A stretch of 64,000 bases of DNA, from contig NZ_WIVE01000013.1 in the NCBI RefSeq assembly GCF_009601025.1, positions 1 to 64,000 on the forward strand, given 5' to 3'. The notes under the pieces are model-generated. The model did no database searches and was not told the origin of the DNA. It was given only the letters and a program-made list of their open reading frames with translations. The translations under genes and the position numbers were made by a program. Shown here one piece after another: positions 1-64,000 of the stretch (its first letter is position 1; each line of letters starts with the position of its first letter). Source of the DNA: Roseospira navarrensis (GTDB lineage: Bacteria; Pseudomonadota; Alphaproteobacteria; Rhodospirillales; Rhodospirillaceae).

Positions 1-42
1 CCCCGCAACCCGGCATCTCCACAATGCCACAAATCAAACAGA

Positions 43-143
43 CAATCCTGAAGCCGCGAAGCGGCTGAAGGATCTCGAGCGTGGGTCTCCGATCCGCTGC
101 AAAGACCTGCGAGAGCGATCGCGTGAACCTGAACCCGTTGCCC
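43..143 (+). repeat. Dispersed repeat R4, copy 1
   Basis: This stretch matches two later segments (33783-33879 on the minus strand and 33897-33991 on the plus strand). Shared blocks are a CCTGAAGCCGCG start, a small AGCCGC/GCGGCT hairpin, GGATCTCGA, GGGTCTCCGA, and a closing GTGAACCTGAACC. It lies just upstream of the autotransporter gene. It resembles the widespread bacterial intergenic repeats that contain a GGATCTCG core. No coding potential is evident. Confidence 0.7.
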
Positions 144-163
144 TGGGACTTGGCGAGAAACTG

Positions 164-178
164 TTGCAATTGATGCAA
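164..178. promoter_or_regulatory. Small inverted repeat upstream of autotransporter gene
   Basis: TTGCA and TGCAA arms separated by five bases lie about 70 bases before the start codon at 251, in a locally AT-richer patch. This could be an operator or part of the promoter. No convincing -35/-10 pair could be assigned, so the role is a guess. Confidence 0.25.
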
Positions 179-250
179 ATTCCCGCAACATGAGCCCGTG
201 AGGGACGGGACGCGCGCGGGCGCCCCCGCCAACATGGGAAGGATCGGGCC

Positions 251-1447
251 ATGGGGTTGCGGAAACTGTCATGGTCCCTGGGAATCGTGCTGGCGGTCCT
301 TCTGGCCGGCGCGGCGCTGCCCTCCGGGCCCGCCCACGCCCAGTTCACAGGGGATCCCGAGCCCGAGCCCGGTCCCGAGCCGGGGCCAGAGCCGTCTCCC
401 GAACCGTCGCCCTCACCCTCCCCCTCGCCGTCGCCCACGCCATCGCCCGCCCCCAGCCCGACGCCGTCCTCTGAGGCGGAGGCCCGCGCCGCCGAGTCCG
501 GAACGGAAGCGTCGGCCACCGCCAACACCCGCATCACCAATCGCCGCCTGATCGCCCTCGTCAACCGGCGGACCTCCTCCATGCTGCTGACCGGCCAGCC
601 CGCCGTGCCCTTCGTGCGGCGCGAGGATCTCGCGTCAGGCCCCCTGACCGGCCTGTCCGGCGGCGAGGGCACCGAAAGCTGGGCTCTGGGTCGCCTGGGC
701 CTGTGGGCGGATGGGGCCGGCACCGTCTCGGGCGGTTTCCGTCGGCCCGACAAGTTCTGGGCCGGGCAGTACAGCGTCATGGTCGGCGCGGATGTCCGCG
801 TGCCCGACGATATCCTGGCCGGCGCCAGCCTGGGCTATGAGCATGTGGACGTGGACTTCAACACCAACCGCGACCGCACGGTGCACTACACGTTCGCGAC
901 CGTGTACGGGGCCGCGCTGCTCACCGACACCCTGTCGGTGGACGGCCTCGCGTCCTACGGGGTGGGCGCCAACACCACCCGCGAGCCCGCCGGCTCGGTG
1001 CTCGGGACGGGCGAGTACGACTATCTGTCCCACAGGGTCATTGCCGCCACCAGCCTGTCGTACAACACCATGGTGGGCGAACGCGTCACGGTGTTCGGCA
1101 ATGGCGGCATCACCTACAGCCACGAGGCGTTCGAGGGCTACGACACCGCGTCCGGCATCGCGGTGGAGACCTCGGACGCCTTCCTCGGGCAGCTCCACCT
1201 GGAGGGTGAGCTGGGCTATGTGTTCGAGTACGGCGCAGAGAGCCGCCTGCAGCCCTTCCTGACCACGCGGTTGGAGTACGATTACATCACCAGCATCGGC
1301 GGCGAGCGGTTCGGGGCTCTGGTGGGCGGCGGGCTGCGGGCTCAGATCTCGCCGGCGTTCAGCGTCGAGGCCTCGGGCCGCACCGAGGTGGCCCGCACCG
1401 AATCCACCAGCACGAGCTTCGCCCTGACCTCGCGGTTTCAGTTCTGA
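251..1447 (+). CDS. Autotransporter beta-domain outer membrane protein without passenger
   Basis: This 398-residue protein has a signal peptide at residues 1-31 ending in AHA. A low-complexity linker follows at about 33-75, built from Pro-Glu, Pro-Gly and Pro-Ser repeats. The second half, from about residue 130, shows alternating aromatic/glycine strands and ends in the aromatic terminus RFQF, as expected for an autotransporter-type beta-barrel (PF03797-like) inserted by the BAM machinery. The linker is too short and simple to be a normal passenger, so the protein may be a stand-alone barrel with a surface or periplasmic proline-rich stalk. The start is supported by GGAAGGAT seven bases upstream. 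It is monocistronic; the next features on this strand are far away. The barrel assignment is by composition and the terminal motif, not a profile search. Confidence 0.75.
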   Translation: MGLRKLSWSLGIVLAVLLAGAALPSGPAHAQFTGDPEPEPGPEPGPEPSPEPSPSPSPSPSPTPSPAPSPTPSSEAEARAAESGTEASATANTRITNRRLIALVNRRTSSMLLTGQPAVPFVRREDLASGPLTGLSGGEGTESWALGRLGLWADGAGTVSGGFRRPDKFWAGQYSVMVGADVRVPDDILAGASLGYEHVDVDFNTNRDRTVHYTFATVYGAALLTDTLSVDGLASYGVGANTTREPAGSVLGTGEYDYLSHRVIAATSLSYNTMVGERVTVFGNGGITYSHEAFEGYDTASGIAVETSDAFLGQLHLEGELGYVFEYGAESRLQPFLTTRLEYDYITSIGGERFGALVGGGLRAQISPAFSVEASGRTEVARTESTSTSFALTSRFQF

Positions 1448-1535
1448 GGGCGGGTGTGGGCAGGCATGGCGCGCCCCGTCGGAGGGCGTCCGACAGCCGC
1501 TGACTCAGCGCAAACCATTGCGACATCAGGAGAAA

Positions 1536-1612
1536 TGGCGCGCCCGGCAGGACTTGAACCTGCAGCCGTCCGCTTAGAAGGCGGATGCTCTATCCAGTTG
1601 AGCTACGGGCGC
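1536..1612 (-). tRNA. tRNA-Arg (anticodon TCT)
   Basis: Read on the minus strand this folds as a full cloverleaf. The acceptor arms are GCGCCCG and CGGGCGC. The anticodon stem TCCGC/GCGGA carries the loop CTTCTAA, giving anticodon TCT for AGA codons. The T arm is GCAGG-TTCAAGT-CCTGC, followed by discriminator G and an encoded CCA. It lies downstream of the hydrolase gene on the same strand, separated by a hairpin array. Confidence 0.97.
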
Positions 1613-1683
1613 CCGGGGCAGGCGCATACCATAGCGTGACCGGCCCCGCCGGGTGTAGCCCCAAAATGGGGAGTATACTGGCC

Positions 1684-1788
1684 GGCATTTGTCCTGACTC
1701 GTCAGGACAAATGCCATACGCCGCTTCGCGGCGCCGGTGCAGTCGCACCGGCCGCCCGGCCTATGAAGTCACTTCATAGGCCGGGCGG
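1684..1788. repeat. Array of four consecutive hairpins
   Basis: Four perfect inverted repeats follow one another with almost no spacers. Stem 1 is 15 bp (1684-1698 with 1701-1715). Stem 2 is 6 bp (1719-1724 with 1728-1733). Stem 3 is 7 bp (1734-1740 with 1745-1751). Stem 4 is 18 bp (1752-1769 with 1771-1788). The array ends three bases before the stop codon of the hydrolase gene. It could stop transcription from that gene before tRNA-Arg or protect its mRNA 3' end. No T-tract follows, so it is not a classic intrinsic terminator. Confidence 0.8.
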
Positions 1789-1790
1789 TA

Positions 1791-2609
1791 TTACCGGGCC
1801 GGCGCGCCGGTCCAGTCCCGGATCGCCTCGGTCATGGCCGCCAGCACGGCGTCGCGCGCCTGATGGTGCGGGACGTGGCCGCAGTCGGGCACCATCAGCG
1901 GCCGGGCCGGGCCGCCGGCCCCGGCGCAGATGCGCGCCACCTGATCGGGCGAGCCGTACTCGTCGCCCTCCCCCTGGATCGCCAGCACCGGGGCGCGGAT
2001 GGCGGGCAGGCGGTCGGTCATGGTCCAGTCCGGGAACGGCGGGGTCAGCCAGGTCGCGTTCCAGCCCCAGAACACGCCGTCCGTATTGCGGCCGTGCCAG
2101 CGCGCCAGCTTCGCCCGCAGGTCGCCCTGGACGAAGGCCTGCCGGGCCGCCCGGATGCCGGCCAGCGTGATCGGCTCGACCAGCACATGCGCGGCTTCGG
2201 TGATCGTGCCCAGCAGCCCGGCCGGGCGCAGCGCCGCGTGCAGCAGCGCGATGGAGCCGCCGTCCGAGTGCCCCACCAGCACGAAGCGCGCAACGCCCAG
2301 CGCGTCCAGAACGCGGGGCAGCACGTGCTCGGCCTCATGCTCCAGATAGCCCACCGGGCGCGGCCAGGCGGTCAGGGGATCGGCGCCGCCGTGGCCCTGG
2401 CGCTCGTACACCACGCCGGGCAGGCCCGTGGCCGCGCACAGGGCCGCCGGATAGTCCCGCCACAGGCCGATGCTCCCAAGCCCCTCGTGCAGGAACACCA
2501 GACGCGGCGCATCCGGCGCGGGCCCCGGCGGCGTGAGCAATCGGACGGGCAGCCGCACCCCGTCCACGATGACGGCGCGGTCCTGATGCGGCACGGCGGG
2601 AGCGGTCAT
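1791..2609 (-). CDS. Alpha/beta hydrolase
   Basis: This 272-residue soluble hydrolase has the alpha/beta fold. An oxyanion-loop HEGLG sits at residues 41-45 and the nucleophile elbow GHSDG places Ser115. Likely acid and base are Asp216 (GEGDE) and His245 (DCGHVP), giving a complete Ser-Asp-His triad. There is no signal peptide, so it is probably cytoplasmic. The family includes esterases, C-C bond hydrolases and haloperoxidase-like enzymes, and the substrate cannot be told from the sequence. It is transcribed alone toward tRNA-Arg. The stop codon abuts a four-hairpin array, which may end the transcript. Confidence 0.85.
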   Translation of the reverse strand: MTAPAVPHQDRAVIVDGVRLPVRLLTPPGPAPDAPRLVFLHEGLGSIGLWRDYPAALCAATGLPGVVYERQGHGGADPLTAWPRPVGYLEHEAEHVLPRVLDALGVARFVLVGHSDGGSIALLHAALRPAGLLGTITEAAHVLVEPITLAGIRAARQAFVQGDLRAKLARWHGRNTDGVFWGWNATWLTPPFPDWTMTDRLPAIRAPVLAIQGEGDEYGSPDQVARICAGAGGPARPLMVPDCGHVPHHQARDAVLAAMTEAIRDWTGAPAR

Positions 2610-2648
2610 GCGGGCCTACGGTGGCGTATGCTTAGATAGAGGCTCTCT

Positions 2649-3005
2649 CTACCACCCCAGGGCCGAGAAGGTCCACAACGCCGCCATGCCCACGACCAGG
2701 GTCAGGATCACGCGCCGGGTCAGGGCCGCCACCGCGACCGCGACCGCGCCGGCGGCGGGCCGGGTCCAGTCCCAGGCGGGCGTGAACAGGGCGTCCGCCT
2801 GCACCAGCGCGGGCACCACCAGCGCCGCCAGCACCGCCGGCGGCACATAGCGCAGCGCCCGCGACAGCCAGCGCGGCACCTGGAACGCCCCGGCAAGCTG
2901 GATGAACGAGGCCCGCAGCATCCAGGTGCCCAGGCCGGACAGGACGACCAGCGTCCAGAACTGAACGGGGCCGAACGGCGGCTGAATCCATGTGGCGAGG
3001 CTCAT
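2649..3005 (-). CDS. azlD: AzlD-family branched-chain amino acid exporter small subunit
   Basis: This 118-residue protein has about four hydrophobic helices and conserved features of the AzlD family, including a W-L-S-R-A-L-R-Y-V-P-P-A run at about residues 47-58. AzlD pairs with AzlC in the inner membrane to export branched-chain amino acids or their analogues. The start ATG overlaps the azlC stop by four bases (ATGA), so the two are translationally coupled. The pairing with azlC makes the call firm although the protein is small. The transported substrate is inferred from the family only. Confidence 0.9.
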   Translation of the reverse strand: MSLATWIQPPFGPVQFWTLVVLSGLGTWMLRASFIQLAGAFQVPRWLSRALRYVPPAVLAALVVPALVQADALFTPAWDWTRPAAGAVAVAVAALTRRVILTLVVGMAALWTFSALGW

Positions 3006-3802
3006 CGGTCGGCCTCCTGTTCCGCGGCGCGATCTCCGGGCCGGGCGCGCGCCCGACGCTGGCGGCGGGTCTGGCGGTCCTCGGCCAGCACGCCCCAGAC
3101 GATGCCCGACAGGCCGCCGATCATCAGGCCCAGGTTGAAGGGCAGCCCGGCCAGCATCACCGCCACGCCGCCGCCGACCACGGCGGCCTCGATGCTGGGC
3201 CGGTCGCGCATGGCGGGGACCAGCAGCACCAGGAACACCAGCGGAACCGTGAACTCCAGGCCCCATTCCGGCGGCACCTCGGCGCCCGCCAGCATGCCGG
3301 CGACGGTGAACACCTGCCAGATGATCCACAGCGGGGCCGCCGTGCCCATGTAGAACCATGCCTTGTGCCGCATCCGGGGTGCATCGGAAAAGCGCGTGAT
3401 GGAGACGGCGTAGGCCTGATCGGTGACGATGTAGCTCATCAGGCCGCGCGCCCACCACGGGGCATCGCGCAGGTGCGGGGCGAGCGAGGCGCTGTACATC
3501 ACCATGCGCAGGTTGATGACCAGCACCGTGGCCAGGATCACCGGGGCCACCGCGCCCGTGGCCAGCAGCGAGACGAAGGCGATCTGGGCGGCGCCCGCGA
3601 AGACGATGGTGGACAGGCCCAGCGCGCCGGCGAGGGACAGGCCGGCTTCCTTGGCGCCGTAGGCGGCGACCAGGGCGAAGGGGACGATCCCGGGCAGGAT
3701 GGGCAGGATGGCCCGCACGCCGGCCCACAGGCACGCGCCGCGCCCGGCGTCGGGGCCGGTCGCGGACTCGGGTGCGGGGGAGGGGGACGCGGGCGGCGGC
3801 AT
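3002..3802 (-). CDS. azlC: AzlC-family branched-chain amino acid exporter large subunit
   Basis: From the ATG at 3802 this is a 266-residue membrane protein with a proline-rich cytoplasmic N-terminus, then the AzlC domain. Typical motifs are ILPILPGIVPFALVAAYG near residue 30 and VINLRMVMYSASLAPHLR further on. An upstream in-frame ATG at 3952 would give 316 residues. It would overlap the preceding gene, whereas 3802 has GGAGA eight bases upstream and gives a length closer to the family. AzlC forms the permease body and AzlD (overlapping by four bases) completes it. The tam genes lie upstream on the same strand with a gap of about 125 bases. Confidence 0.92.
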   Translation of the reverse strand: MPPPASPSPAPESATGPDAGRGACLWAGVRAILPILPGIVPFALVAAYGAKEAGLSLAGALGLSTIVFAGAAQIAFVSLLATGAVAPVILATVLVINLRMVMYSASLAPHLRDAPWWARGLMSYIVTDQAYAVSITRFSDAPRMRHKAWFYMGTAAPLWIIWQVFTVAGMLAGAEVPPEWGLEFTVPLVFLVLLVPAMRDRPSIEAAVVGGGVAVMLAGLPFNLGLMIGGLSGIVWGVLAEDRQTRRQRRARARPGDRAAEQEADR

Positions 3803-3926
3803 GGACGGGTCTCCGGTGGGCGGGCGGGCACGGGCACCGTCCGCCACATACCGCCCGGGTCCCGTCACCACAAGCGCCGAATTCTCATGGGCGGGGCCGG
3901 TCGGGCTTGGGGTACGCCGCTCCGGA

Positions 3927-4556
3927 TCACTCCGTGACCAGGGTCCAGCCATCCAGCACGGCGCGGGCCTCGGGCAGGCGGATATGGAACAGGGTGCGCT
4001 CGGCGGAGTAGGTCCACAGGTGGACCACCGCCGCGTCGGGCCGGGGGCGGGCGACGGCCCACTGGCGCAGGATGCCGTCCTGGCCGCGCCAGTCCATCAC
4101 CACCTGTCGCCCGCCGGGCAGGTCGGTCCGTCCGCCGTCGGCCGCGCCCTCGGGCGGGCGGAAGGCGTTTTCCTGCACCACGCGCAGGGTGTCGTGACGG
4201 GCCTGCATGGCCTTCACGTGCGCCGCCAGCACCTCGGCGGCCGCGCCCTCGGGGTCCTCGGGGCGGGGCGCCTTGACGTTCTGCACCGCGATGGGCGCGA
4301 AGTAGCCGTCCGTGCCGCCCGCGCCGGACATCACGACGGTGTAGGGCTCCGGCACCCGGACCAGCCAGTCCGAGGGCACCTCCATCCGGTAGCCCCAGTC
4401 CTCCGGCCCGAAGATGGCGATGCCCGGCGGCGGCGGCGCGGCGAGCCCGCCCGGCGGGCGCGGCTTGGGCCCCGGGGGCAGTGGATCGGTGGCGGCGAGC
4501 GCCCCGGAGGCCATCAGGCCCGCCAGAACCAGACCGAGCAGCGCCAAACGTCTCAT
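3927..4556 (-). CDS. Secreted protein of unknown function encoded after tamB
   Basis: This 209-residue protein has a signal peptide (residues 1-21, ending GALA) and a proline/glycine-rich segment to about residue 45. A compact domain follows that opens with GYRMEVPSDW and ends near LDGWTLVTE. The opening resembles PsbP/DUF1795-type small periplasmic domains, but only weakly, so no function is assigned. The start overlaps the tamB stop by one base (TGATG), showing translational coupling. That coupling places the product in the periplasm alongside the TamA-TamB system and makes a role in envelope biogenesis plausible but unproven. Confidence 0.75.
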   Translation of the reverse strand: MRRLALLGLVLAGLMASGALAATDPLPPGPKPRPPGGLAAPPPPGIAIFGPEDWGYRMEVPSDWLVRVPEPYTVVMSGAGGTDGYFAPIAVQNVKAPRPEDPEGAAAEVLAAHVKAMQARHDTLRVVQENAFRPPEGAADGGRTDLPGGRQVVMDWRGQDGILRQWAVARPRPDAAVVHLWTYSAERTLFHIRLPEARAVLDGWTLVTE

Positions 4557-7500
4557 CAATAATCCCTCTTCCAGATCACGCCCACCTCGCCGGTGCCGGA
4601 GCGGCGCGCCTTGCTCTCCACCTTGAACCCGGCGCCCAGGTCCACCTCGACGCTGACGCCGCCGCTGCCGGACTCCAGGCCCTGTTCCACGCCCACATAG
4701 ATGTCGTCGCCGATGTAGCGTCCGGCCTCGACGCCCGCCCCGCCGGCGGCCACGTCGCCGCCCACCTTGAGCACGTCGAGACCCAGCGTGCCGCGCACCG
4801 CGCCCAGCACGTCCAGGCCGCCGCCCCCGCCGGTGATCCCGGTCAGGGTCCCCAGCGCGCGGGCGAGCTGCACCGTCTCCAGCGTGGTCAGCTCGCCGGT
4901 CGCCTTGTCGAACAGGATCTGCGACAGGACCTCGTCCCGGGGTAGCGGCGGCACCGATTCCAGGATGAACTCGGGGTCGCTGGCCGGGCCGCGCAGGCCG
5001 ACGCGGGCCTCCACCTCCTCGGTCTCGTACAGGGCGACCACGTCCAGCAGGGGATCGATGCGCGCCCCCCCGACGAACTGGACCTGGCCGGTCTCGATGG
5101 CGAGCTGTTTGCCCACCGCCTCCAGCGAGCCCCGCCGGACCGAGATGGTGCCGGTCACCCGGGGCACGGCGGCGGTGCCGCGCACCTGCAGGCTGCCCTG
5201 CCATTCCGACTCCAGGCCCCGGCCGGTGACGTAGATGCGGTTCGGCATGTCCACGTCGATGGCGAGGCTGATCGGAAACGCGCCCTGCTCGTCCGTCTCG
5301 CCGGCCGCCCGGGCTTCGGCGGCGGCGCGGTCCAGGACATCCAGTCCGCTGGTCTCGGTGGTGTCGATCTCGACCACGTCCAGCGTGGAAACGGACGCGC
5401 CGCCCGACAGGTTCTCCAGCCGCACCCGGACCTCGCGCGTGCGGATGCGGCCCTCGACCGCGCCCCGGTCGCCCTCCAGCGAGACGGACAGGTCGGCGTC
5501 GGCGCTGGCGGTGACATCGTCGCGGCGCACCAGCACGGCATCGTTCAGGGTGGTGGAGACCGTGCCCACCGGGCCGTCCGGCGTCAGGCGGATGTCGCCT
5601 TCGCCCGACAGCCGCCCGCCGGCGCCGTCGGTCCCGGACAGCGACACGACCACCTGATCCGTGCCCTGGGCGCTGGCGCTCAGCGACAGGTCGTCGATCA
5701 GGGTGCCGACCGTGAGGTGTTCGTAGCGTCCGTTCGACAGGCGCACGTCGGCAGTGATCGCGGGGGCCGCCAGAGTGCCGGAGACATCGGCGTCCAGCAC
5801 CAGATCGCCGGCCAGCCGGTGTTCGACCACCATGGGCAGCATCTCCCACACGGACTCGACGGGGCCGTTCCAGCGCGCGGAGACGGACAGCGGTTCGCCC
5901 TCCGGGATGGGGGCCGCGCCGCCCAGGCGCAGCGGCACGTCCGCCGTGACGCGGGCGGGCGTCCGGTCGAAGCCGCTGACGGTGGCGTCGGCGGTCAGGC
6001 GTCCGCCGGAGAGGCGGCCGGAGACCTCGGCGGCCAAGGGCGGCACCTCGCCGGTGCCGGCCAGCGCCACGTCGCGCGCGGTCAGGGAGAGCGAGCCCTC
6101 CGGTGTGGGCAGCCGGCCCGTGAGCGAGGCCGACAGGTCGAGCCGCCCCCCCAGCGTCATGTCGGGCGCGGCCAGATCGGCCAGGGCCAGCGGCAGGCCG
6201 TCGCCGGTCACGCTCACGTCCAGGGCGCCGCCCTCGGTCAGCCCGCCGGAGACCGTCAGGGCGCCGTCGTCCAGGGTCAGCACCAGCCGGTCCACACGCG
6301 GGCCGGTGTCCAGGTCCAGGGTCGCCGGCTGGCGCAGGACGATGGCGTGGCCGCGCGTTTCCAGGTCGAGCCGGTCCAGCACCACCCGCCCCGGCTCGGC
6401 CAGACCCGGCGGCTGCACCCGCGCGGCGGTGGCCAGGGTGAGCGGCCCGGTCGGCCCCTCCCCTGTCAGGTCGGCGGTCACCGACAGGTCGGCCAGCGGC
6501 CCCCGCGCGGTCACGTCCAGGCGCTCCCACGACACGCCGCCGGCCTCGCCGCCCCGGGCCGCCACGGTGGCGTCCAGCGCCGGGGTGCCGAGCGCGTCGG
6601 TCAGCGCCGCCCGCAGGTCGAGCGCGCCCATGGAAACCCCCGCGTCGGCCAGCGCCAGTTGCGGCGCGGTCGCGGTCAGGGTCACGGCCTGGGTGCCGTC
6701 CTCGCGGGCGTTCAGCGCCACGTCCGCCGTCAAGGAGCCGGACAGCGGCGGGGCGCCCCACCCCGCCAGATCACCCGGCCGGGCGACGGAGAGCGCCAGC
6801 GCGCCGTCGCTCAGCGTGGTGGCGAAATCGGTGGTGGCCTGCCCGGTCAGGGTCGCGCCGGGCACGGTCAGGGACAGGTCCGAGACCTCCGCCCGGCCAT
6901 AGCCCGGCAGCGCGAGCCCGGCGGACAGGTCCAGCGCGCCGCCCGGGCCGGTGCCGGACAGGGTGACGGGACCCGACGGGCCGCGCGCCAGTCCGGACAG
7001 ATCGGCGGTCAGCGTCAGATCGTCCCAGGCCATGCCGGCCAGGGTGGCGGCGGGCATCCGCGCCGTGGCGTCGATGTCCGGATCCCCGAGCGGGCCGGAC
7101 AGGCGGGCGTCCAGCGTCAGCGCGCCGCCCACGGCATCGCCCGCCACCGCGCCCGCATCGGTCAGGCGGGCGGTCAGGTCGGCGTCCAGGGTGGCGAAGT
7201 CCGCCGGAATGGCCAGCCGGCCGTTCAGGTCGAGCGCGCCCCCGTCCAGGCGCAGGTCGGCGACCGAGAGGCCCTCGGCGGGATCAAAGGTGACGCGGCC
7301 GGTCAGTTCGGGCGTGGGACCCAGCGCCGCGTCCGCCTGCTGGATCCCCAGCGCGGCGTCGGCCAGCGTCAGGCGCACGTCGCCCGAGACCACCGTGTCG
7401 GCATCCACCGTCACCCCGGACAGGGCGAGCACACCCGAGCCCTGCGGTTCCAGCCCGCCCAGCACGGGGGACAGCCGGGCCAGCGCCTCCAGGGTCAGGG

Positions 7501-9088
7501 TGGCGTCGGCCGAGACATCCAGCGCGGGGGCCAGGGTCGCCACGGCCGCCGCCTCCAGCGTCACGCCGCCGTCGTCGGACAGGCGCAGGCTCTCCAGGGT
7601 CACGCGCTGGTCGGCCAAGGACGCCCGGCCCCGCGCGGTCAGGTCCAGCGGACGCGGGAACAGCCCCGTGACGGCGTCGGGACCGCTCAGGTCCTCGACC
7701 CGCCCGGTCAGGTCGAAGCCGACCGTCGCCGTCTCGCCATCCAGCGGGCCGTCCGGGGTGGCGGTCAGGTCCAGCGTGACCCGCCGCGCGCCCACGCCGG
7801 CGTTCAGGTCCTCCGCCCGCACCGACGCGGTGACCGTGGGGGCCATCAGGGCGCCCTCGGCGGTCACGGTCAGGGCGCCGCGCGCCAGCGGCAGCGCAGC
7901 CAGCGGGGCCAGCAGGTCGGGCCGGGAGAGGGTGCCCTCCAGGCGGGCCGAGACCGTGCCCTCGCCGCTGTCGGCGCCGGGGTCGAGCGCGGCCGAGCCG
8001 GTCACCTCCAGGGCATCGCTGGCCAGCCGCAGGCCGTCCAGGCTCACGCGGCCGTCGCCGTCCAGGGCCGCCGAAAGGCCGAGCGCGAACCGCTCGGTGA
8101 GCACGGCCCGCCAGGCGGGCGGTGCCGCTTCGCGCGGTTGGGCATTCAGGTCGAGCACGATCGCGGGCGCGGCCGGATCCCCCAGGTCCAGCAGCAGGGA
8201 TCCGGACAGCACGGCCAGTCCCTCGGCCTCGGCGTTCAGGCTGCCGCCCCAGTCGTCCAGCGGCCCTTCGCCCGACAGGTCCACCGACCAGCCGGCCGCG
8301 CCCGGCAGCCCGGCCAGGGTGGTGACCATGCCGCCCTGCCCTTCCGAGGCCTGGAGATCGAGCGCCAGCCGCTCCAGGTCCGGGCCGTCCAGGCGGATGT
8401 CGGCGCTCACCTCCAGAGGGCGGCCGTCGATGCGGCGGGCCGACAGGGTGGCGGTCACCGCATCCGGATCGGATGGATCGCCCTCGCCGGCCACGCGGCC
8501 GGTCACGTCCATCAACACGGGCTGGCCCACCAGGGGCGCGCCCAGATACACGCCCTCCAGCGCGATCCGGTCCACCCGCAGCAGGCCGAGCAGGCGCGGA
8601 TCAAAGCCGCCGCCGTCCGTGTCGGGCGCGTCGGGCGGATCGGACGGCGGCAGCGCGGGCGGACGCTCCACCGACAGGGCGCGGGCGCCCACCTCGGTGA
8701 CGTGCAGCCGCCCGCCCAGCAGGCCCCAAGGGTCCCAGGCCAGCGAGAGCCGCTCGGCGCTCAGCCATTCGCCCTCCGGGTCCGTCACCGACAGGTCGCG
8801 CAGGCGCAGCGAGAACGGCAGGTCGCCCTCCAGCGCGCCCAGGCGCACCGTCAGGCCCTCGGAATCGTTGACCAGATCCAGCACGGTGGCCGTCAGCCAC
8901 GCCCGGCCGTCGTCGGTGCGCATCACCCACCAGCCCGCGCCCGCCAGCCCCGCCAGCAGGACGAGCAGCCCCACCCCCACCCACGCCAGCGCGCGCCACC
9001 AGCGGCGCCGGCGGCGGTGCGGCGGCGGCGTGTCCGTCGGGGACGCCCGATGCGGCGCCCCGGTCATGCGGTCGGCTGGGTCGGCCAT
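4556..9088 (-). CDS. tamB: TamB, translocation and assembly module inner membrane component
   Basis: This 1510-residue protein begins with a positively charged cytoplasmic segment (RRRRR near residue 25) and one membrane helix at about 32-56. A very long periplasmic region of repeated Asp-Leu-Thr beta strands follows, and the C-terminus carries the DUF490/TamB domain ending in VGVIWKRDY. TamB-like proteins are AsmA-type bridges spanning the periplasm to TamA and function in outer membrane protein assembly or lipid transport. The ATG at 9088 lies one base after the tamA stop. The longer in-frame start at 9142 would run into tamA. The next gene overlaps by one base, so tamA-tamB-orf form one unit. 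The length is typical of alphaproteobacterial TamB. Confidence 0.95.
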   Translation of the reverse strand: MADPADRMTGAPHRASPTDTPPPHRRRRRWWRALAWVGVGLLVLLAGLAGAGWWVMRTDDGRAWLTATVLDLVNDSEGLTVRLGALEGDLPFSLRLRDLSVTDPEGEWLSAERLSLAWDPWGLLGGRLHVTEVGARALSVERPPALPPSDPPDAPDTDGGGFDPRLLGLLRVDRIALEGVYLGAPLVGQPVLMDVTGRVAGEGDPSDPDAVTATLSARRIDGRPLEVSADIRLDGPDLERLALDLQASEGQGGMVTTLAGLPGAAGWSVDLSGEGPLDDWGGSLNAEAEGLAVLSGSLLLDLGDPAAPAIVLDLNAQPREAAPPAWRAVLTERFALGLSAALDGDGRVSLDGLRLASDALEVTGSAALDPGADSGEGTVSARLEGTLSRPDLLAPLAALPLARGALTVTAEGALMAPTVTASVRAEDLNAGVGARRVTLDLTATPDGPLDGETATVGFDLTGRVEDLSGPDAVTGLFPRPLDLTARGRASLADQRVTLESLRLSDDGGVTLEAAAVATLAPALDVSADATLTLEALARLSPVLGGLEPQGSGVLALSGVTVDADTVVSGDVRLTLADAALGIQQADAALGPTPELTGRVTFDPAEGLSVADLRLDGGALDLNGRLAIPADFATLDADLTARLTDAGAVAGDAVGGALTLDARLSGPLGDPDIDATARMPAATLAGMAWDDLTLTADLSGLARGPSGPVTLSGTGPGGALDLSAGLALPGYGRAEVSDLSLTVPGATLTGQATTDFATTLSDGALALSVARPGDLAGWGAPPLSGSLTADVALNAREDGTQAVTLTATAPQLALADAGVSMGALDLRAALTDALGTPALDATVAARGGEAGGVSWERLDVTARGPLADLSVTADLTGEGPTGPLTLATAARVQPPGLAEPGRVVLDRLDLETRGHAIVLRQPATLDLDTGPRVDRLVLTLDDGALTVSGGLTEGGALDVSVTGDGLPLALADLAAPDMTLGGRLDLSASLTGRLPTPEGSLSLTARDVALAGTGEVPPLAAEVSGRLSGGRLTADATVSGFDRTPARVTADVPLRLGGAAPIPEGEPLSVSARWNGPVESVWEMLPMVVEHRLAGDLVLDADVSGTLAAPAITADVRLSNGRYEHLTVGTLIDDLSLSASAQGTDQVVVSLSGTDGAGGRLSGEGDIRLTPDGPVGTVSTTLNDAVLVRRDDVTASADADLSVSLEGDRGAVEGRIRTREVRVRLENLSGGASVSTLDVVEIDTTETSGLDVLDRAAAEARAAGETDEQGAFPISLAIDVDMPNRIYVTGRGLESEWQGSLQVRGTAAVPRVTGTISVRRGSLEAVGKQLAIETGQVQFVGGARIDPLLDVVALYETEEVEARVGLRGPASDPEFILESVPPLPRDEVLSQILFDKATGELTTLETVQLARALGTLTGITGGGGGLDVLGAVRGTLGLDVLKVGGDVAAGGAGVEAGRYIGDDIYVGVEQGLESGSGGVSVEVDLGAGFKVESKARRSGTGEVGVIWKRDY

Positions 9089-9089
9089 G

Positions 9090-11054
9090 TCAGAATGCCT
9101 GTCCCACGCTGATGTACACCTGCACGAAGTTGTCGGCGTCACGTGGGTTCAGGGGCACCGCGATGTCCAGACGCAGCGGCCCGAAATCGGTGTAATAGCG
9201 CGCCCCCAGGCCGGCGGCGTACAGAATGTCCTCGCTGAAATCGGGCATCGTGCTGTCGGTCACAAGGCCCGCGTCCAGGAACGGCACCACGCCGATGCTG
9301 TCCGTGATCTTGATGCGCGCTTCAAAGCCCGCCTCCAGGGCGGAGCGTCCGCCGATGGGATCGCCGCCGGGGTCCAGCGGTCCGACCATCTGGTGGCCGA
9401 AGCCCCGCACCGAGCCGCCGCCGCCCGCGAACAGGCGCTTGTTGGCGGGGACGTTGACGGTCTCGGTGCCGAACAGACTGGCCAGCCGGCCGCGCGCCGC
9501 CAGCACCAGCCGGTCGCTGTCCAGCGGCGCCAGATAGGCCGAGCCCGAGACATCCACCACGCCGAAGGTGATCGGCGTCAATTCGGTCGCGCCGAAATAG
9601 GGCGTGAAGGTCGCGGAGAGGCGGCTGCCCGAGGTCGGGTTGAGCGGGTCGTCGGTGTCGTCGCGCGTGACCCCCACGGGCAGGCCCACCAGATAGCTGG
9701 TGCGCCGGTCGCCCAACTGGTCGTCCAACTGGGCATAATCCAGCAGCGCGCCCGCCGACGCCCGCCAGGTGTCGTTGATCCTCCGCTCGATGGCGGCGCC
9801 CACCTCGCCGGTCAGGCCGGTGTAGGCGTCGCGGTCGGCGCGCTCCGCCTCCGCCGTCACGGACAGCGACTGGTCGGGGTGCAGGAAGCGCGGTTTGGTG
9901 AACGCGGCTTCCACCCTCTGCGCGGTCAGGGCGCCGTCGATGTTGATGCGCAGCCGCTCCGCCCGGCCGAACAGGTTGCGGTGCTCCCAGAACACACGCG
10001 CGCCCGGGCCGTCGTCGGTGGCGTAGCGCAGGCCACCGCCGATGGAGCGCGGCGGGGCCTCGGTCACGCTGACGATCACCGGCAGGCTGCCGTCCGGCTC
10101 CGGCGCGCTGGCCGGGCGCACGGTCACCGAGTCGAACAGGCGGGTGGTGAGAATGCTGTTGCGGAAGCGGTCCAGCTCGCGGTTGTCGAATGCCTCGCCG
10201 ACCCGCCACGGCACCTGATCGTCCAGGAAGTCCCGCTTCACCCGATCCAGGCCCTCGTAGACCACGGGGCCGAAGGTGGAGGGCGGGCCCGCCTGCACCT
10301 CGATCCGCACCACCATGGTGCGGCGGGCGTGGTTGACGGCCACGCGGCGGTCCATGGCCTCGGCGAAGGGCCGCCCCTCGCGCTGCAGGCGCTCGACCAG
10401 GGCGCGCTCGGCCTCCAGCACGGCGTCGGCGCGGGCGGGATCGCCCTGGGTCAGGCCCAGGGGCGTCAGCGTGCGCGGCAGGGTCGCGGTGTCGGTGGGG
10501 TTGTCGCGGTAGGCGACGGCCGTTTCGGCGAGGCTGTAGCGCGGCCCCGGGGTCACGGTGATGGTCACGGGCGCGGGCGAGCCCTCGCCGATCTCGCCCG
10601 TGACCGTGCCGGCATAGAACCCCTCGGAGCGCAGCACGGCTTGGGCGGTTTCCAGGTCCGAGTCCAGGCGGCGGCGCAGCCCCAGCCGGGAGGCCGGCGG
10701 CTCGTCCTGGAGCGTGAGGAGGTTGAAGGCGGCCTCCATCGTCCCGGCCAGATCCACGCCCTCGACCGGGTCCGTCACCGTCAGGTCTACGGTGTAGTCC
10801 ACGCGCGGCCCGGCGATCGGGGCGGGGGCCGGGTCCCCCTCGCCGTCCCCGTCGTTCTCCGCCGCGGATGGCGCGGCGGGCGCCTCGTCTCCCTGGGTGT
10901 CCGCCTGGGCGTCCCCCTGGGCGCGCAGCGCGCCGGGCGGACCCAGCACGAGCCCGCCGGCGACAAGCGCGGCGAGGCCCGCCCGTCCGCAGGACCGGCG
11001 CGCCGGCCCCGCCGAAAACAGATGCCTCGTTCTCATGCGTTTACTGCATACCAT
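9090..11054 (-). CDS. tamA: TamA, BamA/Omp85-family outer membrane assembly protein
   Basis: The protein has 654 residues from the first possible ATG (11054), or 648 from an ATG at 11036 (MRTRHLF). A signal peptide ends near LRAQ at about residue 46. POTRA-type repeats fill roughly residues 70-320, and the C-terminal half is a 16-strand Omp85 barrel. The hallmark lid-lock motif GGGGSVRGFGHQ is present near residue 545 and the barrel ends in VGQAF. It partners TamB, encoded immediately downstream with a one-base gap. It is transcribed divergently from the aminotransferase gene at 11183. An acidic, alanine-rich stretch follows the signal peptide. Confidence 0.95.
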   Translation of the reverse strand: MVCSKRMRTRHLFSAGPARRSCGRAGLAALVAGGLVLGPPGALRAQGDAQADTQGDEAPAAPSAAENDGDGEGDPAPAPIAGPRVDYTVDLTVTDPVEGVDLAGTMEAAFNLLTLQDEPPASRLGLRRRLDSDLETAQAVLRSEGFYAGTVTGEIGEGSPAPVTITVTPGPRYSLAETAVAYRDNPTDTATLPRTLTPLGLTQGDPARADAVLEAERALVERLQREGRPFAEAMDRRVAVNHARRTMVVRIEVQAGPPSTFGPVVYEGLDRVKRDFLDDQVPWRVGEAFDNRELDRFRNSILTTRLFDSVTVRPASAPEPDGSLPVIVSVTEAPPRSIGGGLRYATDDGPGARVFWEHRNLFGRAERLRINIDGALTAQRVEAAFTKPRFLHPDQSLSVTAEAERADRDAYTGLTGEVGAAIERRINDTWRASAGALLDYAQLDDQLGDRRTSYLVGLPVGVTRDDTDDPLNPTSGSRLSATFTPYFGATELTPITFGVVDVSGSAYLAPLDSDRLVLAARGRLASLFGTETVNVPANKRLFAGGGGSVRGFGHQMVGPLDPGGDPIGGRSALEAGFEARIKITDSIGVVPFLDAGLVTDSTMPDFSEDILYAAGLGARYYTDFGPLRLDIAVPLNPRDADNFVQVYISVGQAF

Positions 11055-11182
11055 GTCCGATCCCGGTTGGCACTTGCGGTTCGGGTTTGTGCCATATTAC
11101 ACCGGATGGAACACGGCGGGATCGGTTGCGCGACCCGCCGGCCGCCTTCCGCGAACCGGACGACAGAAGGAGCACCGGGGCC

Positions 11183-12043
11183 ATGACCCAGGCTTGGAGT
11201 TATGTGGATGGGCAGTGGCTGGAGGGCAATCCCCCGATCCTGGGGCCGTTGACCCATGCCACCTGGCTGTCGTCCATCGTGTTCGACGGCGCGCGGGCGT
11301 TCGAGGGCGTGGCCCCGGACCTGGACCTGCACTGCCAGCGCGCCGTGGACTCGGCGATCCGCATGGGCATGCGCCCCGGCGTGAGCGCCGCCGAGATCGA
11401 GCGTCTGGCGTGGGAGGGCATCGGCCGCTTCCCGCCCGGGACCGCGCTGTACATCCGCCCCCTGTTCTTCTGCGAGGAAGGCTGGGTCTCGCCCGATCCG
11501 GCGAGCACCCGGTTCGTGCTGACCCTGGCCGAGAACCCCATGAAGGAGCCGGGCGGCTTCACCGCCTGCCTGTCCAGCTACCGCCGTCCGGCGCCCGATC
11601 AGGCCCCGGTGGACTGCAAGGCGTCGTGCCTGTACCCGCTGGCCGGCCGCGCCCTGCGCGAGGCCGCCGCGCGCGGCTTCGACAACGCGGTGCTCACCGA
11701 TCCGTGGGGCGCGGTGGCCGAGTTCGCCACCGCTAACCTGTTCATGGCCAAGGACGGGGTGGTCTCGACCCCCGCGCCCAACGGCACCTTCCTGAACGGG
11801 GTGACCCGCCAGCGGGTGCTGAAGCTGCTGCGGCTGGACGGCATGGTCGTGCTGGAACGCGAGATCGAGCCGGAAGAGCTGCTGGACGCCGACGAGATCT
11901 TTTCCACCGGCAACCACATGAAGGTGATGCCCGTGCGCCGCTATGAACAGCGCGAGCTGATCTACGGCCCGGTGGCCCACCGCGCCCGTGAACTGTACTG
12001 GGACTACGCCCACGGCCGCCTGCCCGAGACGCACTGCATGTGA
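11183..12043 (+). CDS. Branched-chain amino acid aminotransferase-like class IV PLP enzyme
   Basis: This 286-residue class IV aminotransferase matches the IlvE/DAAT/ADCL fold. An R-A-F-E-G motif sits at residues 38-42. The PLP lysine is Lys146 in DCKASCLYP, and Glu180 in AEFATANLF is the cofactor-contacting glutamate. The phosphate-binding G-V-T-R-Q-R lies near 213. These fit transamination between 2-oxoglutarate and branched-chain amino acids, but class IV substrates are hard to separate by eye and D-amino acid or lyase roles are possible. AAGGAG precedes the ATG by about ten bases. A TRAP transporter for organic acids follows 61 bases downstream and may be co-transcribed. Confidence 0.85.
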   Translation: MTQAWSYVDGQWLEGNPPILGPLTHATWLSSIVFDGARAFEGVAPDLDLHCQRAVDSAIRMGMRPGVSAAEIERLAWEGIGRFPPGTALYIRPLFFCEEGWVSPDPASTRFVLTLAENPMKEPGGFTACLSSYRRPAPDQAPVDCKASCLYPLAGRALREAAARGFDNAVLTDPWGAVAEFATANLFMAKDGVVSTPAPNGTFLNGVTRQRVLKLLRLDGMVVLEREIEPEELLDADEIFSTGNHMKVMPVRRYEQRELIYGPVAHRARELYWDYAHGRLPETHCM

Positions 12044-12104
12044 CGCCGGCTCGACCCCCTGTGCCCGCCCCGAATTCAAAAAACACCACGAGGGAGCCCC
12101 GTCC

Positions 12105-13142
12105 ATGACCCGTCGTCTCACCCTGCTTGCCACGGCCGCCGCGCTGGTGGCGGTCCCGCTGGCCTCCGCCGGCGCCGCCCAGATGCAACTGCAGTCGATC
12201 TTCCCCAAGAGCCTGCCCCTGCTGGGCAAGCCGGGCTGGGACGTGGCCGACCGCATCCGGCTCATCACCAACGGCAGCGTGGACTTCGAGGTGCAGAACC
12301 CCGGCGAACTGGTCTCCACCGGCGAGGTCTGGGACGCCGTCTCCACCGGCGCGGTCGAGGCGTCGTGGTACTCCATCGGTTTCGCCGAGGGGGTCATTCC
12401 CTCCGCGCCGCTGTTCACCACCTTCCCCTTCGGGCCCGACATCCGCGAGTACTCCGCCTGGTGGTACAACGGCGGCGGCAAGGAGCTGTGGGCCGAGATC
12501 ACCGCGCCCCACGGCGTGACCACCATTCACTGCGGCGTGCTGGTGCCGGAGGCCTCCGGCTGGTTCCGTGAGCCCATCGAGTCCGTCGAGGACTTCCAGG
12601 GCATCAAGATGCGGTTCTTCGGGCTGGGCGCGTCGGTCATGGGCAAGCTGGGCGTCGAGGCCCAGTCCATGGGTGTGGCCGACACCGTCACCGCGCTGAA
12701 CACCGGCGCCATCGAGGCGGCCGAGTTCGGCTTCCCGGTGCTGGATGAGCTTCTGGGCCTGTACGAGCATGCCGACCACTACTACTTCCCCGGCTGGCAC
12801 CAGCAGACCAGCTTCCTCAGCCTTATCATCAACACGGATGTCTGGGAGGGCTTCAGCGAGTCCGAACAGGCCGCCATCGAGGATGTCTGCGCCGCCTCCA
12901 TGATGCGCACCACCGCCGAGGGCGAGGCCGTGCAGCTCGCCCCGCTGGCCAAGATGCAGGCCGAGAACGATGTCCAGGTGCACCGCTGGTCCGACGAGAT
13001 GCTGGACGCCTTCCGCGGGGCCTGGGCCGAGGTGGTCGAGGAAAAGAGCGCCGAGGACGCCGATTTCAAGCGCGCCTGGGAGAGCATTTCCGCCTTCCGC
13101 GCGTCCTATGACGAGTGGGAATCGCTGGGCTACCTGAAATAG
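12105..13142 (+). CDS. dctP: TRAP transporter solute-binding protein, DctP family
   Basis: This 345-residue periplasmic binding protein has a signal peptide cut near residue 24 (ASAGAAQ). The body is a DctP/SmoM-type domain. Typical signatures are FPKSLPLLGK near the start, a central FQGIKMRFFG containing the conserved arginine that binds the ligand carboxylate, and a helical C-terminus. It captures an organic acid, often a keto acid, for the DctQM permease encoded just downstream. The ATG at 12105 is preceded by GAGGGAG. The exact ligand is not evident. The following dctQ starts 68 bases after the stop. Confidence 0.95.
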   Translation: MTRRLTLLATAAALVAVPLASAGAAQMQLQSIFPKSLPLLGKPGWDVADRIRLITNGSVDFEVQNPGELVSTGEVWDAVSTGAVEASWYSIGFAEGVIPSAPLFTTFPFGPDIREYSAWWYNGGGKELWAEITAPHGVTTIHCGVLVPEASGWFREPIESVEDFQGIKMRFFGLGASVMGKLGVEAQSMGVADTVTALNTGAIEAAEFGFPVLDELLGLYEHADHYYFPGWHQQTSFLSLIINTDVWEGFSESEQAAIEDVCAASMMRTTAEGEAVQLAPLAKMQAENDVQVHRWSDEMLDAFRGAWAEVVEEKSAEDADFKRAWESISAFRASYDEWESLGYLK

Positions 13143-13209
13143 GGCCGCGCCGGGCGCGCCGGATCCCCGGCGCGCCCCCTCCGCCGTCCGTCCCCACCGG
13201 GACCCAACC

Positions 13210-13761
13210 ATGCTGGTCTGCCTTCGCCTCGCCGCCGTGCTGTCGCGCCTCTGTCAGGTCGTCGCCATGGGGGCGGGGTCGCTGCTGGTCGTGCTGACCC
13301 TGGTCATCATGTACGACGTGATCGGCCGCAACTTCATTTCGACCGGCTCCTATGCGTTGCAGGAGCTGCAGTGGCACCTGCACGGCGCCATCGCCGTGCT
13401 GGCCTTCGGCTACGCCTACACCCGCGACGCGCACGTGCGCATCGACGTGGTGGGGCACAAAATCCCGCCGCGCCTGAAGCTGTGGCTGGAGGTCGCGGCC
13501 ATCCTCTGTCTGGTGATCCCGTTCCTGATGGTGCTGGCCTGGTACGGCTACGAGTTCGCCGAACGCGCCTTCGTGCGCGGCGAGGGCTCGCGCGGCGGGC
13601 TGGGCCTGCCCAACCGCTGGATCATCAAGTCCGCCGTGCCCGTCTCGGCGATCCTGACCAGCCTGGGGGCGCTGTCGGTCGCGCTGCGCATGATCGTGGT
13701 CCTCCGTCGGCCCGACCTGCTGGACTCTCCGTTCGAGAAGGGCGACCTGTGGACACGCTGA
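13210..13761 (+). CDS. dctQ: TRAP transporter small permease, DctQ family
   Basis: This 183-residue inner membrane protein has four hydrophobic segments. The family signatures are present: YDVIGRNF near residue 37 and the conserved ELQWHLHGAI after it. DctQ joins the large DctM subunit and couples Na+-driven uptake to the binding protein. Its last 13 bases overlap the GTG start of dctM, giving tight translational coupling. Genes 12105-15113 therefore form a dctPQM operon. Confidence 0.95.
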   Translation: MLVCLRLAAVLSRLCQVVAMGAGSLLVVLTLVIMYDVIGRNFISTGSYALQELQWHLHGAIAVLAFGYAYTRDAHVRIDVVGHKIPPRLKLWLEVAAILCLVIPFLMVLAWYGYEFAERAFVRGEGSRGGLGLPNRWIIKSAVPVSAILTSLGALSVALRMIVVLRRPDLLDSPFEKGDLWTR

Positions 13762-15113
13762 TCGGGGTGCTGCCGGGACTGATGTTCGTCTCGCTGGTGG
13801 TGGGGCTGTTCTCCACCCTGCCGGTGCCGGTGGTGCTGCTGTCGGTCACGGCTGTGTTCGCCGCCATCGCCCTGGCCCTGGGCGAAATGCGCTGGGTCCA
13901 CTTCTCGCTGTTCCCGGCCCGCATGTTCGGTGGCGTCATCGACAACGCGGTGCTGGTGGCCGCGCCCATGTTCATCTTCATGGGCGTGGTGATGGAAAAG
14001 ACCGCCATCGCCGAGGACCTGCTGGGCGCTCTGCAGAAGGTGCTGCGGCGGGTGCCGGGCGGGCTGGCGCTGGCGGTGGTGGTGATGGGCACCATCCTGG
14101 CGGCGGCGACCGGGATCATCGGGGCCTCGGTGGTCATGCTGACGGTCATGGCGCTGCCCACCATGCTGCGCGCCGGCTATGCTCCGTCCGTGGCCTCGGG
14201 CACGGTGGCGAGCGCCGGGACCCTGGGCATTCTCATCCCGCCGTCGGTGATGCTGGTGTTCATGAGCGACCTGCTGTCGCTCAATCTGGCCAAGCTGTTC
14301 GTGGCCGCCTTCATCCCCGGGCTGGTGCTGGCGGCGGCCTACATGGCCTATGTGACGGGCCGGGCGGTGCTCAGTCCGGGCACGGCGCCGCCGGCCGCGC
14401 CCCTGACCGCCGAAGAGCGCCGGGGATTGGGCCGCGAGGTGTTCGTCTCGCTGGCGCTGCCGCTGTGCCTGATCGTGGCCGTGCTGGGGTCCATCATCGG
14501 CGGGTTCGCGAGCCCCACCGAAGCATCCGGTGTGGGCGCCTTCGCCGCGCTGGCGCTGGGGCTGCTGCGCGGCCGGCTGGGCCTGCGGGTGCTGGGCGAG
14601 GCCATCGACGGGTCCTTGCGCACCATCGCCATGCTGTTCTTCATCTTCGTGGCGGCGACGGCGTTTTCGTTCGTGTTCCGCCAGCTCGGCGGCGAGCACT
14701 TCATCGTCGGCGCGGCCAACGCGCTGGACCTGGGCAGTTGGGGCCTGCTGGTCACCATGATGCTGATGGTCTTCGTGATGGGCTTCTTCTTCGACTGGAT
14801 CGAGATCACGCTGATCCTGCTGCCCATCTTCGCGCCGCTGGTGGCCCTGATGGACCTGGGCGACCACATCCCCAAGGCCGACCTGATCTACTGGTTTACG
14901 GTGCTGGTGGCGGTGAACCTGCAGACCTCGTTCCTGACGCCGCCGTTCGGGTTCGCGCTGTTCTATCTGAAGGGCGCGGCGCGCGACATGGTGAGCATGC
15001 GCGCCGTCTACCGGGGCATCATCCCCTTCGTCGCGGTGCAGGCGCTGGTCCTGGCTTTGCTGATCTGGCAGCCGGACATTGTCATGTGGCTGCCCCACGC
15101 GGTGCTGCAGTGA
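13749..15113 (+). CDS. dctM: TRAP transporter large permease, DctM family
   Basis: From the GTG at 13749 the protein has 454 residues, close to the family norm. It has about twelve hydrophobic segments and conserved DctM motifs including AAATGIIGASVVMLT and GTLGILIPPSVM. A late FFDWIEITLILLPIFAP segment is also typical. It forms the transport channel of the Na+-coupled TRAP system with DctQ and the periplasmic DctP. The GTG start gives a 13-base overlap with dctQ and begins DTLIGVLPGL, a normal DctM N-terminus. Longer in-frame starts would lie deep inside dctQ and are rejected. A long hairpin lies just after the stop. Confidence 0.95.
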   Translation: MDTLIGVLPGLMFVSLVVGLFSTLPVPVVLLSVTAVFAAIALALGEMRWVHFSLFPARMFGGVIDNAVLVAAPMFIFMGVVMEKTAIAEDLLGALQKVLRRVPGGLALAVVVMGTILAAATGIIGASVVMLTVMALPTMLRAGYAPSVASGTVASAGTLGILIPPSVMLVFMSDLLSLNLAKLFVAAFIPGLVLAAAYMAYVTGRAVLSPGTAPPAAPLTAEERRGLGREVFVSLALPLCLIVAVLGSIIGGFASPTEASGVGAFAALALGLLRGRLGLRVLGEAIDGSLRTIAMLFFIFVAATAFSFVFRQLGGEHFIVGAANALDLGSWGLLVTMMLMVFVMGFFFDWIEITLILLPIFAPLVALMDLGDHIPKADLIYWFTVLVAVNLQTSFLTPPFGFALFYLKGAARDMVSMRAVYRGIIPFVAVQALVLALLIWQPDIVMWLPHAVLQ

Positions 15114-15122
15114 GCCCCCCGT

Positions 15123-15176
15123 TGAACCGTTCCGGGTTTGTTGGGCCGTCCACACCGACAAACCCGGAACGGTTCA
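15123..15176. terminator. Long hairpin between converging dctM and regulator gene
   Basis: Perfect 19-bp arms (15123-15141 and 15158-15176) enclose a 16-base loop. The hairpin lies ten bases after the dctM stop and before the converging regulator gene. It is placed to end or protect both transcripts. It lacks a T-tract, so it may act as an RNA-stability or Rho-associated structure. Its outer bases, TGAACCG, resemble the R3 repeat family in this window. Confidence 0.55.
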
Positions 15177-15228
15177 GCGGCGTGCCCCGTCGGGTTTCCG
15201 CATCGGAACCGGGTGGGGCGCGAGGCCA

Positions 15229-16020
15229 CTACCCGCCCAGGCGGTAACCCGCCGTATCCTTGACCAGCAACGCCGGTTCGCGCGGGTCGCGCTCGATCTT
15301 GCGGCGCAGGCGGTGGATATGCGTTTCCAGGGTGTGCGAGGCCACGCCGTCGGCATAGCCCCAGACCTCCGCCAGCAGGCTGTCGCGCGACACGGGGGCG
15401 GCCGCGGCATGCAGGCAATCCAGGATGGCCGCTTCCTTTTCCGTCAGCGAGACGGTGCGGCCCGAGGCCCGGTCCGTCATCAGGCGGCCCGACGGGTTGC
15501 ACAGGAACGGCCCGAGCGCAAAGCCCGCGGGGGTGGGCGCGGCGGCGCCCTGAAGCAGATCCCGCAAGGCGGCCGCCAGCGTCGCCAGCCGCGCCGGCCG
15601 GTCCACCCGGACCACACCCGCCGGCCAGTCGGCGGCGGTCCCGCGCCCCGCCTCGTCCGGCGGAGCCATGACCAGCACGGGCAGGGCGGGCAGGGCGGTC
15701 CGCATCGCCGCGATGGCGGCCCCGGCCGCCGCCCCGTCGGTGGCGGAGACCACGACCGCGTCCCAGGGCGCGGGGTCGCCCGGCGGCGCGGCCGTCAGGG
15801 CGTCGGCCACCGATCGGGCCTCGGTGAGCGCGGCCGCGCCCAGGTGGGTGACGAGCTGACGGGCCAGGGCGCGGCGGGGCGCGTCCAGGGGGTCGATCAG
15901 CAACAGACGGGGGGGCTCACGACCCGACTCGGCGGCACCTGCCGGTCCCGAAACCGATCCGGGGGCCGGTCCCGGCGCGCTGGGCTCTTGCGTCCCGGGC
16001 GATCCTTGCTTACCTCTCAT
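15229..16020 (-). CDS. OmpR/PhoB-type winged-helix regulator with degenerate receiver
   Basis: This 263-residue protein ends in a clear Trans_reg_C winged-helix domain at about 165-262, with LTEKEAAILDCL, a VSRDSLLAEVWGY segment and a SHTLETHIHRLRRKIE recognition helix. The middle, about 36-150, is shaped like a receiver (LLLIDPLDAPRR at its first strand). However, the strand that should present the phospho-accepting Asp reads DAVVVSATDG, with Ser in its place. The first 35 residues are a disordered Gly/Pro-rich leader. It may bind DNA independently of phosphorylation or through another signal. No partner kinase is adjacent. It is divergent from the GTP cyclohydrolase gene and converges on dctM. 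Confidence 0.8.
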   Translation of the reverse strand: MRGKQGSPGTQEPSAPGPAPGSVSGPAGAAESGREPPRLLLIDPLDAPRRALARQLVTHLGAAALTEARSVADALTAAPPGDPAPWDAVVVSATDGAAAGAAIAAMRTALPALPVLVMAPPDEAGRGTAADWPAGVVRVDRPARLATLAAALRDLLQGAAAPTPAGFALGPFLCNPSGRLMTDRASGRTVSLTEKEAAILDCLHAAAAPVSRDSLLAEVWGYADGVASHTLETHIHRLRRKIERDPREPALLVKDTAGYRLGG

Positions 16021-16106
16021 GGCCTCTTCTTAGTCCGTTCCGGGCGCCGTCGCCAGTCCTTGCGCGGGGTCGCCGGGCGGCCCCGATCAGAGGCAGCTTC
16101 CTGGTC

Positions 16107-17276
16107 ATGAGTCCGGTTCCGCGCCCCCTTTCGCTGGAGACCCTGCGCGAGGGGTCCGACCTCCTCTCTCCCTACGCGGTCACGGCCCTCGACCGGGTCG
16201 GCCGCGCTGTCGCCGAATTGCGGCGCGGTGCGCCCGTGGTGGTGATCGGCCCGGGGGATGCGGTGGTCTGCGTCTCGGCCGAGGGCCTGGACGACGGTAT
16301 CGTGGCCCGGCTGACCGCCCTGGCCGGCAGCACGCCGGCGCTGCTGGTCACGGCGCGCCGGGCCTCCGTGCTGCGGCTGGCCGCGCCCGGGTCGGAGCCG
16401 GTGCGCCTGACCCTGCCCGGGCCGCTGACCGTGGACCAGTTGGACCATTTGGCCGATCCCGATCGGGAGGAGCCCACCCATCCGCCGGCCGGCACCACCG
16501 TGGAGCCGCTGCCGCCGGACAGCGGGGCGGGGGCGAGTGTGACCCTGGCCAAGCTGGCGCGCCTGCTGCCCGCGACTCTGGCCGCGCCGTGCCCGGGGCC
16601 GGCGCTGGAGGCCGCCGCCTGGGCCGCCGAACACGATCTGGTGGCCGTGGCCGCCGAGGACATCCTGGAGCATCACGAGGCCGCCGCCCGCGCCCTCCGG
16701 CCGGTGGGCGAGGCCCGCGTGCCCCTTGACGGCGCCGAGGACACCCGCGTCGTCGCCTTCCGCCCCGTGGACGGCGGCATCGAGCATCTGGCCATCGTGA
16801 TCGGCCGGCCCGATCCGGATCAGCCGGTGCTGACCCGTCTGCACTCCGAGTGCTTCACGGGCGACCTGCTGGGCTCGCTGCGCTGCGACTGCGGCGAACA
16901 GTTGCGCGGGGCGATCCTGGCCATCGCCGAGCAGGGCGCGGGCGTGCTGCTCTATCTGGCGCAGGAAGGACGCGGCATCGGGCTGGTGAACAAGCTGCGG
17001 GCCTACCGCCTGCAGGACGGCGGCTTCGACACCGTGGACGCCAACGAGCAGCTCGGCTTCGACGACGACGAGCGCATCTACTCCCCCGCCGCCGAGATGC
17101 TGCGCCACCTGGGGTTCCAGCGGGTCCGGCTGATGACCAACAATCCGCGCAAGATCAGCGCCCTGGCTCGCCACCGCATCGAGGTGACGGAGCGGGTGCC
17201 GCACACCTTCCCCGCCAACGCCCACAACGTGGGCTATCTGCGCGCCAAGGCCCGCCGCAGCGGTCATCTGTTCTGA
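16107..17276 (+). CDS. ribA: GTP cyclohydrolase II with degenerate RibB-like N-terminal region
   Basis: This 389-residue protein carries a full GTP cyclohydrolase II domain from about residue 200. The zinc-binding Cys set lies in HSECFTGDLLGSLRCDC near 246-262, followed by LYLAQEGRGIGLVNKLRAY and the basic LMTNNPRKI. This enzyme opens GTP to start riboflavin synthesis. The first 200 residues match a 3,4-dihydroxybutanone-phosphate synthase only in size and position. Its acidic and arginine catalytic motifs are not recognisable, so the N-terminal half is probably non-catalytic. The gene is divergent from the winged-helix regulator with an 86-base spacer. No FMN riboswitch can be fitted there. 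Confidence 0.92.
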   Translation: MSPVPRPLSLETLREGSDLLSPYAVTALDRVGRAVAELRRGAPVVVIGPGDAVVCVSAEGLDDGIVARLTALAGSTPALLVTARRASVLRLAAPGSEPVRLTLPGPLTVDQLDHLADPDREEPTHPPAGTTVEPLPPDSGAGASVTLAKLARLLPATLAAPCPGPALEAAAWAAEHDLVAVAAEDILEHHEAAARALRPVGEARVPLDGAEDTRVVAFRPVDGGIEHLAIVIGRPDPDQPVLTRLHSECFTGDLLGSLRCDCGEQLRGAILAIAEQGAGVLLYLAQEGRGIGLVNKLRAYRLQDGGFDTVDANEQLGFDDDERIYSPAAEMLRHLGFQRVRLMTNNPRKISALARHRIEVTERVPHTFPANAHNVGYLRAKARRSGHLF

Positions 17277-17285
17277 TCTGGATCG

Positions 17286-17315
17286 GCAATGAGCCGGAGT
17301 CGTCCGCTTCATTGC
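17286..17315. repeat. Palindromic repeat R3, divergent copy
   Basis: Thirteen-base arms GCAATGAGCCGGA and TCCGCTTCATTGC enclose the loop GTCG, with two mismatched positions. The layout matches the perfect copy at 53541-53570. It lies ten bases after the ribA stop and may act at the end of that transcript. Confidence 0.5.
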
Positions 17316-17386
17316 CTCCGCCGCCCCGGCCGGCCACGGCGTCCAACGGCCATCGTTAGATGCCGTTGGGATGTCTCCCGGCAGGG

Positions 17387-17836
17387 TCAGGTCCCGCCCT
17401 TGCCGAGCAGGCGGTCCACGTCCGCCTGGGTCAGGCCGCCCTGACTGGTGCTGATGGACTCGGCCTCCGGGGCCGCGCCGGCCGTGTCCGTTGGGGTCTC
17501 CACCGGCCGGTCCGTCAACCGCAGGGCGCCGGCCTTCAGCGTGGTCAGCCGCGACAGCAGGCCACGCACCCGCCGCACGCGCTGGCCGGCCACGTCCTGA
17601 AAGGCGCAGGATTCCATGATGGCCTCGATCCGCAGCCGGGTGGCGGGATCGGGCTCGCGCGCCATCAGCAGTTCGGCGAGGCCCAGGATCCGGGTGGCGG
17701 CTTTCTCCTGTTCGGCCAGCACGGCGTCGAGCTGGCCCACCGCCGCCCGCAGCGCCGCGTCCACCGCGCGCGGGTCGTTGAGGGCGAGCGGCGGACGCCG
17801 CCCGTCCCTGGTCAGTCGATCCGGTTGCCGCCCCAT
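17387..17836 (-). CDS. Miniature CheZ-like protein
   Basis: This 149-residue protein has a helical centre containing MESCAFQDVAGQRVRRV at residues 74-90. That matches the CheZ active helix pattern FQD-x3-GQ, placing the catalytic pair at Asp81 and Gln85. The C-terminus, LTQADVDRLL (135-144), matches the short CheZ tail that docks CheY. A flexible Pro/Thr/Ala segment joins the two. CheZ removes phosphate from CheY and usually exceeds 200 residues, so this is a trimmed form. The start at 17836 is chosen because a longer frame to 18022 reads through repeat DNA. No other chemotaxis gene is nearby, so its response-regulator partner is unknown. Confidence 0.7.
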   Translation of the reverse strand: MGRQPDRLTRDGRRPPLALNDPRAVDAALRAAVGQLDAVLAEQEKAATRILGLAELLMAREPDPATRLRIEAIMESCAFQDVAGQRVRRVRGLLSRLTTLKAGALRLTDRPVETPTDTAGAAPEAESISTSQGGLTQADVDRLLGKGGT

Positions 17837-18143
17837 CGTCACGCCCCGTTTCTCATCGCCAGACGGTGCAAGAAACGGGGCGGCAAGTCCAGAACCCTTC
17901 GGTCTTCTTGCTGATCGGCGAGGACCCGGACGAATCCGGTTCATCTCGGAACACCGGGGTCGCGTGGTGTCTGGCCCATGGCGGCCACCGGAACACCCCC
18001 TCCCCAACCCGCCCCATTCCATGGGGGAGGTTGGGAGGGGGGTCTGGCGCGAAGGGCGGGGTGCCCCGCCCTACGACGTCTCGCCGTTCGCCAAACGTGT
18101 CGTCACCCGATCACCCCAGCGTATGGACTCGCCACGGGCCGCA
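17837..18143. other. Spacer filled by repeats between cheZ-like and dienelactone hydrolase genes
   Basis: This 307-base spacer shows no plausible gene. It holds an R3-like half palindrome at 17925-17945, the minus-strand copy of the R2 composite repeat at 17937-18072, and about 70 bases with no recognisable feature before the hydrolase stop. The upstream region of the CheZ-like gene must lie within it, but no promoter was recognised. Confidence 0.6.
17937..18072 (-). repeat. Composite repeat R2, copy a
   Basis: Read on the minus strand it shows a GTAGGGCGGGG hairpin (18053-18061 with 18064-18072), then a CCCTCCCAACCTCCCCCATG palindrome. A conserved tail containing ACCACG-x-GACCCCGGT-x-TTCCG follows. 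The same order of modules recurs on the plus strand at 25116-25322, where about 50 extra bases sit between the palindrome arms. A trailing GATGAACCGGA module links it to family R3. Confidence 0.7.
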
Positions 18144-18929
18144 TCACGCCTTCAGGTGCTGGGCGAGGAAGGCGAGGGTGCGCGACCAGGACAGGCGCGC
18201 GTCCTCTTCGTCATAGCGCCCGCCCGACGGGTTGGCGAAGGCGTGGTCGGCTTCGTACCAGTGCACCGTCAGGCTGTCGGCCTTGCCGGCCTCGGCCATG
18301 GCGGCTTCGAAGCCACCCACCATCTCGGCGTTGATGAACCCGTCCTGGGTGGCGAAGTGGCCCAGCACCGGCCCCTTGAGGGCCTTGAGCGGCTCCGCCT
18401 CCTGCACCAGACGGCCGTAGTAGATCACCGTGGCGTCCGCCGGCGCCGCCAGCGAGGCGTTCAGCGACCAGCCGCCGCCGAAGCACCAGCCCACCGTCGC
18501 CAGGGTGCCGGTCCCGGCCTCGTGGGCGCGCAGCCAGTCCATCCAGGCGGTGCAGGTCTCGGTGGCGTCGGCCCCGTCCACGGCCTGCATCTGGGCGCGG
18601 GCCTCGTCGGGTGTGGTCGCCACGGACCCGTCCATCAGGTCAATGGCCAGCGCCACATAGCCGTTGGCGGCGTACTCGCGCGCCGTGGCCTTGATCTGGT
18701 CGTTCAGGCCCCACCACTCGTGGATCAGCATGACCGTGGGCGCGGGCAGGGTCTCGGGCAGGGCCAGGGCGGCCGAGACGGTCTTGCCGGATGACAGGGT
18801 GAGGGTGACGGTCTCGGTCTCCGAGGCGGCGGCGCGGGCCAGGATCGGATCGGCGAGCACGGCGGCGAACGAGGCCCCGGCGAGGCCCTTCATGACGGTG
18901 CGGCGGCCGATCTGGGTGTCATCGAGCAT
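18144..18929 (-). CDS. Tat-exported dienelactone hydrolase family protein
   Basis: This 261-residue hydrolase starts at 18929 with GGGAGAG upstream. The N-terminus carries a twin-arginine signal (GRRTVMKGLAGASF, residues 8-21) that should send a folded enzyme to the periplasm. The body is a dienelactone hydrolase fold. It has a Cys nucleophile in GWCFGGG (Cys149), Asp196 in ATQDGF and His229 in EADHAF, giving the Cys-Asp-His triad of the family. Family members hydrolyse lactones or esters; the substrate here is unknown. It stands alone, with an upstream spacer of 100 bases shared with the divergent nuclease-like gene. Confidence 0.88.
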   Translation of the reverse strand: MLDDTQIGRRTVMKGLAGASFAAVLADPILARAAASETETVTLTLSSGKTVSAALALPETLPAPTVMLIHEWWGLNDQIKATAREYAANGYVALAIDLMDGSVATTPDEARAQMQAVDGADATETCTAWMDWLRAHEAGTGTLATVGWCFGGGWSLNASLAAPADATVIYYGRLVQEAEPLKALKGPVLGHFATQDGFINAEMVGGFEAAMAEAGKADSLTVHWYEADHAFANPSGGRYDEEDARLSWSRTLAFLAQHLKA

Positions 18930-19029
18930 GGTCGTCTCTCCCGGACATGCGTATGGTTGTGGATGGGGCGGGGCTCGCGGAAACCCGTTCGGCCCTGCCG
19001 GTTGGCCAGATCCTTTAGAATGCGTCCAG

Positions 19030-19905
19030 ATGATACATGGCGAAGGCACGGGAGGGATCAAGCGGCCCGCAGCGATATCGACCGCCTGCGGGCGCCGGTC
19101 GGTGCTGGCGGGGGCTGCGGCTTGGATCGCGCTGCGGCCGGGCGGCGCCCGGGGCGGCGCGCCGGCCCGCGACCTGGAGCCGGAGCCGGGCGGGCGTGTG
19201 CGCGCGCTGGGGCGCGACGCCAGCCTGATCCTGGAGGACGGCCGCCGGGTGCGGCTGTGCGCGCTCCGCCTGCCCGATCCGGCGGACCTGCCGGAGGGCG
19301 CGACGGCGGCGGAGACCGCGCGGGTGACGGCCTATGCCGAGGCCGCGCGGGCGTGGCTGGCGGCTCGGGCCGTGGGGGCCTCCGTGGCGCTGTGGAGTCC
19401 CGAGGTCGCCCGCGATCGGCACGGGCGGGGGCTGGCGCAGGTCCGCGTGGGCGGGTCGGACGGTCCGTGGCTGCAAGCCGGCCTGCTGGCCGCCGGTCTG
19501 GCCCGGGTGGCGACCATGCCGGGGGCGGCGGCGGGCGCGCCTGCGCTGCTGAGCGTCGAGGCCGCGGCCCGCCGCGCCGGCCGGGGCCTGTGGCGCGATC
19601 CGCTCTATCGCCCCCGTGCGCCGGGCGCGACGTGGCCCTGGCTCGGGACCTTCCAGATCGTGCGCGGCACGGTGCGGGACGCGGCCAAGGTGCGCGGGCG
19701 GATCTATCTGAACTACGGCGACGACTGGCGGCGGGATTTTACGGTGCGCATCGACCGGCCGTCGCGGATCGGCTTCCGGGTGGCCGACCTGCTGGAGCTG
19801 CGCCGCCAGTTCATCCAGGTGCGCGGCTGGCTGTTCGCCACCAACGGCCCGATGATCCTGCTCGACCACCCGGCGGCGCTGGAGACCCGGGTCACCCTCG
19901 GGTGA
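19030..19905 (+). CDS. Thermonuclease (SNase-like) family protein
   Basis: From the ATG at 19030 this is a 291-residue protein with a twin-arginine-like leader (CGRRSVLAGAAAWIAL) and then a staphylococcal-nuclease-type beta-barrel. Supporting segments are RVRLCALRLPDP, with the strand-borne arginine, and ARDRHGRGLAQVRV, matching the family D-x-YGR-x-LA pattern. The extracytoplasmic location follows from the leader. No strong Shine-Dalgarno site precedes the ATG, and a GTG at 19098 is an alternative. The C-terminal 100 residues lie beyond the usual SNase core. Catalytic residues are only partly recognisable, so nuclease activity is uncertain. Its last 14 bases overlap the converging kinase-like gene. 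Confidence 0.7.
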   Translation: MIHGEGTGGIKRPAAISTACGRRSVLAGAAAWIALRPGGARGGAPARDLEPEPGGRVRALGRDASLILEDGRRVRLCALRLPDPADLPEGATAAETARVTAYAEAARAWLAARAVGASVALWSPEVARDRHGRGLAQVRVGGSDGPWLQAGLLAAGLARVATMPGAAAGAPALLSVEAAARRAGRGLWRDPLYRPRAPGATWPWLGTFQIVRGTVRDAAKVRGRIYLNYGDDWRRDFTVRIDRPSRIGFRVADLLELRRQFIQVRGWLFATNGPMILLDHPAALETRVTLG

Positions 19906-21997
19906 GGCCGGTGCGGATCATCGGCAGGCCGGGGTCCTCGCCGCTGTCGTCGCGGGTCCAGTCCGGCGGGAGCGAGTCGTCGGGGCCGTCGCCGGCCTGC
20001 AGCGGCAGGGACAGCGACACCCGGGTGCCCCGCCCCGCGCCCTCGACGATGTCCAGGGCCTCGCCCAGGGCGGCGCGCGCCAGACCGTCCGCCAGCAGCA
20101 GGGCGGCGGCGTCCGGGGCCTCGCGCAGGGCGTGGGCCAGCCGCTCGGGCGCGCGCCGCAGACCGCGCGCCATGCGCGGCGGGTGGATCAGGGCGAGCAG
20201 GCCCTCGGCCGGCATCGGCCCGTCGTCGTCGATGGTCAGCCGCACGCGGGCGTCGCTGCCCAGCGCGACATCCACGACGATGCCGGACAGCGGGAACGTG
20301 GGGGCGTCGGCGGTGCGGTCCACGGCATCCTCGGCGCGCAGCATGGCGGCCTCGATGATGTAGCAGACCACGGCGGTGAGGATCCCCGGCGCGGCCTCCA
20401 CCGTGGCCGACATGGGACAGCGCAGGTCCAGCCGCACGCCGCGAGAGGCCAGCCGGGGCGTCAGGACGGTGGCCACCTCGCGCATCACCCGGTCCATGGC
20501 GAGGGGCGCGCGGCCGCGCCCACCCGCCTCGGGCGACGACATCAGCCGCAGGGCCGAGACCAGGTGCGCGGCCTCGCCCGCCTGGTCGGCCAACGCCGCG
20601 CAGGCCTCGCCCACCAGATGGGCGGCCAGCGCCGCCCGTTCCGACGACACGTCGTCGCGCCGACCGCCGCCGGGGGTGGACAGCAGGCGGGCCTCGCTCC
20701 GGGCCAGGGTGGCCTGGGCGCGCACGGCATCCAGCAGGCCATCCAGCACCCGCGCCGCCTCGGCGAGATTGCGGCCGACCACCGCTTCCGGCGCCGCGCC
20801 CAGCAGCGCCCCGGAGAGGGTTTCCTGATCGCGCCGCGCATCGGCCTCGGCATCGCGGGCGGCGCGGTCCACGGCCGCGTCGGCTTCGGTGGCCGTGACC
20901 AGCCGCTCCAGCGTGGCCCAGGAGGCGCTTTCGCCCACGGCCGGTCGGTTGGCGGGCTCGAAGCCGAGCGCCCGGGCGCGGGCCACCAGCCGCGCCAGCG
21001 GCCGGGCGTGGCCGGCGAGCGCGATCCAGCCCACGGCCAGAAGCACCGCCGTCCCGGCGAGTCCCAGCGCCAGCAGCGCGGCCCGCAGCCGCGCCGTCTC
21101 GGCGGACAGGACACCGTCCGCGCCGCGCAGGCCGGTCTCGGCGGCCTGAAGGGCGATGTCGGCGGCGCGGGCGAGGGCGCCGTCGGCCTGCGCCCACAGG
21201 GTATCGCGGGTGACCTGATCGGACAGGTCGGCGCGGCGATAGGCGGGGATGTCGAGGGCCTCGGCGATCGCGCCGTGGATCGCGAAGGGCGAGCCGCCGA
21301 GGCGCGGCGCATCGGGGTCCGGTCCGGCGGCGATGGCGCGCGCGGCCAGCCGTCGGGCGTCGGCCTCCAGCACGGACAGGGCCGGCCCGGAGGCGGCGCC
21401 CGCCTGCGCCAGCACCGCGTGCAGACGCGCCAGCAGGACCGCGCGACCGGGCGCGGCGTCGTCCGCGTCCACCGTCGGCCCGGGTGTGGGCGCGCTTTGG
21501 GCGAGCCGCTCCAGCCGGTCCAGGGCGGCGGCGATCAGGGCATGCCACAGCGTTTGGCGCGCGCTGGCCGTGGCGAGTCGGGCGGCGGCGGCGGTGGCGG
21601 TCTCCAGGGCGACGCCGAAGTCCGGCGGCAGGCCCGCGCGCCACAGGGGATCGGCGGTCAGCACGCGCAGCCGGGCCAGGGCCTGACGGCGGGCCTCCGC
21701 CCCCGACGGCCCCGGCGCGGCATGCCGGATCTGGCGGGTCAGGCCGCGCAGGCCCTCGGCGGCGCGGGCGACGGTGGCATGGTCGAGGGCCGCGTGGTGG
21801 ACCGCCGGCATGGTTGCGGTCCGGGCCTCGGTCTCCAGCAGCCGCCAGCCCACCAGGGCGCTCGGGCCGGCCAGCAGCAGGACGGCCAGCAGGCCGAGGA
21901 CGAGGGCGCCCAGGACCGGCCGGGGACGCCCGACGCGGGGCCGACCGGCCCCACGGGTGGACGCCTCGTCGTCGGAGCGGTCGCGCGCGGGGGTCAT
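19892..21997 (-). CDS. Membrane histidine-kinase-like protein with degenerate catalytic boxes
   Basis: This 701-residue protein has membrane helices at about 28-50 and 305-328 enclosing a 250-residue helical extracytoplasmic sensor, then a cytoplasmic HAMP-like and coiled region. A GHKL ATPase-like domain occupies about 500-680. The G2-like GRGTRVSLSLPL is clear. The N-box position reads VVCYIIEAAML, without the usual Asn, and the G1 position reads DDDGPMP rather than D-x-G-x-G. A possible H-box is AAHLVGEAC. Kinase activity is therefore doubtful and a scaffold or phosphatase role is possible. It overlaps the upstream binding-protein gene by four bases. No response regulator is adjacent. Confidence 0.65.
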   Translation of the reverse strand: MTPARDRSDDEASTRGAGRPRVGRPRPVLGALVLGLLAVLLLAGPSALVGWRLLETEARTATMPAVHHAALDHATVARAAEGLRGLTRQIRHAAPGPSGAEARRQALARLRVLTADPLWRAGLPPDFGVALETATAAAARLATASARQTLWHALIAAALDRLERLAQSAPTPGPTVDADDAAPGRAVLLARLHAVLAQAGAASGPALSVLEADARRLAARAIAAGPDPDAPRLGGSPFAIHGAIAEALDIPAYRRADLSDQVTRDTLWAQADGALARAADIALQAAETGLRGADGVLSAETARLRAALLALGLAGTAVLLAVGWIALAGHARPLARLVARARALGFEPANRPAVGESASWATLERLVTATEADAAVDRAARDAEADARRDQETLSGALLGAAPEAVVGRNLAEAARVLDGLLDAVRAQATLARSEARLLSTPGGGRRDDVSSERAALAAHLVGEACAALADQAGEAAHLVSALRLMSSPEAGGRGRAPLAMDRVMREVATVLTPRLASRGVRLDLRCPMSATVEAAPGILTAVVCYIIEAAMLRAEDAVDRTADAPTFPLSGIVVDVALGSDARVRLTIDDDGPMPAEGLLALIHPPRMARGLRRAPERLAHALREAPDAAALLLADGLARAALGEALDIVEGAGRGTRVSLSLPLQAGDGPDDSLPPDWTRDDSGEDPGLPMIRTGLTRG

Positions 21998-22950
21998 GGG
22001 CGGGCCTCCGACGCTGCCGCGCCATGGGGGAGCGCGCGGGCGGGGATCACCGTGGCCACGGGGTCGCCGCCGGCGCGCACCAGACTGCGCAGGGCGCCGG
22101 CCCGGTCCAGGGCCGCCAGGGCGGTTCCGGCGGCTTCGGCCAGGCCCCGGTCGCCGGATGCCAGCGCCAGCGCCGCCGCCCCACCGGCGGGCGGGGCGGA
22201 CAGCGGCGGTCCCAGCGCCACCAGATCGCGGCCTTGCGGCTCCGCGAGTTCGGACAGGGCCATGGCGAGCGGGAGCAGGGCCGCATCAGCTTCGCCCCGG
22301 TGCAGGGCGTCCAGCCCGGCCCGGGGATGCTCGGCCAGAACGACGGTGGCCCCCGGGGCGTCCATGTCGGCCAGGGCCCGGGCCTGATCGGTGCCGGAGG
22401 CGGCCACGACAACCCGCCCGGCGAGCCGGTCGGGCGCCGTCCGCGCCTCCAGGTCCGGCCACAGGCCGGCGCGGCCGATCAGCAGCGAGGCCACGCGGGC
22501 ATGGGGGGCGAGGAACCGGACCCGCGCGGCGCGGTCGGGAGTCACCGCCAGATCGGCGGCCACCAGATCCACCGCGCCCGCTTCCAGGGCCTCCAGCAGG
22601 CGGTCGGCGGGCAGGATCGCGAACGCGCAGTCAATGTCCAGCCGCTCGCACACGGCGCGCGCGACGGTCACATGCACGCCCGCCGGACGGCCGTCGGGGC
22701 CGGCGCCGGACAGGGGCAGGGCGCCCTCCTGGACCGCGACGGTCAGCGACCGGGTGCCGGGCAGCGAAGAGGCGGCCGGGCGGGGGGGCTCGGCCAGGGG
22801 GGCGGCGACGGGCAGGGCCGCGCGCAGGCCGAAGACTCCCGCGCCGGCCAGCAGCAGGAGGAGGACCGCCGCGCCCGCCCCGGTGGCGGCGCGCCGGCCC
22901 CGATGACGGCGGGACGCGGCGCCGTTCGCCTGGGGGTTACTCGGTCTCAC
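21994..22950 (-). CDS. Membrane-anchored periplasmic solute-binding-like protein
   Basis: This 318-residue protein has a basic N-terminus (RRHRGRR) and one uncleaved-looking helix at about 24-42. A type II periplasmic-binding domain follows (SBP_bac_3-like), with RSLTVAVQEGALPLSG opening it and GAVDLVAADLAVTPDRAARV in its middle. Such domains bind amino acids or act as sensor modules. With no permease or ATPase nearby and a kinase-like gene overlapping by four bases (ATGA), it probably serves as a separate ligand-sensing subunit. The first gene of the unit overlaps by 14 bases. The ligand is unknown. Confidence 0.7.
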   Translation of the reverse strand: MRPSNPQANGAASRRHRGRRAATGAGAAVLLLLLAGAGVFGLRAALPVAAPLAEPPRPAASSLPGTRSLTVAVQEGALPLSGAGPDGRPAGVHVTVARAVCERLDIDCAFAILPADRLLEALEAGAVDLVAADLAVTPDRAARVRFLAPHARVASLLIGRAGLWPDLEARTAPDRLAGRVVVAASGTDQARALADMDAPGATVVLAEHPRAGLDALHRGEADAALLPLAMALSELAEPQGRDLVALGPPLSAPPAGGAAALALASGDRGLAEAAGTALAALDRAGALRSLVRAGGDPVATVIPARALPHGAAASEARP

Positions 22951-23353
22951 GACTGTAGATATAGAGACTGCCGGAGTCCTCCAGGATGCCGAAGTAATCC
23001 AGCCGGTGGAACCGATTGCCGGTCGGCTGCGTGCCGGCCCAGATGATCGGCACCTCCCACAGCTCCTGTTCCCCGGCGCCGATCACGTAGAACGAGATGG
23101 ATGTGCCGGTGATGGCCACCGGGTGATAGATCGCCCCGGTCTTCGGGTCCAGGGTGGGCTGGCCGAGGCGCAGATCCTCGATGTGGTGGATGCGCCAGTT
23201 GCCCAGCCGGACGCTGGTGCCGGCCGGGACGCCGGCGGCATCTGCCACGGACGGCGCGTCCTCGCTCTGGGCCAGGACGGGGCCGCCCGGCATCACCAGC
23301 CCGGCGGCGAGCAGACACACGGCAATCGATGCCGAACGGTTCCGGACTGCCAT
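22937..23353 (-). CDS. Small secreted protein of unknown function
   Basis: This 138-residue protein has a signal peptide (residues 1-29, ending VLAQ). The mature domain is rich in beta-strand patterns and aromatic residues, for example NWRIHHIEDL and ISFYVIGAGEQELWEVPIIW. I do not recognise the family. It is the first gene of a three-gene unit. Its 3' end overlaps the binding-protein gene by 14 bases, and that gene in turn overlaps the kinase-like gene. The tight coupling suggests that it works with them in the periplasm, perhaps as an accessory of the sensor. This is inferred from position only. Confidence 0.65.
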   Translation of the reverse strand: MAVRNRSASIAVCLLAAGLVMPGGPVLAQSEDAPSVADAAGVPAGTSVRLGNWRIHHIEDLRLGQPTLDPKTGAIYHPVAITGTSISFYVIGAGEQELWEVPIIWAGTQPTGNRFHRLDYFGILEDSGSLYIYSRETE

Positions 23354-23507
23354 GGGGACGCGCCTCCTTGCTCTCGCCTGTTGCGGTTGGATGCGGATGT
23401 GTCGGGGCGGGCCGCTCCCTCGTGACCACGAGAGACGCCTCGCACGCTTGATCCTAGCAACGGGCGACTCGAAATGCCACAGTCATACGAGGGGTTACGA
23501 CATTCAA

Positions 23508-23513
23508 TTGACA
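23508..23513 (+). promoter_or_regulatory. Candidate -35 element for the glutamine-synthetase-family gene
   Basis: A consensus TTGACA lies 64 bases before the start codon at 23577, in a locally AT-richer patch between two divergent genes. The sequence 17 bases further (CAACTG) is a poor -10 match, so the promoter is only tentative and may need an activator. Confidence 0.3.
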
Positions 23514-23576
23514 TGACATGGCAACCCGGCCAACTGTTGATCGCTGAACCTCGCCGGGTCTTGAGGGTGACGGAAC

Positions 23577-24923
23577 ATGTCGTCCGAGTTCGAGTCCTTT
23601 CTCACCCGCCATCCCGACATCGTCTATGTGGATGGCCTGTTCTTCGATCTGTGCTGTGTGGTGCGCGGCAAGCGCTATCCGGTCGCCGACGCCCGCACCC
23701 TGTTCGACGAGGGGATGCAGATCCCCGAATCCATTGCGCTTCTGGATGTCACCGGGGACTGCAACGATCCGCTGGGCCGGGGCTTTTCGGACGGCGATCC
23801 GGACTGCATCGCGGCGCCGATCCCGGGCACGTTGGCCCCCGTGCCCTGGGGCGACGTGCCCAGCGCCCAGGTCATGCTGACCCTGCGCACCCAGGACGGC
23901 GCGCCGGCCATGGTGGACCCGCGCAACATCCTGGAGCGGGTGCTGGGCCGGCTGCGGGCGGACGGCCTGACGGCCACGGTGGCGGTGGAGCTGGAATTCT
24001 TCCTGATCGACCCGGAGCGCGGCCCCGGCCAGTCCCCGCGGCCGCCGGTCTCGCCCGTCACCGGCCGGCGCGACACCCGGACCCAGGTCTACGGCATGGC
24101 CGACCTGGACGACTTCCAGAACGTGCTGCGCGCGGTGGAAAGCGCCTGTCAGGCCCAGGGCGTGCCGGCCTTCACCGCCAGTTCCGAGTTCGCGCCCGGG
24201 CAGTTCGAGATCAACCTGAAGCATGTCCCCGATCCACTGCGGGCGGCGGATCACGCCCTGCTGCTGCGCCGGGTGGTGGAGTGGGTGGCGGAGCGCCACG
24301 GCTTCGAGGCCACGTTCATGTCCAAGCCCTACCCGGATCAGGCGGGCAACGGCATGCACATTCACCTGAGCCTGACCGATGCGGATGGCCGCAACCTGTT
24401 CGACGACGGCACCGAGGCGGGCGCGCCCCTGCTGCGGCACGCGGTCGGCGGCATGCGCGCCGCCATGGCCCAGAGCATGGCCATCTTCGCGCCGCACGCC
24501 AACGCCTATCGCCGGTTCGCGCCCAACCTCTACGTGCCGGTCAACCCGTCGTGGGGCTACAACAACCGCTCGGTGGCGTTCCGGGTGCCGGCGTCGGGTG
24601 GCGAGGCCCGCCGGATCGAGCACCGGGTGCCGGGCGCGGACGCCAATCCCTATCTGGTGCTGGCCGCCATCCTGGCCGCCGCCCATCACGGCGTCACCGC
24701 GCGACTGGACCCCGGGCCGGCGGCCACCGGCAACGCCTGCGAGACCGTGGACCGCGCCCTGCCCTGGACCTGGCGGCGCGCGCTGGAGGAAATGGGTCGG
24801 GGCGCCATCGTGCGGGACTATCTGGGCGACGAATACGTGGACCTCTACACGGCCACCAAGTGGATCGAGATGGAGAAGTTCCAGGCCGTCATCGCCCCGC
24901 ACGAGTTTGCTTGGTATTTGTGA
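23577..24923 (+). CDS. Glutamine synthetase family protein, PuuA-like
   Basis: This 448-residue cytoplasmic ligase has the glutamine-synthetase catalytic fold. Motifs include VAVELEFFLIDP (metal-binding glutamate), SSEFAPGQFEINL, GNGMHIHLSL and RIEHRVPGADANPYL. Length and motif style fit the gamma-glutamylpolyamine synthetase/GlnT side of the family better than GlnA. That side joins glutamate to an amine such as putrescine using ATP. The amine is unknown, but a polyamine-type locus lies at 47-59 kb. The start has GAGGGTGACGGAAC upstream. It is a single gene, divergent from the sensor unit and followed by a repeat-rich spacer. Confidence 0.85.
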   Translation: MSSEFESFLTRHPDIVYVDGLFFDLCCVVRGKRYPVADARTLFDEGMQIPESIALLDVTGDCNDPLGRGFSDGDPDCIAAPIPGTLAPVPWGDVPSAQVMLTLRTQDGAPAMVDPRNILERVLGRLRADGLTATVAVELEFFLIDPERGPGQSPRPPVSPVTGRRDTRTQVYGMADLDDFQNVLRAVESACQAQGVPAFTASSEFAPGQFEINLKHVPDPLRAADHALLLRRVVEWVAERHGFEATFMSKPYPDQAGNGMHIHLSLTDADGRNLFDDGTEAGAPLLRHAVGGMRAAMAQSMAIFAPHANAYRRFAPNLYVPVNPSWGYNNRSVAFRVPASGGEARRIEHRVPGADANPYLVLAAILAAAHHGVTARLDPGPAATGNACETVDRALPWTWRRALEEMGRGAIVRDYLGDEYVDLYTATKWIEMEKFQAVIAPHEFAWYL

Positions 24924-24988
24924 TCCCGCTCGACCGAGCCGCGCGCCTCAAAGGGGCGCCGCGGCGAGAAAAACAAGAATCGGTGATG

Positions 24989-25075
24989 CCGGGCGGGCGT
25001 TGCACGCCCGCCCGGACCGTTGTCATCTCTATCCATTGGGCGAAACGGTTCGGACGGGGCTGCAAGCCCCGTCCG
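24989..25075 (+). repeat. Two-hairpin repeat R1, copy A
   Basis: Hairpin X has 12-bp arms (24989-25000 and 25004-25015) with loop TGC. A 35-base link contains TTGGGCGAAACGGTT. Hairpin Y has 11-bp arms (25051-25061 and 25065-25075) with loop GCA. The same arrangement occurs at 47251-47338 and 54856-54944. It lies between converging genes. Confidence 0.85.
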
Positions 25076-25115
25076 GCACACGGGAGGCGGGCGCACGAAA
25101 CCACCCCGAAGACAG

Positions 25116-25322
25116 GTAGGGCGCACTCGACCGCCGTAGCGCGGCGGGCAGTGCGCCGCGTGCGGGACGCCGGAACCCCCTCCCAACCTCCCCCATGAAT
25201 GGGGGAGGAGTCCGCGACCATGACACGCGACCGGACTCCCTCCCCATGGACTGTGGAGGGGTGGGGGTGTCTCGGGGGCCGCAACGGTCCGGAAACCACG
25301 AGACCCCGGTTTTCCGCGAAGA
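25116..25322 (+). repeat. Composite repeat R2, copy b
   Basis: The element opens with GTAGGGCGCACT and a nested hairpin (25120-25127 with 25150-25157). A CCTCCCCCAT/ATGGGGGAGG palindrome follows (25187-25196 with 25199-25208), then a GGAGTCCG/CGGACTCC pair (25207-25214 with 25232-25239). It closes with a tail matching copy a at 17937-18072 in reverse. It abuts a lone R1 hairpin, showing that repeat modules combine. Confidence 0.7.
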
Positions 25323-25335
25323 CCCAAAAAACGGT

Positions 25336-25362
25336 CCGGACGGGGCTGCAAGGCCCGTCCGG
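25336..25362 (+). repeat. Repeat R1, second hairpin only
   Basis: CCGGACGGG and CCCGTCCGG arms enclose GCTGCAAGG, nearly identical to hairpin Y of the full R1 copies but without hairpin X. It is 31 bases from the ppc stop and directly follows R2 copy b. It may be a module captured into the mosaic or a remnant of a full element. Confidence 0.75.
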
Positions 25363-25393
25363 CACACGCCGGTCTCCCCGTCCCCGCGCCCTG

Positions 25394-28201
25394 CTACCCC
25401 GTCGCGCCCAGGCCGGCGGCAATGGCGTTGACGGTCTGCAACAGCGACGGCAGCCAACGGTCCGCCTCGTGCTCGCGGCCATCGGCGCGCAGGTCGCGCC
25501 AGATCTCCAGCAACTGGACCTGCCGGGCGTGGATCGGCTCCAGGGCCGGCCCGCGCAGAGCCAGAACACGGTTCACGCGCGGCCGCTTTTCCGCGAGCGG
25601 ACCCTGATAGATGGCCTCCAGCGCCGCCTGGGTGCGGTCGTATTCCTCCAGGATCAGGCCCAGCAGGCGGTCGCGCACCTCGGTGTCGCGGACCAGCCCG
25701 GCGTAGCGGGTCATGATGTCCCGGTCCGCGCTGGCCAGGCCGGTGGCGGCGTTGCTGATGAGGTAGTGCAGTGGCGGCCAGGTGATGGTCGCCCGCTTGC
25801 AGGCGGCCAGCCGCTCGAAGCCCTCCGGGTCGCTCTCCCGCAGAGTCAGCAACGCGGTGCCGATGCCGAACCAGGCCGAGACCAGGAAGCGCGACTGGCT
25901 CCAGGCGAACACCCAGGGGATGGCGCGCAGGTCCTCAAGGGTGCGCTGGCCCGACCGGCGCGCCGGGCGTGAGCCGATGCGGCTGGATTCGATCACGTCG
26001 ATGGGTGTGGCCTCGGCGTAGAACGACATGAACCCGTCGGCGTCCAGAAGCTCCCGGTACCGCTTGCGGCTGTCGGTGGCCAGCCGGTCCATGATCGGCG
26101 GTAGGCCGTGGTCGTCGCGCGGCCGGGCGGCGCGCAGGGTGGCGTTCAGGGTGCCGGCGGTCAGCAGTTCCAGGTTGTAGGCCGCCGTCACCACGTTGGC
26201 GTATTTCTGCGAGATGGTCTCGCCCTGCTCGGTCAGGCGCAGGTCGCCATCAATGGCGCCCGGCGGCTGGGCGCGGACGAAGCGGTGCGTCGGCCCCGAG
26301 CCCCGGCTGATGGTGCCGCCGCGCCCGTGGAACACGCGCAGGCGCACGCCGTGCCGGTTGGCGACTCGCACCATGGCGCTCTGGGCGCGGAACAGGCCCC
26401 ACTGGGCGGCCACAAGTCCGCCGTCCTTGCCGCTGTCGCTGTAGCCCACCATGACCTGCTGCGTCGGCCGGTCGGTGCCGGCGTCGCGGCGCTGGGCCTC
26501 CAGGCTGGCGCGGGTCACGGGGTGATCCAGGAAGGCCTCCAGAATCTCCGGGGCGTTCTCCAGGTCCTCGATGGTCTCGAACAGGGGCACCACGGGCAGC
26601 GGGCAGACCGCCACGCCGTCGGGATAGGTCAGCAGCCCGGCTTCGCGCGCCAGCAGGTACACCGCCAGAAGGTCCGACAGGCCCCGGGTCATGCTGACGA
26701 TCAGCGCCCCCAGGCCGTCGGGGCCGCGTTCATCCACGCGCTGCGCCAGCACCCGCAGGCAGCCGATGACGCTGGCGGCCTCGGCGCCCGCTCGGGTGCC
26801 GTCGTGCATGAACGGGCGCGGCGAGGCCAGTTCGCGGTTCAGCAGGTCCACGCGTCGGGGTTCGTCCCAGCGGGCGAAGTCCGCGTCTTCCATGCGGGCG
26901 GCCGCCAGCAACTGCGCCACCGCGCGGTCGTGAAAGGCGCTGTTCTGGCGCACGTCGAGGGTGGCCAGGTGGAACCCGAACGACCGCACCATGGCGTGGA
27001 CCGGCCCCACATCCCGGTCGGCGAGACGCCGTGCGCCCAACGCCACCAGGGTGTCGGCCAGCACCTCCAGATCCGCCAGCAGCTCGCGGGCGCGGCGATA
27101 GCGGCCGGGCGCGGGCGGGCCGGAGGGGTCCGGCAGGGCGAGGATCATCATGTTGACGAACTGCCGCCAGGGCTCACCCCGGTTGCGGTTGAAGGCCTCG
27201 TCGGCGGCCGGCCCCAGATCCTGCGCCATGCGGGTCAGGCGGCGGGTCAGAGCCGGCGGCACCACCTGCCGCGACAGGGTCAGCGACAGGCCGGCGGCCA
27301 TGCGGCCGAGGCGGTCGCGCAGGTTCTCGATCGCCCGCGCCGAAAGCTGGTCCAGGGTCCAGGCCGTGATGTCCGGCGTCACCAGGGGGTGGCCGTCGCG
27401 GTCGCCGCCCACCCAGTCCCCGAAGGTGACGGTGGGGCGGTGCGTGGGATCGTTCAGCAGCGCCGGATCAAACCCCACCCGGCGCCACGCGGTTTCAAGG
27501 CGGCGGTTCAGCCAGGGCAGCGTCTGGGGGAACATCTCGCCCAGGAAGTACAGCACGATGCCCAGTTCGCCCTGCACCGTGGGCTTTTCCAGCAGGATCT
27601 CGCCGGTGCGCCACAGCCGTTCCAGCGCGGCCTTGGTCTCTTCGCGCAGGGAGTCCCGCTCGCCCGGCGTCCACATGGTGTTTTCGCTGTCCACCATCAG
27701 GCGATAGATGACCCGGTGATGGTGCAGCACGCTGGCGCGCTTGGCCTCGGTGGGGTGGGCGGTCAGCACCGGCTCGACCCGCACGCGGGCGAGTGCGGCG
27801 GCGATCTCTTCCTGGGTCCAGCCGTCGCGGGCCAGACGGGCGAGCACGTGCTCCCACGACCCGGAATCGGCCTCCAGCGGCCCCTGCGATTCCACCTGAC
27901 GGCGGCTCTGGGCGAGCGCGTTTTCCTCGGCCTGCTGCAGAAGCTGGAAGGCGACCGAGCGGGCCTCGACGCAGCGTTCGACCACCGGATCCGCCGGGTC
28001 GTCGGGCCAGGCGTTGACGGCCGACAGGTCCAGCGAGACGTCGCCGTTGTTCCCGGGCGGCCAGGGCAGGCGGTCGGCCACCGCGTCCTCGCCGATCTCG
28101 CGCAGCACCTCGGCGAAGGCGTCCATGAGAAAGCGAAGATCGTGGTCGATCTTGGGCAGGGCGGTCTGGTCGGACAGCCGGGAGGTATAGGTATCCTGCA
28201 T
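25394..28201 (-). CDS. ppc: Phosphoenolpyruvate carboxylase
   Basis: This 935-residue enzyme carboxylates phosphoenolpyruvate with bicarbonate to oxaloacetate, refilling the TCA cycle. The catalytic histidine is in VLTAHPTEAKR near residue 147, the lysine loop is GYSDSGKDGG near 588, and the mobile glycine loop FHGRGGTISRG follows. The length fits bacterial PEPC. The ATG at 28201 (MQDTYTSRLS) with AAGGGAC upstream is preferred over an in-frame ATG at 28339, which would add a proline/arginine-rich leader unlike the family. It is monocistronic and converges on the GS-like gene across a repeat-filled spacer. Confidence 0.97.
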   Translation of the reverse strand: MQDTYTSRLSDQTALPKIDHDLRFLMDAFAEVLREIGEDAVADRLPWPPGNNGDVSLDLSAVNAWPDDPADPVVERCVEARSVAFQLLQQAEENALAQSRRQVESQGPLEADSGSWEHVLARLARDGWTQEEIAAALARVRVEPVLTAHPTEAKRASVLHHHRVIYRLMVDSENTMWTPGERDSLREETKAALERLWRTGEILLEKPTVQGELGIVLYFLGEMFPQTLPWLNRRLETAWRRVGFDPALLNDPTHRPTVTFGDWVGGDRDGHPLVTPDITAWTLDQLSARAIENLRDRLGRMAAGLSLTLSRQVVPPALTRRLTRMAQDLGPAADEAFNRNRGEPWRQFVNMMILALPDPSGPPAPGRYRRARELLADLEVLADTLVALGARRLADRDVGPVHAMVRSFGFHLATLDVRQNSAFHDRAVAQLLAAARMEDADFARWDEPRRVDLLNRELASPRPFMHDGTRAGAEAASVIGCLRVLAQRVDERGPDGLGALIVSMTRGLSDLLAVYLLAREAGLLTYPDGVAVCPLPVVPLFETIEDLENAPEILEAFLDHPVTRASLEAQRRDAGTDRPTQQVMVGYSDSGKDGGLVAAQWGLFRAQSAMVRVANRHGVRLRVFHGRGGTISRGSGPTHRFVRAQPPGAIDGDLRLTEQGETISQKYANVVTAAYNLELLTAGTLNATLRAARPRDDHGLPPIMDRLATDSRKRYRELLDADGFMSFYAEATPIDVIESSRIGSRPARRSGQRTLEDLRAIPWVFAWSQSRFLVSAWFGIGTALLTLRESDPEGFERLAACKRATITWPPLHYLISNAATGLASADRDIMTRYAGLVRDTEVRDRLLGLILEEYDRTQAALEAIYQGPLAEKRPRVNRVLALRGPALEPIHARQVQLLEIWRDLRADGREHEADRWLPSLLQTVNAIAAGLGATG

Positions 28202-28544
28202 GGGGCGGACGTCCCTTCGGAGCGGCCGGAGGCGCGGTGGATCGGGCGGTAGAACGGGACAAGGCGCGGCGGTGGAGAGACGCGCGGGCAGGGGCGGCGC
28301 TTCGACCGAGCGCCCCACGCCCCCAAGGTAGCCGCTCACGCGCGCGGCGCAACCCGGTGCGGGGCGGAGTCCGGTCGTTCGGCGATCGTGTCGATTCCGG
28401 ACCGGATGGTCCCCTTGTGGCGTTTCCCCTGAACGCCCATTATGAAGCGCGTATCGTCATGCTGATGGGGGATGCGCCGGATCCGTCCGGTTCATCGCGC
28501 CCCGCGCCCCGGCGTCCGGGGCCCAGGAGGGAGACCGGAGACCG
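28202..28544. other. Divergent spacer between ppc and dsbA-like gene
   Basis: This 343-base spacer has no supported gene. It must hold the promoters of both divergent genes, but no clear -35/-10 pair stands out. An imperfect R3-like palindrome (28471-28498, containing GGATCCGTCCGGTTCATC) lies near the dsbA-like gene, followed by a purine-rich ribosome-binding region. The remainder shows nothing recognisable. Confidence 0.5.
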
Positions 28545-29312
28545 ATGAGACTGCGTGCAACCCTGACCCGAGTGCTGGCCATCCTGGGTATGGCGGCGGT
28601 GGCCTGGACGGCCGCGCCGTCTCAACCGGCGCGGGCGGCGGATGGCCTGACCGACGCCCAGGCGGACGCGGTGCGGGCGCTGGTCCGCGAGACTCTGCTG
28701 GAGAACCCCGAGATCATCGCCATGGCCCTGGAGGTCCTCCAGGACAAGCAGGCGCAGGAAGAGGCGGCGCGCGCCCGCGCGGCCATCCAGGAGAACCGGG
28801 ACGCCCTGACGGCGGCCGACGCCGCCGACGTGCTGGGCAATCCGTCCGGCGACGTCACGGTGGTCGAGTTCTCCGACTACCAGTGCGGCTACTGCAAGCG
28901 CGTGTTCCCCGACCTGATGCGGGCCGTGGAGTCCGACGGCAATGTCCGCGTGGTGATCCGCGAACTGCCCATCCTGGGGCCGGAGTCGGTGATGGCGGCG
29001 CGCGCGGCGGTGGCGTCGCGCGCCCAGGGCAAGTACCCCGAATTCCACCGCGCCCTGATGGCCATGCGCGGCGGCGTGTCCGAGGCCGCCGTGATGCAGG
29101 TCGCCGCCGAAGTGGGCCTGGACGTGGAGCAGTTGCGCGTGGACATGGCGGATCCGACCATCGACGAGACCTTCAGCCAGAACGTCAAGCTCGCCCGGGC
29201 CCTGGGCATCACCGGCACGCCGGCCTTCGTCATCGGCGGTGAGCTGGCGCCGGGCGCCGTGCCGCTGGAGCGCCTGAAGGCGATGATCGAGGCCGCCCGC
29301 GCCGAGGGCTAG
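28545..29312 (+). CDS. DsbA-family thiol-disulfide protein
   Basis: This 255-residue protein has a signal peptide (about 1-31, ending ARA). A helical, Ala/Glu-rich N-terminal segment (40-90) follows, then a DsbA-type thioredoxin fold. The active site is CGYC (Cys114, Cys117) in FSDYQCGYCKRVF, and the cis-proline lies in TGTPAFVIGG near residue 225. The N-terminal helical arm resembles ScsC/Com1-type disulfide oxidoreductases that form oligomers in the periplasm. It probably oxidises or isomerises disulfides of exported proteins. A lipase-like gene follows within 50 bases and cytochrome c assembly genes lie further along the same strand. Confidence 0.93.
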   Translation: MRLRATLTRVLAILGMAAVAWTAAPSQPARAADGLTDAQADAVRALVRETLLENPEIIAMALEVLQDKQAQEEAARARAAIQENRDALTAADAADVLGNPSGDVTVVEFSDYQCGYCKRVFPDLMRAVESDGNVRVVIRELPILGPESVMAARAAVASRAQGKYPEFHRALMAMRGGVSEAAVMQVAAEVGLDVEQLRVDMADPTIDETFSQNVKLARALGITGTPAFVIGGELAPGAVPLERLKAMIEAARAEG

Positions 29313-29356
29313 CCCCGGGATCGGCGAGGGCTGCCGTGACGGAGGCTCCGGCCCGG

Positions 29357-30427
29357 ATGACGCGCCGCGCCCTGCTGCGGACCAGTGCGGGGGCGGCCGT
29401 GGCGGCGCCCGCGCTGGCGGCCTGTGCCGGCGAGCCGTGGCGGCCGCCGCCGGGGGAGACCGTCCCGGGACCGGCGCCGCGCCTGGAGGACGCCGATGGG
29501 GCCTTCGTGGCGGGGGATGGGCTGCGGCTGCCCCTGACGCGCTGGTGCCGGACCGAGGCGCCGGGCGCGGTCGTGATCGCCCTGCACGGCTTCAACGACT
29601 ACGCCAACGCCTTCATCGAGGCCGGGCCGTTCCTCGCCAATCGCGGACTCGCCGTCTGGGCGCCCGACCAGCGCGGGTTCGGGCGGGCGCCCGGGCGGGG
29701 CCGCTGGCCAGGGGCCGACCGGCTGGCCCAGGACGTGCGCGATCTGGTCGCGCTGGCCCGCGCCCGCTGGCCGGGCCGTCCGGTGGTCGTGCTGGGCGAG
29801 AGCATGGGCGGGGCCGTGACCATGGTCGCCGCCACCGACCCGGACCGACCCCTCGACGCGGATGCCCTGGTGTTGTGCGCCCCCGCCGTCTGGGGCCGCG
29901 AGACCATGCCGTGGCTCTATCGCGCGGTGCTGGATGTGACCGCCGCCGTGGCGCCCGGGGCGCGGGTCTCCGGCGAGGGGCTGGACATCTGGCCGTCCGA
30001 CAACATCGAGATGCTGCGCCGCCTGGGCCGCGACCCGCTGATGATTCGTGACACCCGCGCCGCCACCGTGCAGGGGCTGGTGGACCTGATGGACGCCGCC
30101 CTGCGGGCCGCGCCGGCCGTGCCGCCCCCGGTGCTCGCCCTGACCGGCGTCAACGATCACGTGATCCCGTCCGCGCCGACCGAGGCGGCCTTTCGTGCCA
30201 TGACCGGAGACGGGGCCGATCCGCTGCGTCGGCCCGCGCTCTACCGGGACGGCTGGCACATGCTGTTGCGGGACCTGGGCGGGGTCGCGCCGCTGGAGGA
30301 CATCGCGGCCTGGATCCGCGATCCGGCCGCCCCGCTGCCCTCGGGCGCGGACGACCGGGCGCGCGCCTGGCTGGCCGGACGGCTCGACCCCGCGCCGCGC
30401 GCGCGGCCATCCGTTCCGGCGTACTGA
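29357..30427 (+). CDS. Lysophospholipase-like alpha/beta hydrolase, predicted lipoprotein
   Basis: This 356-residue hydrolase has a twin-arginine-like leader (MTRRALLRTSAGAAV) ending in the lipobox LAAC (Cys23), so it may be a lipid-anchored exported enzyme. The fold is the monoacylglycerol-lipase type, with HGFNDYANAF (oxyanion loop), WAPDQRGFGRAPGRG and the nucleophile elbow GESMGG (Ser149). A late GWHMLLRDL provides the histidine. Substrates could be lysophospholipids or monoglycerides. The ATG at 29357 has GGAGG upstream, and a GTG at 29336 would add seven residues. It follows the dsbA-like gene by 44 bases and probably shares its transcript. Confidence 0.8.
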   Translation: MTRRALLRTSAGAAVAAPALAACAGEPWRPPPGETVPGPAPRLEDADGAFVAGDGLRLPLTRWCRTEAPGAVVIALHGFNDYANAFIEAGPFLANRGLAVWAPDQRGFGRAPGRGRWPGADRLAQDVRDLVALARARWPGRPVVVLGESMGGAVTMVAATDPDRPLDADALVLCAPAVWGRETMPWLYRAVLDVTAAVAPGARVSGEGLDIWPSDNIEMLRRLGRDPLMIRDTRAATVQGLVDLMDAALRAAPAVPPPVLALTGVNDHVIPSAPTEAAFRAMTGDGADPLRRPALYRDGWHMLLRDLGGVAPLEDIAAWIRDPAAPLPSGADDRARAWLAGRLDPAPRARPSVPAY

Positions 30428-30526
30428 CCGGATGGCGGCCCGCATCGCGGGGCGCCCGTTGACATACATCATGGATCACCCCGCCGACGCCGCGCAGGGT
30501 GAGGGACCAGACCGAGGGATGACACT

Positions 30527-31294
30527 GTGGAGCCGCAAGCCGAACTGATGGACCTGCTGGCCTCCGGGCTCGCGCACTGCCACGTCGTGATCGGCGACGA
30601 GGGCGGTCTGCTGGCGAGTCTCGCCCTGGCCGGGCTGGCCGGCGGGTTCACGCACTGCACCGGGATGTGCGGGCCGTTCGTGCTGTCGCAGACGGCGGCC
30701 CGGCTGGAGTCGGTGCCGGCCGACCGCATGCGGGAATTCCACCGGCTGACCGGCGCGGCGCTGGCGCCCTATCATCTGGGGCGGATGACCACCTATATGA
30801 TTCTCGGGGCCAGCCTGTCGGCCCTGGCCGGCACGCTGACCCGCACCGGCCTGCTGGACTGGCTGTCGGCCGCCCTGCTGGTGCTGGCGGCGGTGCTGTT
30901 CGTGGGCTACGCGCTGCCCCGCCTGCGGGTGGCGATCCCGGGCGGCTCGCGGCTGGAGGCGTGGTGGTCGGCGCATGTGGGCGACGCCGCCCGGCCCTTG
31001 TTCCGCGACCCCACGGGCTGGCGCGGGTACGGGCTGGGCGTCATGCTGGGGTTCATCCCCTGCGGCCTGCTGTACGGCGCGCTGGCGGCGGCGGCGTCCA
31101 GCGGCGAGGTGCTGACGGGCGCGGTGGCCATGGGCGTGTTCGCGCTGGCCACGGTGCCGAGCCTGCTGGTGGTCGGCCTGGTCGGGCAGGTGGCGGCGGC
31201 CCGGTTCCGGGGCGCGATGGCGGTGGCCGTGCCGACCCTGATGCTCATCAACGCCGCCGTGCTGGCGTATCTGGCGGTCGGGCTGGTGGCCTGA
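30527..31294 (+). CDS. TauE/SafE–DsbD-like transmembrane protein
   Basis: This 255-residue inner membrane protein has six or so hydrophobic helices. The cysteine-containing motifs HCTGMCGPF (about residue 44) and GFIPCGLLYGAL are typical of the DsbD_2 (PF13386) group, often annotated as sulfite exporter TauE/SafE. Proteins of this group are found with cytochrome oxidase and copper-handling genes. The SCO1 gene following 33 bases later supports a role in metal or thiol delivery to respiratory enzymes. The GTG start at 30527 has GAGGG eight bases upstream. Transported substrate or redox role is not shown directly. Confidence 0.8.
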   Translation: MEPQAELMDLLASGLAHCHVVIGDEGGLLASLALAGLAGGFTHCTGMCGPFVLSQTAARLESVPADRMREFHRLTGAALAPYHLGRMTTYMILGASLSALAGTLTRTGLLDWLSAALLVLAAVLFVGYALPRLRVAIPGGSRLEAWWSAHVGDAARPLFRDPTGWRGYGLGVMLGFIPCGLLYGALAAAASSGEVLTGAVAMGVFALATVPSLLVVGLVGQVAAARFRGAMAVAVPTLMLINAAVLAYLAVGLVA

Positions 31295-31327
31295 CGGCCC
31301 CTTGGATCGGAAAGGGACGGAGGGATC

Positions 31328-31996
31328 ATGGGGATCGTGAAGGGTCTTTCGGTGGTGGGCGGCGCGCTGGTGATCGCCGGCGTGGCGGCCATCGCCATCC
31401 TGCCGCGTCTGGAGCACCTCGGCCTGACCGGCGGGGGCGGCGACGGGGCCGCGCCCACCCATGCCGCGGCGGACGGGGACTACTCCGGCCCCGCGTCCAT
31501 CGGCGGCCCGTTCACGCTGGTGAACGGCGACGGCAAGACGGTGACCGAAGAGTCGTGGCCGGGGCAGTACCTGCTGATCTACTTCGGCTACACCTATTGC
31601 CCTGACGTGTGCCCCACCAGCCTGTCCACCATGACGGCCGCGCTGGAGCAGCTCGACCCGGCGCTGGTGGAGAAGGTCCAGCCGATCTTCGTCAGCGTGG
31701 ACCCGGAGCGCGACCGCCCAGCCGATGTGGCGGAGTATGCGTCCTTTTTCCATCCCAGAATGGTGGGGCTGACCGGCAGTCTGGAGCAGGTGGAAGCCGC
31801 CGCCCGGGCGTACAAGGTCTATTACGCCAAGGTGGAGCAGCCGGAGAGCGCCATCGGCTACCTGCTGGATCACAGCGCCATCACCTATCTGATGGCGCCC
31901 GACGGCACCCTGGCGGCGTTCTTCAGGCACGGCGAGGACCCGGCCGCCATGGCCGACCGTCTGCGCGAGACTCTGTCGGGCGGGGCCGCGTCGTGA
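31328..31996 (+). CDS. SCO1/SenC/PrrC family copper chaperone
   Basis: This 222-residue protein is anchored by an N-terminal helix (about 9-26) with a thioredoxin fold outside. The copper-binding motif is CPDVCP (Cys91, Cys95) in YFGYTYCPDVCPTSL. The third ligand is His182 in LLDHSAITYLMAPDG, and all three are intact. SCO proteins load copper into the CuA centre of cytochrome oxidase or act as thiol reductants. It lies between the TauE/DsbD-like gene and the ccm genes, which fits assembly of respiratory electron carriers. The oxidase itself is not in this window. Confidence 0.95.
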   Translation: MGIVKGLSVVGGALVIAGVAAIAILPRLEHLGLTGGGGDGAAPTHAAADGDYSGPASIGGPFTLVNGDGKTVTEESWPGQYLLIYFGYTYCPDVCPTSLSTMTAALEQLDPALVEKVQPIFVSVDPERDRPADVAEYASFFHPRMVGLTGSLEQVEAAARAYKVYYAKVEQPESAIGYLLDHSAITYLMAPDGTLAAFFRHGEDPAAMADRLRETLSGGAAS

Positions 31997-32108
31997 GGCT
32001 GCCTTGATCCCGCCTCCGGTTCGACTGGAAATCGCCCCGACTTGCGGCTAAGGTCCCGTCAACGCATCAGAACACACCCGATCCATCCGAGCCCGGCCGG
32101 ACCCGACC

Positions 32109-32837
32109 ATGCACCGCTACGCCAACCCGACCCGCTTCCTGCGTATCGCCAACGCCATCCTGCCGTGGAGCACGGGGATCATGATCCTCGCCTTCGGCGT
32201 CGGGCTGGCCTATGCGCTGGTGTTCTCGCCGCCCGACTATCAGCAGAGCGAGACCGTGCGCATCATGTACGTGCACGTTCCGTCCGCCTGGATGGGCCTG
32301 TTCGTCTATACGGCCATGGCCATCGCCAGCGCCGTGGCGCTGATCTGGCGCCACCCGGTGGCCGATCTGGCGGCGCAGTGCTCGGCGCCGGTGGGGGCCG
32401 CGTTCACCTTCATCTGCCTGGTCACGGGATCGCTGTGGGGCAAGCCCATGTGGGGCACCTGGTGGGTGTGGGACGCCCGCCTGACCTCCATGCTGATCCT
32501 GCTGTTCCTGTACCTGGGCTACATGGCGCTGGCCGGGGCCTTCGACGACCGCCAGCGTGGCGCCAAGGCGGCGGCCGTGCTCGCCCTGGTGGGCTGGGTG
32601 AACATCCCGATCATCAAGTTCTCGGTGGACTGGTGGAACACGCTGCACCAGCCGGCGAGCGTCAACCCCATGGGCGAAAGCGGCATCGCCATCGACACGG
32701 CGATGCTGATCCCTCTGCTGACCATGGCATTGGCCTTCAAGGCGTATTATGTGACAACCCTGCTGCTGGGGATGCGGCGGGAGATTGCGGCCGCCAAGGT
32801 GCGCACGCTGCGCATGGCCGCGGTTCACGGGGCGTGA
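32109..32837 (+). CDS. ccmC: CcmC, heme handling protein for cytochrome c maturation
   Basis: This 242-residue inner membrane protein has six helices and the tryptophan-rich WGTWWVWD motif (115-122), which presents heme to CcmE on the periplasmic side. Conserved histidines flank it, one in MYVHVPSAW (His56) and one in NTLHQPASV. CcmC forms the holo-CcmE complex with CcmD, encoded next. It is the first ccm gene of this cluster. The ATP-binding exporter genes ccmA and ccmB, which usually precede ccmC, are not here. The upstream 112 bases after the SCO gene may contain a promoter, but none is clear. Confidence 0.97.
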   Translation: MHRYANPTRFLRIANAILPWSTGIMILAFGVGLAYALVFSPPDYQQSETVRIMYVHVPSAWMGLFVYTAMAIASAVALIWRHPVADLAAQCSAPVGAAFTFICLVTGSLWGKPMWGTWWVWDARLTSMLILLFLYLGYMALAGAFDDRQRGAKAAAVLALVGWVNIPIIKFSVDWWNTLHQPASVNPMGESGIAIDTAMLIPLLTMALAFKAYYVTTLLLGMRREIAAAKVRTLRMAAVHGA

Positions 32838-32901
32838 GCCGCGCGGACCGGGACGTCAATGGCCGCCATGACAGGCCGTTGGGACAAGAGCGAGTGATCC
32901 A

Positions 32902-33198
32902 GTGGACAGCCTGATTGCCTATTTCGACATGGACGGCTACGCGGTGTTCGTGTGGCCGTCGTATGCGGTGGCGGCCGCCATCATGGTCGCCTTGTTCGTG
33001 TATGTGTGGGCCAGCCTGCGCCGCGAGGAGCGGACCCTGGCCCAGCTTCAGGCCGCCGGGGGCGGCCGGCGCCGGCGGGCGAAGGCCCCGGGCGACGGCC
33101 GGGCGACCGTTCAGGAAACCGGAACCGAACGCGAAGGGACCGGCGGGGCCGAGGGCCGCGCCGACGCTCCATCCCCCGACGACGGAGGCCGCACGTGA
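32902..33198 (+). CDS. ccmD: CcmD, heme exporter accessory protein with extended tail
   Basis: This 98-residue protein has a single membrane helix at about 17-38 (FVWPSYAVAAAIMVALFVYVW). The adjacent basic RREERTLAQL is typical of CcmD, which frees holo-CcmE from CcmC. CcmD is normally about 50-75 residues. Here a charged, glycine/arginine-rich tail of around 40 residues follows the core. The start is GTG at 32902. The last four bases overlap the GTG start of ccmE, so the two are coupled. The tail looks disordered and has no known counterpart that I recognise. Confidence 0.88.
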   Translation: MDSLIAYFDMDGYAVFVWPSYAVAAAIMVALFVYVWASLRREERTLAQLQAAGGGRRRRAKAPGDGRATVQETGTEREGTGGAEGRADAPSPDDGGRT

Positions 33199-33701
33199 CC
33201 CGCAAGAAACGGCGACTGTATTTCATCGGCCTGGGCATGCTCGCCCTGGGCGCGGCCACGGCGCTGGTGCTGACGGCCATCAGCGACAGCCTGCTGTACT
33301 TCTATAGCCCGTCCGACCTGCAGGAACGGCCGGTGGCCGAGGGCCAGCGCTTCCGCCTGGGCGGGCTGGTCGAGGAAGGCAGCGTGCAGAAGGACGGCGA
33401 GACCGTCCGCTTCGTGGTCACCGATCTGGTCCACACCGTGCCGGTGACCTACACCGGCATTCTGCCCGACCTGTTCCGGCCCGGGCAGGGTGTGGTGACC
33501 GAGGGCCGGCTGACGGCCGGCTCGGGCCTGTTCCAGGCGGACAGCGTGCTGGCCAAGCACGACGAGAACTATATGCCGCCGGAGGTCGCCGACGCCCTCA
33601 AGAAAAGCGGTCAATGGCAACACGGCGCGGACGGCGCCGAGGCCGCCGCCGACGGAATGTCCGGCGGCGGCACATCCGGCCAGCCCGGGCCGACCTATTG
33701 A
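33195..33701 (+). CDS. ccmE: CcmE, periplasmic heme chaperone
   Basis: This 168-residue protein has an N-terminal anchor helix (about 9-30) and an OB-fold domain. The heme-attaching histidine is His122 in LAKHDENYMPPE, with the companion Tyr126. CcmE takes heme from CcmC and hands it to CcmF/H for attachment to apocytochrome c. It starts with GTG at 33195, overlapping the ccmD stop by four bases. The C-terminal 40 residues are Gly/Ala/Ser-rich and probably flexible. The next ccm gene is separated by 467 bases of repeats, which interrupts an otherwise tight operon. Confidence 0.97.
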   Translation: MTRKKRRLYFIGLGMLALGAATALVLTAISDSLLYFYSPSDLQERPVAEGQRFRLGGLVEEGSVQKDGETVRFVVTDLVHTVPVTYTGILPDLFRPGQGVVTEGRLTAGSGLFQADSVLAKHDENYMPPEVADALKKSGQWQHGADGAEAAADGMSGGGTSGQPGPTY

Positions 33702-33782
33702 TCGCGCGGGGACACGCGGACCCTCGGCGGGCGCGGTCGGTCCGTCCGATGGACCGAGCGCCCCAGAGGGAGCCCCGGGACA

Positions 33783-33879
33783 CCAGGTTCAGGGTAACGG
33801 GATCGCTGTTGCAGGGCGTCTCTACGGGTCGGAGACCCGCGTTCGAGATCCGTCAGCCGTGTCGCGGCTTCAGGATGAC
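33783..33879 (-). repeat. Dispersed repeat R4, copy 2
   Basis: In reverse complement this runs CATCCTGAAGCCGCG, GGATCTCGAACG, GGGTCTCCGACC and ends CCCTGAACC, parallel to copy 1 at 43-143. It faces copy 3 with a 17-base gap, so the pair forms a large inverted repeat. Confidence 0.75.
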
Positions 33880-33896
33880 ATCCGATGAATTGAGTT

Positions 33897-33991
33897 TGTC
33901 ATCCCGAGCGAGCGCAGCGAGGCGAGGGATCTCGGGAGGCGGGCCCCGACGGTGCGGACGGCGCCGTCATGTGAACCTGAACTCTTTGCCC
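33897..33991 (+). repeat. Dispersed repeat R4, copy 3
   Basis: It starts GTCATCCCGAGCGAGCGCAG, continues GGCGAGGGATCTCGGG and ends GTGAACCTGAACTCTTTGCC, which aligns with the end of copy 1. The central part has diverged. The GAGCGCAGCGAGG core is a form of dispersed repeat seen in many bacteria. Confidence 0.7.
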
Positions 33992-34168
33992 CGGAGAGGG
34001 CCCGGCTTTCCTTGCGTCCCGGCGCGCGTTCGGTCAATGTGTCAGCGGGGATTGACGGAAGACTGGCCGGACCGACGCCGTGATGGCGCGGCCCGCCCCG
34101 TGGTTGTCGCAGGACCACGGGCCGAATGGGGGACAACACCCCGGGTTTCCGAACGGGAGGACTCCTGA

Positions 34169-36217
34169 ATGATCCCCGAGATCGGTCACTTTGCCCTGAC
34201 CCTGGCGCTGTGCGTCGCGATGGTGCAGGCGATCTTTCCGATGGTGGGCGCGCAGCGGGGCGATCTGGCCCTGATGAACCTGTCGCGGCCGGCCTCCGTG
34301 GCCCTGTTCCTGACCATCGCCGTGGCGTTCGCCGCGCTGACCCACAGCTTCATCGTCTCTGACTTCTCGGTCAGCAACGTCTACCTCAACTCCCACACCG
34401 ACAAGCCGTTGCTCTACAAGATCACCGGCGTGTGGGGGAACCACGAGGGCTCGCTGCTGCTGTGGATCCTGATCCTGGCCGTGTTCGGGCTGGCGGTCAC
34501 GCTGTTCGGTCGCAATCTGCCGCCGGGCCTGCGGTCGCGCGCCCTGTCGGTTCAGGCGATGATCGTGGTCGGCTTCCTGCTGTTCATCCTGTTCACGTCG
34601 AACCCGTTCGAGCGCATCGACCCCGCGCCCCTGAACGGACGCGGCCTGAACCCGCTGCTGCAGGATCCGGGGCTCGCCTTCCATCCGCCCATGCTCTACC
34701 TGGGCTATGTGGGCTTCTCGATGGCGTTTTCGTTCGCCATCGCCGCCCTGATCGAGGGCCGGGTGGACGCCGCCTGGGCGCGCTGGGTGCGGCCGTGGAC
34801 GCTGCTGGCCTGGATCTTCCTGACCCTGGGTATCGCGCTGGGAAGCTGGTGGGCCTACTACGAACTGGGCTGGGGCGGCTGGTGGTACTGGGATCCGGTC
34901 GAGAACGCCTCGTTCATCCCCTGGCTGTCGGGCACGGCGCTGCTGCACTCGGCCATCGTGGTGGAGAAGCGCGACACCCTGAAGAGCTGGACCATCCTGC
35001 TCGCCATCGTCACCTTCTCGCTGTCGCTGCTGGGCACGTTCCTGGTGCGCTCGGGCGTCATCACCTCGGTGCACGCCTTCGCCACCGACCCGACGCGCGG
35101 CGTGTTCATCCTGGCCCTGCTGGCGATCACCGTGGTGGGCTCGTTCAGCCTGTACGCCTGGCGGGCGCCGCAGATGAAGAGCGGCGGGGTGTTCGCCCCG
35201 GTCTCGCGCGAGGGCGCGCTGCTGCTCAACAACGTGCTGCTGAGCACGGCGGCGGCCACCGTGCTGCTGGGCACGCTCTACCCGCTGTTCGCCGACGCGC
35301 TGGAACTGGGCAAGGTGTCGGTGGGGCCGCCGTTCTTCAACGCGGTGTTCGTGCCCCTGATGATCCCCATGCTCATCGTCATGGCCCTGGCCCCCATGCT
35401 GGCCTGGAAGCGCGGCGACGCGCTGGGGGCCGCCAAGCGCCTGTGGCTGGCGCTGGTGGCGGCGGCCGGGGTGTTCGCCGCGACGTACATCCTCGCCGGC
35501 GGGTCGTTCGTCCATGTCGGGGCCGCCTTCGGCATGGGCCTGGGCGCGTGGCTGCTGATCGGCACCCTGATCGAGTGGGCGGAGCGGGTGCACCTGTTCC
35601 GCGCCGCCCCCGGGGTCAGCCTGAAGCGGGCGACCGGCCTGCCGCGCTCGGCCTACGGCATGACGCTGGCGCACGCCGGCACGGCGATCCTGGTGATGGG
35701 CGTGGTCGGCAACACCGCCTGGAAGAGCGAATCCATCCAGGTCATGAAACCCGGCGACACGCTGGACATGGCCGGTCATGTCTATCGGTTCGAGGGCGCC
35801 GAGCGGGTCGAGGGCCCCAACTACGACGCCATCCGGGGGCACCTGACCCTGATGGACGGCGAGGGCCGGGTGGTGGCCCGGATGGACCCGGAGAAGCGCA
35901 GCTACAACACCCGCACCATGGACACCACCGAGGCGGCCATCCACACCACGTTCCTGCATGACCATTACGCGGTCATCGGCGATCCGTCGCCGGAGCAGGG
36001 CCCCGGCGCGTTCGTCACGCGGTTCTACTACGAGCCGTTCGTGCCGCTGCTGTGGTACGGTGCCCTGATGATGGGACTGGGCGGCGTGGTCTCTCTCTCC
36101 GACCGGCGGCACCGCATCGGCGCGCCCGCGCGCAAACCGGCGCTGGCCAGCACCATGGTGGCCGGCGGTGGAACCGGGACCGGCAGCGGTCCCGCGACCG
36201 AGGGGGCCGCGCGATGA
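34169..36217 (+). CDS. ccmF: CcmF, cytochrome c heme lyase subunit
   Basis: This 682-residue inner membrane protein has about fifteen helices. The hallmark tryptophan-rich segment is WGGWWYWDPVENASF (near residue 235), with conserved histidines around it, for example NHEGSLLLW near residue 91. CcmF joins CcmH/I to attach heme from CcmE to apocytochrome c. The ATG at 34169 has GGGAGGA upstream. Its stop overlaps the ccmG start by four bases (ATGA), and ccmF-G-H-I are all coupled this way. The C-terminal 30 residues are Gly/Thr/Ala-rich and variable. Confidence 0.98.
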   Translation: MIPEIGHFALTLALCVAMVQAIFPMVGAQRGDLALMNLSRPASVALFLTIAVAFAALTHSFIVSDFSVSNVYLNSHTDKPLLYKITGVWGNHEGSLLLWILILAVFGLAVTLFGRNLPPGLRSRALSVQAMIVVGFLLFILFTSNPFERIDPAPLNGRGLNPLLQDPGLAFHPPMLYLGYVGFSMAFSFAIAALIEGRVDAAWARWVRPWTLLAWIFLTLGIALGSWWAYYELGWGGWWYWDPVENASFIPWLSGTALLHSAIVVEKRDTLKSWTILLAIVTFSLSLLGTFLVRSGVITSVHAFATDPTRGVFILALLAITVVGSFSLYAWRAPQMKSGGVFAPVSREGALLLNNVLLSTAAATVLLGTLYPLFADALELGKVSVGPPFFNAVFVPLMIPMLIVMALAPMLAWKRGDALGAAKRLWLALVAAAGVFAATYILAGGSFVHVGAAFGMGLGAWLLIGTLIEWAERVHLFRAAPGVSLKRATGLPRSAYGMTLAHAGTAILVMGVVGNTAWKSESIQVMKPGDTLDMAGHVYRFEGAERVEGPNYDAIRGHLTLMDGEGRVVARMDPEKRSYNTRTMDTTEAAIHTTFLHDHYAVIGDPSPEQGPGAFVTRFYYEPFVPLLWYGALMMGLGGVVSLSDRRHRIGAPARKPALASTMVAGGGTGTGSGPATEGAAR

Positions 36218-36756
36218 GGACCCGACGCCTTGTCTCCCTGCTGCCCCTTCTGGTGGTGGCGATCCTGATCGGGTTCTTCATCGTCGGCCTGACCAAGGAT
36301 CCGCGCGAGCTGCCCACCGTGCTGCTGGACCGCCCGGTGCCGGACTTCTCCCTGCCCGGTCTGCCCGGGCGGGACCCGGCCCTGACCGACCCGGCCGCGA
36401 TCCAGGGCGAAGTGGTGCTGGTCAACTTCTTCGGCTCGTGGTGTGTGGCCTGCCTGCAGGAACACGCCATGCTCAAGCGCATCCAGGCCGAGGGGCTGGT
36501 GCCGCTGCACGGCATCGCGTTCAAGGACCAGCCCGAGGACACGCTGCGCTGGCTGGGCCGGCACGGCGACCCGTACGACGCCGTCGGCTATGACACCACC
36601 AACCGGATCGCCATCGAGTTCGGCATCACCGGCGCGCCCGAGACCTTCGTGATCGACAAGGACGGCGTGATCCGTCACAAGCACGTTGGCCCGATCTCGG
36701 AAGAGGCCTGGACCAACACGTTGAGACCGCTGATCGAGGACCTGCAGAAGGGATGA
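36214..36756 (+). CDS. ccmG: CcmG/DsbE, thioredoxin-like cytochrome c maturation protein
   Basis: This 180-residue membrane-anchored thioredoxin has an N-terminal helix at about 8-26. The active site WCVAC (Cys77, Cys80) lies in NFFGSWCVACLQEH. The cis-proline region is TGAPETFVIDKDG, and the conserved GIAFKDQPED acidic loop is typical of CcmG. It reduces the heme-binding thiols of apocytochrome c or CcmH. The ATG at 36214 overlaps the ccmF stop, and its own stop overlaps the ccmH ATG. An upstream in-frame start inside ccmF was rejected. Confidence 0.96.
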   Translation: MRTRRLVSLLPLLVVAILIGFFIVGLTKDPRELPTVLLDRPVPDFSLPGLPGRDPALTDPAAIQGEVVLVNFFGSWCVACLQEHAMLKRIQAEGLVPLHGIAFKDQPEDTLRWLGRHGDPYDAVGYDTTNRIAIEFGITGAPETFVIDKDGVIRHKHVGPISEEAWTNTLRPLIEDLQKG

Positions 36757-37337
36757 GACGGGGCAGACCAGAACCGGCGATGCGGGCCGGACCGGCAGGA
36801 CGGAAGCAGGGACGCAGGCGCGGCGCGGGCCTCGCGGCCGCGCTGCTCGTGGGCGCCCTGATGCTGGGCGCGGGCGGCCCGGCGGCGGCGGTCCAGCCCG
36901 ACGAGATGCTGGACGATCCCGCGCTGGAACAGCGCGCGCGCGAGATCAGCCGGGACCTGCGGTGCGTCGTCTGCCAGAACGAGAGCATCGATGAATCCAA
37001 CGCCGACATGGCCCGGGACATGCGCATCCTGGTGCGCGACCGCCTGCTGGAAGGCGACAGCAACCAGGACGTCAAACAGTACCTCGTCGATCGCTACGGA
37101 GACTACGTGCTGCTCAAGCCGCCCTTCAAGCCCACCACCTATGTGCTGTGGTTCGGCCCGGCGCTGATCCTGCTGGGCGGGGTCGCCGCCGCCTATGGCT
37201 TTTACCGCCACCGCGCCACCCAGGCGGCCGCGCCGCCGCCGCTCAGCGCCGACGAACAGGCGCGCCTGAACGCCCTGCTGGACGACGATCCCGCCGGCGG
37301 TCGCTCCGATGACCATAAACCGGGGGGCGCGGCATGA
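36753..37337 (+). CDS. ccmH: CcmH, cytochrome c-type biogenesis thiol protein
   Basis: This 194-residue protein has a signal-like helix (about 25-46), a periplasmic three-helix domain with the redox motif LRCVVCQN (Cys71, Cys74), and a C-terminal membrane helix at about 128-149. CcmH reduces the apocytochrome c disulfide before heme ligation. This is the short form; the TPR part is a separate protein (CcmI) encoded next, as usual in alphaproteobacteria. Start and stop both overlap neighbours by four bases. The first 23 residues are basic and may be a longer cytoplasmic leader. Confidence 0.96.
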   Translation: MRRGRPEPAMRAGPAGRKQGRRRGAGLAAALLVGALMLGAGGPAAAVQPDEMLDDPALEQRAREISRDLRCVVCQNESIDESNADMARDMRILVRDRLLEGDSNQDVKQYLVDRYGDYVLLKPPFKPTTYVLWFGPALILLGGVAAAYGFYRHRATQAAAPPPLSADEQARLNALLDDDPAGGRSDDHKPGGAA

Positions 37338-38935
37338 TCGTCTTGTGGTTGATGGTCGCCCTGTTCTCCGCCCTGGTCATGGCGATGCTGATGTTCCCGC
37401 TGCTGACCCGGACGTCCGAGGACAAGGGCGGATCGGCGGACCGGGCGGAGTATGACCTGACCGTCTACAAGGACCAGTTGTCCGAGATCGACCGCGATCT
37501 GGCCCGCGGCCTGCTGAGCGAGGATCAGGCCGCCGCCGCGCGGCTGGAGGTCCAGCGCCGCATGCTGGCCGCCACCGGCGGCCCGGACGGCGCCAAGGGC
37601 GAGGGCGACGGCGCGGCGACCAAGGCCGACGCGGCCCCGATCCGCATGATGGACCTGATTCCCCGCGCCATCGAGCAGGGGCCATGGGGCATCGCCACCC
37701 TGGCCGGCGTCATCGCGGTCGTGCCCATGGGGGCGCTGGCGCTCTATCTGGTGATCGGCTCGCCCATGCTGCCGGGCCAGCCGCACGCCCAGCGCATCGC
37801 CCTGGCCGCCCAGGAAAGCATGGCCGCGCTCCCCGACGATCTGCGCGAGACCATCGAGATGCTGCAGGCCGTGGTGGAGCAGCGCCCCGAAGAGGCGCAG
37901 GCGTGGTTCGAACTGGGCCGGGCCTACCGCCGCGCCGAACAGCACGGCCTCGCGGTCGAGGCCCTGGACCGCGCCCGCGAACTGGGCGTGGGGGCGGAGG
38001 ACCAGCCGACCCTGATCTCCGAACTGGCCGAATCCCGCCTGCTGAGCGAGCAGGGCCAGATGACCCCGCGCGTGCGCGGCCTGTTCCTGGAGGCGCTGCG
38101 CCTCGACCGCACCGAGCCGCGCGCCCGCTTCTATCTGGGCATGGCGGCGGCGCAGGACGGCGAGCCGGCGCGCGCGCTCGCCATCTGGCGCGACCTGTCG
38201 GCGGAGTCGCCGCAGGACGCCCCGTGGATGGGCATGCTGCGCCAGAGCATGAGCATGGTCGCGCAGCAGAACGGGATCATGCCGGCCTCGGTCAAGCCCG
38301 CCCACCCGCTGGACCTGGAGGCCGGCGCGCCGGTGGAGCGCATCGATCCACCCGCCGCGCCCGAGGGCTCTGCCCAGGGTGGGGGGAGCGCCGAGGGCGG
38401 TCCGACCCCCGGTGCGCAGATGCGGGCCGAGGCGGACGCCGGTCGCGCGCCCGGGCAGGGCTTCTCCGAGGACGAGCGCGCCATGATCGAGGGCATGGTG
38501 GAGGGGCTCGCCGCGCGCCTGGAGGAGAATCCGGACGACGTCGAGGGCTGGATGCGCCTCGCCCAGTCCTACGGCGTGCTCGGCCGCTGGGACGACGCCG
38601 TGGCGGCCAGCGCCCGCGCGCTCGACCAGGCGCCGGAGGACCCGGATGTGCTGGAAGGCCACGCCGACACCCTGATTGCCGCCGCCCAGGCGGCCGGGGA
38701 GCCGGACCCGCCGGAGGCGGTGTTCGGCCTGTTCGACACCCTCCTGGAGTCCCGGCCGGACCACCCGAAGGCGCTGTACTTCGTCGGCCTGGGCGCGGCC
38801 AAGGACGGCAACGTGGACCGCGCCCGCAGCCTTTGGGAACGGCTGCTGGCCCGCATTCCCGAGGGCGAACCGGCCCACGCCGCCATTCAGCGGCAGCTTG
38901 ACGCCCTGCCGTCCTCGGCGGACGCGACCCAGTAG
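37334..38935 (+). CDS. ccmI: CcmI, TPR apocytochrome c chaperone
   Basis: This 533-residue protein has an N-terminal helix (2-22), a leucine-zipper-like cytoplasmic loop (YDLTVYKDQLSEIDRDL) and a second helix near 120-138. Two blocks of TPR-type helical repeats in the periplasm follow (about 160-290 and 380-530). The two-helix plus TPR arrangement is that of CcmI/CycH, which holds apocytochrome c for the heme lyase. An acidic Gly/Pro-rich linker separates the two TPR blocks. It closes the ccmF-G-H-I coupled run, and moeB starts 33 bases later. Confidence 0.93.
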   Translation: MIVLWLMVALFSALVMAMLMFPLLTRTSEDKGGSADRAEYDLTVYKDQLSEIDRDLARGLLSEDQAAAARLEVQRRMLAATGGPDGAKGEGDGAATKADAAPIRMMDLIPRAIEQGPWGIATLAGVIAVVPMGALALYLVIGSPMLPGQPHAQRIALAAQESMAALPDDLRETIEMLQAVVEQRPEEAQAWFELGRAYRRAEQHGLAVEALDRARELGVGAEDQPTLISELAESRLLSEQGQMTPRVRGLFLEALRLDRTEPRARFYLGMAAAQDGEPARALAIWRDLSAESPQDAPWMGMLRQSMSMVAQQNGIMPASVKPAHPLDLEAGAPVERIDPPAAPEGSAQGGGSAEGGPTPGAQMRAEADAGRAPGQGFSEDERAMIEGMVEGLAARLEENPDDVEGWMRLAQSYGVLGRWDDAVAASARALDQAPEDPDVLEGHADTLIAAAQAAGEPDPPEAVFGLFDTLLESRPDHPKALYFVGLGAAKDGNVDRARSLWERLLARIPEGEPAHAAIQRQLDALPSSADATQ

Positions 38936-38968
38936 CCCCCCAATTCGCACCGGGACGGCGTTGCGCCC

Positions 38969-39778
38969 ATGGACTTCACCGAGGAACAGATCCGGCGTTA
39001 CGCCCGCCACATCGTGTTGCGCGAGGTGGGCGGTACCGGGCAGGCGCGGCTGTTGTCCGCCCGCGTGCTGGTGGTCGGTGCGGGCGGACTGGGCTCGCCC
39101 CTGATTCTGTATCTGGCGGCCGCCGGCGTCGGCACCATCGGCGTCGTGGATGCCGACACCGTGGACCTGTCCAACCTGCAACGCCAGGTGCTGCACGGCG
39201 GCGACACCCTGGACCTGCCCAAGGTGGAAAGCGCCCGGCGCGCCGTCGCCCGCCTCAATCCCGACGTCACCCTGGTGCCGCACCCGGTCCGCCTGACCGG
39301 GGACACGGTGGCGGACCTGCTGGACGGCTACGACATCGTGTGCGACGGCACCGACAACGCCGAAACGCGCTTCCTGCTCAACGATGCCTGCCACTTCGCC
39401 CGCAAGACGCTGGTCTCGGCCGCCGTGCTGCGGTTCGACGGCCAGTTGTCCGTGTACAAGACCCACGCGGGCGGGCCGTGCTACCGCTGCATCTTCCCCA
39501 CACCGCCGCCGCCCGATGCCGTGCCTTCTTGCGGCGAGGCCGGGGTGCTGGGCGCCGTGGCGGGGGTGATGGGCTCATTGCAGGCCACCGAGGTGGTCAA
39601 GGAGATCCTCGGCCTGGGCCGCTCCATGGCCGGTCGGCTGCTGATCCACGACGCGCTCGCCGGCGAGTTCCGCACCATCGCCGTCAAACCGGATCCGGCC
39701 TGCCCCCTGTGCGGGCGCGCACCGACGATCACGGACCTGTCGGGTCATGCCGACGTCGGGACCGGCGCGGCCGGATGA
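38969..39778 (+). CDS. moeB: MoeB/ThiF/HesA-type sulfur-carrier adenylyltransferase
   Basis: This 269-residue E1-like enzyme has the nucleotide loop GAGGLGSP (38-44), the arginine-containing SNLQRQV, and two zinc CxxC pairs (Cys171/174 and Cys245/248). A Cys188 in PSCGEAGVLG sits at the E1 cysteine position. It adenylates the C-terminus of a sulfur-carrier protein, MoaD for molybdopterin or ThiS for thiamine. The mobA gene overlapping by four bases favours the molybdenum-cofactor role. The first residues MDFTEEQIRRYARHIVL are standard for the family. Confidence 0.93.
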   Translation: MDFTEEQIRRYARHIVLREVGGTGQARLLSARVLVVGAGGLGSPLILYLAAAGVGTIGVVDADTVDLSNLQRQVLHGGDTLDLPKVESARRAVARLNPDVTLVPHPVRLTGDTVADLLDGYDIVCDGTDNAETRFLLNDACHFARKTLVSAAVLRFDGQLSVYKTHAGGPCYRCIFPTPPPPDAVPSCGEAGVLGAVAGVMGSLQATEVVKEILGLGRSMAGRLLIHDALAGEFRTIAVKPDPACPLCGRAPTITDLSGHADVGTGAAG

Positions 39779-40401
39779 CCGTGGCGCTGGGCATCCTGGC
39801 CGGCGGCCAGGGGCGGCGGATGGGCGGCGCGGACAAGGCGCTGCTGACGCTGGGCGACGGCCGCGCCGCGCTGGATCACCTGTTGGACCGTCTCACGCCC
39901 TGGCCGGGGCCGGTGGTGCTGAACGCCAACGGTGACCCCGCGCGCTTCGCCCGTTGGGACCTGCCCGTGGTGGCCGATTCCCTGACCGAGCCCGACGGCG
40001 ACCCCGCCGGGCCGCTGGCCGGCCTGCTGGCGGTGCTGGAGTGGGTGCGGGCGGGGCACCCGGACGTGTCGGCCGTGGTCACCGTGCCCGTGGACACCCC
40101 CCTTGTGCCGCGCGACCTGCGCGACCGGCTCGCGGCGGCCCGGGCGGACGCGGGGGCGGACATCGCCTGCGCGGCCTCGGGCGGGCGGGTCCACCATGCC
40201 ACCGCCCTGTGGCCGGTCGCGCTTGCGCCCGCTTTGCGCACCGCCCTGGCGGACGAGGGCCTGCGCGCCGTGCGGGCCTGGACCGGGCGGCATCGGGTGG
40301 CGCAGGCGCCCTGGGCGGTCGAGCCCGTGGACCCCTTCCTGTCCCTCAACACCCCGGACGACCTTGACCGCGCGCGCCGCCTCACGCCCTCGCCCGTCTG
40401 A
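39775..40401 (+). CDS. mobA: Molybdenum cofactor guanylyltransferase MobA
   Basis: This 208-residue nucleotidyltransferase has the signature LAGGQGRRMGGADKALL at about residues 8-24. A middle VTVPVDTPLVP provides the metal-binding aspartate, and the C-terminus contains FLSLNTPDDL. MobA joins GMP to molybdopterin to make the bis-MGD cofactor of DMSO-reductase-type enzymes. Translational overlap with moeB (ATGA) shows joint expression. Its 3' end overlaps the converging MFS gene by 20 bases. Confidence 0.95.
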   Translation: MTVALGILAGGQGRRMGGADKALLTLGDGRAALDHLLDRLTPWPGPVVLNANGDPARFARWDLPVVADSLTEPDGDPAGPLAGLLAVLEWVRAGHPDVSAVVTVPVDTPLVPRDLRDRLAAARADAGADIACAASGGRVHHATALWPVALAPALRTALADEGLRAVRAWTGRHRVAQAPWAVEPVDPFLSLNTPDDLDRARRLTPSPV

Positions 40402-41632
40402 GCGCGGGCACGCCGGCCAGCCCCACCAGCCCGACCAGTCCGAAGGCGAGTCCCCAGGCGGCGGTGGACTCCCGGCCGCCGGCCAGATCCAGAACAATGC
40501 CGAACGCCACCGGCCCCAGAAACGCGGCCCCGAACCCCAGCAGCGAGTGCAGGGCCAGCGTCGCGCCCCGGCGGCCGGCGGGCGCGGTCTCCACCGCCCC
40601 CGTGGTCAGCGCCGCCGAATCGAGCTGGATGAGCCCGGCATAGAGGATCGCCAGCCCCGCCACCAGCGGATAGGACAGGCCGCCCGCCAGCCAGCCGAAG
40701 CCGAGCGCCGTCACCGCCGAGAGGACCATATAGGCCTGGGTGGTGCGGGCCCGGCCCAGCCGCGTGGCCAGCCTCGCCCCGCCGATGCTGCAGGCCATGG
40801 CCACCAGCGCGCCCCAGCTCGCGACCGCGCCCGGCTCCAGCAGGGACCCGGGGCCGCCGGCGGCCGCGCCCCACGGTCCGGCGTCGGCCACCAACGCGAA
40901 GCCGAGCACGGCGACCACCCAGGCGCGGAAGGCGAACAGTTCCCACATGTGCGCCACATAGCCCAGGATGTAGCCCATGGCCGCGCGGCTCGCGAGCACC
41001 GGGCGGAAATCCAGCAGCGCGCCGCGGGTGCGGGGATCCGCCGGCTGGTCCGGGGCGTGCGGGGCCATCCACGCCACGGTCCCGGCGGCCAGCAGCGCCG
41101 CCGCGCCCGAGACCACGAACGCGCCCGGCCAGCCCGCCGCCTCGGCCACCAGCGCGGGCACCAGATAGGACAGCGCGCTGCCCAGGCTGAACGACGCGGT
41201 GTACAGCGGCACCGCGCCGGCCCGGCGCGCGGGCGCGATGCGGTCCACCATGACCCGCAGTCCCGGCATGTAGGTGCCGGCCAGCCCGACCCCGGCCAGG
41301 GCCCGCAGCGCCAGGGCGCTCCAGAAGCCCTCGGCGAACAGCGCGAAGGCCAGGTTGGCCCCGGCGGCGACCACGGCTCCGGCCACGAACACCCGGCGGG
41401 CGTCGAGGCGGTCGGTCAGCGACACCAGCACCGGCGCCGCCACCGCATAGCCCGCGAACAGGATGCCGCCGATCCACCCGGCTTCGGTGTTGCTCAGGTC
41501 CCAGTCCCGCATGAACGTGGGCAGCAGGGCGGCGAAGGCGAACACCCCGATCATGCACAGCACCAGGCCCGCGCAGGCGGACAGCACCAGCAGGCGCGGA
41601 TGGGGGTGGGGGACGGCGGCGGACTCGGTCAC
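40382..41632 (-). CDS. Major facilitator superfamily transporter
   Basis: This 416-residue carrier (from the GTG at 41632) has about twelve hydrophobic helices and a central loop, as in MFS exporters of the YbfB/nitrate or cyanate type. A loop-2/3-like segment, TDRLDARRVFVAGAV, lies near residue 72. Substrate is not evident. A longer frame starts with ATG at 41710 but reads a charged proline-rich leader, so the GTG is preferred, although its ribosome-binding site is weak. The gene converges on mobA with a 20-base overlap and is divergent from the conserved unknown gene. Confidence 0.8.
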   Translation of the reverse strand: MTESAAVPHPHPRLLVLSACAGLVLCMIGVFAFAALLPTFMRDWDLSNTEAGWIGGILFAGYAVAAPVLVSLTDRLDARRVFVAGAVVAAGANLAFALFAEGFWSALALRALAGVGLAGTYMPGLRVMVDRIAPARRAGAVPLYTASFSLGSALSYLVPALVAEAAGWPGAFVVSGAAALLAAGTVAWMAPHAPDQPADPRTRGALLDFRPVLASRAAMGYILGYVAHMWELFAFRAWVVAVLGFALVADAGPWGAAAGGPGSLLEPGAVASWGALVAMACSIGGARLATRLGRARTTQAYMVLSAVTALGFGWLAGGLSYPLVAGLAILYAGLIQLDSAALTTGAVETAPAGRRGATLALHSLLGFGAAFLGPVAFGIVLDLAGGRESTAAWGLAFGLVGLVGLAGVPALRRARA

Positions 41633-41754
41633 GGATGGGTCTTTCGGTGGGCGGCGGGGCGGGGTCGGCCCTGAATTGTGATGGGCAGGCCGGGCCGAAA
41701 TCGCTACCATGCGCGCGTCACCGTTGCACGCTTCCGATCAGGGAGACGCCCCTC

Positions 41755-42819
41755 ATGGTCCCGAAATCGGGCTACATGTCCGACGAGAAGATCCTGAACC
41801 CCATCGAGGATGGGGACATGGACTCCCTGTTCACGCTGCCGCTGTCGTTCATCCCGTTCGAGACGCCGGCGCTCGGTCAGGCGCGGATGATCAAGAACGC
41901 TCAGTTGCGCAGCGTGATCGAGCTGTTCCAGGACGTGCAGACCGGCAGCGGTCAGATCGAGATCGCCGACCTGCCCAAGATGATGAACTGGCCGCCCGAA
42001 GAGGTGCACCCGGATCACGTCATCATCCGCAAACTGTCCATGCTGCACAGCTACGACGTGTTCTCGCTGCGCATCACCCTGCGCCGGATGGGTGTGCCGC
42101 TGACCAACGCGGCGGCCCTGCAACTCTCGCCGGAGAAGAACCAGGAGCTGACCCAGTACATGACCCAGTTCACGCGGCCGCTGATCGCCGAGATCTACGG
42201 CAGCGAGAACGTGCAGGTGGAGCGTTTCGAGGACGTGGTGGCCCTGTTCCGCGACCCGGACATCAAGCGGGCGCGCCAGCGCCTGCAGCAGATGGCGGAC
42301 GCCCTGGGCATCGAGATCATGGAGGTCCCTACGTTCCTGGAAGATTACGGCGACATCTTCCTGTCCCTGTCGTACTACAAGCAGTGCCTGGACCGCCTCG
42401 CGCCACTTCTGGAAGTGTTCATCAACTCGATGTACGACATCCGCAAGAACTATCAGCTTCGCCAGGACCAGAACCTGTTGCGCTCCTGCGACATGATCGA
42501 GAACACCATCAACGAACTGACGGCCGCCATCACCGGCCGCTTCGAGAATTTCGAGCGATCCACCAAGGCCATGTGGGAGGACATATCCGCCGACCGCTTC
42601 CAGAAGGTCAAGGACCTGATCCAGGCCTATCACATCACCATCGGCGGCGTGCTGTGCGGCCTGACGGTGAAGATGAACGCCTGGGTGCGGCTGTTCCCCA
42701 AGCCGACCACCGGCGGGCCGGTCAAGCGCTCCGAATTCATCATGTCGGACATCCGCCAGGGCCTGAACAACATCACCAAGATCGAGGATTCGGCGCCCAT
42801 GATGGCGTCGCTGGCGTAG
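41755..42819 (+). CDS. Conserved-looking helical protein of unknown function
   Basis: This 354-residue protein has no signal peptide or membrane segment. It is strongly helical with many charged residues, and composition is balanced rather than Ala/Gly/Pro-rich, unlike random GC-rich frames. Typical stretches are KMMNWPPEEVHPDHVIIRK and YGDIFLSLSYYKQCLDRL. I do not recognise the family. It may belong to a lineage-specific cytoplasmic family in Rhodospirillales. The start has AGGGAG ten bases upstream. It is monocistronic, with an intrinsic terminator 46 bases after the stop, so it is an independent and probably well expressed gene. Confidence 0.85.
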   Translation: MVPKSGYMSDEKILNPIEDGDMDSLFTLPLSFIPFETPALGQARMIKNAQLRSVIELFQDVQTGSGQIEIADLPKMMNWPPEEVHPDHVIIRKLSMLHSYDVFSLRITLRRMGVPLTNAAALQLSPEKNQELTQYMTQFTRPLIAEIYGSENVQVERFEDVVALFRDPDIKRARQRLQQMADALGIEIMEVPTFLEDYGDIFLSLSYYKQCLDRLAPLLEVFINSMYDIRKNYQLRQDQNLLRSCDMIENTINELTAAITGRFENFERSTKAMWEDISADRFQKVKDLIQAYHITIGGVLCGLTVKMNAWVRLFPKPTTGGPVKRSEFIMSDIRQGLNNITKIEDSAPMMASLA

Positions 42820-42865
42820 GGGCGTCTTGGCGGCGCGACGGCACCATCCGGAAGACCAAACGCTG

Positions 42866-42894
42866 AAAGCCGGGCCTAAAAAAGCCCGGCTTTT
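42866..42894 (+). terminator. Intrinsic terminator
   Basis: The arms AAAGCCGGGC and GCCCGGCTTTT enclose an A-rich loop, and a T run follows. It is the one textbook Rho-independent terminator in the window. It ends the gene at 41755-42819. The complementary strand also has a run of T in the loop and may block readthrough from tRNA-Glu. Confidence 0.9.
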
Positions 42895-42921
42895 CAACGA
42901 CGTGCTGAATGGTAAGTAATT

Positions 42922-42997
42922 TGGCGTCCCCTAGGGGATTCGAACCCCTGTTGCCGCCGTGAGAGGGCGGTGTCCTAGGCCTCTAGACGAAGGGGAC
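42922..42997 (-). tRNA. tRNA-Glu (anticodon CTC)
   Basis: On the minus strand the acceptor arms are GTCCCCT and AGGGGAC. The anticodon stem CCGCC/GGCGG carries the loop CTCTCAC, giving anticodon CTC. The T arm is CAGGGG-TTCGAAT-CCCCT, followed by discriminator G and an encoded CCA. It lies between a terminator and its own promoter. Confidence 0.97.
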
Positions 42998-43013
42998 TGA
43001 AGGCCAGACGCGG

Positions 43014-43043
43014 TTTGTACGGCGGCGCCGGGGGGTCTGTCAA
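43014..43043 (-). promoter_or_regulatory. Promoter of tRNA-Glu
   Basis: Minus strand: a perfect -35 TTGACA at 43043-43038, an 18-base spacer, and a -10 TACAAA at 43019-43014. The predicted start lies about ten bases before the mature tRNA end at 42997. Spacing and position agree well with a housekeeping sigma factor promoter. Confidence 0.75.
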
Positions 43044-43181
43044 CAGCCGCAACGCGCGGTGCCGCGCTTTCCCATGCACAGCGGACCGGCCCGGTCGGGT
43101 GCGCTGTGCGGCCACCTCTCTCGGCCCCTTTTGCCCCGCATTGTCTTCGGATGGGCGCGGCGGGTTGGTCGGGCGCGTGCG

Positions 43182-44027
43182 CTACCGGGACAGACCGGGC
43201 ATGGTCGCCACCTCGGCCGCGACGGTCGGCAGCGGGGTCAGGGCGCCGTCGGGCAGCAGGCATACGCTGTCCAGGATGGCGCCGCTCAGCCGGTCCACCC
43301 GCACGCTCGGCTGGCCGCCCGCCTCGGTGCAGGCCGCCACCTCGCCCCCGGACGCCTGGTACAGGCCCGGCATCAGCGGCAGCGGCAGGCCCAGCACGGC
43401 CGCCGACCGTCCGCCCCGGGGCGGCATGCGCTGGAACGCGGCCGGCAGGCCCTTGGGGGCCTCGGCGTCGTCCTCGCCCTCGACGACCACCGGCGGCGGC
43501 GGCGCCTCCACCGGCGCTTCGGCATCGGGCGGGGGCGGCGGTCCGTCCCCGGCGGAGGCGACGAGGTCCATCATCATGGCCCGGGTCTCCACCGACAGAT
43601 AGGGCACGCCGGCGATGGCGGTCAGGGTGGTGTTGCACCAGGGACGCAGCGGCGCGTTGGGCCCAAGGTCGCGGGGCGCCCAGACCTGATACGCGCCATG
43701 CGCGAGGCGGCGCAGGTAGATGCTCTCCATGGGCTCGGGGAAGCTGGCGGCCATGGGCTCCAGCCGGGCGGCGCAGGCCTGAGCCTCGACCTCGCTGATG
43801 ACGATGGGGGGCGCATCGGCGGGCGTTTCGCCCTCGTCAGCCCCCTCGGCCCCCCCGGCTCCGGGCGCGGCGTCCGGTGCGTCCGCCGTGGTCTCCGGGG
43901 TCGCGTCCTCGGGCATCGCGGTCTGGGCCGCGGCCGGAAGCGCCAGACCGCCGGCCAGAGTCGCGGCCAGCGCCAGCCTTACCACCAGGGCCCTGCGGCC
44001 CGGGCTTGTCCGCCCGACGCCCATCAT
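43182..44027 (-). CDS. Secreted protein of unknown function
   Basis: This 281-residue protein starts at 44027, preceded by GGGAGGA. A signal peptide covers about residues 1-34 (ends PAAAQ). A Pro/Ala/Glu/Asp-rich segment follows to about 75, then a domain with cysteines in EAQACAARLEPM and PWCNTTL. A second acidic proline-rich insert comes next, and a C-terminal part contains EVAACTEAG and LDSVCLLPDG. The four cysteines probably form two disulfides. I do not recognise the family. It is a single gene between tRNA-Glu and the lpd-lipA-coq10 group, and is probably periplasmic. Confidence 0.7.
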   Translation of the reverse strand: MMGVGRTSPGRRALVVRLALAATLAGGLALPAAAQTAMPEDATPETTADAPDAAPGAGGAEGADEGETPADAPPIVISEVEAQACAARLEPMAASFPEPMESIYLRRLAHGAYQVWAPRDLGPNAPLRPWCNTTLTAIAGVPYLSVETRAMMMDLVASAGDGPPPPPDAEAPVEAPPPPVVVEGEDDAEAPKGLPAAFQRMPPRGGRSAAVLGLPLPLMPGLYQASGGEVAACTEAGGQPSVRVDRLSGAILDSVCLLPDGALTPLPTVAAEVATMPGLSR

Positions 44028-44120
44028 TGCCGGTCCTCCCGCCGATCCGGTTTGGTCCACATCGTGTCTACCGGAGCCACGCCCACGTGTCGAGGCCGTC
44101 GCCCAGGCACACCGGGCGGA

Positions 44121-44612
44121 TCAGGTGGTGGATGTGGACGGACGCGGGTGCGGCGGCGGCGCGCCGCCCGGCTGGGCGGGCCGGCGGCCATAGAGCTGCT
44201 CGGCCCGGCGCTCGAACGCGGCCACCATGCGGCGCACGGCCTCGTTGAACAGTGCGCCCATGATCCTCTGCAGGAACGCCGACTTGAACTCGAAGTCCAC
44301 ATAGAAGTCGATGACGGTGCCGCCCTCGACCTTCTCGAAGATCCAGTGATTGTTCAGGTACTGAAACGGCCCTTCGGCATAGGACACGTCGATCCGGTTG
44401 CCGCTGGTCAACTGGACCCGCGACGTAAAGCGTTCCCGCACCATCTTGAAGCCGATCACCAGGTCCGCATAGAACACGTCCCCTTCGCGTTTCTTGATGC
44501 GCGAGGCCAGGCACCACGGCAGGAACTTGGGGTACTTCTCCACGTCCGCGACGAGGTCGTACAGCTCCCAGGGTTCATAGGGCAGGAATCGCTTTTCGCC
44601 GTGTGTGGGCAT
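44121..44612 (-). CDS. Coq10/RatA-type START-domain protein
   Basis: This 163-residue protein carries a START-like domain with the family opening RFLPYEPWELYDLVADVEKY and the signature FLPWC. FVDFEF-type strands and a C-terminal helix FNEAVRRMVAAFERRA follow. Relatives bind ubiquinone (Coq10) or include RatA-like proteins first described as ribosome toxins. In alphaproteobacteria the ubiquinone-chaperone role is the likelier reading. It begins four bases after the lipA stop, so lpd-lipA-coq10 are probably co-transcribed. The proline-rich last 20 residues are variable. Confidence 0.9.
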   Translation of the reverse strand: MPTHGEKRFLPYEPWELYDLVADVEKYPKFLPWCLASRIKKREGDVFYADLVIGFKMVRERFTSRVQLTSGNRIDVSYAEGPFQYLNNHWIFEKVEGGTVIDFYVDFEFKSAFLQRIMGALFNEAVRRMVAAFERRAEQLYGRRPAQPGGAPPPHPRPSTSTT

Positions 44613-44616
44613 GGGA

Positions 44617-45630
44617 TCAGGCGGTCCTCAGGCGATCGAGTCGGGACTGACGCAGCGCGGCGAAGTCCCGGTCGGCGTGATAGGAGGAGCGGGTCATCGG
44701 CGTCGCGGAGACCAGCAGGAAGCCCTTGGCGCGGGCGGCGCGGGCGTAGTCCTCGAACGCCTCCGGCGTGATGTACTCGGCGACGGCGACGTGCTTGCGG
44801 GTCGGCTGCAGGTACTGGCCGATGGTCAGGAAGTCCACGTCGGCGGCGCGCAGGTCGTCCATGACCTGCCAGACCTCCTCGCGGGTCTCGCCCAGCCCGA
44901 CCATGATGCCGGACTTGGTGAAGACCTGGGGCGCCAGTTCCTTGGCCCGCTGCAACAGGCGCAGGCTGGCGAAATAGCGCGCCCCCGGGCGGATGGACGG
45001 GTACAGCCGGGGCACGGTCTCCAGGTTGTGGTTGAACACCTCCGGCGGGCTTTCCATGACGACTTCGAGCGCGCCCGGCTTGTCGCGGAAGTCCGGGGTC
45101 AGGATTTCCACCGTGGTCTCGGGCGCCGCGGCGTGGATACCGGCGACGCAGCGCTGGAACTGGCGCGCCCCGCCGTCGGGCAGGTCGTCGCGGTCCACCG
45201 AGGTGATGACCACATGCTTCAGGCCCATGGAGGCCACGGAGTCCACCACCCGGTCCGGCTCGCCCTCGTCCAGGGCGTCCGGCCGGCCGGTGCGCACGTT
45301 GCAGAACGCACAGGCCCGCGTGCAGGTCTCGCCCAGGATCATGAACGTGGCATGGCGGCGCTGCCAGCACTCGCCGATGTTCGGGCAGGCGGCCTCCTCG
45401 CACACGGTGGCGAGCTTCTTGTCCCGCATCAGCCGGCGCACTTCGGCGGCCTCGCGCGAGGTGGGCGCCTTGGCCCGGATCCAGTGCGGCTTGCGCGGCG
45501 AGGCCTGGTCGGGCCGCCGGGCCTTCTCCGGATGGCGCGGGCGGGCCGCGCGGGCCTCCTCGGCTGTCTCAGCCTCTGGGGCCTCCGGGGTCGCGTCCCG
45601 GGCTGCCGATGTCATGCTCATGTCATTCAT
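44617..45630 (-). CDS. lipA: Lipoyl synthase
   Basis: This 337-residue radical SAM enzyme inserts sulfur into octanoylated E2 or H proteins. The auxiliary iron-sulfur cluster cysteines are Cys77, Cys82 and Cys88 in [12 protein letters not shown], and the radical SAM triad is Cys103, Cys107 and Cys110 in CTRACAFC. The C-terminal RSSYHA motif carries the serine ligand of the auxiliary cluster. The ATG at 45630 is four bases after the lpd stop. A TTG start at 45666 would overlap lpd and is less likely. Its product modifies the E2 subunits that work with lipoamide dehydrogenase. Confidence 0.97.
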
Positions 45631-45634
45631 GATG

Positions 45635-47038
45635 CTAGAAATGGATGGCCCGTCCGTAGGCGTCAAGAACGGACTCGTGCATCATCTCCGACAGGGTGGG
45701 GTGCGGGAACACGGTGTGCATCAACTCGGCCTCGGTCGTTTCCGTGGTCATGCCCACGGCGTAGCCCTGGATCAGCTCGGTGACCTCGGCCCCGATCATG
45801 TGCGCACCCAGCAACTCGCCCGTGCTGGCGTCGAACACGGTCTTGACCATGCCTTCGGGCTCGCCCAGGGCGATGGCCTTGCCGTTGCCCATGAAGGGGA
45901 AGCGGCCCACGCGCACCATGCGGCCCTGCTCCTTGGCCTGCGGCTCGGTCAGGCCGACGCTGGCGATCTGGGGGTGGCAATAGGTGCAGCCGGGGATGTG
46001 GTTGGTGTTCAGCGGATGCACGTCCGGCACGCCGGCGATCTTCTCGACGCAGATCACACCCTCGTGGCTGGCCTTGTGGGCGAGCCAGGGCGGCCCGGTC
46101 AGATCGCCGATGGCGTAGACGCCGGGCTCATCGGTGCGGCTCCAGTCGTCGGTGATGACGTGGCTGCGGTCCACCCGGACCTTGGTCTTCTCCAGGCCCA
46201 GGTTTTCCACGTTGCCGACGATGCCGACGGCCAGGATGACCCGATCCACGGTGATCTCGCGCGCCTTGCCGTCCGGCCCCTTCAGGGTGCAGGTGACGGA
46301 GTCGGACCCGCGTTTCAGGTCGGTCACGGTGGTCGCGGTATGAATCCGCATCCCCTGTTTCTCGAACGCCTTGCGGGCGAAGGCGGAGATCTCCGGGTCC
46401 TCCACGGGCAGGATGCGGTCCATGACCTCCACGACCGAGGTCTCGGCGCCCAGTTCGTGAAAGAAACTGGCGAACTCGATGCCGATGGCGCCGGAGCCGA
46501 CCACGAGGAGGGATTTCGGCATGGCCTTGGGGACCATGGCCTCCTTGTAGGTCCAGACCAGTTTGCCGTCCGGCTCCAGGCCCGGCAGGGTGCGGGCGCG
46601 GGCGCCCGTTGCCAGGATGATGTGATCGGCCTTCAGGTCGGCCACGCCCTGGCCGTCCTTGGTGACCGACAGCCGGCCGCCGCCCTGAAGCGTGCCGTGG
46701 CCGTCGAACACCGTGACCTTGTTCTTCTTCAGCAGGTGCGTCACACCCCGGGTGAGTTGCCCGGCGACGGCGCGCGAGCGCTTGACCACGGCCGGCAGGT
46801 CCACGCGCAGGTTGTCCGCCGCCAGCCCGAAGTGGGCGGCGTGGCGCATGATGCGGTGCGCCTCGGCGGAGCGCAGCAGGGCCTTGGTCGGGATGCAGCC
46901 CCAGTTCAGGCAGATGCCGCCCAGGTGCTCGCGTTCCACCACGGCGGTCTTCAGGCCCAACTGGGCGGCGCGGATGGCGGCGACGTAGCCACCGGGGCCG
47001 CCACCGACGACGATCACGTCAAAGGTCGTTTCGCTCAC
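45635..47038 (-). CDS. lpdA: Dihydrolipoyl dehydrogenase
   Basis: This 467-residue FAD enzyme has the nucleotide fold GGGPGGYVA, the redox disulfide in [15 protein letters not shown] (Cys43, Cys48), an NAD-binding [13 protein letters not shown], and the catalytic HPTLSE near residue 447. It reoxidises lipoyl groups of pyruvate or 2-oxoglutarate dehydrogenase complexes. The start is GTG at 47038 with GGGAGGC upstream. lipA and coq10 follow with four-base gaps. The E1 and E2 genes are not in the 417-base upstream spacer, so this copy is separate from its complex genes in this window. Confidence 0.97.
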
Positions 47039-47130
47039 GCGTTTAGCCTCCCGGGTCGGGGAATGGGGTCAGGGGGACTTTCGGCCGAAAGCCCGAGTGC
47101 TCCGATCCGTCATACCTCTGATGAGAGCGC

Positions 47131-47404
47131 CGCTCCAGGCCGAACCGGGATCCGCTGCCGTGCCGGGTGGAGGGACTCGTCTCAGGCGACCCGCCCACCG
47201 TGTCCTCGCTGTCCAGAAAACCACCAAGGCACCAAGGTGGTGTCGTGATGCCGGGCGGGAGTTTCACTCCCGCCCCGAGCGTTATCATCCCCATCCGTTG
47301 GGCGAAACGGTCCGGACGGGGCTGCAAGCCCCGTCCGGCATGCAGAAAGCCTGTCCCTTCGACTCCTTGAGGTGCGTGAGGGCTGCGCTCCAGGCCGAAC
47401 CGGG
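47131..47404. repeat. Pair of 19-base direct repeats flanking an R1 element
   Basis: CGCTCCAGGCCGAACCGGG occurs exactly at 47131-47149 and again at 47386-47404, 255 bases apart start to start. R1 copy B sits between. The bases beyond each copy differ, so this is a short exact repeat, not part of a longer duplication. Confidence 0.8.
47251..47338 (+). repeat. Two-hairpin repeat R1, copy B
   Basis: Hairpin X has 10-bp arms (47253-47262 and 47266-47275) with loop TTC. The link again contains TTGGGCGAAACGGT. Hairpin Y has 12-bp arms (47312-47323 and 47327-47338) with loop GCA. It lies downstream of the last gene of the polyamine-type operon and upstream of lpdA. Confidence 0.85.
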
Positions 47405-47455
47405 GCTTCTACACATTGGGCCGGCCTCAGAACCCGTCCAGGGTCGCCCCACCGA

Positions 47456-48757
47456 TCACCGCCGGGGCCGAGGGGACAGGCCGCACCAGTCGGCCATGAA
47501 CAGCGCCAGCACGGTGGCCACCTGCATCATGCTGTCGATGGACACCGACTCGTCGATGCCGTGGATGTGGGTCGCCTCCGGCCCGTAGCAGGTGGCCGGG
47601 ATGTCCCCGTAAAGCTGGAAGAAGCGCGCATCCGTGGTCGCGGTGCAGGCCAGCCGGTCGATGGGCGAACCCATGACGCGGGCGTGCAGATCCGAGAGCA
47701 GCGTCATCATGGGGTGGTCCGGGTCCATCACGCAGCCCTCGGCCTGGAAGCCCTGGTAGGACACGTCGGCCGTGATCCCCCGCAACCGCGGGTCATCCGC
47801 CAGCGCGGCGGCGATGGTGCCTTCCAGGGCGGCGCGCACCTCGTCCAGCGGCATGCCGGGATAGAACCCCAGGCGCACGTCGATGACGGCTTCGGCGGCG
47901 ACGCTGGAGGCCCAGTCCCCGCCCGCGATGCGGCCCAGGTTGAAGTTCACCGGGTGGGCATGGTCCGCGTACAGCGGATGGCGGTGGTCGGGCGCGTTCC
48001 ACGCCGCTTCCAGCGGGTGCAGGGCGTCGAACAGCCGGTAGGCGGCCTCGATGGCGTTGAGCCCGGCCGAGGTGTCCAGCACGTGCGCCGGCTTGCCCGC
48101 CACCCGGATGCGCGCCCACATGACACCCAGTTGCCCGACCAGCAGCGACTGGGCGAAGGGTTCGGGGATGATGGCCGCATCGGCGGTGTAGCCCCGGGCG
48201 AGGCAGGCCAGGGCGCCGTTGCCGGTGCACTCTTCCTCGATCACGGATTGCAGGATCACCGGCGCGGCCGGCTCCAGGCCCAACTCGGCCAGCGCCAGGA
48301 AGGCCATGCAATAGGCCACGATGCCGGCCTTCATGTCGCCGCTGCCGCGTCCGAACACCCGGCCGTCCCGCACCACGGGTTCGAACGGCGGGTCGGTCCA
48401 CAGCCGCTCGGACCCGGGCGGCACAACGTCGATATGCCCATTCAGGATCAGCGAGCGACCGCCCGGCGCGGGCGCGGCGGGCCGATGCACACCGACCACG
48501 TTCTCCCGCCCGGCGTAGCTGTCCAGCACCGGCGGCGAGAAGCCGGGCCGGTCGCGGATGGCGTCCAGGTCCACGGCGAAGCGGTCCACGTCCAGGCCCA
48601 TGCCGCCGAACAGGCCGGTCATCAGGTCCTGTGCGCCCTGCTCGCGGCCCATCTGGCTGTCCTCGCGCACCAGGGCGCACAGCAGCGAGACGGCGGCGTC
48701 CCGCTGCGCCGCGACGGCCTCGGCGATGGCCGGGCCGTGCTGCCGGGTGGGAGTCAT
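47456..48757 (-). CDS. M20-family peptidase/deacylase (ArgE/DapE type)
   Basis: This 433-residue di-zinc amidohydrolase has the metal motifs LILNGHIDVVPPG, GRGSGDMKAGIVAY and the catalytic glutamate pair in VIEEECTGNGA. The late TDARFFQLYGDIPATCYGP is typical of ArgE/DapE-like enzymes, which cleave N-acyl groups from amino acids. Here it is the last gene of a nine-gene unit with a transporter, a deacetylase and an aminotransferase. It probably acts on an acylated intermediate of that pathway rather than in arginine or lysine synthesis. It overlaps the FAD oxidoreductase gene by four bases. Confidence 0.88.
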   Translation of the reverse strand: MTPTRQHGPAIAEAVAAQRDAAVSLLCALVREDSQMGREQGAQDLMTGLFGGMGLDVDRFAVDLDAIRDRPGFSPPVLDSYAGRENVVGVHRPAAPAPGGRSLILNGHIDVVPPGSERLWTDPPFEPVVRDGRVFGRGSGDMKAGIVAYCMAFLALAELGLEPAAPVILQSVIEEECTGNGALACLARGYTADAAIIPEPFAQSLLVGQLGVMWARIRVAGKPAHVLDTSAGLNAIEAAYRLFDALHPLEAAWNAPDHRHPLYADHAHPVNFNLGRIAGGDWASSVAAEAVIDVRLGFYPGMPLDEVRAALEGTIAAALADDPRLRGITADVSYQGFQAEGCVMDPDHPMMTLLSDLHARVMGSPIDRLACTATTDARFFQLYGDIPATCYGPEATHIHGIDESVSIDSMMQVATVLALFMADWCGLSPRPRR

Positions 48758-49950
48758 CGCGGCGCCTCCGGGTTGGGGACGGACAGGGTGGGGCGCTCAG
48801 GCGCCAGCGCCGCCGCGGTCACGCCCTTTGCGGCGACATCGTCCGGCAGGGCCTCGCCCAGCGCCAGCGCGGCGGCCGCCCGGGCCAGCCCGACGGCGGT
48901 CTGGATGCCGTAGCCGCCCTGGCCCGCGAGCCAGAAGAAGCCGGACGCGCCGCCCGCGTCGGGCTCGGGCGCGAACCCGGCCACCGGCACGCCGTCCGGC
49001 ACGAAGCTGCGCAGCCCGGCCCAGGTGGCGCGCGGGCGCTCCACCGTGTGGGTGGTGATGCGCTGGAAGCGGTCCACGGCGACGGCCACGTCCTCCAGCT
49101 CCGGTTGCACGTCCTGCGGCGGCACCGGGGTGGCGTCGGCGGGCGAGAGCAGCAACCGCCCGGCATCGGGCTTGAAGTACACCGTGTCGTCCAGATCGCC
49201 GGTCATGGGCCAGCCGGCCACGGAGGCCCCGGCGGGCGCATCCACCAGCAGGGCGGTGCGGCGTTTGGGCGTCAGGCCCAGGGGACGCACACCGGCCAGC
49301 CCGGCGACCTCATCGGCCCAGGCCCCGGCGGCGTTGACGACCACGGGCGCCTCGCAGACCGCGCCGCCCCGCGTGGCGACCCGCCACACGCCGCCCGCAT
49401 GGGACAAGGCGGCGGCCTCGGCCCCGGCCAGGACGCGGCCGCCCATGCGGCGCAGCCCCTTGAGAAACCCCGTGTGGAGCGCATCCACGTCCATGTCCCG
49501 CGCCCCGGGCTCCAGAGCCCCCGACGTGAACACGCCGGGGCGCAGGATGGGCACGGCCTCCAGCAGAGCGGCCGCGTCCAGGTGCTCCATGGTGCCCGGG
49601 CCGCCGCCGGCGCAGGCCTCGTCCACCAGGGCGTCGATCGCCTCGTCCTGCCCGGGCAGACCCATGGCCAGCAGGCCCCGGGGGGTGAGCAGGGGGACCT
49701 CGGTGAAGCCGTCCGGCGGCGCGTCCAGGAACGCCCGGCTGGCCGCGGACAGGCGGCGCACCAGGGGCGGGCCGTAGGTCTCGCTGAACAGGGCGGCGGA
49801 CCGGCCCGTGCTGTGGTAGCCGGGCTGGTCCTCGCGCTCCAGCAGCAGCACCGAGACCCCGCGCCCGGCCAGCGCGTAGCCCACGGAGGCGCCGGCCATG
49901 CCCGCGCCCAGAATGAGGATGTCGGCCGTCTCAGTGGCGGTCTCAGTCAT
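48754..49950 (-). CDS. FAD-dependent amine/amino acid oxidoreductase (DAO family)
   Basis: This 398-residue flavoprotein has the N-terminal dinucleotide fold ILILGAGMAGASVGYALAGR and the family motif RSAALFSETYGP. A C-terminal FFWLAGQGGYGIQTAVGLAR segment closes the FAD site, as in glycine or D-amino acid oxidases and related secondary-amine dehydrogenases. It should oxidise an amine to an imine that hydrolyses. It overlaps the deacetylase gene by eight bases and the M20 gene by four. Within the unit it could cut a secondary amine bond or oxidise an amino acid product. The substrate is unknown. Confidence 0.87.
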   Translation of the reverse strand: MTETATETADILILGAGMAGASVGYALAGRGVSVLLLEREDQPGYHSTGRSAALFSETYGPPLVRRLSAASRAFLDAPPDGFTEVPLLTPRGLLAMGLPGQDEAIDALVDEACAGGGPGTMEHLDAAALLEAVPILRPGVFTSGALEPGARDMDVDALHTGFLKGLRRMGGRVLAGAEAAALSHAGGVWRVATRGGAVCEAPVVVNAAGAWADEVAGLAGVRPLGLTPKRRTALLVDAPAGASVAGWPMTGDLDDTVYFKPDAGRLLLSPADATPVPPQDVQPELEDVAVAVDRFQRITTHTVERPRATWAGLRSFVPDGVPVAGFAPEPDAGGASGFFWLAGQGGYGIQTAVGLARAAAALALGEALPDDVAAKGVTAAALAPERPTLSVPNPEAPR

Positions 49951-50974
49951 GGCGGCGGCCCTCCTGGAAGCCGCTCAGCGCGGCGTGCAGGCACGGGCCG
50001 AGGGAGTCGGACAGGTAGCCGCCCTCCTGCACCAGCACCGTGGGCAGGCCCAGGGCGCCGATGCGGTGCCCGGCGGCGCGGAAACCCTCCGGGCTGACCT
50101 TCAGGCCGCCGAAGGGATCGTCCGCGCTGGCGTCCAGACCCAGGGCCAGCACCAGCGCGCCGGGGGCGAAGGCGTTGATGCGGGCCAGCGCGGCATCCAG
50201 CGCGGCCAGCCACGGCCCGTCCGGCGTGCCCAGGGGCAGCGGCAGGTTCAGGTTGGCGCCGAGGCCGGCGCCCGTGCCGCGTTCGGCCGCATGGCCCCAG
50301 AAGAAGGGGTAGAAGTCCAGCGGGTCGGCGTGCAGCGACACCGTCAGGACGTCCCCCCGGCCATAGAAGATCGCCTGCGTGCCGTTGCCGTGGTGCAGGT
50401 CGATGTCCAGCACCGCGACCCGGTCATGGCGGGCGCGCAGGTGCTGGGCGGCGATGGCGGCGGTGTTCAGGTAGCAGAAGCCGCCCGTCAGGTCCGCCGC
50501 CGCATGGTGCCCGGGCGGGCGGCACAGGGCATAGGCGTGACGGGCGCCGCCCCGCACCACATCCGCCGCCGCCACGGCGCATTGGGCGCTGCGGTAGACG
50601 GCGGCCCAGGTCTGCGCCGTCACCGGGCAGGCGGTATCGCCCAGATGAAAGCCCGCCTGCCCTACGGGTGAGCGCGGATAGGGGCCGTCACGGCGGTCCG
50701 GGTGGACGTTGGGCAGCACATCGCGGCTGCCGCCCAGGCTCTGCCAGCGGCCGTGGATGGTCTGCAGGAACTGCAGGTACTCGGCCGTATGGACGGCGGC
50801 CAGCGGGGTGAGGCCGAAATCACGCGGCGCGGACACCGGCAGGCCCAGACCGGCGGCGACCTCGACGAACACGTCGGCGCGGGCCGGCACCTCCGGGCAG
50901 GGCCGCCACGCCCCGGAGACCAGGAACGTGTCCGGCGCGTGGGACTTCTGAACGGGATCGAAAAAGGCATGCAT
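49943..50974 (-). CDS. Acetylpolyamine amidohydrolase / HDAC-family deacetylase
   Basis: This 343-residue zinc deacetylase of the arginase-deacetylase fold has CRPPGHHAAADLTGGFCYLN (catalytic His156/His157). VLDIDLHHGNGTQ holds zinc ligands Asp192 and His194, and LALGLDASADDP holds the third aspartate. The transition-state tyrosine is in QEGGYLSD. The short N-terminal FFDPVQKSHAP opening is typical of bacterial acetylpolyamine amidohydrolases. It would remove acetyl from an N-acylated polyamine imported by the adjacent transporter. The ATG at 50974 is preferred, with a GTG at 50980 as alternative. It overlaps the FAD gene and lies 88 bases after the BKACE gene. Confidence 0.9.
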   Translation of the reverse strand: MHAFFDPVQKSHAPDTFLVSGAWRPCPEVPARADVFVEVAAGLGLPVSAPRDFGLTPLAAVHTAEYLQFLQTIHGRWQSLGGSRDVLPNVHPDRRDGPYPRSPVGQAGFHLGDTACPVTAQTWAAVYRSAQCAVAAADVVRGGARHAYALCRPPGHHAAADLTGGFCYLNTAAIAAQHLRARHDRVAVLDIDLHHGNGTQAIFYGRGDVLTVSLHADPLDFYPFFWGHAAERGTGAGLGANLNLPLPLGTPDGPWLAALDAALARINAFAPGALVLALGLDASADDPFGGLKVSPEGFRAAGHRIGALGLPTVLVQEGGYLSDSLGPCLHAALSGFQEGRRHD

Positions 50975-51062
50975 GACCACGATACTCCACCCGGACCCTG
51001 ACCGTTTGCGCCCCGCCCGGGGCGCGCGGGCAGCCTACGGGGTCCGGGGCCGGGGAAAAAGG

Positions 51063-51992
51063 CTAGAACGCCACCCGGTCGCCGCCCTTCAGGCCGAGCC
51101 GGGCGCGGGCCTCGGCGGGCGTGGCGACGGGGCGGCCCAGGCCCTCCAGCACCTGCCGGATGCGGCGGACCTGCTGGGCGTTGCTCTCGGCCAGAACACC
51201 CTTCTCCAGGAAAAGGTTGTCCTCCAGGCCGACGCGGACGTTGCCGCCCATGGCCGCCGCCATGGTCGCGAGCGGCACTTGATGGCGGCCCACGCCCAGG
51301 ACCGAGAACTGATAGTCGTCCCCGAACAGCTTGTCCGCCGTGCGCTTCATGGTCATCAGAGTGTCCGGATCGGCCCCGATGCCCCCCAGGATCCCCAGGC
51401 AGAACTGCAGGAACAGCGGCGGTTTGGCAATGCCCCGGTCCACGAAGTGCGCCAGCGTGTACAGGTGGCCCAGGTCGTAGCACTCGTACTCGAACCGGGT
51501 GCCGTGGCCGGTCCCCAGGGCGTGGTGCAGCACCTCGATATCCTGGAACGTGTTCTTGAACACGAAGTCCCGGCTGGCCTCCAGGAACGCCGGCTCCCAC
51601 GGGTGTTTCCAGTCGGACCAGCGGTCGAGCGCCGGAAACAGCCCGAAGTTCATGGTGCCCATGTTGCACGAGGCCATCTCGGGCGCGGCATGGTCGGCGG
51701 CCTGCATGCGCTGTTCCACCGTCATGGGCATGCCGCCGCCGGTGGAGATGTTCACCACCGCATCGGTGGCCTGCTTGATGCGCGGCAGGAAGCGCATGAA
51801 CACGTCCGGGTCGGGCGAGGGTTGGCCGGTCTCCGGATCGCGGGCGTGCAGGTGCAGGATGGCCGCGCCGGCCTCGGCGGCTTCGATGGCCGCCTCCGCG
51901 ATCTCGTCTGGCGTGATGGGCAGGTGCGGGCTCATGGTCGGCGTATGAACCGAGCCCGTGACAGCGCAGGTGATGATGACGGGAGTCGTCAT
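51063..51992 (-). CDS. BKACE-family (DUF849) beta-keto acid cleavage enzyme
   Basis: This 309-residue TIM-barrel zinc enzyme has the metal histidines in AAILHLHARDPETG (His47, His49), the loop VVNISTGGG and the family-wide GLEDNLFLEKG near the end. BKACE enzymes react a beta-keto acid with acetyl-CoA to give acetoacetate and a new CoA thioester. The reference reaction uses 3-keto-5-aminohexanoate in lysine fermentation. The ATG at 51992 overlaps the aminotransferase stop by four bases, so a keto acid made by that pathway is its likely substrate. The longer frame to 52130 was rejected because it lies wholly inside the aminotransferase gene. Confidence 0.93.
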   Translation of the reverse strand: MTTPVIITCAVTGSVHTPTMSPHLPITPDEIAEAAIEAAEAGAAILHLHARDPETGQPSPDPDVFMRFLPRIKQATDAVVNISTGGGMPMTVEQRMQAADHAAPEMASCNMGTMNFGLFPALDRWSDWKHPWEPAFLEASRDFVFKNTFQDIEVLHHALGTGHGTRFEYECYDLGHLYTLAHFVDRGIAKPPLFLQFCLGILGGIGADPDTLMTMKRTADKLFGDDYQFSVLGVGRHQVPLATMAAAMGGNVRVGLEDNLFLEKGVLAESNAQQVRRIRQVLEGLGRPVATPAEARARLGLKGGDRVAF

Positions 51993-53401
51993 AGCCCCAA
52001 CTCCCATTCCAGCACCTCCAGGGCGTCGGTCAGGGGATCCATGATCTCGTCGATCTCCGGTTCGGTCAGGATCAGGGGCGGGCAGACCATCACGTGATCG
52101 CCCACATAACCGCCCCGGGTGCGCCGCCAATACACGATCAGGCCCCGGTCGTAGGCCAGGTCCACCAGCCGCGCCGCCGCCATCCGGTCGGGCGGCAGCG
52201 GGTCCATGGTCTCGCGGTCGGCGACCAGTTCCAGCGCCAGCAGCAGGCCCTTGCCGCGCACGTCGCCGATGAAGCCGAAGCGGTCCATCAGCGCCGTCAG
52301 CCGCGCCTTCAGCAGGTCCCCGATGCGGGCCGCGTTGCCGGAGAGATCACGGCGCACGGTCTCGCGCAGCACCGCGAGCCCGGCCGCACAGGCCAGCGGG
52401 TTGCCGGCGTAGGTGTAGCCGTGGATGAAGCCGCCGTGGTCCATGACGGCCTCGACCACCTTATCCGACGCCACCATGGCGCCCAGCGGCGCATAGCCGG
52501 CCGCGAACCCCTTGGACAGCGCGATCAGGTCCGGCACGAGGCCCCAGTGCTCGCCGGCCAGGAAGGCCCCGGTGCGCCCGGCGCCGGTCATGACCTCGTC
52601 GTGGATCAACAGCACGCCGTAGTGATCGCAGATCTCGCGGATGCGCGGATAGTAGCTGTCGGGCGCCACCAGCGCGCCGGTGGAGGCCCCGCCGACCGGC
52701 TCCATGATGAACGCAAGCACCGTCTCCGGCCCCTGGCGCAGGATCTCCGCCTCCAGCATGTCGGCGTAGCGCCGGCCGCGCTCTTCCATCGTCAGGCCGT
52801 CGCGATCCAGATAGCAGGTCGGCGCCGGGATCTTCGGCATCTCGTGCATCATGGGGGCGAAGGGCGCGGTCATGGTGGTGTAGCCGGTGACCGCCAGCGC
52901 CCCCAGGGTGGCCCCGTGGTAACTGGGATAGCGCGAGATCACCTTGAAACGGTTGCCCTCGCCGATGGCCAGGGCGTATTGCCGCGCCAGCTTCAGGCAG
53001 CTTTCCACGGCCTCGGACCCGCCGGAGACGAAGAACACCCGGTCCAGCCCGGGCGGGCTCAGCCCGGCCACCAGCCGGGCGAGCTGCTCGGCCGGCGCAT
53101 TCTCGAAATGCAGCCGATAGCCGAAGGTGGACTTCTCCATCTGCTGGCGCATGGCCTCCAGCACCACGGGGTCGGAATGGCCGATGTTGCTGACCATGGC
53201 GCCGGACGAGCCGTCCAGGTAGCGCTTGCCGGTGACGTCCCACATGTGGACGCCCTGGGCGCGGTCCAGCAGGGGCCGGCGTTGGCGGGACTGGTAGAAC
53301 AGGTGCGAGCGCGCCGGGCCGGCGTCCATGTCGGGGACGGCGGGGGCGTAGTCCTCCGGCGCTTCGGGCACCGGGGACGGCGTAGTGGGCACGTGGTCCA
53401 T
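51989..53401 (-). CDS. Class III PLP aminotransferase
   Basis: This 470-residue aminotransferase of the ornithine/beta-alanine/diamine type has FFVSGGSEAVESCLKLARQY. HDEVMTGAGRTG (the aspartate facing PLP) and SKGFAAGYAPLGAM follow, the latter with the Schiff-base lysine near residue 296. Such enzymes transfer terminal amino groups of diamines or omega-amino acids. The ATG at 53401 has AAGGGGGG upstream. In the unit it would convert a deacetylated amine to an aldehyde or keto acid. It is coupled to the BKACE gene and separated from the transporter ATPase by 286 bases with an R3 hairpin. Confidence 0.92.
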   Translation of the reverse strand: MDHVPTTPSPVPEAPEDYAPAVPDMDAGPARSHLFYQSRQRRPLLDRAQGVHMWDVTGKRYLDGSSGAMVSNIGHSDPVVLEAMRQQMEKSTFGYRLHFENAPAEQLARLVAGLSPPGLDRVFFVSGGSEAVESCLKLARQYALAIGEGNRFKVISRYPSYHGATLGALAVTGYTTMTAPFAPMMHEMPKIPAPTCYLDRDGLTMEERGRRYADMLEAEILRQGPETVLAFIMEPVGGASTGALVAPDSYYPRIREICDHYGVLLIHDEVMTGAGRTGAFLAGEHWGLVPDLIALSKGFAAGYAPLGAMVASDKVVEAVMDHGGFIHGYTYAGNPLACAAGLAVLRETVRRDLSGNAARIGDLLKARLTALMDRFGFIGDVRGKGLLLALELVADRETMDPLPPDRMAAARLVDLAYDRGLIVYWRRTRGGYVGDHVMVCPPLILTEPEIDEIMDPLTDALEVLEWELGL

Positions 53402-53540
53402 GGGGACCCCCCTTGAGATCGGGACCGTGAGATCGGGACAGGCGGCGGAACGACAGCGGGCCGTCATCCCGGCGGACGAAAAGGTTGACCTTTTTGTCGA
53501 CCGGCCGGCCCGACTGGGCCGGCGCCGCGAAGCGGCGGAG

Positions 53541-53570
53541 GCGATGAACCGGACGAGTCCGGTTCATCGC
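53541..53570. repeat. Palindromic repeat R3, perfect copy
   Basis: Thirteen-base arms GCGATGAACCGGA and TCCGGTTCATCGC enclose CGAG with no mismatch. It lies in the gap between the transporter ATPase and the aminotransferase within one transcription unit. Related copies are at 17286-17315 and, partially, at 17925-17945 and 28471-28498. Confidence 0.75.
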
Positions 53571-53687
53571 CGCGCAGTATCAAAGGGCCAACGGCCGGCG
53601 GCGCGCCCGCCACGGCGGCCACTGGGTTTCCTCGCTCACGGCGCGCGGCAGGCGGTGCGGACCGATCCGGGTCATGATGACCGGCCC

Positions 53688-54815
53688 TTACGCATCGGCA
53701 TCGCCGTCGAGCAACACGCAGTCGTCGCCGCGCACGCGGATCCAGACCTCGCTGCCCTCGGGGAAGGGGGCGCGGTCGATGGGGTTGATGGCCTGCAGCT
53801 CCACGCCCGCCCCGGGGTCTCCGTCGGCCCCGGTGGTGGTCAGGAAGTAGCGCGCACTCTGGCCCAGGTAGTCCACGGTCTTGACCCGCGCGGTCATCAG
53901 GCTGGTGCCCGGGGCCGGGTCGTGGCGGTCGGCGAGCAGCAGGCGTTCGGCCCGCATGACCAGCCGCACGCGCTCGCCCTCCGGCCGGCCGGCGCGGTCG
54001 CGGGTGTGGCACAGGATGGTGGCGCCCGCGTCGGTGATGACCTTGACGAAGCCGCCCTCCTCGCCGGCCACCCGGCCGGGCAGGATGTTGGAGTGCCCCA
54101 GGAAGTCGGCGACGAAGGCGCTGGCGGGCTCGTTGTAGACCAGATCGGGCGGCCCCATCTGCTCGACCCAGCCGCTGTTCATGACCACTAGGGTGTCGGA
54201 CATGGCCAGGGCCTCCGACTGGTCGTGGGTGACGAACACGGTGGCGATGCCCAGTTCGCGCTGGATGCGCTTCAGTTCGACGCGCATTTCCTCGCGCAGG
54301 TTGGCGTCCAGCGCGGACAGGGGCTCATCCAGCAACAGCACATCCGGCTGGATGACGATGGCGCGCGCCAGCGCAATGCGCTGCTGCTGCCCGCCGGAAA
54401 GCTGGTTGGGGCGGCGGTCCTCCACATGCGGCAACTGCACGAGCTGGAGGGCGTCCTTCACCCGCCTCTTGACCTCGTCGCGGGGCACATCGCGGTACTT
54501 CAGGCCGAACGCCACGTTGTCGAACACGCTCTTGTGCGGGAACAGGGCGTAGTTCTGGAACACCAGGCCCAGGTTGCGCTTGTGGATCGGCACTTCGGTG
54601 ACCGACTTGCCCTTGATGCGGATGTCGCCCTCGGTCGGGTCCAGCAGCCCGGCGATCATGCGCAGCGTGGTGGTCTTGCCGCAGCCGGACGGCCCGAGCA
54701 GGGTGACGAACGACCCCTCCGGCACGGTCAGGTCGGTCTTGCGCACCGCCACGAACTCGGCGAAGCGCTTCTCCACGTCCCGCAGTTCGACGGCGTTCTG
54801 GTTGGCATCGGTCAT
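53688..54815 (-). CDS. potA: PotA-type polyamine ABC transporter ATPase
   Basis: This 375-residue ABC ATPase has Walker A GPSGCGKTT (41-49), the signature LSGGQQQR and Walker B VLLLDEPLSALD. A C-terminal TOBE domain contains ARVKTVDYLGQSARYFL. This architecture is that of PotA/PotG and related importers for putrescine or spermidine. The ATG at 54815 (MTDANQNAV) is used; a longer frame to 54911 begins inside repeat R1 and is not a real extension. It powers the two permeases encoded upstream. The 155-base gap to the binding-protein gene carries R1 copy C. Confidence 0.95.
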   Translation of the reverse strand: MTDANQNAVELRDVEKRFAEFVAVRKTDLTVPEGSFVTLLGPSGCGKTTTLRMIAGLLDPTEGDIRIKGKSVTEVPIHKRNLGLVFQNYALFPHKSVFDNVAFGLKYRDVPRDEVKRRVKDALQLVQLPHVEDRRPNQLSGGQQQRIALARAIVIQPDVLLLDEPLSALDANLREEMRVELKRIQRELGIATVFVTHDQSEALAMSDTLVVMNSGWVEQMGPPDLVYNEPASAFVADFLGHSNILPGRVAGEEGGFVKVITDAGATILCHTRDRAGRPEGERVRLVMRAERLLLADRHDPAPGTSLMTARVKTVDYLGQSARYFLTTTGADGDPGAGVELQAINPIDRAPFPEGSEVWIRVRGDDCVLLDGDADA

Positions 54816-54855
54816 GGGCGGTGAGTCCGTGGCGTCGTTGGTTTCGCCGTCATTG

Positions 54856-54944
54856 CCGGGCGGGAGTTGCACTCCCGCCCGGACCCGTTTCAGTCCGCAC
54901 CCGGTCGGCAAACGCTTCCGGACGGGGGTTCAACCCCCGTCCGG
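54856..54944 (+). repeat. Two-hairpin repeat R1, copy C, inside the transport operon
   Basis: Hairpin X has perfect 12-bp arms (54856-54867 and 54871-54882) with loop TGC. Hairpin Y has 11-bp arms (54918-54928 and 54934-54944) with loop TTCAA. The 35-base link is diverged but keeps a GGCAAACG core. It lies between the binding-protein and ATPase genes, where it could shape relative mRNA levels. Confidence 0.85.
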
Positions 54945-54970
54945 CCCGCGCAGGCAGACGAGCGGCTGCC

Positions 54971-56125
54971 TCAGTACCCCTTCTGGACGCGACCGAAGGT
55001 CTTGGACCAGTCGGCTTCGTTGCTGTTCCAGTAGTCGGGATCGAAGAAGTTCAGCGACTCCAGCGTGCCCGTCGGATCGAACGCCGGCAGCGAGGTCACC
55101 GACTCCGGCAGGTCCACCTTGTTCGGGTCCAGCGCCGGCGGGTAGTTCTGGCCCTCGGCGACCGCGATGGCGACTTCCGGTTCCAGCATGAAGTTCAGCA
55201 GCTCTTCGCAGGCGGCCATGGGGCTGCCCTTCATGACGAACAGGCATTCCTGCCAGGCGAGGCCGCCGGGCGGGTCCAGATAGCCGATGTCGTGGCCCTG
55301 CTCCTGCAGCGCCTTGACGCGGCCGGACCAGGCTTCGGTGACGTAGATTTCTTCCTCGGCGAGCAGGCTCATCAGTTCGGCGCCGGATCCCCAGTACTTC
55401 AGCAGCAGGTCGCGGTGCTCGCGCAGCTTGTCCCAGACGGCGTCCATGTCCTCGATGCCGTTGGGGTCCTGGTCGGTCTGCAGGGCGGCATACCAAATGC
55501 GGGTTTTCCACTCGCCCCAGCCGCCGATCTTGCCCTTGAACTCGGGCTTCACCAGCAGGTTCGCCCCAAGCTCTTTGGCCTCGTCGTCGCTGACGTGCTT
55601 GCGGTTGTAGGCGATGCCGGTGGTGCCATAGTCGTAGGGCGCGGCCGACAGGTTGCCGCCGGTGATCTTGCGGAACGGCGTCTGCAGCGTGCCGATGACC
55701 AGATCCAGGTTGGGGATGTTGGCCTCGTCCAGGGTCGTGGACAGGTCGAGGTTGTGATAGCGCGCGTAGTCGAACACGCCAGACAGGTGGGCGATGTTGA
55801 ATTCGCCGGGCTGGCTGGCGCGCACCCGGGCCAGGTATTCGTCGGCGCCGCCGAAGGTGCCGTCCACGACCTCAATCCCGGTCTTCTCGGTGTAGGGCTC
55901 GAAGGCGTATTCGCGGAAGGCCTCCGACACGACCCCGCCCCAGCCGTCGAAGCGCACCTGGTCGGGGGTCGCGGCGCGGGCCTTTCGGGACAGGGCCGCC
56001 ATCGGACCGCCGACGAGGCCGACGGACAGGCCGGCCGCCCCCAGCAGGGTCAGGAAGCCGCGACGGTCGATGTCGCCGTTGCGATAGCGCTCCAGCAGGC
56101 GCTGATACCGGGTCGTGTCATCCAT
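54971..56125 (-). CDS. potD: PotD/PotF-type polyamine-binding protein
   Basis: This 384-residue solute-binding protein has a Tat-like leader (RRGFLTLLGAAGLSVGLVGG, residues 21-40). A type II binding domain follows (SBP_bac_8-like) with DYGTTGIAYNRKHVS and NLDLVIGTLQTPFRK. The C-terminus is VQKGY. It presents the substrate to the permeases. The aromatic and acidic site residues of PotD cannot be fully aligned by eye, so the ligand may be a polyamine or another cationic amine. It sits between the second permease and the ATPase. The ATG has GAGGAGA upstream. Confidence 0.9.
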   Translation of the reverse strand: MDDTTRYQRLLERYRNGDIDRRGFLTLLGAAGLSVGLVGGPMAALSRKARAATPDQVRFDGWGGVVSEAFREYAFEPYTEKTGIEVVDGTFGGADEYLARVRASQPGEFNIAHLSGVFDYARYHNLDLSTTLDEANIPNLDLVIGTLQTPFRKITGGNLSAAPYDYGTTGIAYNRKHVSDDEAKELGANLLVKPEFKGKIGGWGEWKTRIWYAALQTDQDPNGIEDMDAVWDKLREHRDLLLKYWGSGAELMSLLAEEEIYVTEAWSGRVKALQEQGHDIGYLDPPGGLAWQECLFVMKGSPMAACEELLNFMLEPEVAIAVAEGQNYPPALDPNKVDLPESVTSLPAFDPTGTLESLNFFDPDYWNSNEADWSKTFGRVQKGY

Positions 56126-56171
56126 GGCTTGGTCTCCTCGGTTGGACTGTGAACGCTCGCCTGAACGGGGG

Positions 56172-56972
56172 TCACCGCGATCCGGACGCCATGCCGGCCG
56201 CCAGCCGGCGGGCCAGGGCCGCGCCCAGCAGCGGCAGGGCGACGGTGAACACCACCATCACCGTGCCGAGCGCGTTGATCTCGGGACTGATGGAGTTGCG
56301 CAGCATGGCGAAGATCTGCGTCGGCACCGTCTCCACCCCGCCCGGTTTCCAGAACAGGGTGCCGGTGATGTCGTCGAACGAGATGGTGAAGGCGAACAGG
56401 CTGCCGGCCATCACGGCGGGCAGCATCAGGGGCAGGGTCACGCGGCGGAAGGTCTCGAAGGCGTTGGCCCCCAGGCTCATGGCCGCTTCCTCGTATTCCC
56501 GGCGGATGCCCACCAGCCGCGCCTGCACCACCAGCACCACGAACGGCAGGGTGAAGATCACATGGCCCATCAGCAGCAGGAAGAAGCTGCGCGGCACATC
56601 CAGGAAGCGCAGGAACAGCAGCAGGGCCACGGCCAGCACCACTTCGGGCACCAGGATGGGCGCGATCAGGGCGGTGGAGATCAGGCGCTTGCCGGGGAAG
56701 TCGTAGCGCACCATGGCCAGGGCGGCGAGCACCCCCATGGTGGTGGAGATGATCGCCGTCAGCAGCCCCAGCACCACCGAGGTCTGGAAGGCGCGCACGA
56801 TGGCGTCGTTCTCGATCAGCGCGATGAACCAGCGCGGCGACAGCCCCTCCATGGGGAAGCTGCCGAACTGGTTGGCGTTGAACGACAGCAGCATGACCAC
56901 CGCGATGGGCGCGAACATGAACAGGTAGACCAGCACGGTGCCGAGGCGGATCGCGGTCCAGGCGAGGCTCAT
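56172..56972 (-). CDS. potC: PotC-type ABC permease
   Basis: This 266-residue inner membrane protein has six helices and the EAA loop EEAAMSLGANAFETFRRVTL, where it contacts the ATPase. The opening FMFAPIAVVMLLSFN is typical of PotC/PotI. It pairs with the permease encoded 25 bases upstream to form the membrane channel. GGAGGAG lies eight bases before the ATG. The spacer to the binding-protein gene is 46 bases. Confidence 0.94.
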   Translation of the reverse strand: MSLAWTAIRLGTVLVYLFMFAPIAVVMLLSFNANQFGSFPMEGLSPRWFIALIENDAIVRAFQTSVVLGLLTAIISTTMGVLAALAMVRYDFPGKRLISTALIAPILVPEVVLAVALLLFLRFLDVPRSFFLLLMGHVIFTLPFVVLVVQARLVGIRREYEEAAMSLGANAFETFRRVTLPLMLPAVMAGSLFAFTISFDDITGTLFWKPGGVETVPTQIFAMLRNSISPEINALGTVMVVFTVALPLLGAALARRLAAGMASGSR

Positions 56973-56997
56973 GGGCGTGTCTCCTCCTCGGTCCCGG

Positions 56998-57879
56998 CTA
57001 GCGGAAGCTCTTGGCGATCTGGTCGATGCCCAGGAAGCGGCTGTAGACCATCACCAGCGTGCCCAGCAGCGCCAGCAGCAGCAGCGACAGCGCCGAGCCC
57101 AGCGGCCAGTTGAGCTGGGTCACGATGGCCTCGTAGACCAGATTGGCGAACATGGCGTTGCGCGGGCCGCCCAGCACCATGGGGGTGATGTAGGTGCCCG
57201 CCCCCAGCACGAAGCACAGCAGCGCCCCGGCGGCCAGCCCGGGCACGGACAGCGGCAGCGTGACCTCGCGGAAGGCCTGCCAGCCGGTGCAGCCCAGCGA
57301 CCGCGCGGCGTCGGCCAGACTGCGGTCGATGCCGTCCAGGCTGACGTAGATGTTCAGGATCATGAACGGCAGCAGGAAGTGGACCAGGCCCAGGATCACC
57401 GTGGCCTCGTTGTAGAGCATCTGGATCGGCTCGGTGATGATCCCCAGCGCCATCAGCGTGCTGTTCACCGCGCCCGACACACCCAGGATGTTGATCCAGG
57501 ACATGGTGCGGATGATGTAGCTGACCCAGAAGGGCAGCATCAGCAACAGCAGCAGCAGGGTCTTGTGACGGGTCGGCGTGTACGCGATGAAATACGCCGG
57601 GATGTAGCCCACGACGGCGCAAATGATCGTGGAAATGGCGGCGATGCGAAGCGTCTGGAACAGGATGTCGTGATAGAAGCTGTCCGTCAGCACCTCTTCC
57701 CAGTTGTCCAGGAAGAAGCCCACCTGCTCCGCCCCGACCGCCGTGCGCAGCCAGAACGAATAGACCACGATGAACAGGGTCGGGATCACCAGCAGCAACA
57801 GCACCGAGACCAGCGCCGGCGACAGCAGCAGCCAGGGGCGACGGTCGAACGTCTGCGCCTCGGATGCGGATGCGGTCAT
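56998..57879 (-). CDS. potB: PotB-type ABC permease
   Basis: This 293-residue inner membrane protein is the first gene of the nine-gene unit. It has six main helices, a periplasmic loop near residues 40-60 and the EAA loop DAARSLGCTGWQAFREVTL. The opening PWLLLSPALVSVLLLLVIPT is usual for PotB/PotH. GGGGGAGG precedes the ATG. It is divergent from the LysR regulator gene with a 197-base spacer that should hold both promoters and the operator. Confidence 0.94.
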   Translation of the reverse strand: MTASASEAQTFDRRPWLLLSPALVSVLLLLVIPTLFIVVYSFWLRTAVGAEQVGFFLDNWEEVLTDSFYHDILFQTLRIAAISTIICAVVGYIPAYFIAYTPTRHKTLLLLLLMLPFWVSYIIRTMSWINILGVSGAVNSTLMALGIITEPIQMLYNEATVILGLVHFLLPFMILNIYVSLDGIDRSLADAARSLGCTGWQAFREVTLPLSVPGLAAGALLCFVLGAGTYITPMVLGGPRNAMFANLVYEAIVTQLNWPLGSALSLLLLALLGTLVMVYSRFLGIDQIAKSFR

Positions 57880-58030
57880 GTGGTCGCCTCCCCCTGCGGC
57901 CCCGCGCGGATCCCGGTTCTGGTCCGGGCCGGTCCTGCCCGCCGGCGGGCCTCGCCGCGCGCGATGGTCGTCGGCCGGACAGCCCTGCTTCCCGCGAATA
58001 TCACGCCTGCGGACTCGACATAGGGCAAAT

Positions 58031-58058
58031 AGATATGCTTGATGCCGGGCATAGATCT
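58031..58058. promoter_or_regulatory. Candidate LysR operator between potB and regulator
   Basis: The sequence AGATATGC (58031-58038) and GCATAGATCT (58049-58058) form an interrupted inverted repeat in the AT-richer part of the divergent spacer, 19 bases before the regulator start. The position fits autoregulation and control of the pot unit by the LysR protein. No promoter elements could be assigned with confidence. Confidence 0.35.
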
Positions 58059-58076
58059 GATGAATGGAGAGGCCCC

Positions 58077-59153
58077 ATGGTGCCCCCCGGACAGGACCTC
58101 GATGCCCCCGGTCCCGCCGCGCCGCCCGCCTCCGTCGGGGTCACGGCGCCGGACGCCATGGTGCGGCGCGAGTTCGACTGGAACCTGCTTCACACCTTCA
58201 TGGTGATCGTCGAGGAAGGCTCGATCACCCGCGCCGCCAACCGCCTGCTGCTGCGCCAGCCGAGCGTGAGCACGGCCCTGAAGCGGCTGGAGGACCGGCT
58301 GGGACAGCGCCTGATCGACCGCGCGCCGGGCCGCTTCGAGCTGACCGACGCCGGCCGGGTGTTGTACCGCGAATGCCGCGACATCTGCGGGGCGATCGGC
58401 CGCCTGGGCCACCTGCTGACGGCGGGCGAGGCGGAGTTGTCCGGCCACATCCGCCTTCTGCTGGCCAGCCACGTGGTGTTCCCGCCGCTGGACGCGGTGC
58501 TGGCGGACTTCCACGCCGCGCACCCCCTGGTCACCCTGGAATGCGAGGTCGCCCGCTCCAGCGTGGTGGTCCAGACCGTGCTGTCCCGGCAGGCGAGCGC
58601 CGGCATCTGTCTGGTGGCCCGACCCCATCCGCATCTGGCCTACCGCCGCCTGTTCCGCGAGCACTTCGGCTTCTTCTGCGGCCCGTCGCACCGCCTGTTC
58701 GGACGCACGGACCTGACGGTGGCGGATCTGCGGGACGAGCCGGTGGTCTCGTTCAACACCGACAGCCCGACGGATGCCCTGCGCGCCATCGCCCTGCTGC
58801 GCGCCCGCCATGATCTCAACGGGCGCACGGTGGGGCGGTCGTCGAACCTGGAGGAGGTGCGGCGCATGATCGTCGCCGGGCTGGGGGTCGGGCCGCTGCC
58901 GATCCACGTGGCCGAGCGCGACGTGCGCGAGGGGCTGCTGTGGCGGCTGCCGCCCTGGGACGACACCGCGGGACCGGGCGGCCCGGCGCCGGTGGACATC
59001 TTTCTTGTGACCAACCCCCGCACCACCCTGTCCCAGGCCGAGCGCCTGTTCCTGGCCATGCTCAACGCCCGCGTGGACGCCGCCCCGGGCGGGGTGTTCG
59101 TGTACCCGACCGGGACGACGCGGGCGCCATCCGAAGGGCCGCTCGCGGACTGA
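58077..59153 (+). CDS. LysR-family transcription regulator
   Basis: This 358-residue regulator has an N-terminal winged helix (about 35-95, FDWNLLHTFMVIVEEGSITR then RQPSVSTALKRLEDRLGQRL). A LysR substrate domain follows from about 120 on. The first 30 residues are a Pro/Ala-rich extension. Its divergent position next to the pot-type operon suggests it controls that operon and senses a pathway intermediate. The ATG at 58077 has GGAGAGG upstream; earlier in-frame starts would cross the putative operator. It converges on galU with 21 bases between the stops. Confidence 0.93.
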   Translation: MVPPGQDLDAPGPAAPPASVGVTAPDAMVRREFDWNLLHTFMVIVEEGSITRAANRLLLRQPSVSTALKRLEDRLGQRLIDRAPGRFELTDAGRVLYRECRDICGAIGRLGHLLTAGEAELSGHIRLLLASHVVFPPLDAVLADFHAAHPLVTLECEVARSSVVVQTVLSRQASAGICLVARPHPHLAYRRLFREHFGFFCGPSHRLFGRTDLTVADLRDEPVVSFNTDSPTDALRAIALLRARHDLNGRTVGRSSNLEEVRRMIVAGLGVGPLPIHVAERDVREGLLWRLPPWDDTAGPGGPAPVDIFLVTNPRTTLSQAERLFLAMLNARVDAAPGGVFVYPTGTTRAPSEGPLAD

Positions 59154-59174
59154 TCACGGCCAGCCCCGCTGCGA

Positions 59175-60059
59175 TCACAGGCCCGCCGCGATCTCCTTGA
59201 CGAAGCCGGCGACGCTGTCGCGCATGTCCGGGCGGTCCAGGGCGAAGGCGATGTTGGCCTTCAGGAAGCCCACCTTGTCGCCGCAGTCGAACCGCGTCCC
59301 CTCGAACCGCAGGCCGTGGAACGGCACACCGTCGTCGATGGTGGCGGCCATGCCGTCGGTCAACTGGATTTCGCCGCCCGAGCCGGTGCCGATGCTGCCC
59401 AGCCGGTCCATGACGGTCGAATCCAGGACGTAGCGGCCGATGATCGACAGGGTCGAGGGCGCGTCCTCGGGCTTGGGCTTTTCCACCAGACCGTTGGCGC
59501 GGGCGAGGCGGCCGTCGTCCTCCTGCACCTTCAGAATACCGTACTTGTTGGTCTGGTCGGGCGGCACGTCCTCGGATGCGACCACATTGCCGCCCACCTG
59601 GGCGTGGGCCTCGATCAACTGGCCGATGGCCGGTTTCTCCGACAGGATCAGGTCGTCGGGCAGGATGACGGCGAACGGCTCGCCCTCGCTGATGAACGCG
59701 CGGGCGCACCACACCGCGTGGCCCAGCCCAAGCGGGTTGTGCTGGCGGGTGGAGATGACCCGGCCCGGCTCGGGGATGGCCTTGCGCAACTCGGCCAGGG
59801 CGTCGGTCTTGCCGCGCCCGTCGAGCAGTTGTTCCAGCTCGAAGGCGTGGTCGAAGTGCTCGACCAGCACGTGCTTGCCGCGTCCCGTGACGAAGATGAA
59901 GTACTCGATGCCGGCCGCTGCGGCCTCTTCCACGGCGTACTGGATCAGCGGCTTGTCCACGACCGGCAGCATCTCCTTGGCCATGGTCTTGGTCGCCGGC
60001 AGGAAACGCGTGCCCAGTCCGGCGACCGGGAATATGGCCTTCTTCACGGGTTTGGTCAT
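59175..60059 (-). CDS. galU: UTP-glucose-1-phosphate uridylyltransferase
   Basis: This 294-residue nucleotidyltransferase has the signature FPVAGLGTRFLPATKTMAKE, then EMLPVVDKPLIQYAVEEA, then ILPDDLIL and VEKPKPEDAPS. It makes UDP-glucose for cell-surface polysaccharides and lipid head groups. The ATG at 60059 (MTKPVKKAIF) with GAGGGAG upstream gives the usual length. A longer frame to 60152 adds unrelated residues. It converges on the LysR gene. The upstream genes on the same strand are the J-domain and vWA genes, with a 141-base gap. Confidence 0.97.
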   Translation of the reverse strand: MTKPVKKAIFPVAGLGTRFLPATKTMAKEMLPVVDKPLIQYAVEEAAAAGIEYFIFVTGRGKHVLVEHFDHAFELEQLLDGRGKTDALAELRKAIPEPGRVISTRQHNPLGLGHAVWCARAFISEGEPFAVILPDDLILSEKPAIGQLIEAHAQVGGNVVASEDVPPDQTNKYGILKVQEDDGRLARANGLVEKPKPEDAPSTLSIIGRYVLDSTVMDRLGSIGTGSGGEIQLTDGMAATIDDGVPFHGLRFEGTRFDCGDKVGFLKANIAFALDRPDMRDSVAGFVKEIAAGL

Positions 60060-60200
60060 GGTGTCTCGTCTCCCTCGTTCGGCGCCGGCCCGGCCGCCGG
60101 TCGTTGCGACGACGGTCCGGCATGGTGCAGCGCAGTGCAGAGGTTGTGCCACGAGGCCCGCGTGGGCCGCAAGCCGCCTGCCCGCTGCACCACGGCCGGG

Positions 60201-61007
60201 TCAGCCGGTGCCCTGCCGCCGTCCATCGCGGCCCAGCAGCAGGTCGCGGGCCTGGTTGAGGCGGGCGGCCAGATAGGGCGTGCCGCCCCGGTCCGGGTGA
60301 ACCAGCACGATCAGGCGGCGGTGGGCGGCCTTGATGTCCTCGGGCCCGGCGCCCTCCTCCAGGCCCAGCACGGCCAGGGCCTCGGCGCGGGACATGGGAC
60401 CACGGGCGCCCGGAGCGCCGTCGCCGCCCGTCTCCTCCGCGCCGCCCTCGTCTCCGTCCGGACGCCAGTCCGGATGCACGCGGTCCAGCCAGGCCTCGAA
60501 CACGCGCAGGCTTTCCGGGTCGCTCTGCATCTCCCGCCACAGCGCGAGCGCGTCGCCCCGGTCCAGGTCCTCCAGCGACCGCCCGGCGAACGCGCCCTCG
60601 CGCACCGTGCCGGTCATGGCGCCGGTGGCGTGGGACAGGGTCATGTCCAGGAAGCGCGTGGTCACGGTTGACCTGTCGTCGGGGTCGGGATCGGCCGCCG
60701 CCCCGCGGCCACCGCCCCCGAAGGCGCGGAACGCGGCGCGGGCCGAGCGGGCGGCGCGCGCGGCCCGGGCGGCCCGGTTGACGTTGCGCGACAGCCAGAT
60801 CGCCCACGGCGACAGGGCGGCCAGGGCCCCGGCGGCCCAGCTCAGGCGGCTGGTCACGACCAGGAAGAGGAAGGCGCCCAGCAGCGCCAGACCCAGGGTC
60901 ACCCCCAGCACGCGGAGCACCACGCGGGGCGGACTGTTGACCAGCACGCGCAGGGCCAGCACCAGCAGCAGGGCGAGAATGATCCCGAGGATCAGCAGGG
61001 GCGCCAT
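60201..61007 (-). CDS. Membrane-anchored J-domain protein
   Basis: This 268-residue protein has two hydrophobic helices at the N-terminus (about 2-24 and 30-52) and possibly a third near 55-70. An Arg/Ala-rich stretch and a charged middle follow, then a short C-terminal J-domain (about 205-260). The J-domain keeps the HPD motif in LVHPDRGG (His237-Pro-Asp) and so should stimulate a DnaK ATPase. The layout resembles Tim14/DjlA-type membrane co-chaperones. The gene starts three bases after the vWA gene stop, so the two are probably expressed together. Confidence 0.85.
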   Translation of the reverse strand: MAPLLILGIILALLLVLALRVLVNSPPRVVLRVLGVTLGLALLGAFLFLVVTSRLSWAAGALAALSPWAIWLSRNVNRAARAARAARSARAAFRAFGGGGRGAAADPDPDDRSTVTTRFLDMTLSHATGAMTGTVREGAFAGRSLEDLDRGDALALWREMQSDPESLRVFEAWLDRVHPDWRPDGDEGGAEETGGDGAPGARGPMSRAEALAVLGLEEGAGPEDIKAAHRRLIVLVHPDRGGTPYLAARLNQARDLLLGRDGRRQGTG

Positions 61008-61010
61008 GCG

Positions 61011-61805
61011 TCAGCGGCCTCCCGCATCGCGACCGCCACCGCCACCACCACCCATCTGGTGGGTCAGGCGCAGCGCGGCCCCGCCCGCCTTGCGGGCGTG
61101 GTCCTCCAGGGCCGGGCGTCCGCCGGCCGCATAGGCCGCCACCGCGCCCAGCAGACGGCGCAACTCGTCCGGGCCGCGCGCGTCGAACTTGCAGCAGGCC
61201 CCGCCGGACAGCCGCGCGACATGCGTCAGGACCTGCTCGGCCAGGGGCTCGTGACCTTCATGGAAGATGAACGCCGGCAGCTTGCGCAGGCCCATTTCCC
61301 CCGCCAGCCCATAGAGCGCGTCCGGCTCCTCCTCGACGCAGTCGCCGATGAACACCAGAGCGGAGACGGGCGTGGTTTCATGCACCGACAGGGCATGGCG
61401 CAGCACGCGGCCGATCTGGGTGCGTCCGGCGCGGCAGGACACCCGGCTCATGCGCTGGATCATCTCGTCGGGGCGGGTGACGAAGGGGCCGGCCTTGCAC
61501 TCGCCGAGGCCGCGATAGAACACCAGTTGCACGGCCAGATCCCCGATCGCCGTGGCGGTGGCGAACATGGCGGCCTGGGTCTCCATGGCCAGGTCCCACG
61601 TGGGTTGGCGGCTGGCGGTGGCGTCGAGCGCGAAGATCAGGCGGCCCCGGCCCTCGCGCGGGGTGGACCGGACGCGCTCCAGGAAGGCGTCCACGGCTTT
61701 CGGGTCGCGGGACGCCGGGGCCGGCGCCTGACGCGCCCGGTCCAGGAACGCGGCCACGTCGCGCGACCCGGACCGGCTTGGCGGCTGCCCTTCGTGAGAC
61801 GTCAC
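61011..61805 (-). CDS. von Willebrand factor A domain protein
   Basis: This 264-residue protein starts at GTG 61805 (TSHEGQPPSR). A single vWA-type Rossmann domain starts at about residue 52 with RLIFALDATASRQPTWD, which has DxTxS in place of the usual DxSxS metal site. SALVFIGDCVEEEPD provides a later acidic site. The C-terminus ends in a Gly-rich tail, QMGGGGGGG. There is no signal peptide, so it is probably cytoplasmic. It is followed after three bases by the membrane J-domain gene. Function is unknown, and protein-protein assembly with the co-chaperone is a reasonable guess. Confidence 0.78.
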   Translation of the reverse strand: MTSHEGQPPSRSGSRDVAAFLDRARQAPAPASRDPKAVDAFLERVRSTPREGRGRLIFALDATASRQPTWDLAMETQAAMFATATAIGDLAVQLVFYRGLGECKAGPFVTRPDEMIQRMSRVSCRAGRTQIGRVLRHALSVHETTPVSALVFIGDCVEEEPDALYGLAGEMGLRKLPAFIFHEGHEPLAEQVLTHVARLSGGACCKFDARGPDELRRLLGAVAAYAAGGRPALEDHARKAGGAALRLTHQMGGGGGGGRDAGGR

Positions 61806-61881
61806 GGTGTTCCCCTGTCCTTGGGCCTGGTCTTCCCGGTTCCCGAAAGATGGGGGTTTTTGGCGGGCGGGAAAAGGGGCG

Positions 61882-63888
61882 TCAGGCGGAGCGGGGCGGC
61901 GTGGCCCCGAACATGGCGTAGTAGTGCGCCTCCATGGTCGCGGCGAAGGCGCGGGTGTCGCAAGCCGCGCTGGCGCCGATGACCGCCCGCGCCCGGTGGC
62001 GCCAGTCCCGCAGGGCTTCCCATGCCCCGTCCCCGGTGGCCATGGCGATGGCGGTCTCCACCAGACCGTCGATGGATGGCGCCACGAATCGGTCCAGCCC
62101 CGCCGCGTACAGCAGCGAGGCGCTGATCCGCGCCGCCCAGCGGTCGCCGTCATAGGTCAGCAGCGGCACGCCCTGCCACAGGGTCTCGATGGTCGAACTG
62201 CCGCCGTTGTAGGGGAAGGCGTCGATGGCGATGTCGATGGCGTCATAGGTCTCCAGGAACACCCGGTGCGGGGCGGGCCCCATCAGGTCCAGGCGGTCCG
62301 GGTCCACGCCCCGGGCCGCGAACAGCGCCCGCACGTGGGCCACGTTGCCGGGCCGGTCGAGCCGGGTGTTGCGCAGGATCAGGCGGGATCCGGGGCAGCC
62401 CTCCAGGATCCGGCACAGGGCGTCGATCACCGGCGGCGTGATCTTGTACTGCGGCGCGAGGCAGCCGAAGGTGACGGATCCCCGGGTCAGACAGGGCGGA
62501 TCGACGATATCCGGGACGGGATAGTTGACGCTGAACGCGCTGTAGCAGGGCACGCGCAGCACCGTTTCCCGGCAGTGGGCCTCGTCCTCCGGCCCGACCA
62601 CATAGCGGTCGCCCACCAGATAGTCGCAGTCGCTGATCCCGGTCGTGCCGTACAGGCCCACCCCCGCCACGTTGACCGGGGCCGGCCGCAGGCCCATGGG
62701 CAGCATGAGTTTGACCGCCGTGTAGCCGTCCAGATTGAACAGCACGTCGATGCCCTCGGCCCGCACCAGAGTGGCGAAGCCCTCGATCGACAGGCGGCTG
62801 ATGTCGTGGAAATGGTCGTCCGGGTGGGGCTGGTAGCTCGACAGCGTGGCGTCGTGGGCGTCCACCGAGAACAGGTGCACGTCCACCACGGCGCGGTCGT
62901 GACCGTTGACCAGCCCCAGGAAGGACTTCATCCAGTTTTCCTGCCCGAACGCGCTCGATACGTAGCCCACGCGCAGGCGGCGTCCGTCCAGCCGCCCCGC
63001 CAGATGACCGGGCGGACGCGGCGCGGGCGAGGGCGGCACCGCCAGATCGGCCCAGGTGCGACGGGCGGCCAGGATCTCCGCCTGATCGGCCGCCGGGCTG
63101 CCGGGGATGATGACGGCGATCATGCGCAGCGCGCGCTCGCGCAGCGCCGCGTCCCCGTGTCCGGCGGCCCGGCGCAGGGCGTCCACGCTCTCGTCCATGT
63201 GGCCCAGGTTGAACAGGCAGAAGCCGCGCTGATAGGTGGCCTCGGCGTCCCCGGGGGTCCGGGCCAGCACGGCGTCCAGGTCGGACAGCGCCAGGGCGTG
63301 GTCGCCCCGGTCAATGGCGATGCAGGCCCGGGCATAGGCGCAGTCCGTCCGCCCCGGATCGCGGGCCAGGGCGTCCCCATAGGCTCCATGCGCCAGGTCG
63401 GTCTGGCCGTAGGTGTGAAGCAGGTGACCCCGCCGCGCGTGCGGCTCCGCGTCGTCGGGCGCCTGGGCCACCGCGTCGTCAAGCGCCGTCAGGGCCGCAT
63501 CGGGATCGCCGGCCTGCTCCAGCGCCGCCGCCAGGGTCAGCCGGGCGGGCAGGACCTCGGGGGCCAGGGCGATCGCCCGCCACAGCGGGCCGAGGGCCTG
63601 GCTGTAGCGCCCCAGACCGGCCAGGACCATCCCCAGGGTGCCGTGTGTTTCCGCGTGGTCGGGGTTGGCGTGGGCCGCCCGGGCGAGAGTCCGCGCCGTC
63701 CGGTCCAGGTCGCCGGTCCGATAGGCGACTTCGGCCAGGATGCGCAGGGCCTCGGCATCGGCGGGTCGAGCGGTCAGCAGCCGTTGCGCGAGGTCCCGGG
63801 CGGGCGCGGCGGCGCCGTCCCGCAGCAGGCGCCACGCCCGGGGGGCAAGCGTCTGGTGCGGCACGTCCGGTGCGGGCGAGCGGGTCAT
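61882..63888 (-). CDS. TPR-containing O-GlcNAc-transferase-like (GT41) protein
   Basis: This 668-residue protein has about seven TPR helical repeats in the first 290 residues (for example PDHAETHGTLGMVLAGLGRY). A GT41/SPINDLY-type glycosyltransferase domain follows, with RLRVGYVSSAFGQENWMKSF, TFGCLAPQYKITP and the nucleotide-binding AFPYNGGSSTIETLWQGVPL near the C-terminal half. Such enzymes add sugars to Ser/Thr of proteins such as flagellins or to other acceptors. The ATG at 63888 has AAGGGAC upstream. It stands 76 bases upstream of the vWA gene. The acceptor is unknown and no flagellin gene is in the window. Confidence 0.9.
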   Translation of the reverse strand: MTRSPAPDVPHQTLAPRAWRLLRDGAAAPARDLAQRLLTARPADAEALRILAEVAYRTGDLDRTARTLARAAHANPDHAETHGTLGMVLAGLGRYSQALGPLWRAIALAPEVLPARLTLAAALEQAGDPDAALTALDDAVAQAPDDAEPHARRGHLLHTYGQTDLAHGAYGDALARDPGRTDCAYARACIAIDRGDHALALSDLDAVLARTPGDAEATYQRGFCLFNLGHMDESVDALRRAAGHGDAALRERALRMIAVIIPGSPAADQAEILAARRTWADLAVPPSPAPRPPGHLAGRLDGRRLRVGYVSSAFGQENWMKSFLGLVNGHDRAVVDVHLFSVDAHDATLSSYQPHPDDHFHDISRLSIEGFATLVRAEGIDVLFNLDGYTAVKLMLPMGLRPAPVNVAGVGLYGTTGISDCDYLVGDRYVVGPEDEAHCRETVLRVPCYSAFSVNYPVPDIVDPPCLTRGSVTFGCLAPQYKITPPVIDALCRILEGCPGSRLILRNTRLDRPGNVAHVRALFAARGVDPDRLDLMGPAPHRVFLETYDAIDIAIDAFPYNGGSSTIETLWQGVPLLTYDGDRWAARISASLLYAAGLDRFVAPSIDGLVETAIAMATGDGAWEALRDWRHRARAVIGASAACDTRAFAATMEAHYYAMFGATPPRSA

Positions 63889-64000
63889 GGGGGCGGTCCC
63901 TTCACGCGGGGTTGAGGCAAGGGCGGGTCCTTGCGCGAGGCCGGGGGCCGCCGTGGGTGTCACCCCCGCGCCCGGGCGAGGAAGCCGGCGCGGGCGCCCG

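Follow-up and report, generated by a model that had tools for sequence, protein, structure and literature searches.

In CheZ, Gln147 orients a water molecule in the active site of the receiver while an acidic partner forms a bond with the lysine of the receiver (PMC3035606). The E. coli protein has been described as consisting of an N-terminal helix (residues 1-34), a hairpin (35-168), a linker and a C-terminal helix (199-214) (PMC7750401). According to the same source, CheZ of Azorhizobium caulinodans (236 aa) comprises an N-terminal region of 86 residues, the pair D165/Q169 and a C-terminal helix; its bundle is shorter than that of E. coli CheZ, its N-terminal region longer. Two putative CheZs have been reported for Rhodospirillum centenum, one of which is encoded beside a cheY-like gene (PMC2890560). 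For Sinorhizobium meliloti, a small protein, CheT, was described which contains a DXXXQ motif, yields a CheZ-like AlphaFold model and favours one of two CheYs. It is reported to be encoded in the chemotaxis cluster, to bind CheR and to lack significant homology to known chemotaxis proteins (PMC12654446). By this account, CheT is an example of a small DXXXQ phosphatase from the Alphaproteobacteria (PMC12654446).

The DNA analyzed here is a stretch of 64,000 nucleotides of Roseospira navarrensis (the window), located on contig C44 of its genome. It contains a compact CheZ-like gene on the minus strand, starting with an ATG at position 17836. The gene, its predicted parts and the segment in which it lies are as follows.

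17387-17836, minus strand: compact CheZ-like protein P0001, 149 aa (open reading frame, orthologues, purifying selection in the hairpin)
17660-17773, minus strand: predicted helix A of the hairpin, residues 22-59 (AlphaFold; E44, R49 and E55 invariant in 21/21 aligned orthologues)
17540-17647, minus strand: predicted helix B with the active-site motif, residues 64-99 (AlphaFold; aligns with residues 127 onward of E. coli CheZ)
17582-17596, minus strand: D81-x3-Q85, the equivalent of E. coli CheZ D143/Q147 (1KMI alignment; D and Q in 21/21)
17438-17539, minus strand: linker, residues 100-133, predicted to be unstructured (pLDDT below 50 at residues 120-132; high pN)
17402-17437, minus strand: putative C-terminal docking peptide GLTQADVDRLLG, residues 134-145 (model helix 137-145; alignment with the E. 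coli CheZ C-terminus)
17277-18145, no strand assigned: 869-bp segment holding the gene; Roseospira marina has 30 bp between the same two genes (L102:4975-5004)

An alternative in-frame start upstream of the ATG would give a product of 211 aa, while the similarity of the congeners' proteins begins only at about residues 7-18 of the 149-aa version. Long open frames on the opposite strand are common in the window and one relative possesses a frame-split copy, as might be expected if 17387-17836 were a chance or decaying frame in GC-rich DNA. This is hardly conceivable, though, because the gene is kept in five congeners with a low hairpin pN and a clade of 24 genomes carries compact CheZ; the substitution pattern already contradicts this explanation. 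The initial annotation was correct on the frame of 149 residues and on D81 and Q85, and the pattern exceeds what chance would produce. It had also recognized the active helix, but spelled the motif FQD-x3-GQ. The protein reads F79 Q80 D81 V82 A83 G84 Q85, i.e. FQD-x2-GQ (D-x3-Q). The TQADVDRLL tail was borne out at residues 136-144, within GLTQADVDRLL (134-144).

A single-chain AlphaFold model built with 21 sequences predicted helices at residues 22-59, 64-99 and 137-145 and none before residue 22. Block means of pLDDT were 93-98 for residues 41-80, 83 for residues 81-100 and below 50 at residues 120-132 (overall 77.1); the pTM of 0.49 means that the packing of the helices is unsure. Since a hairpin (22-59/64-99) is predicted, the long dimer bundle thought at the outset to be missing is better described as shortened, whereas the reading as a compact CheZ with an active helix and a putative CheY-docking tail stood. 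Nucleotide comparisons with the five congeners fit a protein of three putative parts, in which hairpin and tail evolve more slowly and the linker fast. Values of pN were 0.09-0.21 for the hairpin (pS 0.46-0.61) and 0.10-0.22 for the tail, which has only 14 codons (pS 0.34-0.52), versus 0.44-0.55 for the linker (pS 0.45-0.77). In all 21 aligned orthologues, E75, C77, D81 and Q85 are invariant, as are G134, L135, Q137, V140, D141, L143 and L144 of the tail. A tail as invariant as the active site might also be found in a receiver binder devoid of phosphatase activity, which would compete for, tether or localize CheY-P via this peptide, and in one congener copy (L053:4-414) F79, Q80 and G84 are replaced by V, Y and D, respectively. 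Such a function appears quite improbable, given that D81 and Q85 are kept throughout the 21 proteins, L053 included.

The relationship to CheZ became visible with profiles. On its own, the window protein matched Pfam CheZ (PF04344) with an E-value of 0.011 (16.1 bits), below the gathering cut-off of 30.7, and gave no NCBIfam match. Its orthologues matched the Pfam family in 20 of 21 cases and NCBIfam PRK11166.1 (CheZ) in 18 of 21 at E<=0.1, with best values of 2.3e-7 and 1.2e-7, respectively. A profile of 15 orthologues ranked E. coli CheZ (1KMI) first among 177,635 PDB sequences (E 5.7e-4), followed by a designed protein at E 5.9. The 1KMI alignment pairs D81/Q85 with D143/Q147 and covers the tail. 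All 16 longer CheZs tested were matched by the compact profile (E 1.8e-12 to 1.2e-8), while the best E-value of 20 column-shuffled profiles against them was 73; the 16 proteins are not a blind sample, as they owed their selection to a Pfam CheZ match or to resemblance to the window protein. An hhalign comparison with the three longer CheZs of the same genome alone gave a probability of 98.8. The alignments support homology of the compact protein to CheZ. From profile and clade evidence together, it is best placed in a clade of compact CheZ-like proteins and not among the canonical CheZs, since the single protein falls below the Pfam cut-off.

Fold searches were less specific. Foldseek with the model against the PDB yielded 106 matches at E<=10, not one of which reached E<=0.001, VIA-align gave only generic helical bundles among the matches listed (best Z 9.7), and CheZ was absent from the best 50 matches of each search. 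For a plain hairpin, this absence says nothing against a CheZ fold. The Foldseek list was headed by histidine-kinase dimerization domains, which raises the question of a histidine phosphotransfer (HPt) or kinase-dimerization (DHp) hairpin. The window protein does not contain a single histidine, which already contradicts this assignment and makes its probability practically negligible.

Like E. coli CheZ (PF04344, 1KMI), the window protein has a DxxxQ catalytic helix and a putative C-terminal docking peptide, both of which can be aligned. By contrast, no N-terminal helix is predicted before residue 22, its predicted hairpin spans residues 22-99 only and the active Asp follows the turn after approximately 18 residues, compared to approximately 43 in E. 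coli CheZ with its turn near residue 100. With A. caulinodans CheZ, taken as representative of the longer alphaproteobacterial proteins, it shares a shortened hairpin (predicted here), the catalytic D/Q and the C-terminal helix. The compact clade goes further in that the 86-residue N-terminal region has been dropped, and it forms a clade of its own. The AXXFQ motif preceding the active site of the A. caulinodans protein is present with its alanine (A76) in 15 of 21 compact orthologues; in the window protein, this residue is replaced by S76. CheT, compared by its description only, is likewise a small protein with a DXXXQ helix, but unlike CheT the compact clade matches CheZ profiles, and the CheT gene belongs to a chemotaxis cluster, whereas the compact gene has no CheY gene nearby at 12 loci and infC beside it at 16 of 24. 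Two short CheZ-like proteins encoded by Caulobacterales (L070, L072) resemble the window protein in their length and the motif EACAFQDLTGQ. They matched Pfam CheZ with an E-value of 0.0008 and not at all, respectively, and were not placed in the tree of compact and longer CheZs. Their genes lie directly between cheY and a second regulator gene, with a CheW-like gene within about 5 kb (che cluster genes around L070/L072 were labelled by eye, as were those around L114). The second regulators (L070:10230-10901 and L072:10333-10926), which adjoin cheY and the short CheZ-like gene, end in SQDDISALFD and SQNDIDSLFD, similar to the docking tail of CheZ.

Orthologues at E<=1e-10 were detected in 16 of 60 relatives, comprising the window's genome, all five congeners sampled (57-69% identity) and ten others. 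The gene is conserved among purple spiral bacteria. The named collection yielded 24 loci, among them those of Roseospira marina, Rhodospira trueperi, Caenispirillum, Roseospirillum parvum, Oleispirillum and Insolitispirillum. We infer that Rhodospirillum rubrum (G031) is a carrier as well, with an orthologue of 121 aa (L040:10269-10631), and the group with the compact clade would thus include this species. Among 297 genomes sampled from the order, 24 scored 78-185 bits with the compact profile and the others 58 bits at most; the count of 24 may be a lower bound, as up to 13 candidates were scored per genome. Some match at E<=1e-9 was present in 207 of the 297 genomes. The proteins of the clade are 118-160 aa long in the alignment. 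In a phylogeny computed for 23 compact and 16 longer proteins, from which L024 (searched motif absent) and the frame-split L048 (outside the alignments) were left out, the two groups separated with a support of 100/100, which shows that compact CheZs constitute a clade distinct from the longer ones. One of the 24 carriers (G016) has a frame-split gene. At L048:9929-10292 (the L069 locus), a compact CheZ gene is split over two frames; the split may be genuine or may stem from an error of assembly. With some 120-150 residues, these proteins represent a natural minimal CheZ and may serve as a model for how short the bundle can get. They do not reveal new chemistry.

The genome of the window additionally encodes three longer CheZ-like proteins that exceed the Pfam cut-off; hence, the compact protein is not the sole CheZ. 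In relatives, it is the longer CheZ gene that adjoins cheY (resembling the one at C146): at 14 of 20 loci the two lie no more than about 1.5 kb apart. By comparison, cheY was not found at any of 12 compact loci in the flanks of up to 10 kb per side (this check excluded L038, L041 and L047), nor did the longer CheZ genes of the window's genome (L106-L108) have a cheY nearby. These data do not agree with the suggestion that the compact protein is the chemotaxis phosphatase of this lineage. The initial statement that chemotaxis genes are not close by is borne out within the reach of CheY, CheW and receiver searches: two CheYs of the genome did not match the window at E<=1e-12, contig C44 contains none of the genome's CheW or receiver matches, and the nearest regulator gave no receiver match.

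CheW is encoded by all 16 carriers among the 60 relatives, which favours a chemosensory target. Within the GTDB family of the window, compact CheZ occurs in 15 of 25 CheW-positive but in none of 11 CheW-negative genomes (raw genome counts, uncorrected for relatedness), and the seven family genomes with FliM but without CheW all lack it. One carrier, G008 (81% complete), is without a FliM match. This pattern suggests a connection with CheA-linked signalling more than with flagella per se. Conversely, ten of the 25 CheW-positive family genomes, and 29 of 45 overall, lack compact CheZ, and chemotaxis therefore does not require it.

As to the substrate, it had been proposed at the outset that the protein might dephosphorylate a stand-alone response regulator, which would be a receiver outside chemotaxis. 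The genome offers 52 receiver-domain matches and in most carriers the gene lies away from chemotaxis genes. In two congeners, a single-domain regulator is encoded one gene (ABC-F-like) away, and a regulator with a receiver (LuxR type) is encoded from 90 bases downstream in one Caenispirillum. Neither neighbour is conserved, however, and the orthologue of the former regulator in the window's genome (L109) has no compact CheZ gene beside it. Together with the presence of CheW in every carrier of that set, this renders a non-chemotaxis receiver rather unlikely as the substrate. It is more probable that P0001 and its orthologues are CheZ paralogues acting as auxiliary phosphatases, which accelerate the dephosphorylation of a CheY-type receiver fed by CheA. 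The CheA of the genome (L112:1419-4301) combines two CheW domains with a C-terminal receiver; the genome also encodes a separate CheW and single-domain CheYs at C146 and C135. The latter two (G000, L115:7423-7821 and L114:8425-8793) would be the leading candidate substrates fed by this CheA. Two hairpins may pair into a short four-helix bundle, while the C-terminal helix would dock on the receiver. As in E. coli CheZ, Q85 would then enter the active site of the receiver and position a water molecule, and D81 would bond to its lysine. The compact protein would exert this activity beside the three longer CheZs. Why carrier bacteria keep several CheZ-type phosphatases thereby becomes testable.

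In 16 of 24 carriers, the compact gene is located within about 1.5 kb of infC (Pfam IF3), in 11 of these loci on the same strand and in five on the opposite strand, and in several infC-linked loci the L35 gene lies on the far side. The literature listings and abstract openings searched contained no report on a compact CheZ beside infC. A conserved clade of compact CheZ is found at a locus that motility studies would pass over. There is a slim chance that a stand-alone second CheZ next to infC and L35 ties, in species with the same-strand arrangement, the lifetime of CheY-P to the expression of the translation machinery. If so, faster growth would entail more phosphatase and a faster reset of the swimming signal. 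Eight carriers are without infC linkage, namely the five sampled Roseospira/Rhodospira genomes, G031, G086 and G016. In the genome of the window, the gene that comes after infC is RNase D-like. The labels ABC-F, rodA, prfB, thrS, pheS/pheT, rplT, RNase D and LuxR-type were assigned by eye.

Among six congeners, the compact gene occurs at several different places, with the flanking order kept at two sites. The order regulator, GTP cyclohydrolase II, dienelactone hydrolase is common to the window and R. marina, and the 869-bp segment was defined by blastn of window positions 16000-20000 against the R. marina locus (L102). At the ABC-F site, two congeners contain the compact gene while the window's genome (L109:9326-9356) does not. 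The gene has moved within the genus. The upstream part of the segment is a dispersed intergenic repeat (window 17877-18060) with 61 matches in the genome at E<=0.001, the query included. A shared repeat as the carrier of these moves was considered and rejected, since the repeat of the window was not found beside the copies of five congeners. Neither was a conserved partner gene identified, as the neighbours in the window were unmatched around 15 loci of relatives.

Two further genes of the window may be mentioned. The OmpR-type regulator beside GTP cyclohydrolase II (15229-15978, minus strand) matched only the DNA-binding domain in Pfam and no receiver. Its N-terminal half looks receiver-like by eye, and a similar gene adjoins the cyclohydrolase gene in R. 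marina (L102). The gene at 19892-21997 (minus strand) encodes a protein of 701 aa that has no Pfam match at E<=0.01 and by eye resembles a diverged sensor kinase; it overlaps a gene for a family-3 solute-binding protein (21994-22950, minus strand) by four bases.

Follow-up and report, generated by a model that had tools for sequence, protein, structure and literature searches.

The REP-based elements closest to the repeat considered here, which we call R1, fall into four described groups. The REPINs of Pseudomonas fluorescens and others are intergenic, inverted REP doublets of ~90 bp in which the link is less conserved than the REPs; doublets outnumber singlets and some tandem duplicates take in flanking DNA (PMC3116915). 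R1 shares each of these properties, with 42 full copies against about six partial ones, and differs in having no adjoining cognate RAYT, in its tag (AACGGT) and in halves that are of different types. The BIMEs of Escherichia coli also consist of an inverse REP pair with a linker, combine two REP types and are located on the 3′ side, between or after genes. In contrast to BIMEs, R1 lacks GTAG and the stem bulge, is restricted to a single genus and is present in tens rather than hundreds of copies.

The two tagged REP superfamilies (PMC3733652) offer further comparisons. With GTAG-tagged REPs, R1 has in common a tagged palindrome (stems of 5-13 bp in that superfamily), tail-to-tail dimers and heterodimers, occasional intragenic copies and placement between unidirectional or convergent genes; it differs in its AACGGT tag, and the genome also houses a true GTAG-REP family, found next to the RAYT. 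With CGTC-tagged REPs it shares the lack of a dedicated transposase and frequent heterodimers, but there is no CGTC tag, the stem is 12 bp rather than 8-9, the loop is 3 nt rather than 4-5, and the halves are arranged tail-to-tail rather than head-to-head. The general hallmarks of REPs and BIMEs, a palindrome of 20-50 nt in many intergenic copies and inverse pairs with a linker that rarely lie between divergent genes, are all found. R1 is thus a new, genus-limited REP-doublet family whose kind is already known and which, its unusual end tag aside, is ordinary.

The window analysed is a stretch of 64,000 nucleotides from Roseospira navarrensis (contig NZ_WIVE01000013.1, genome G000 below; G001 to G005 are congeners). 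A palindrome pattern matches it 12 times, with 0.07 matches expected. The features, all on the forward strand, are as follows.

24988..25077, +, R1 copy 1, full: A hairpin, 34-nt link and B hairpin (covariance model)
24989..25015, +, A palindrome of copy 1 (palindrome pattern, alignment)
25050..25076, +, B palindrome of copy 1, an inverted REP preceded by the AACGGT tag
25336..25363, +, R1 half copy: B palindrome with AACGGT tag, A being lost or degraded
47122..47149, +, left-hand repeat of a 28-bp pair (direct duplication) around copy 2
47250..47339, +, R1 copy 2, full
47377..47404, +, right-hand repeat of the 28-bp pair around copy 2
54855..54945, +, R1 copy 3, full, with the B subtype GGGGTTCAACCCC

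An earlier, sequence-only reading of this DNA had placed three full copies of a hairpin-link-hairpin repeat at these sites, and all three were recovered. The recurring order holds, but the two hairpins, which that reading lists as two types, are homologous REPs that face each other and not unrelated hairpins. The half copy is a fourth member in the window.

Copy 1 is situated where the genes for glutamine synthetase and PEP carboxylase converge. A short repeat (CGCGCGCCTCAAAGGGGCGCCGCGGCGA...; 24936-24984) with many occurrences across the genus directly abuts it. A GTAG-tagged palindrome (GTAGGGCGCACTCG...CAGTGCGCC; 25116-25161) with relatives in G002 and G003 lies beside it, and a repeat of ~160 bp (CCCCCTCCCAACCTCCCCCATGAATGGGGGAGG...; 25168-25331) is present in around 20 copies in the genome and in some in G003 and G005. 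Copy 2 lies between tandem minus-strand genes, with an M20 peptidase upstream and a pyridine nucleotide-disulphide oxidoreductase downstream. Copy 3 is intercistronic, separating a solute-binding protein gene (54971-56125, minus strand) from an ABC ATPase gene (53688-54815, minus strand). At 53466-53602 there is an interspersed repeat of ~70-135 bp that contains GGCGATGAACCGGACGAGTCCGGTTCATCGCC; it occurs many times in this genome and is also present in G001 to G004.

Alignment of 22 copies shows R1 to be two 27-nt REP-like palindromes, A (CCGGGCGGGAGTTGCACTCCCGCCCGG) and B (CCGGACGGGGCTGCAAGCCCCGTCCGG), inverted and tail-to-tail, each with a 12-bp stem and a 3-nt loop. Going outwards from the link, each half is built alike, a tag and then the palindrome, with the pattern 5′-AACGGT-CCGGRCGGG-loop-CCCGYCCGG-3′ and the tags inside. 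Among 84 half-elements, 44 have the tag AACGGT and ten AACGCT, and CGGT beside B is kept in most congener copies too, though their links differ. In many copies the ends of the link form an inverted repeat (ACCGTT...AACGGT), which identifies the A and B hairpins as homologous REPs placed face to face. At one stem position A carries G-C and B carries A-T in 38 of 42 copies, which makes the doublet a heterodimer. Such mixed pairs predominate in many REP families according to Di Nocera et al., who also discuss deletion of long hairpins (PMC3733652); in R1 the difference between A and B would weaken a single long hairpin. GTAG adjoins just one of 42 copies, on the outer side, and CGTC is near one of 42.

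The variable part of R1 is the link, which is mostly 30-35 nt long but only 7-8 nt in three copies and as much as 86 nt in another. Each of the three short-link copies falls inside a gene or at its end, the genes being cobN, nuoE and one for an ABC permease. R1 is predicted to fold into two local hairpins and a weak, variable middle stem; a conserved middle hairpin in the link was considered and rejected, for although many copies have one it is weak and inconstant. Most copies have a core with sharp edges at GCC...GGC, beyond which the flanks differ. Modules of ~50-85 nt shared by the flanks of subsets of copies were likewise discarded as the true element ends, since most copies stop sharply at GCC...GGC.

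The compensatory changes reported from the three window copies are real but sparse. Of 24 stem pairs, 12 are invariant and two show compensatory changes (four cells). The covariation score of 0.038 is small, though no shuffle or slid control reaches it, and covariation contributes -0.05 kcal/mol in RNAalifold. The earlier argument for selection on pairing carries little force, because the copies are too alike to bear it: the B halves are letter-identical in 22 of 42.

A covariance-model scan of the genome and its relatives, as the sequence-only reading had proposed, found further copies and bears out its view of a genuine family with REP/BIME logic. There are 48 distinct loci in G000, most of them matched on both strands, R1 being nearly palindromic; 42 are full doublets and about six partial. 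The number of loci is a minimum, the assembly being a draft in 197 contigs. Exact matches to the palindrome number 73 genome-wide, and a reversed control has none. Derivatives include a 130-bp tandem duplication holding two copies (L018:3038-3254) and a copy with B deleted (L119). Numbers in the congeners are far smaller: four loci in G002, three in G003 and none in G001, G004 and G005. Across the order three of 297 genomes match, all in one genus of the 111 sampled. The twin-hairpin pattern had no match in databases of genome contigs and viral contigs, which may not include the genome that the window comes from. The family had not been recognised at first reading, and an Rfam scan of the window at gathering score returned two tRNAs only. 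A literature search of incomplete coverage found no earlier description.

The earlier observation that R1 lies after genes or between co-directional ones extends to the whole genome. Using a simple codon-based gene caller, 44 copies could be placed, 25 between convergent genes, 19 between tandem genes and none in a divergent gap; judged from the gaps of the window, the chance of this last result is 5e-5 by count and 3e-7 by length. With respect to tandem genes the A-to-B orientation is unbiased (8 same, 11 opposite). These properties, together with the lack of T-runs and of short target duplications described below, are those reported for REPs generally (PMC3733652).

Short target duplications are not evident at R1, flank matches having a mean of 2.44 as opposed to 2.59 in shuffled pairings. 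Longer direct duplications, shared by the two flanks and scoring at least 40, are found around seven of 45 copies and none of 70 control intergenic sites (P = 0.001), though most copies have none. Four appear local, of 55 bp (L022), 51 bp (L010), 30 bp (L037, cobN) and 28 bp (window 47250), with the caveat that parts of the L010 and L037 duplications find short matches at other places; in the remaining three, interspersed repeats or a duplicated protein domain are involved. The spans L022:2946-3208, L010:2830-3112 and window 47122-47404 carry duplications of adjacent DNA, gene ends included. Replication slippage at hairpins is our guess as to their origin.

Two orthologous sites were compared, and at both R1 is absent from the congeners. 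In the gap between the solute-binding protein and ABC ATPase genes (window 54816-54970; L215-L219) a full R1 is present in G000 only. The congeners carry other hairpin repeats there, a CCCTCCCC-type repeat in G004, a GC-rich palindrome in G005, GTAG-REPs in G002 and a second GTAG-type repeat in G003, where the region is divided between two contigs; nothing matched in G001. The fold z of these hairpins ranges from -2.5 to -7.8. The G002 gap may keep a relic of a B half (CCGGACGGGGGTTCACCC). The second site is cobN, which in G000 holds an in-frame, 63-nt, short-link R1 (L037:2969-3031) that is missing in G001, G002, G004 and G005. The same CobN loop in G003 (L227/L232) has an insert encoding VIARSAATKQS, which we take to be the translation of a CGTC-type REP; the four other congeners have neither insert.

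A family of this structure, amplified in one species, absent from two orthologous sites and located in intergenic 3′ regions, is probably a non-autonomous mobile REP doublet, BIME- or REPIN-like, that is tolerated downstream of genes. One form of this explanation names the enzyme and makes R1 a true REPIN, moved despite its different tag by the resident RAYT, which would act in trans on two REP families. The look-up of a RAYT gene suggested in the earlier reading did find one, which is the single Y1 transposase gene found in the genome (NF047646, 198.5 bits; L025:1363-1890), but its link to R1 is doubtful. The gene is flanked by GTAG-REPs (GTAGGGCGGGTTCGCGCC...AACCCGCC) and not by R1, there is no R1 near the RAYT of G002 either, and we know of no transposase gene that R1 flanks. 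The RAYT of G000 is of a broad proteobacterial type; in a search of public genomes its closest relatives, mostly from Methylobacter and other Gamma- and Betaproteobacteria, share 62-68% identity. Within the six genomes RAYT is present in G000 and G002 only, one in each, and GTAG-REPs (both strands summed) number 23 in G000, 27 in G002, six in G003 and none in G001, G004 and G005. The joint absence of R1, GTAG-REPs and RAYT from these last three speaks for the resident enzyme, and is not a matter of simple ancestry, since G004, itself without R1, groups as sister to G000 in a tree of cobN. G003, which has no RAYT, has few of both repeats. In addition, Group 3 RAYTs tolerate some changes of tag in binding or cleavage, although RAYTs generally need the GTAG motif for full activity (PMC8266576), and 41 of 42 R1 copies have no GTAG beside them. 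Moreover from G002 to G000 R1 rises from four to about 45, whereas GTAG-REPs (27 and 23) and RAYT (one and one) do not differ in this way, so that the numbers are not coupled in detail. On this evidence we regard mobilisation by the resident RAYT as possible, yet doubtful. It is the only mobilising candidate found; an undetected or lost enzyme is about as likely. It is also conceivable, though we think it unlikely, that R1 represents a third tag class (AACGGT) of REP doublets, spread by a non-RAYT enzyme in a replication-coupled process that sometimes leaves target direct duplications of 28-55 bp, and competing with REP families unrelated to it for the same slots, in operons and in proteins, where insertions are tolerated.

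Explanations that dispense with a mobile REP doublet fare less well. That R1 is a conserved bidirectional terminator or 3′-end RNA element, selected at each site and immobile, would suit its location downstream of genes, with 25 of 44 copies between convergent ones, its very stable hairpins and the other hairpin repeats that congeners carry in the same operon slot. However, the T-run that an intrinsic terminator would require is missing, TTTT occurring within 12 nt on none of 84 sides, and the ~90-nt cores are near-identical, links largely included, whilst being missing in most congeners. The in-frame copy in cobN and the absence of R1 from both orthologous congener sites are also difficult to reconcile with this idea, which we consider improbable. 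A classical MITE of a DDE transposon, with terminal inverted repeats, is less probable again; the GCCGG...CCGGC ends, small size and tens of copies are compatible with one, but target duplications are at the chance level given above and a look near R1, which was not systematic, met no full-length, transposase-bearing relative. Finally, the stable and conserved two-hairpin fold could suggest a structured non-coding RNA or a riboswitch. Against that, R1 is so near to palindromic that the model matches both strands, orientation is unbiased, divergent gaps hold no copies, covariation is weak and nothing in Rfam matches. We judge this highly improbable.

With R1 as a mobile REP doublet, the following course of events can be proposed. 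In single-stranded DNA the element would form two local 12-bp hairpins and a weak middle stem. An HUH (Y1) transposase acting in trans may recognise these hairpins, and R1 would then be copied to new sites, where insertions would survive mainly downstream of genes. Once transcribed, R1 should give very stable RNA hairpins, probably shielding the upstream mRNA from 3′ exonucleases and probably also limiting expression of the genes downstream. Such a barrier role in mRNA has been described in E. coli for REPs that separate a binding-protein cistron from transporter cistrons.

Two aspects of the family are of wider value. Unrelated REP families use the same sites across species, namely the gap between the binding-protein and ABC ATPase genes and the CobN loop, and through these shared slots one can ask if selection favours a hairpin at a particular position whatever its sequence. 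Since R1 is some tenfold more numerous in this species than in any congener, is lacking from its sister in the cobN tree and coexists with the only RAYT found, one that is flanked by a different REP, it also provides a compact system in which to test whether REP doublets need a dedicated RAYT.
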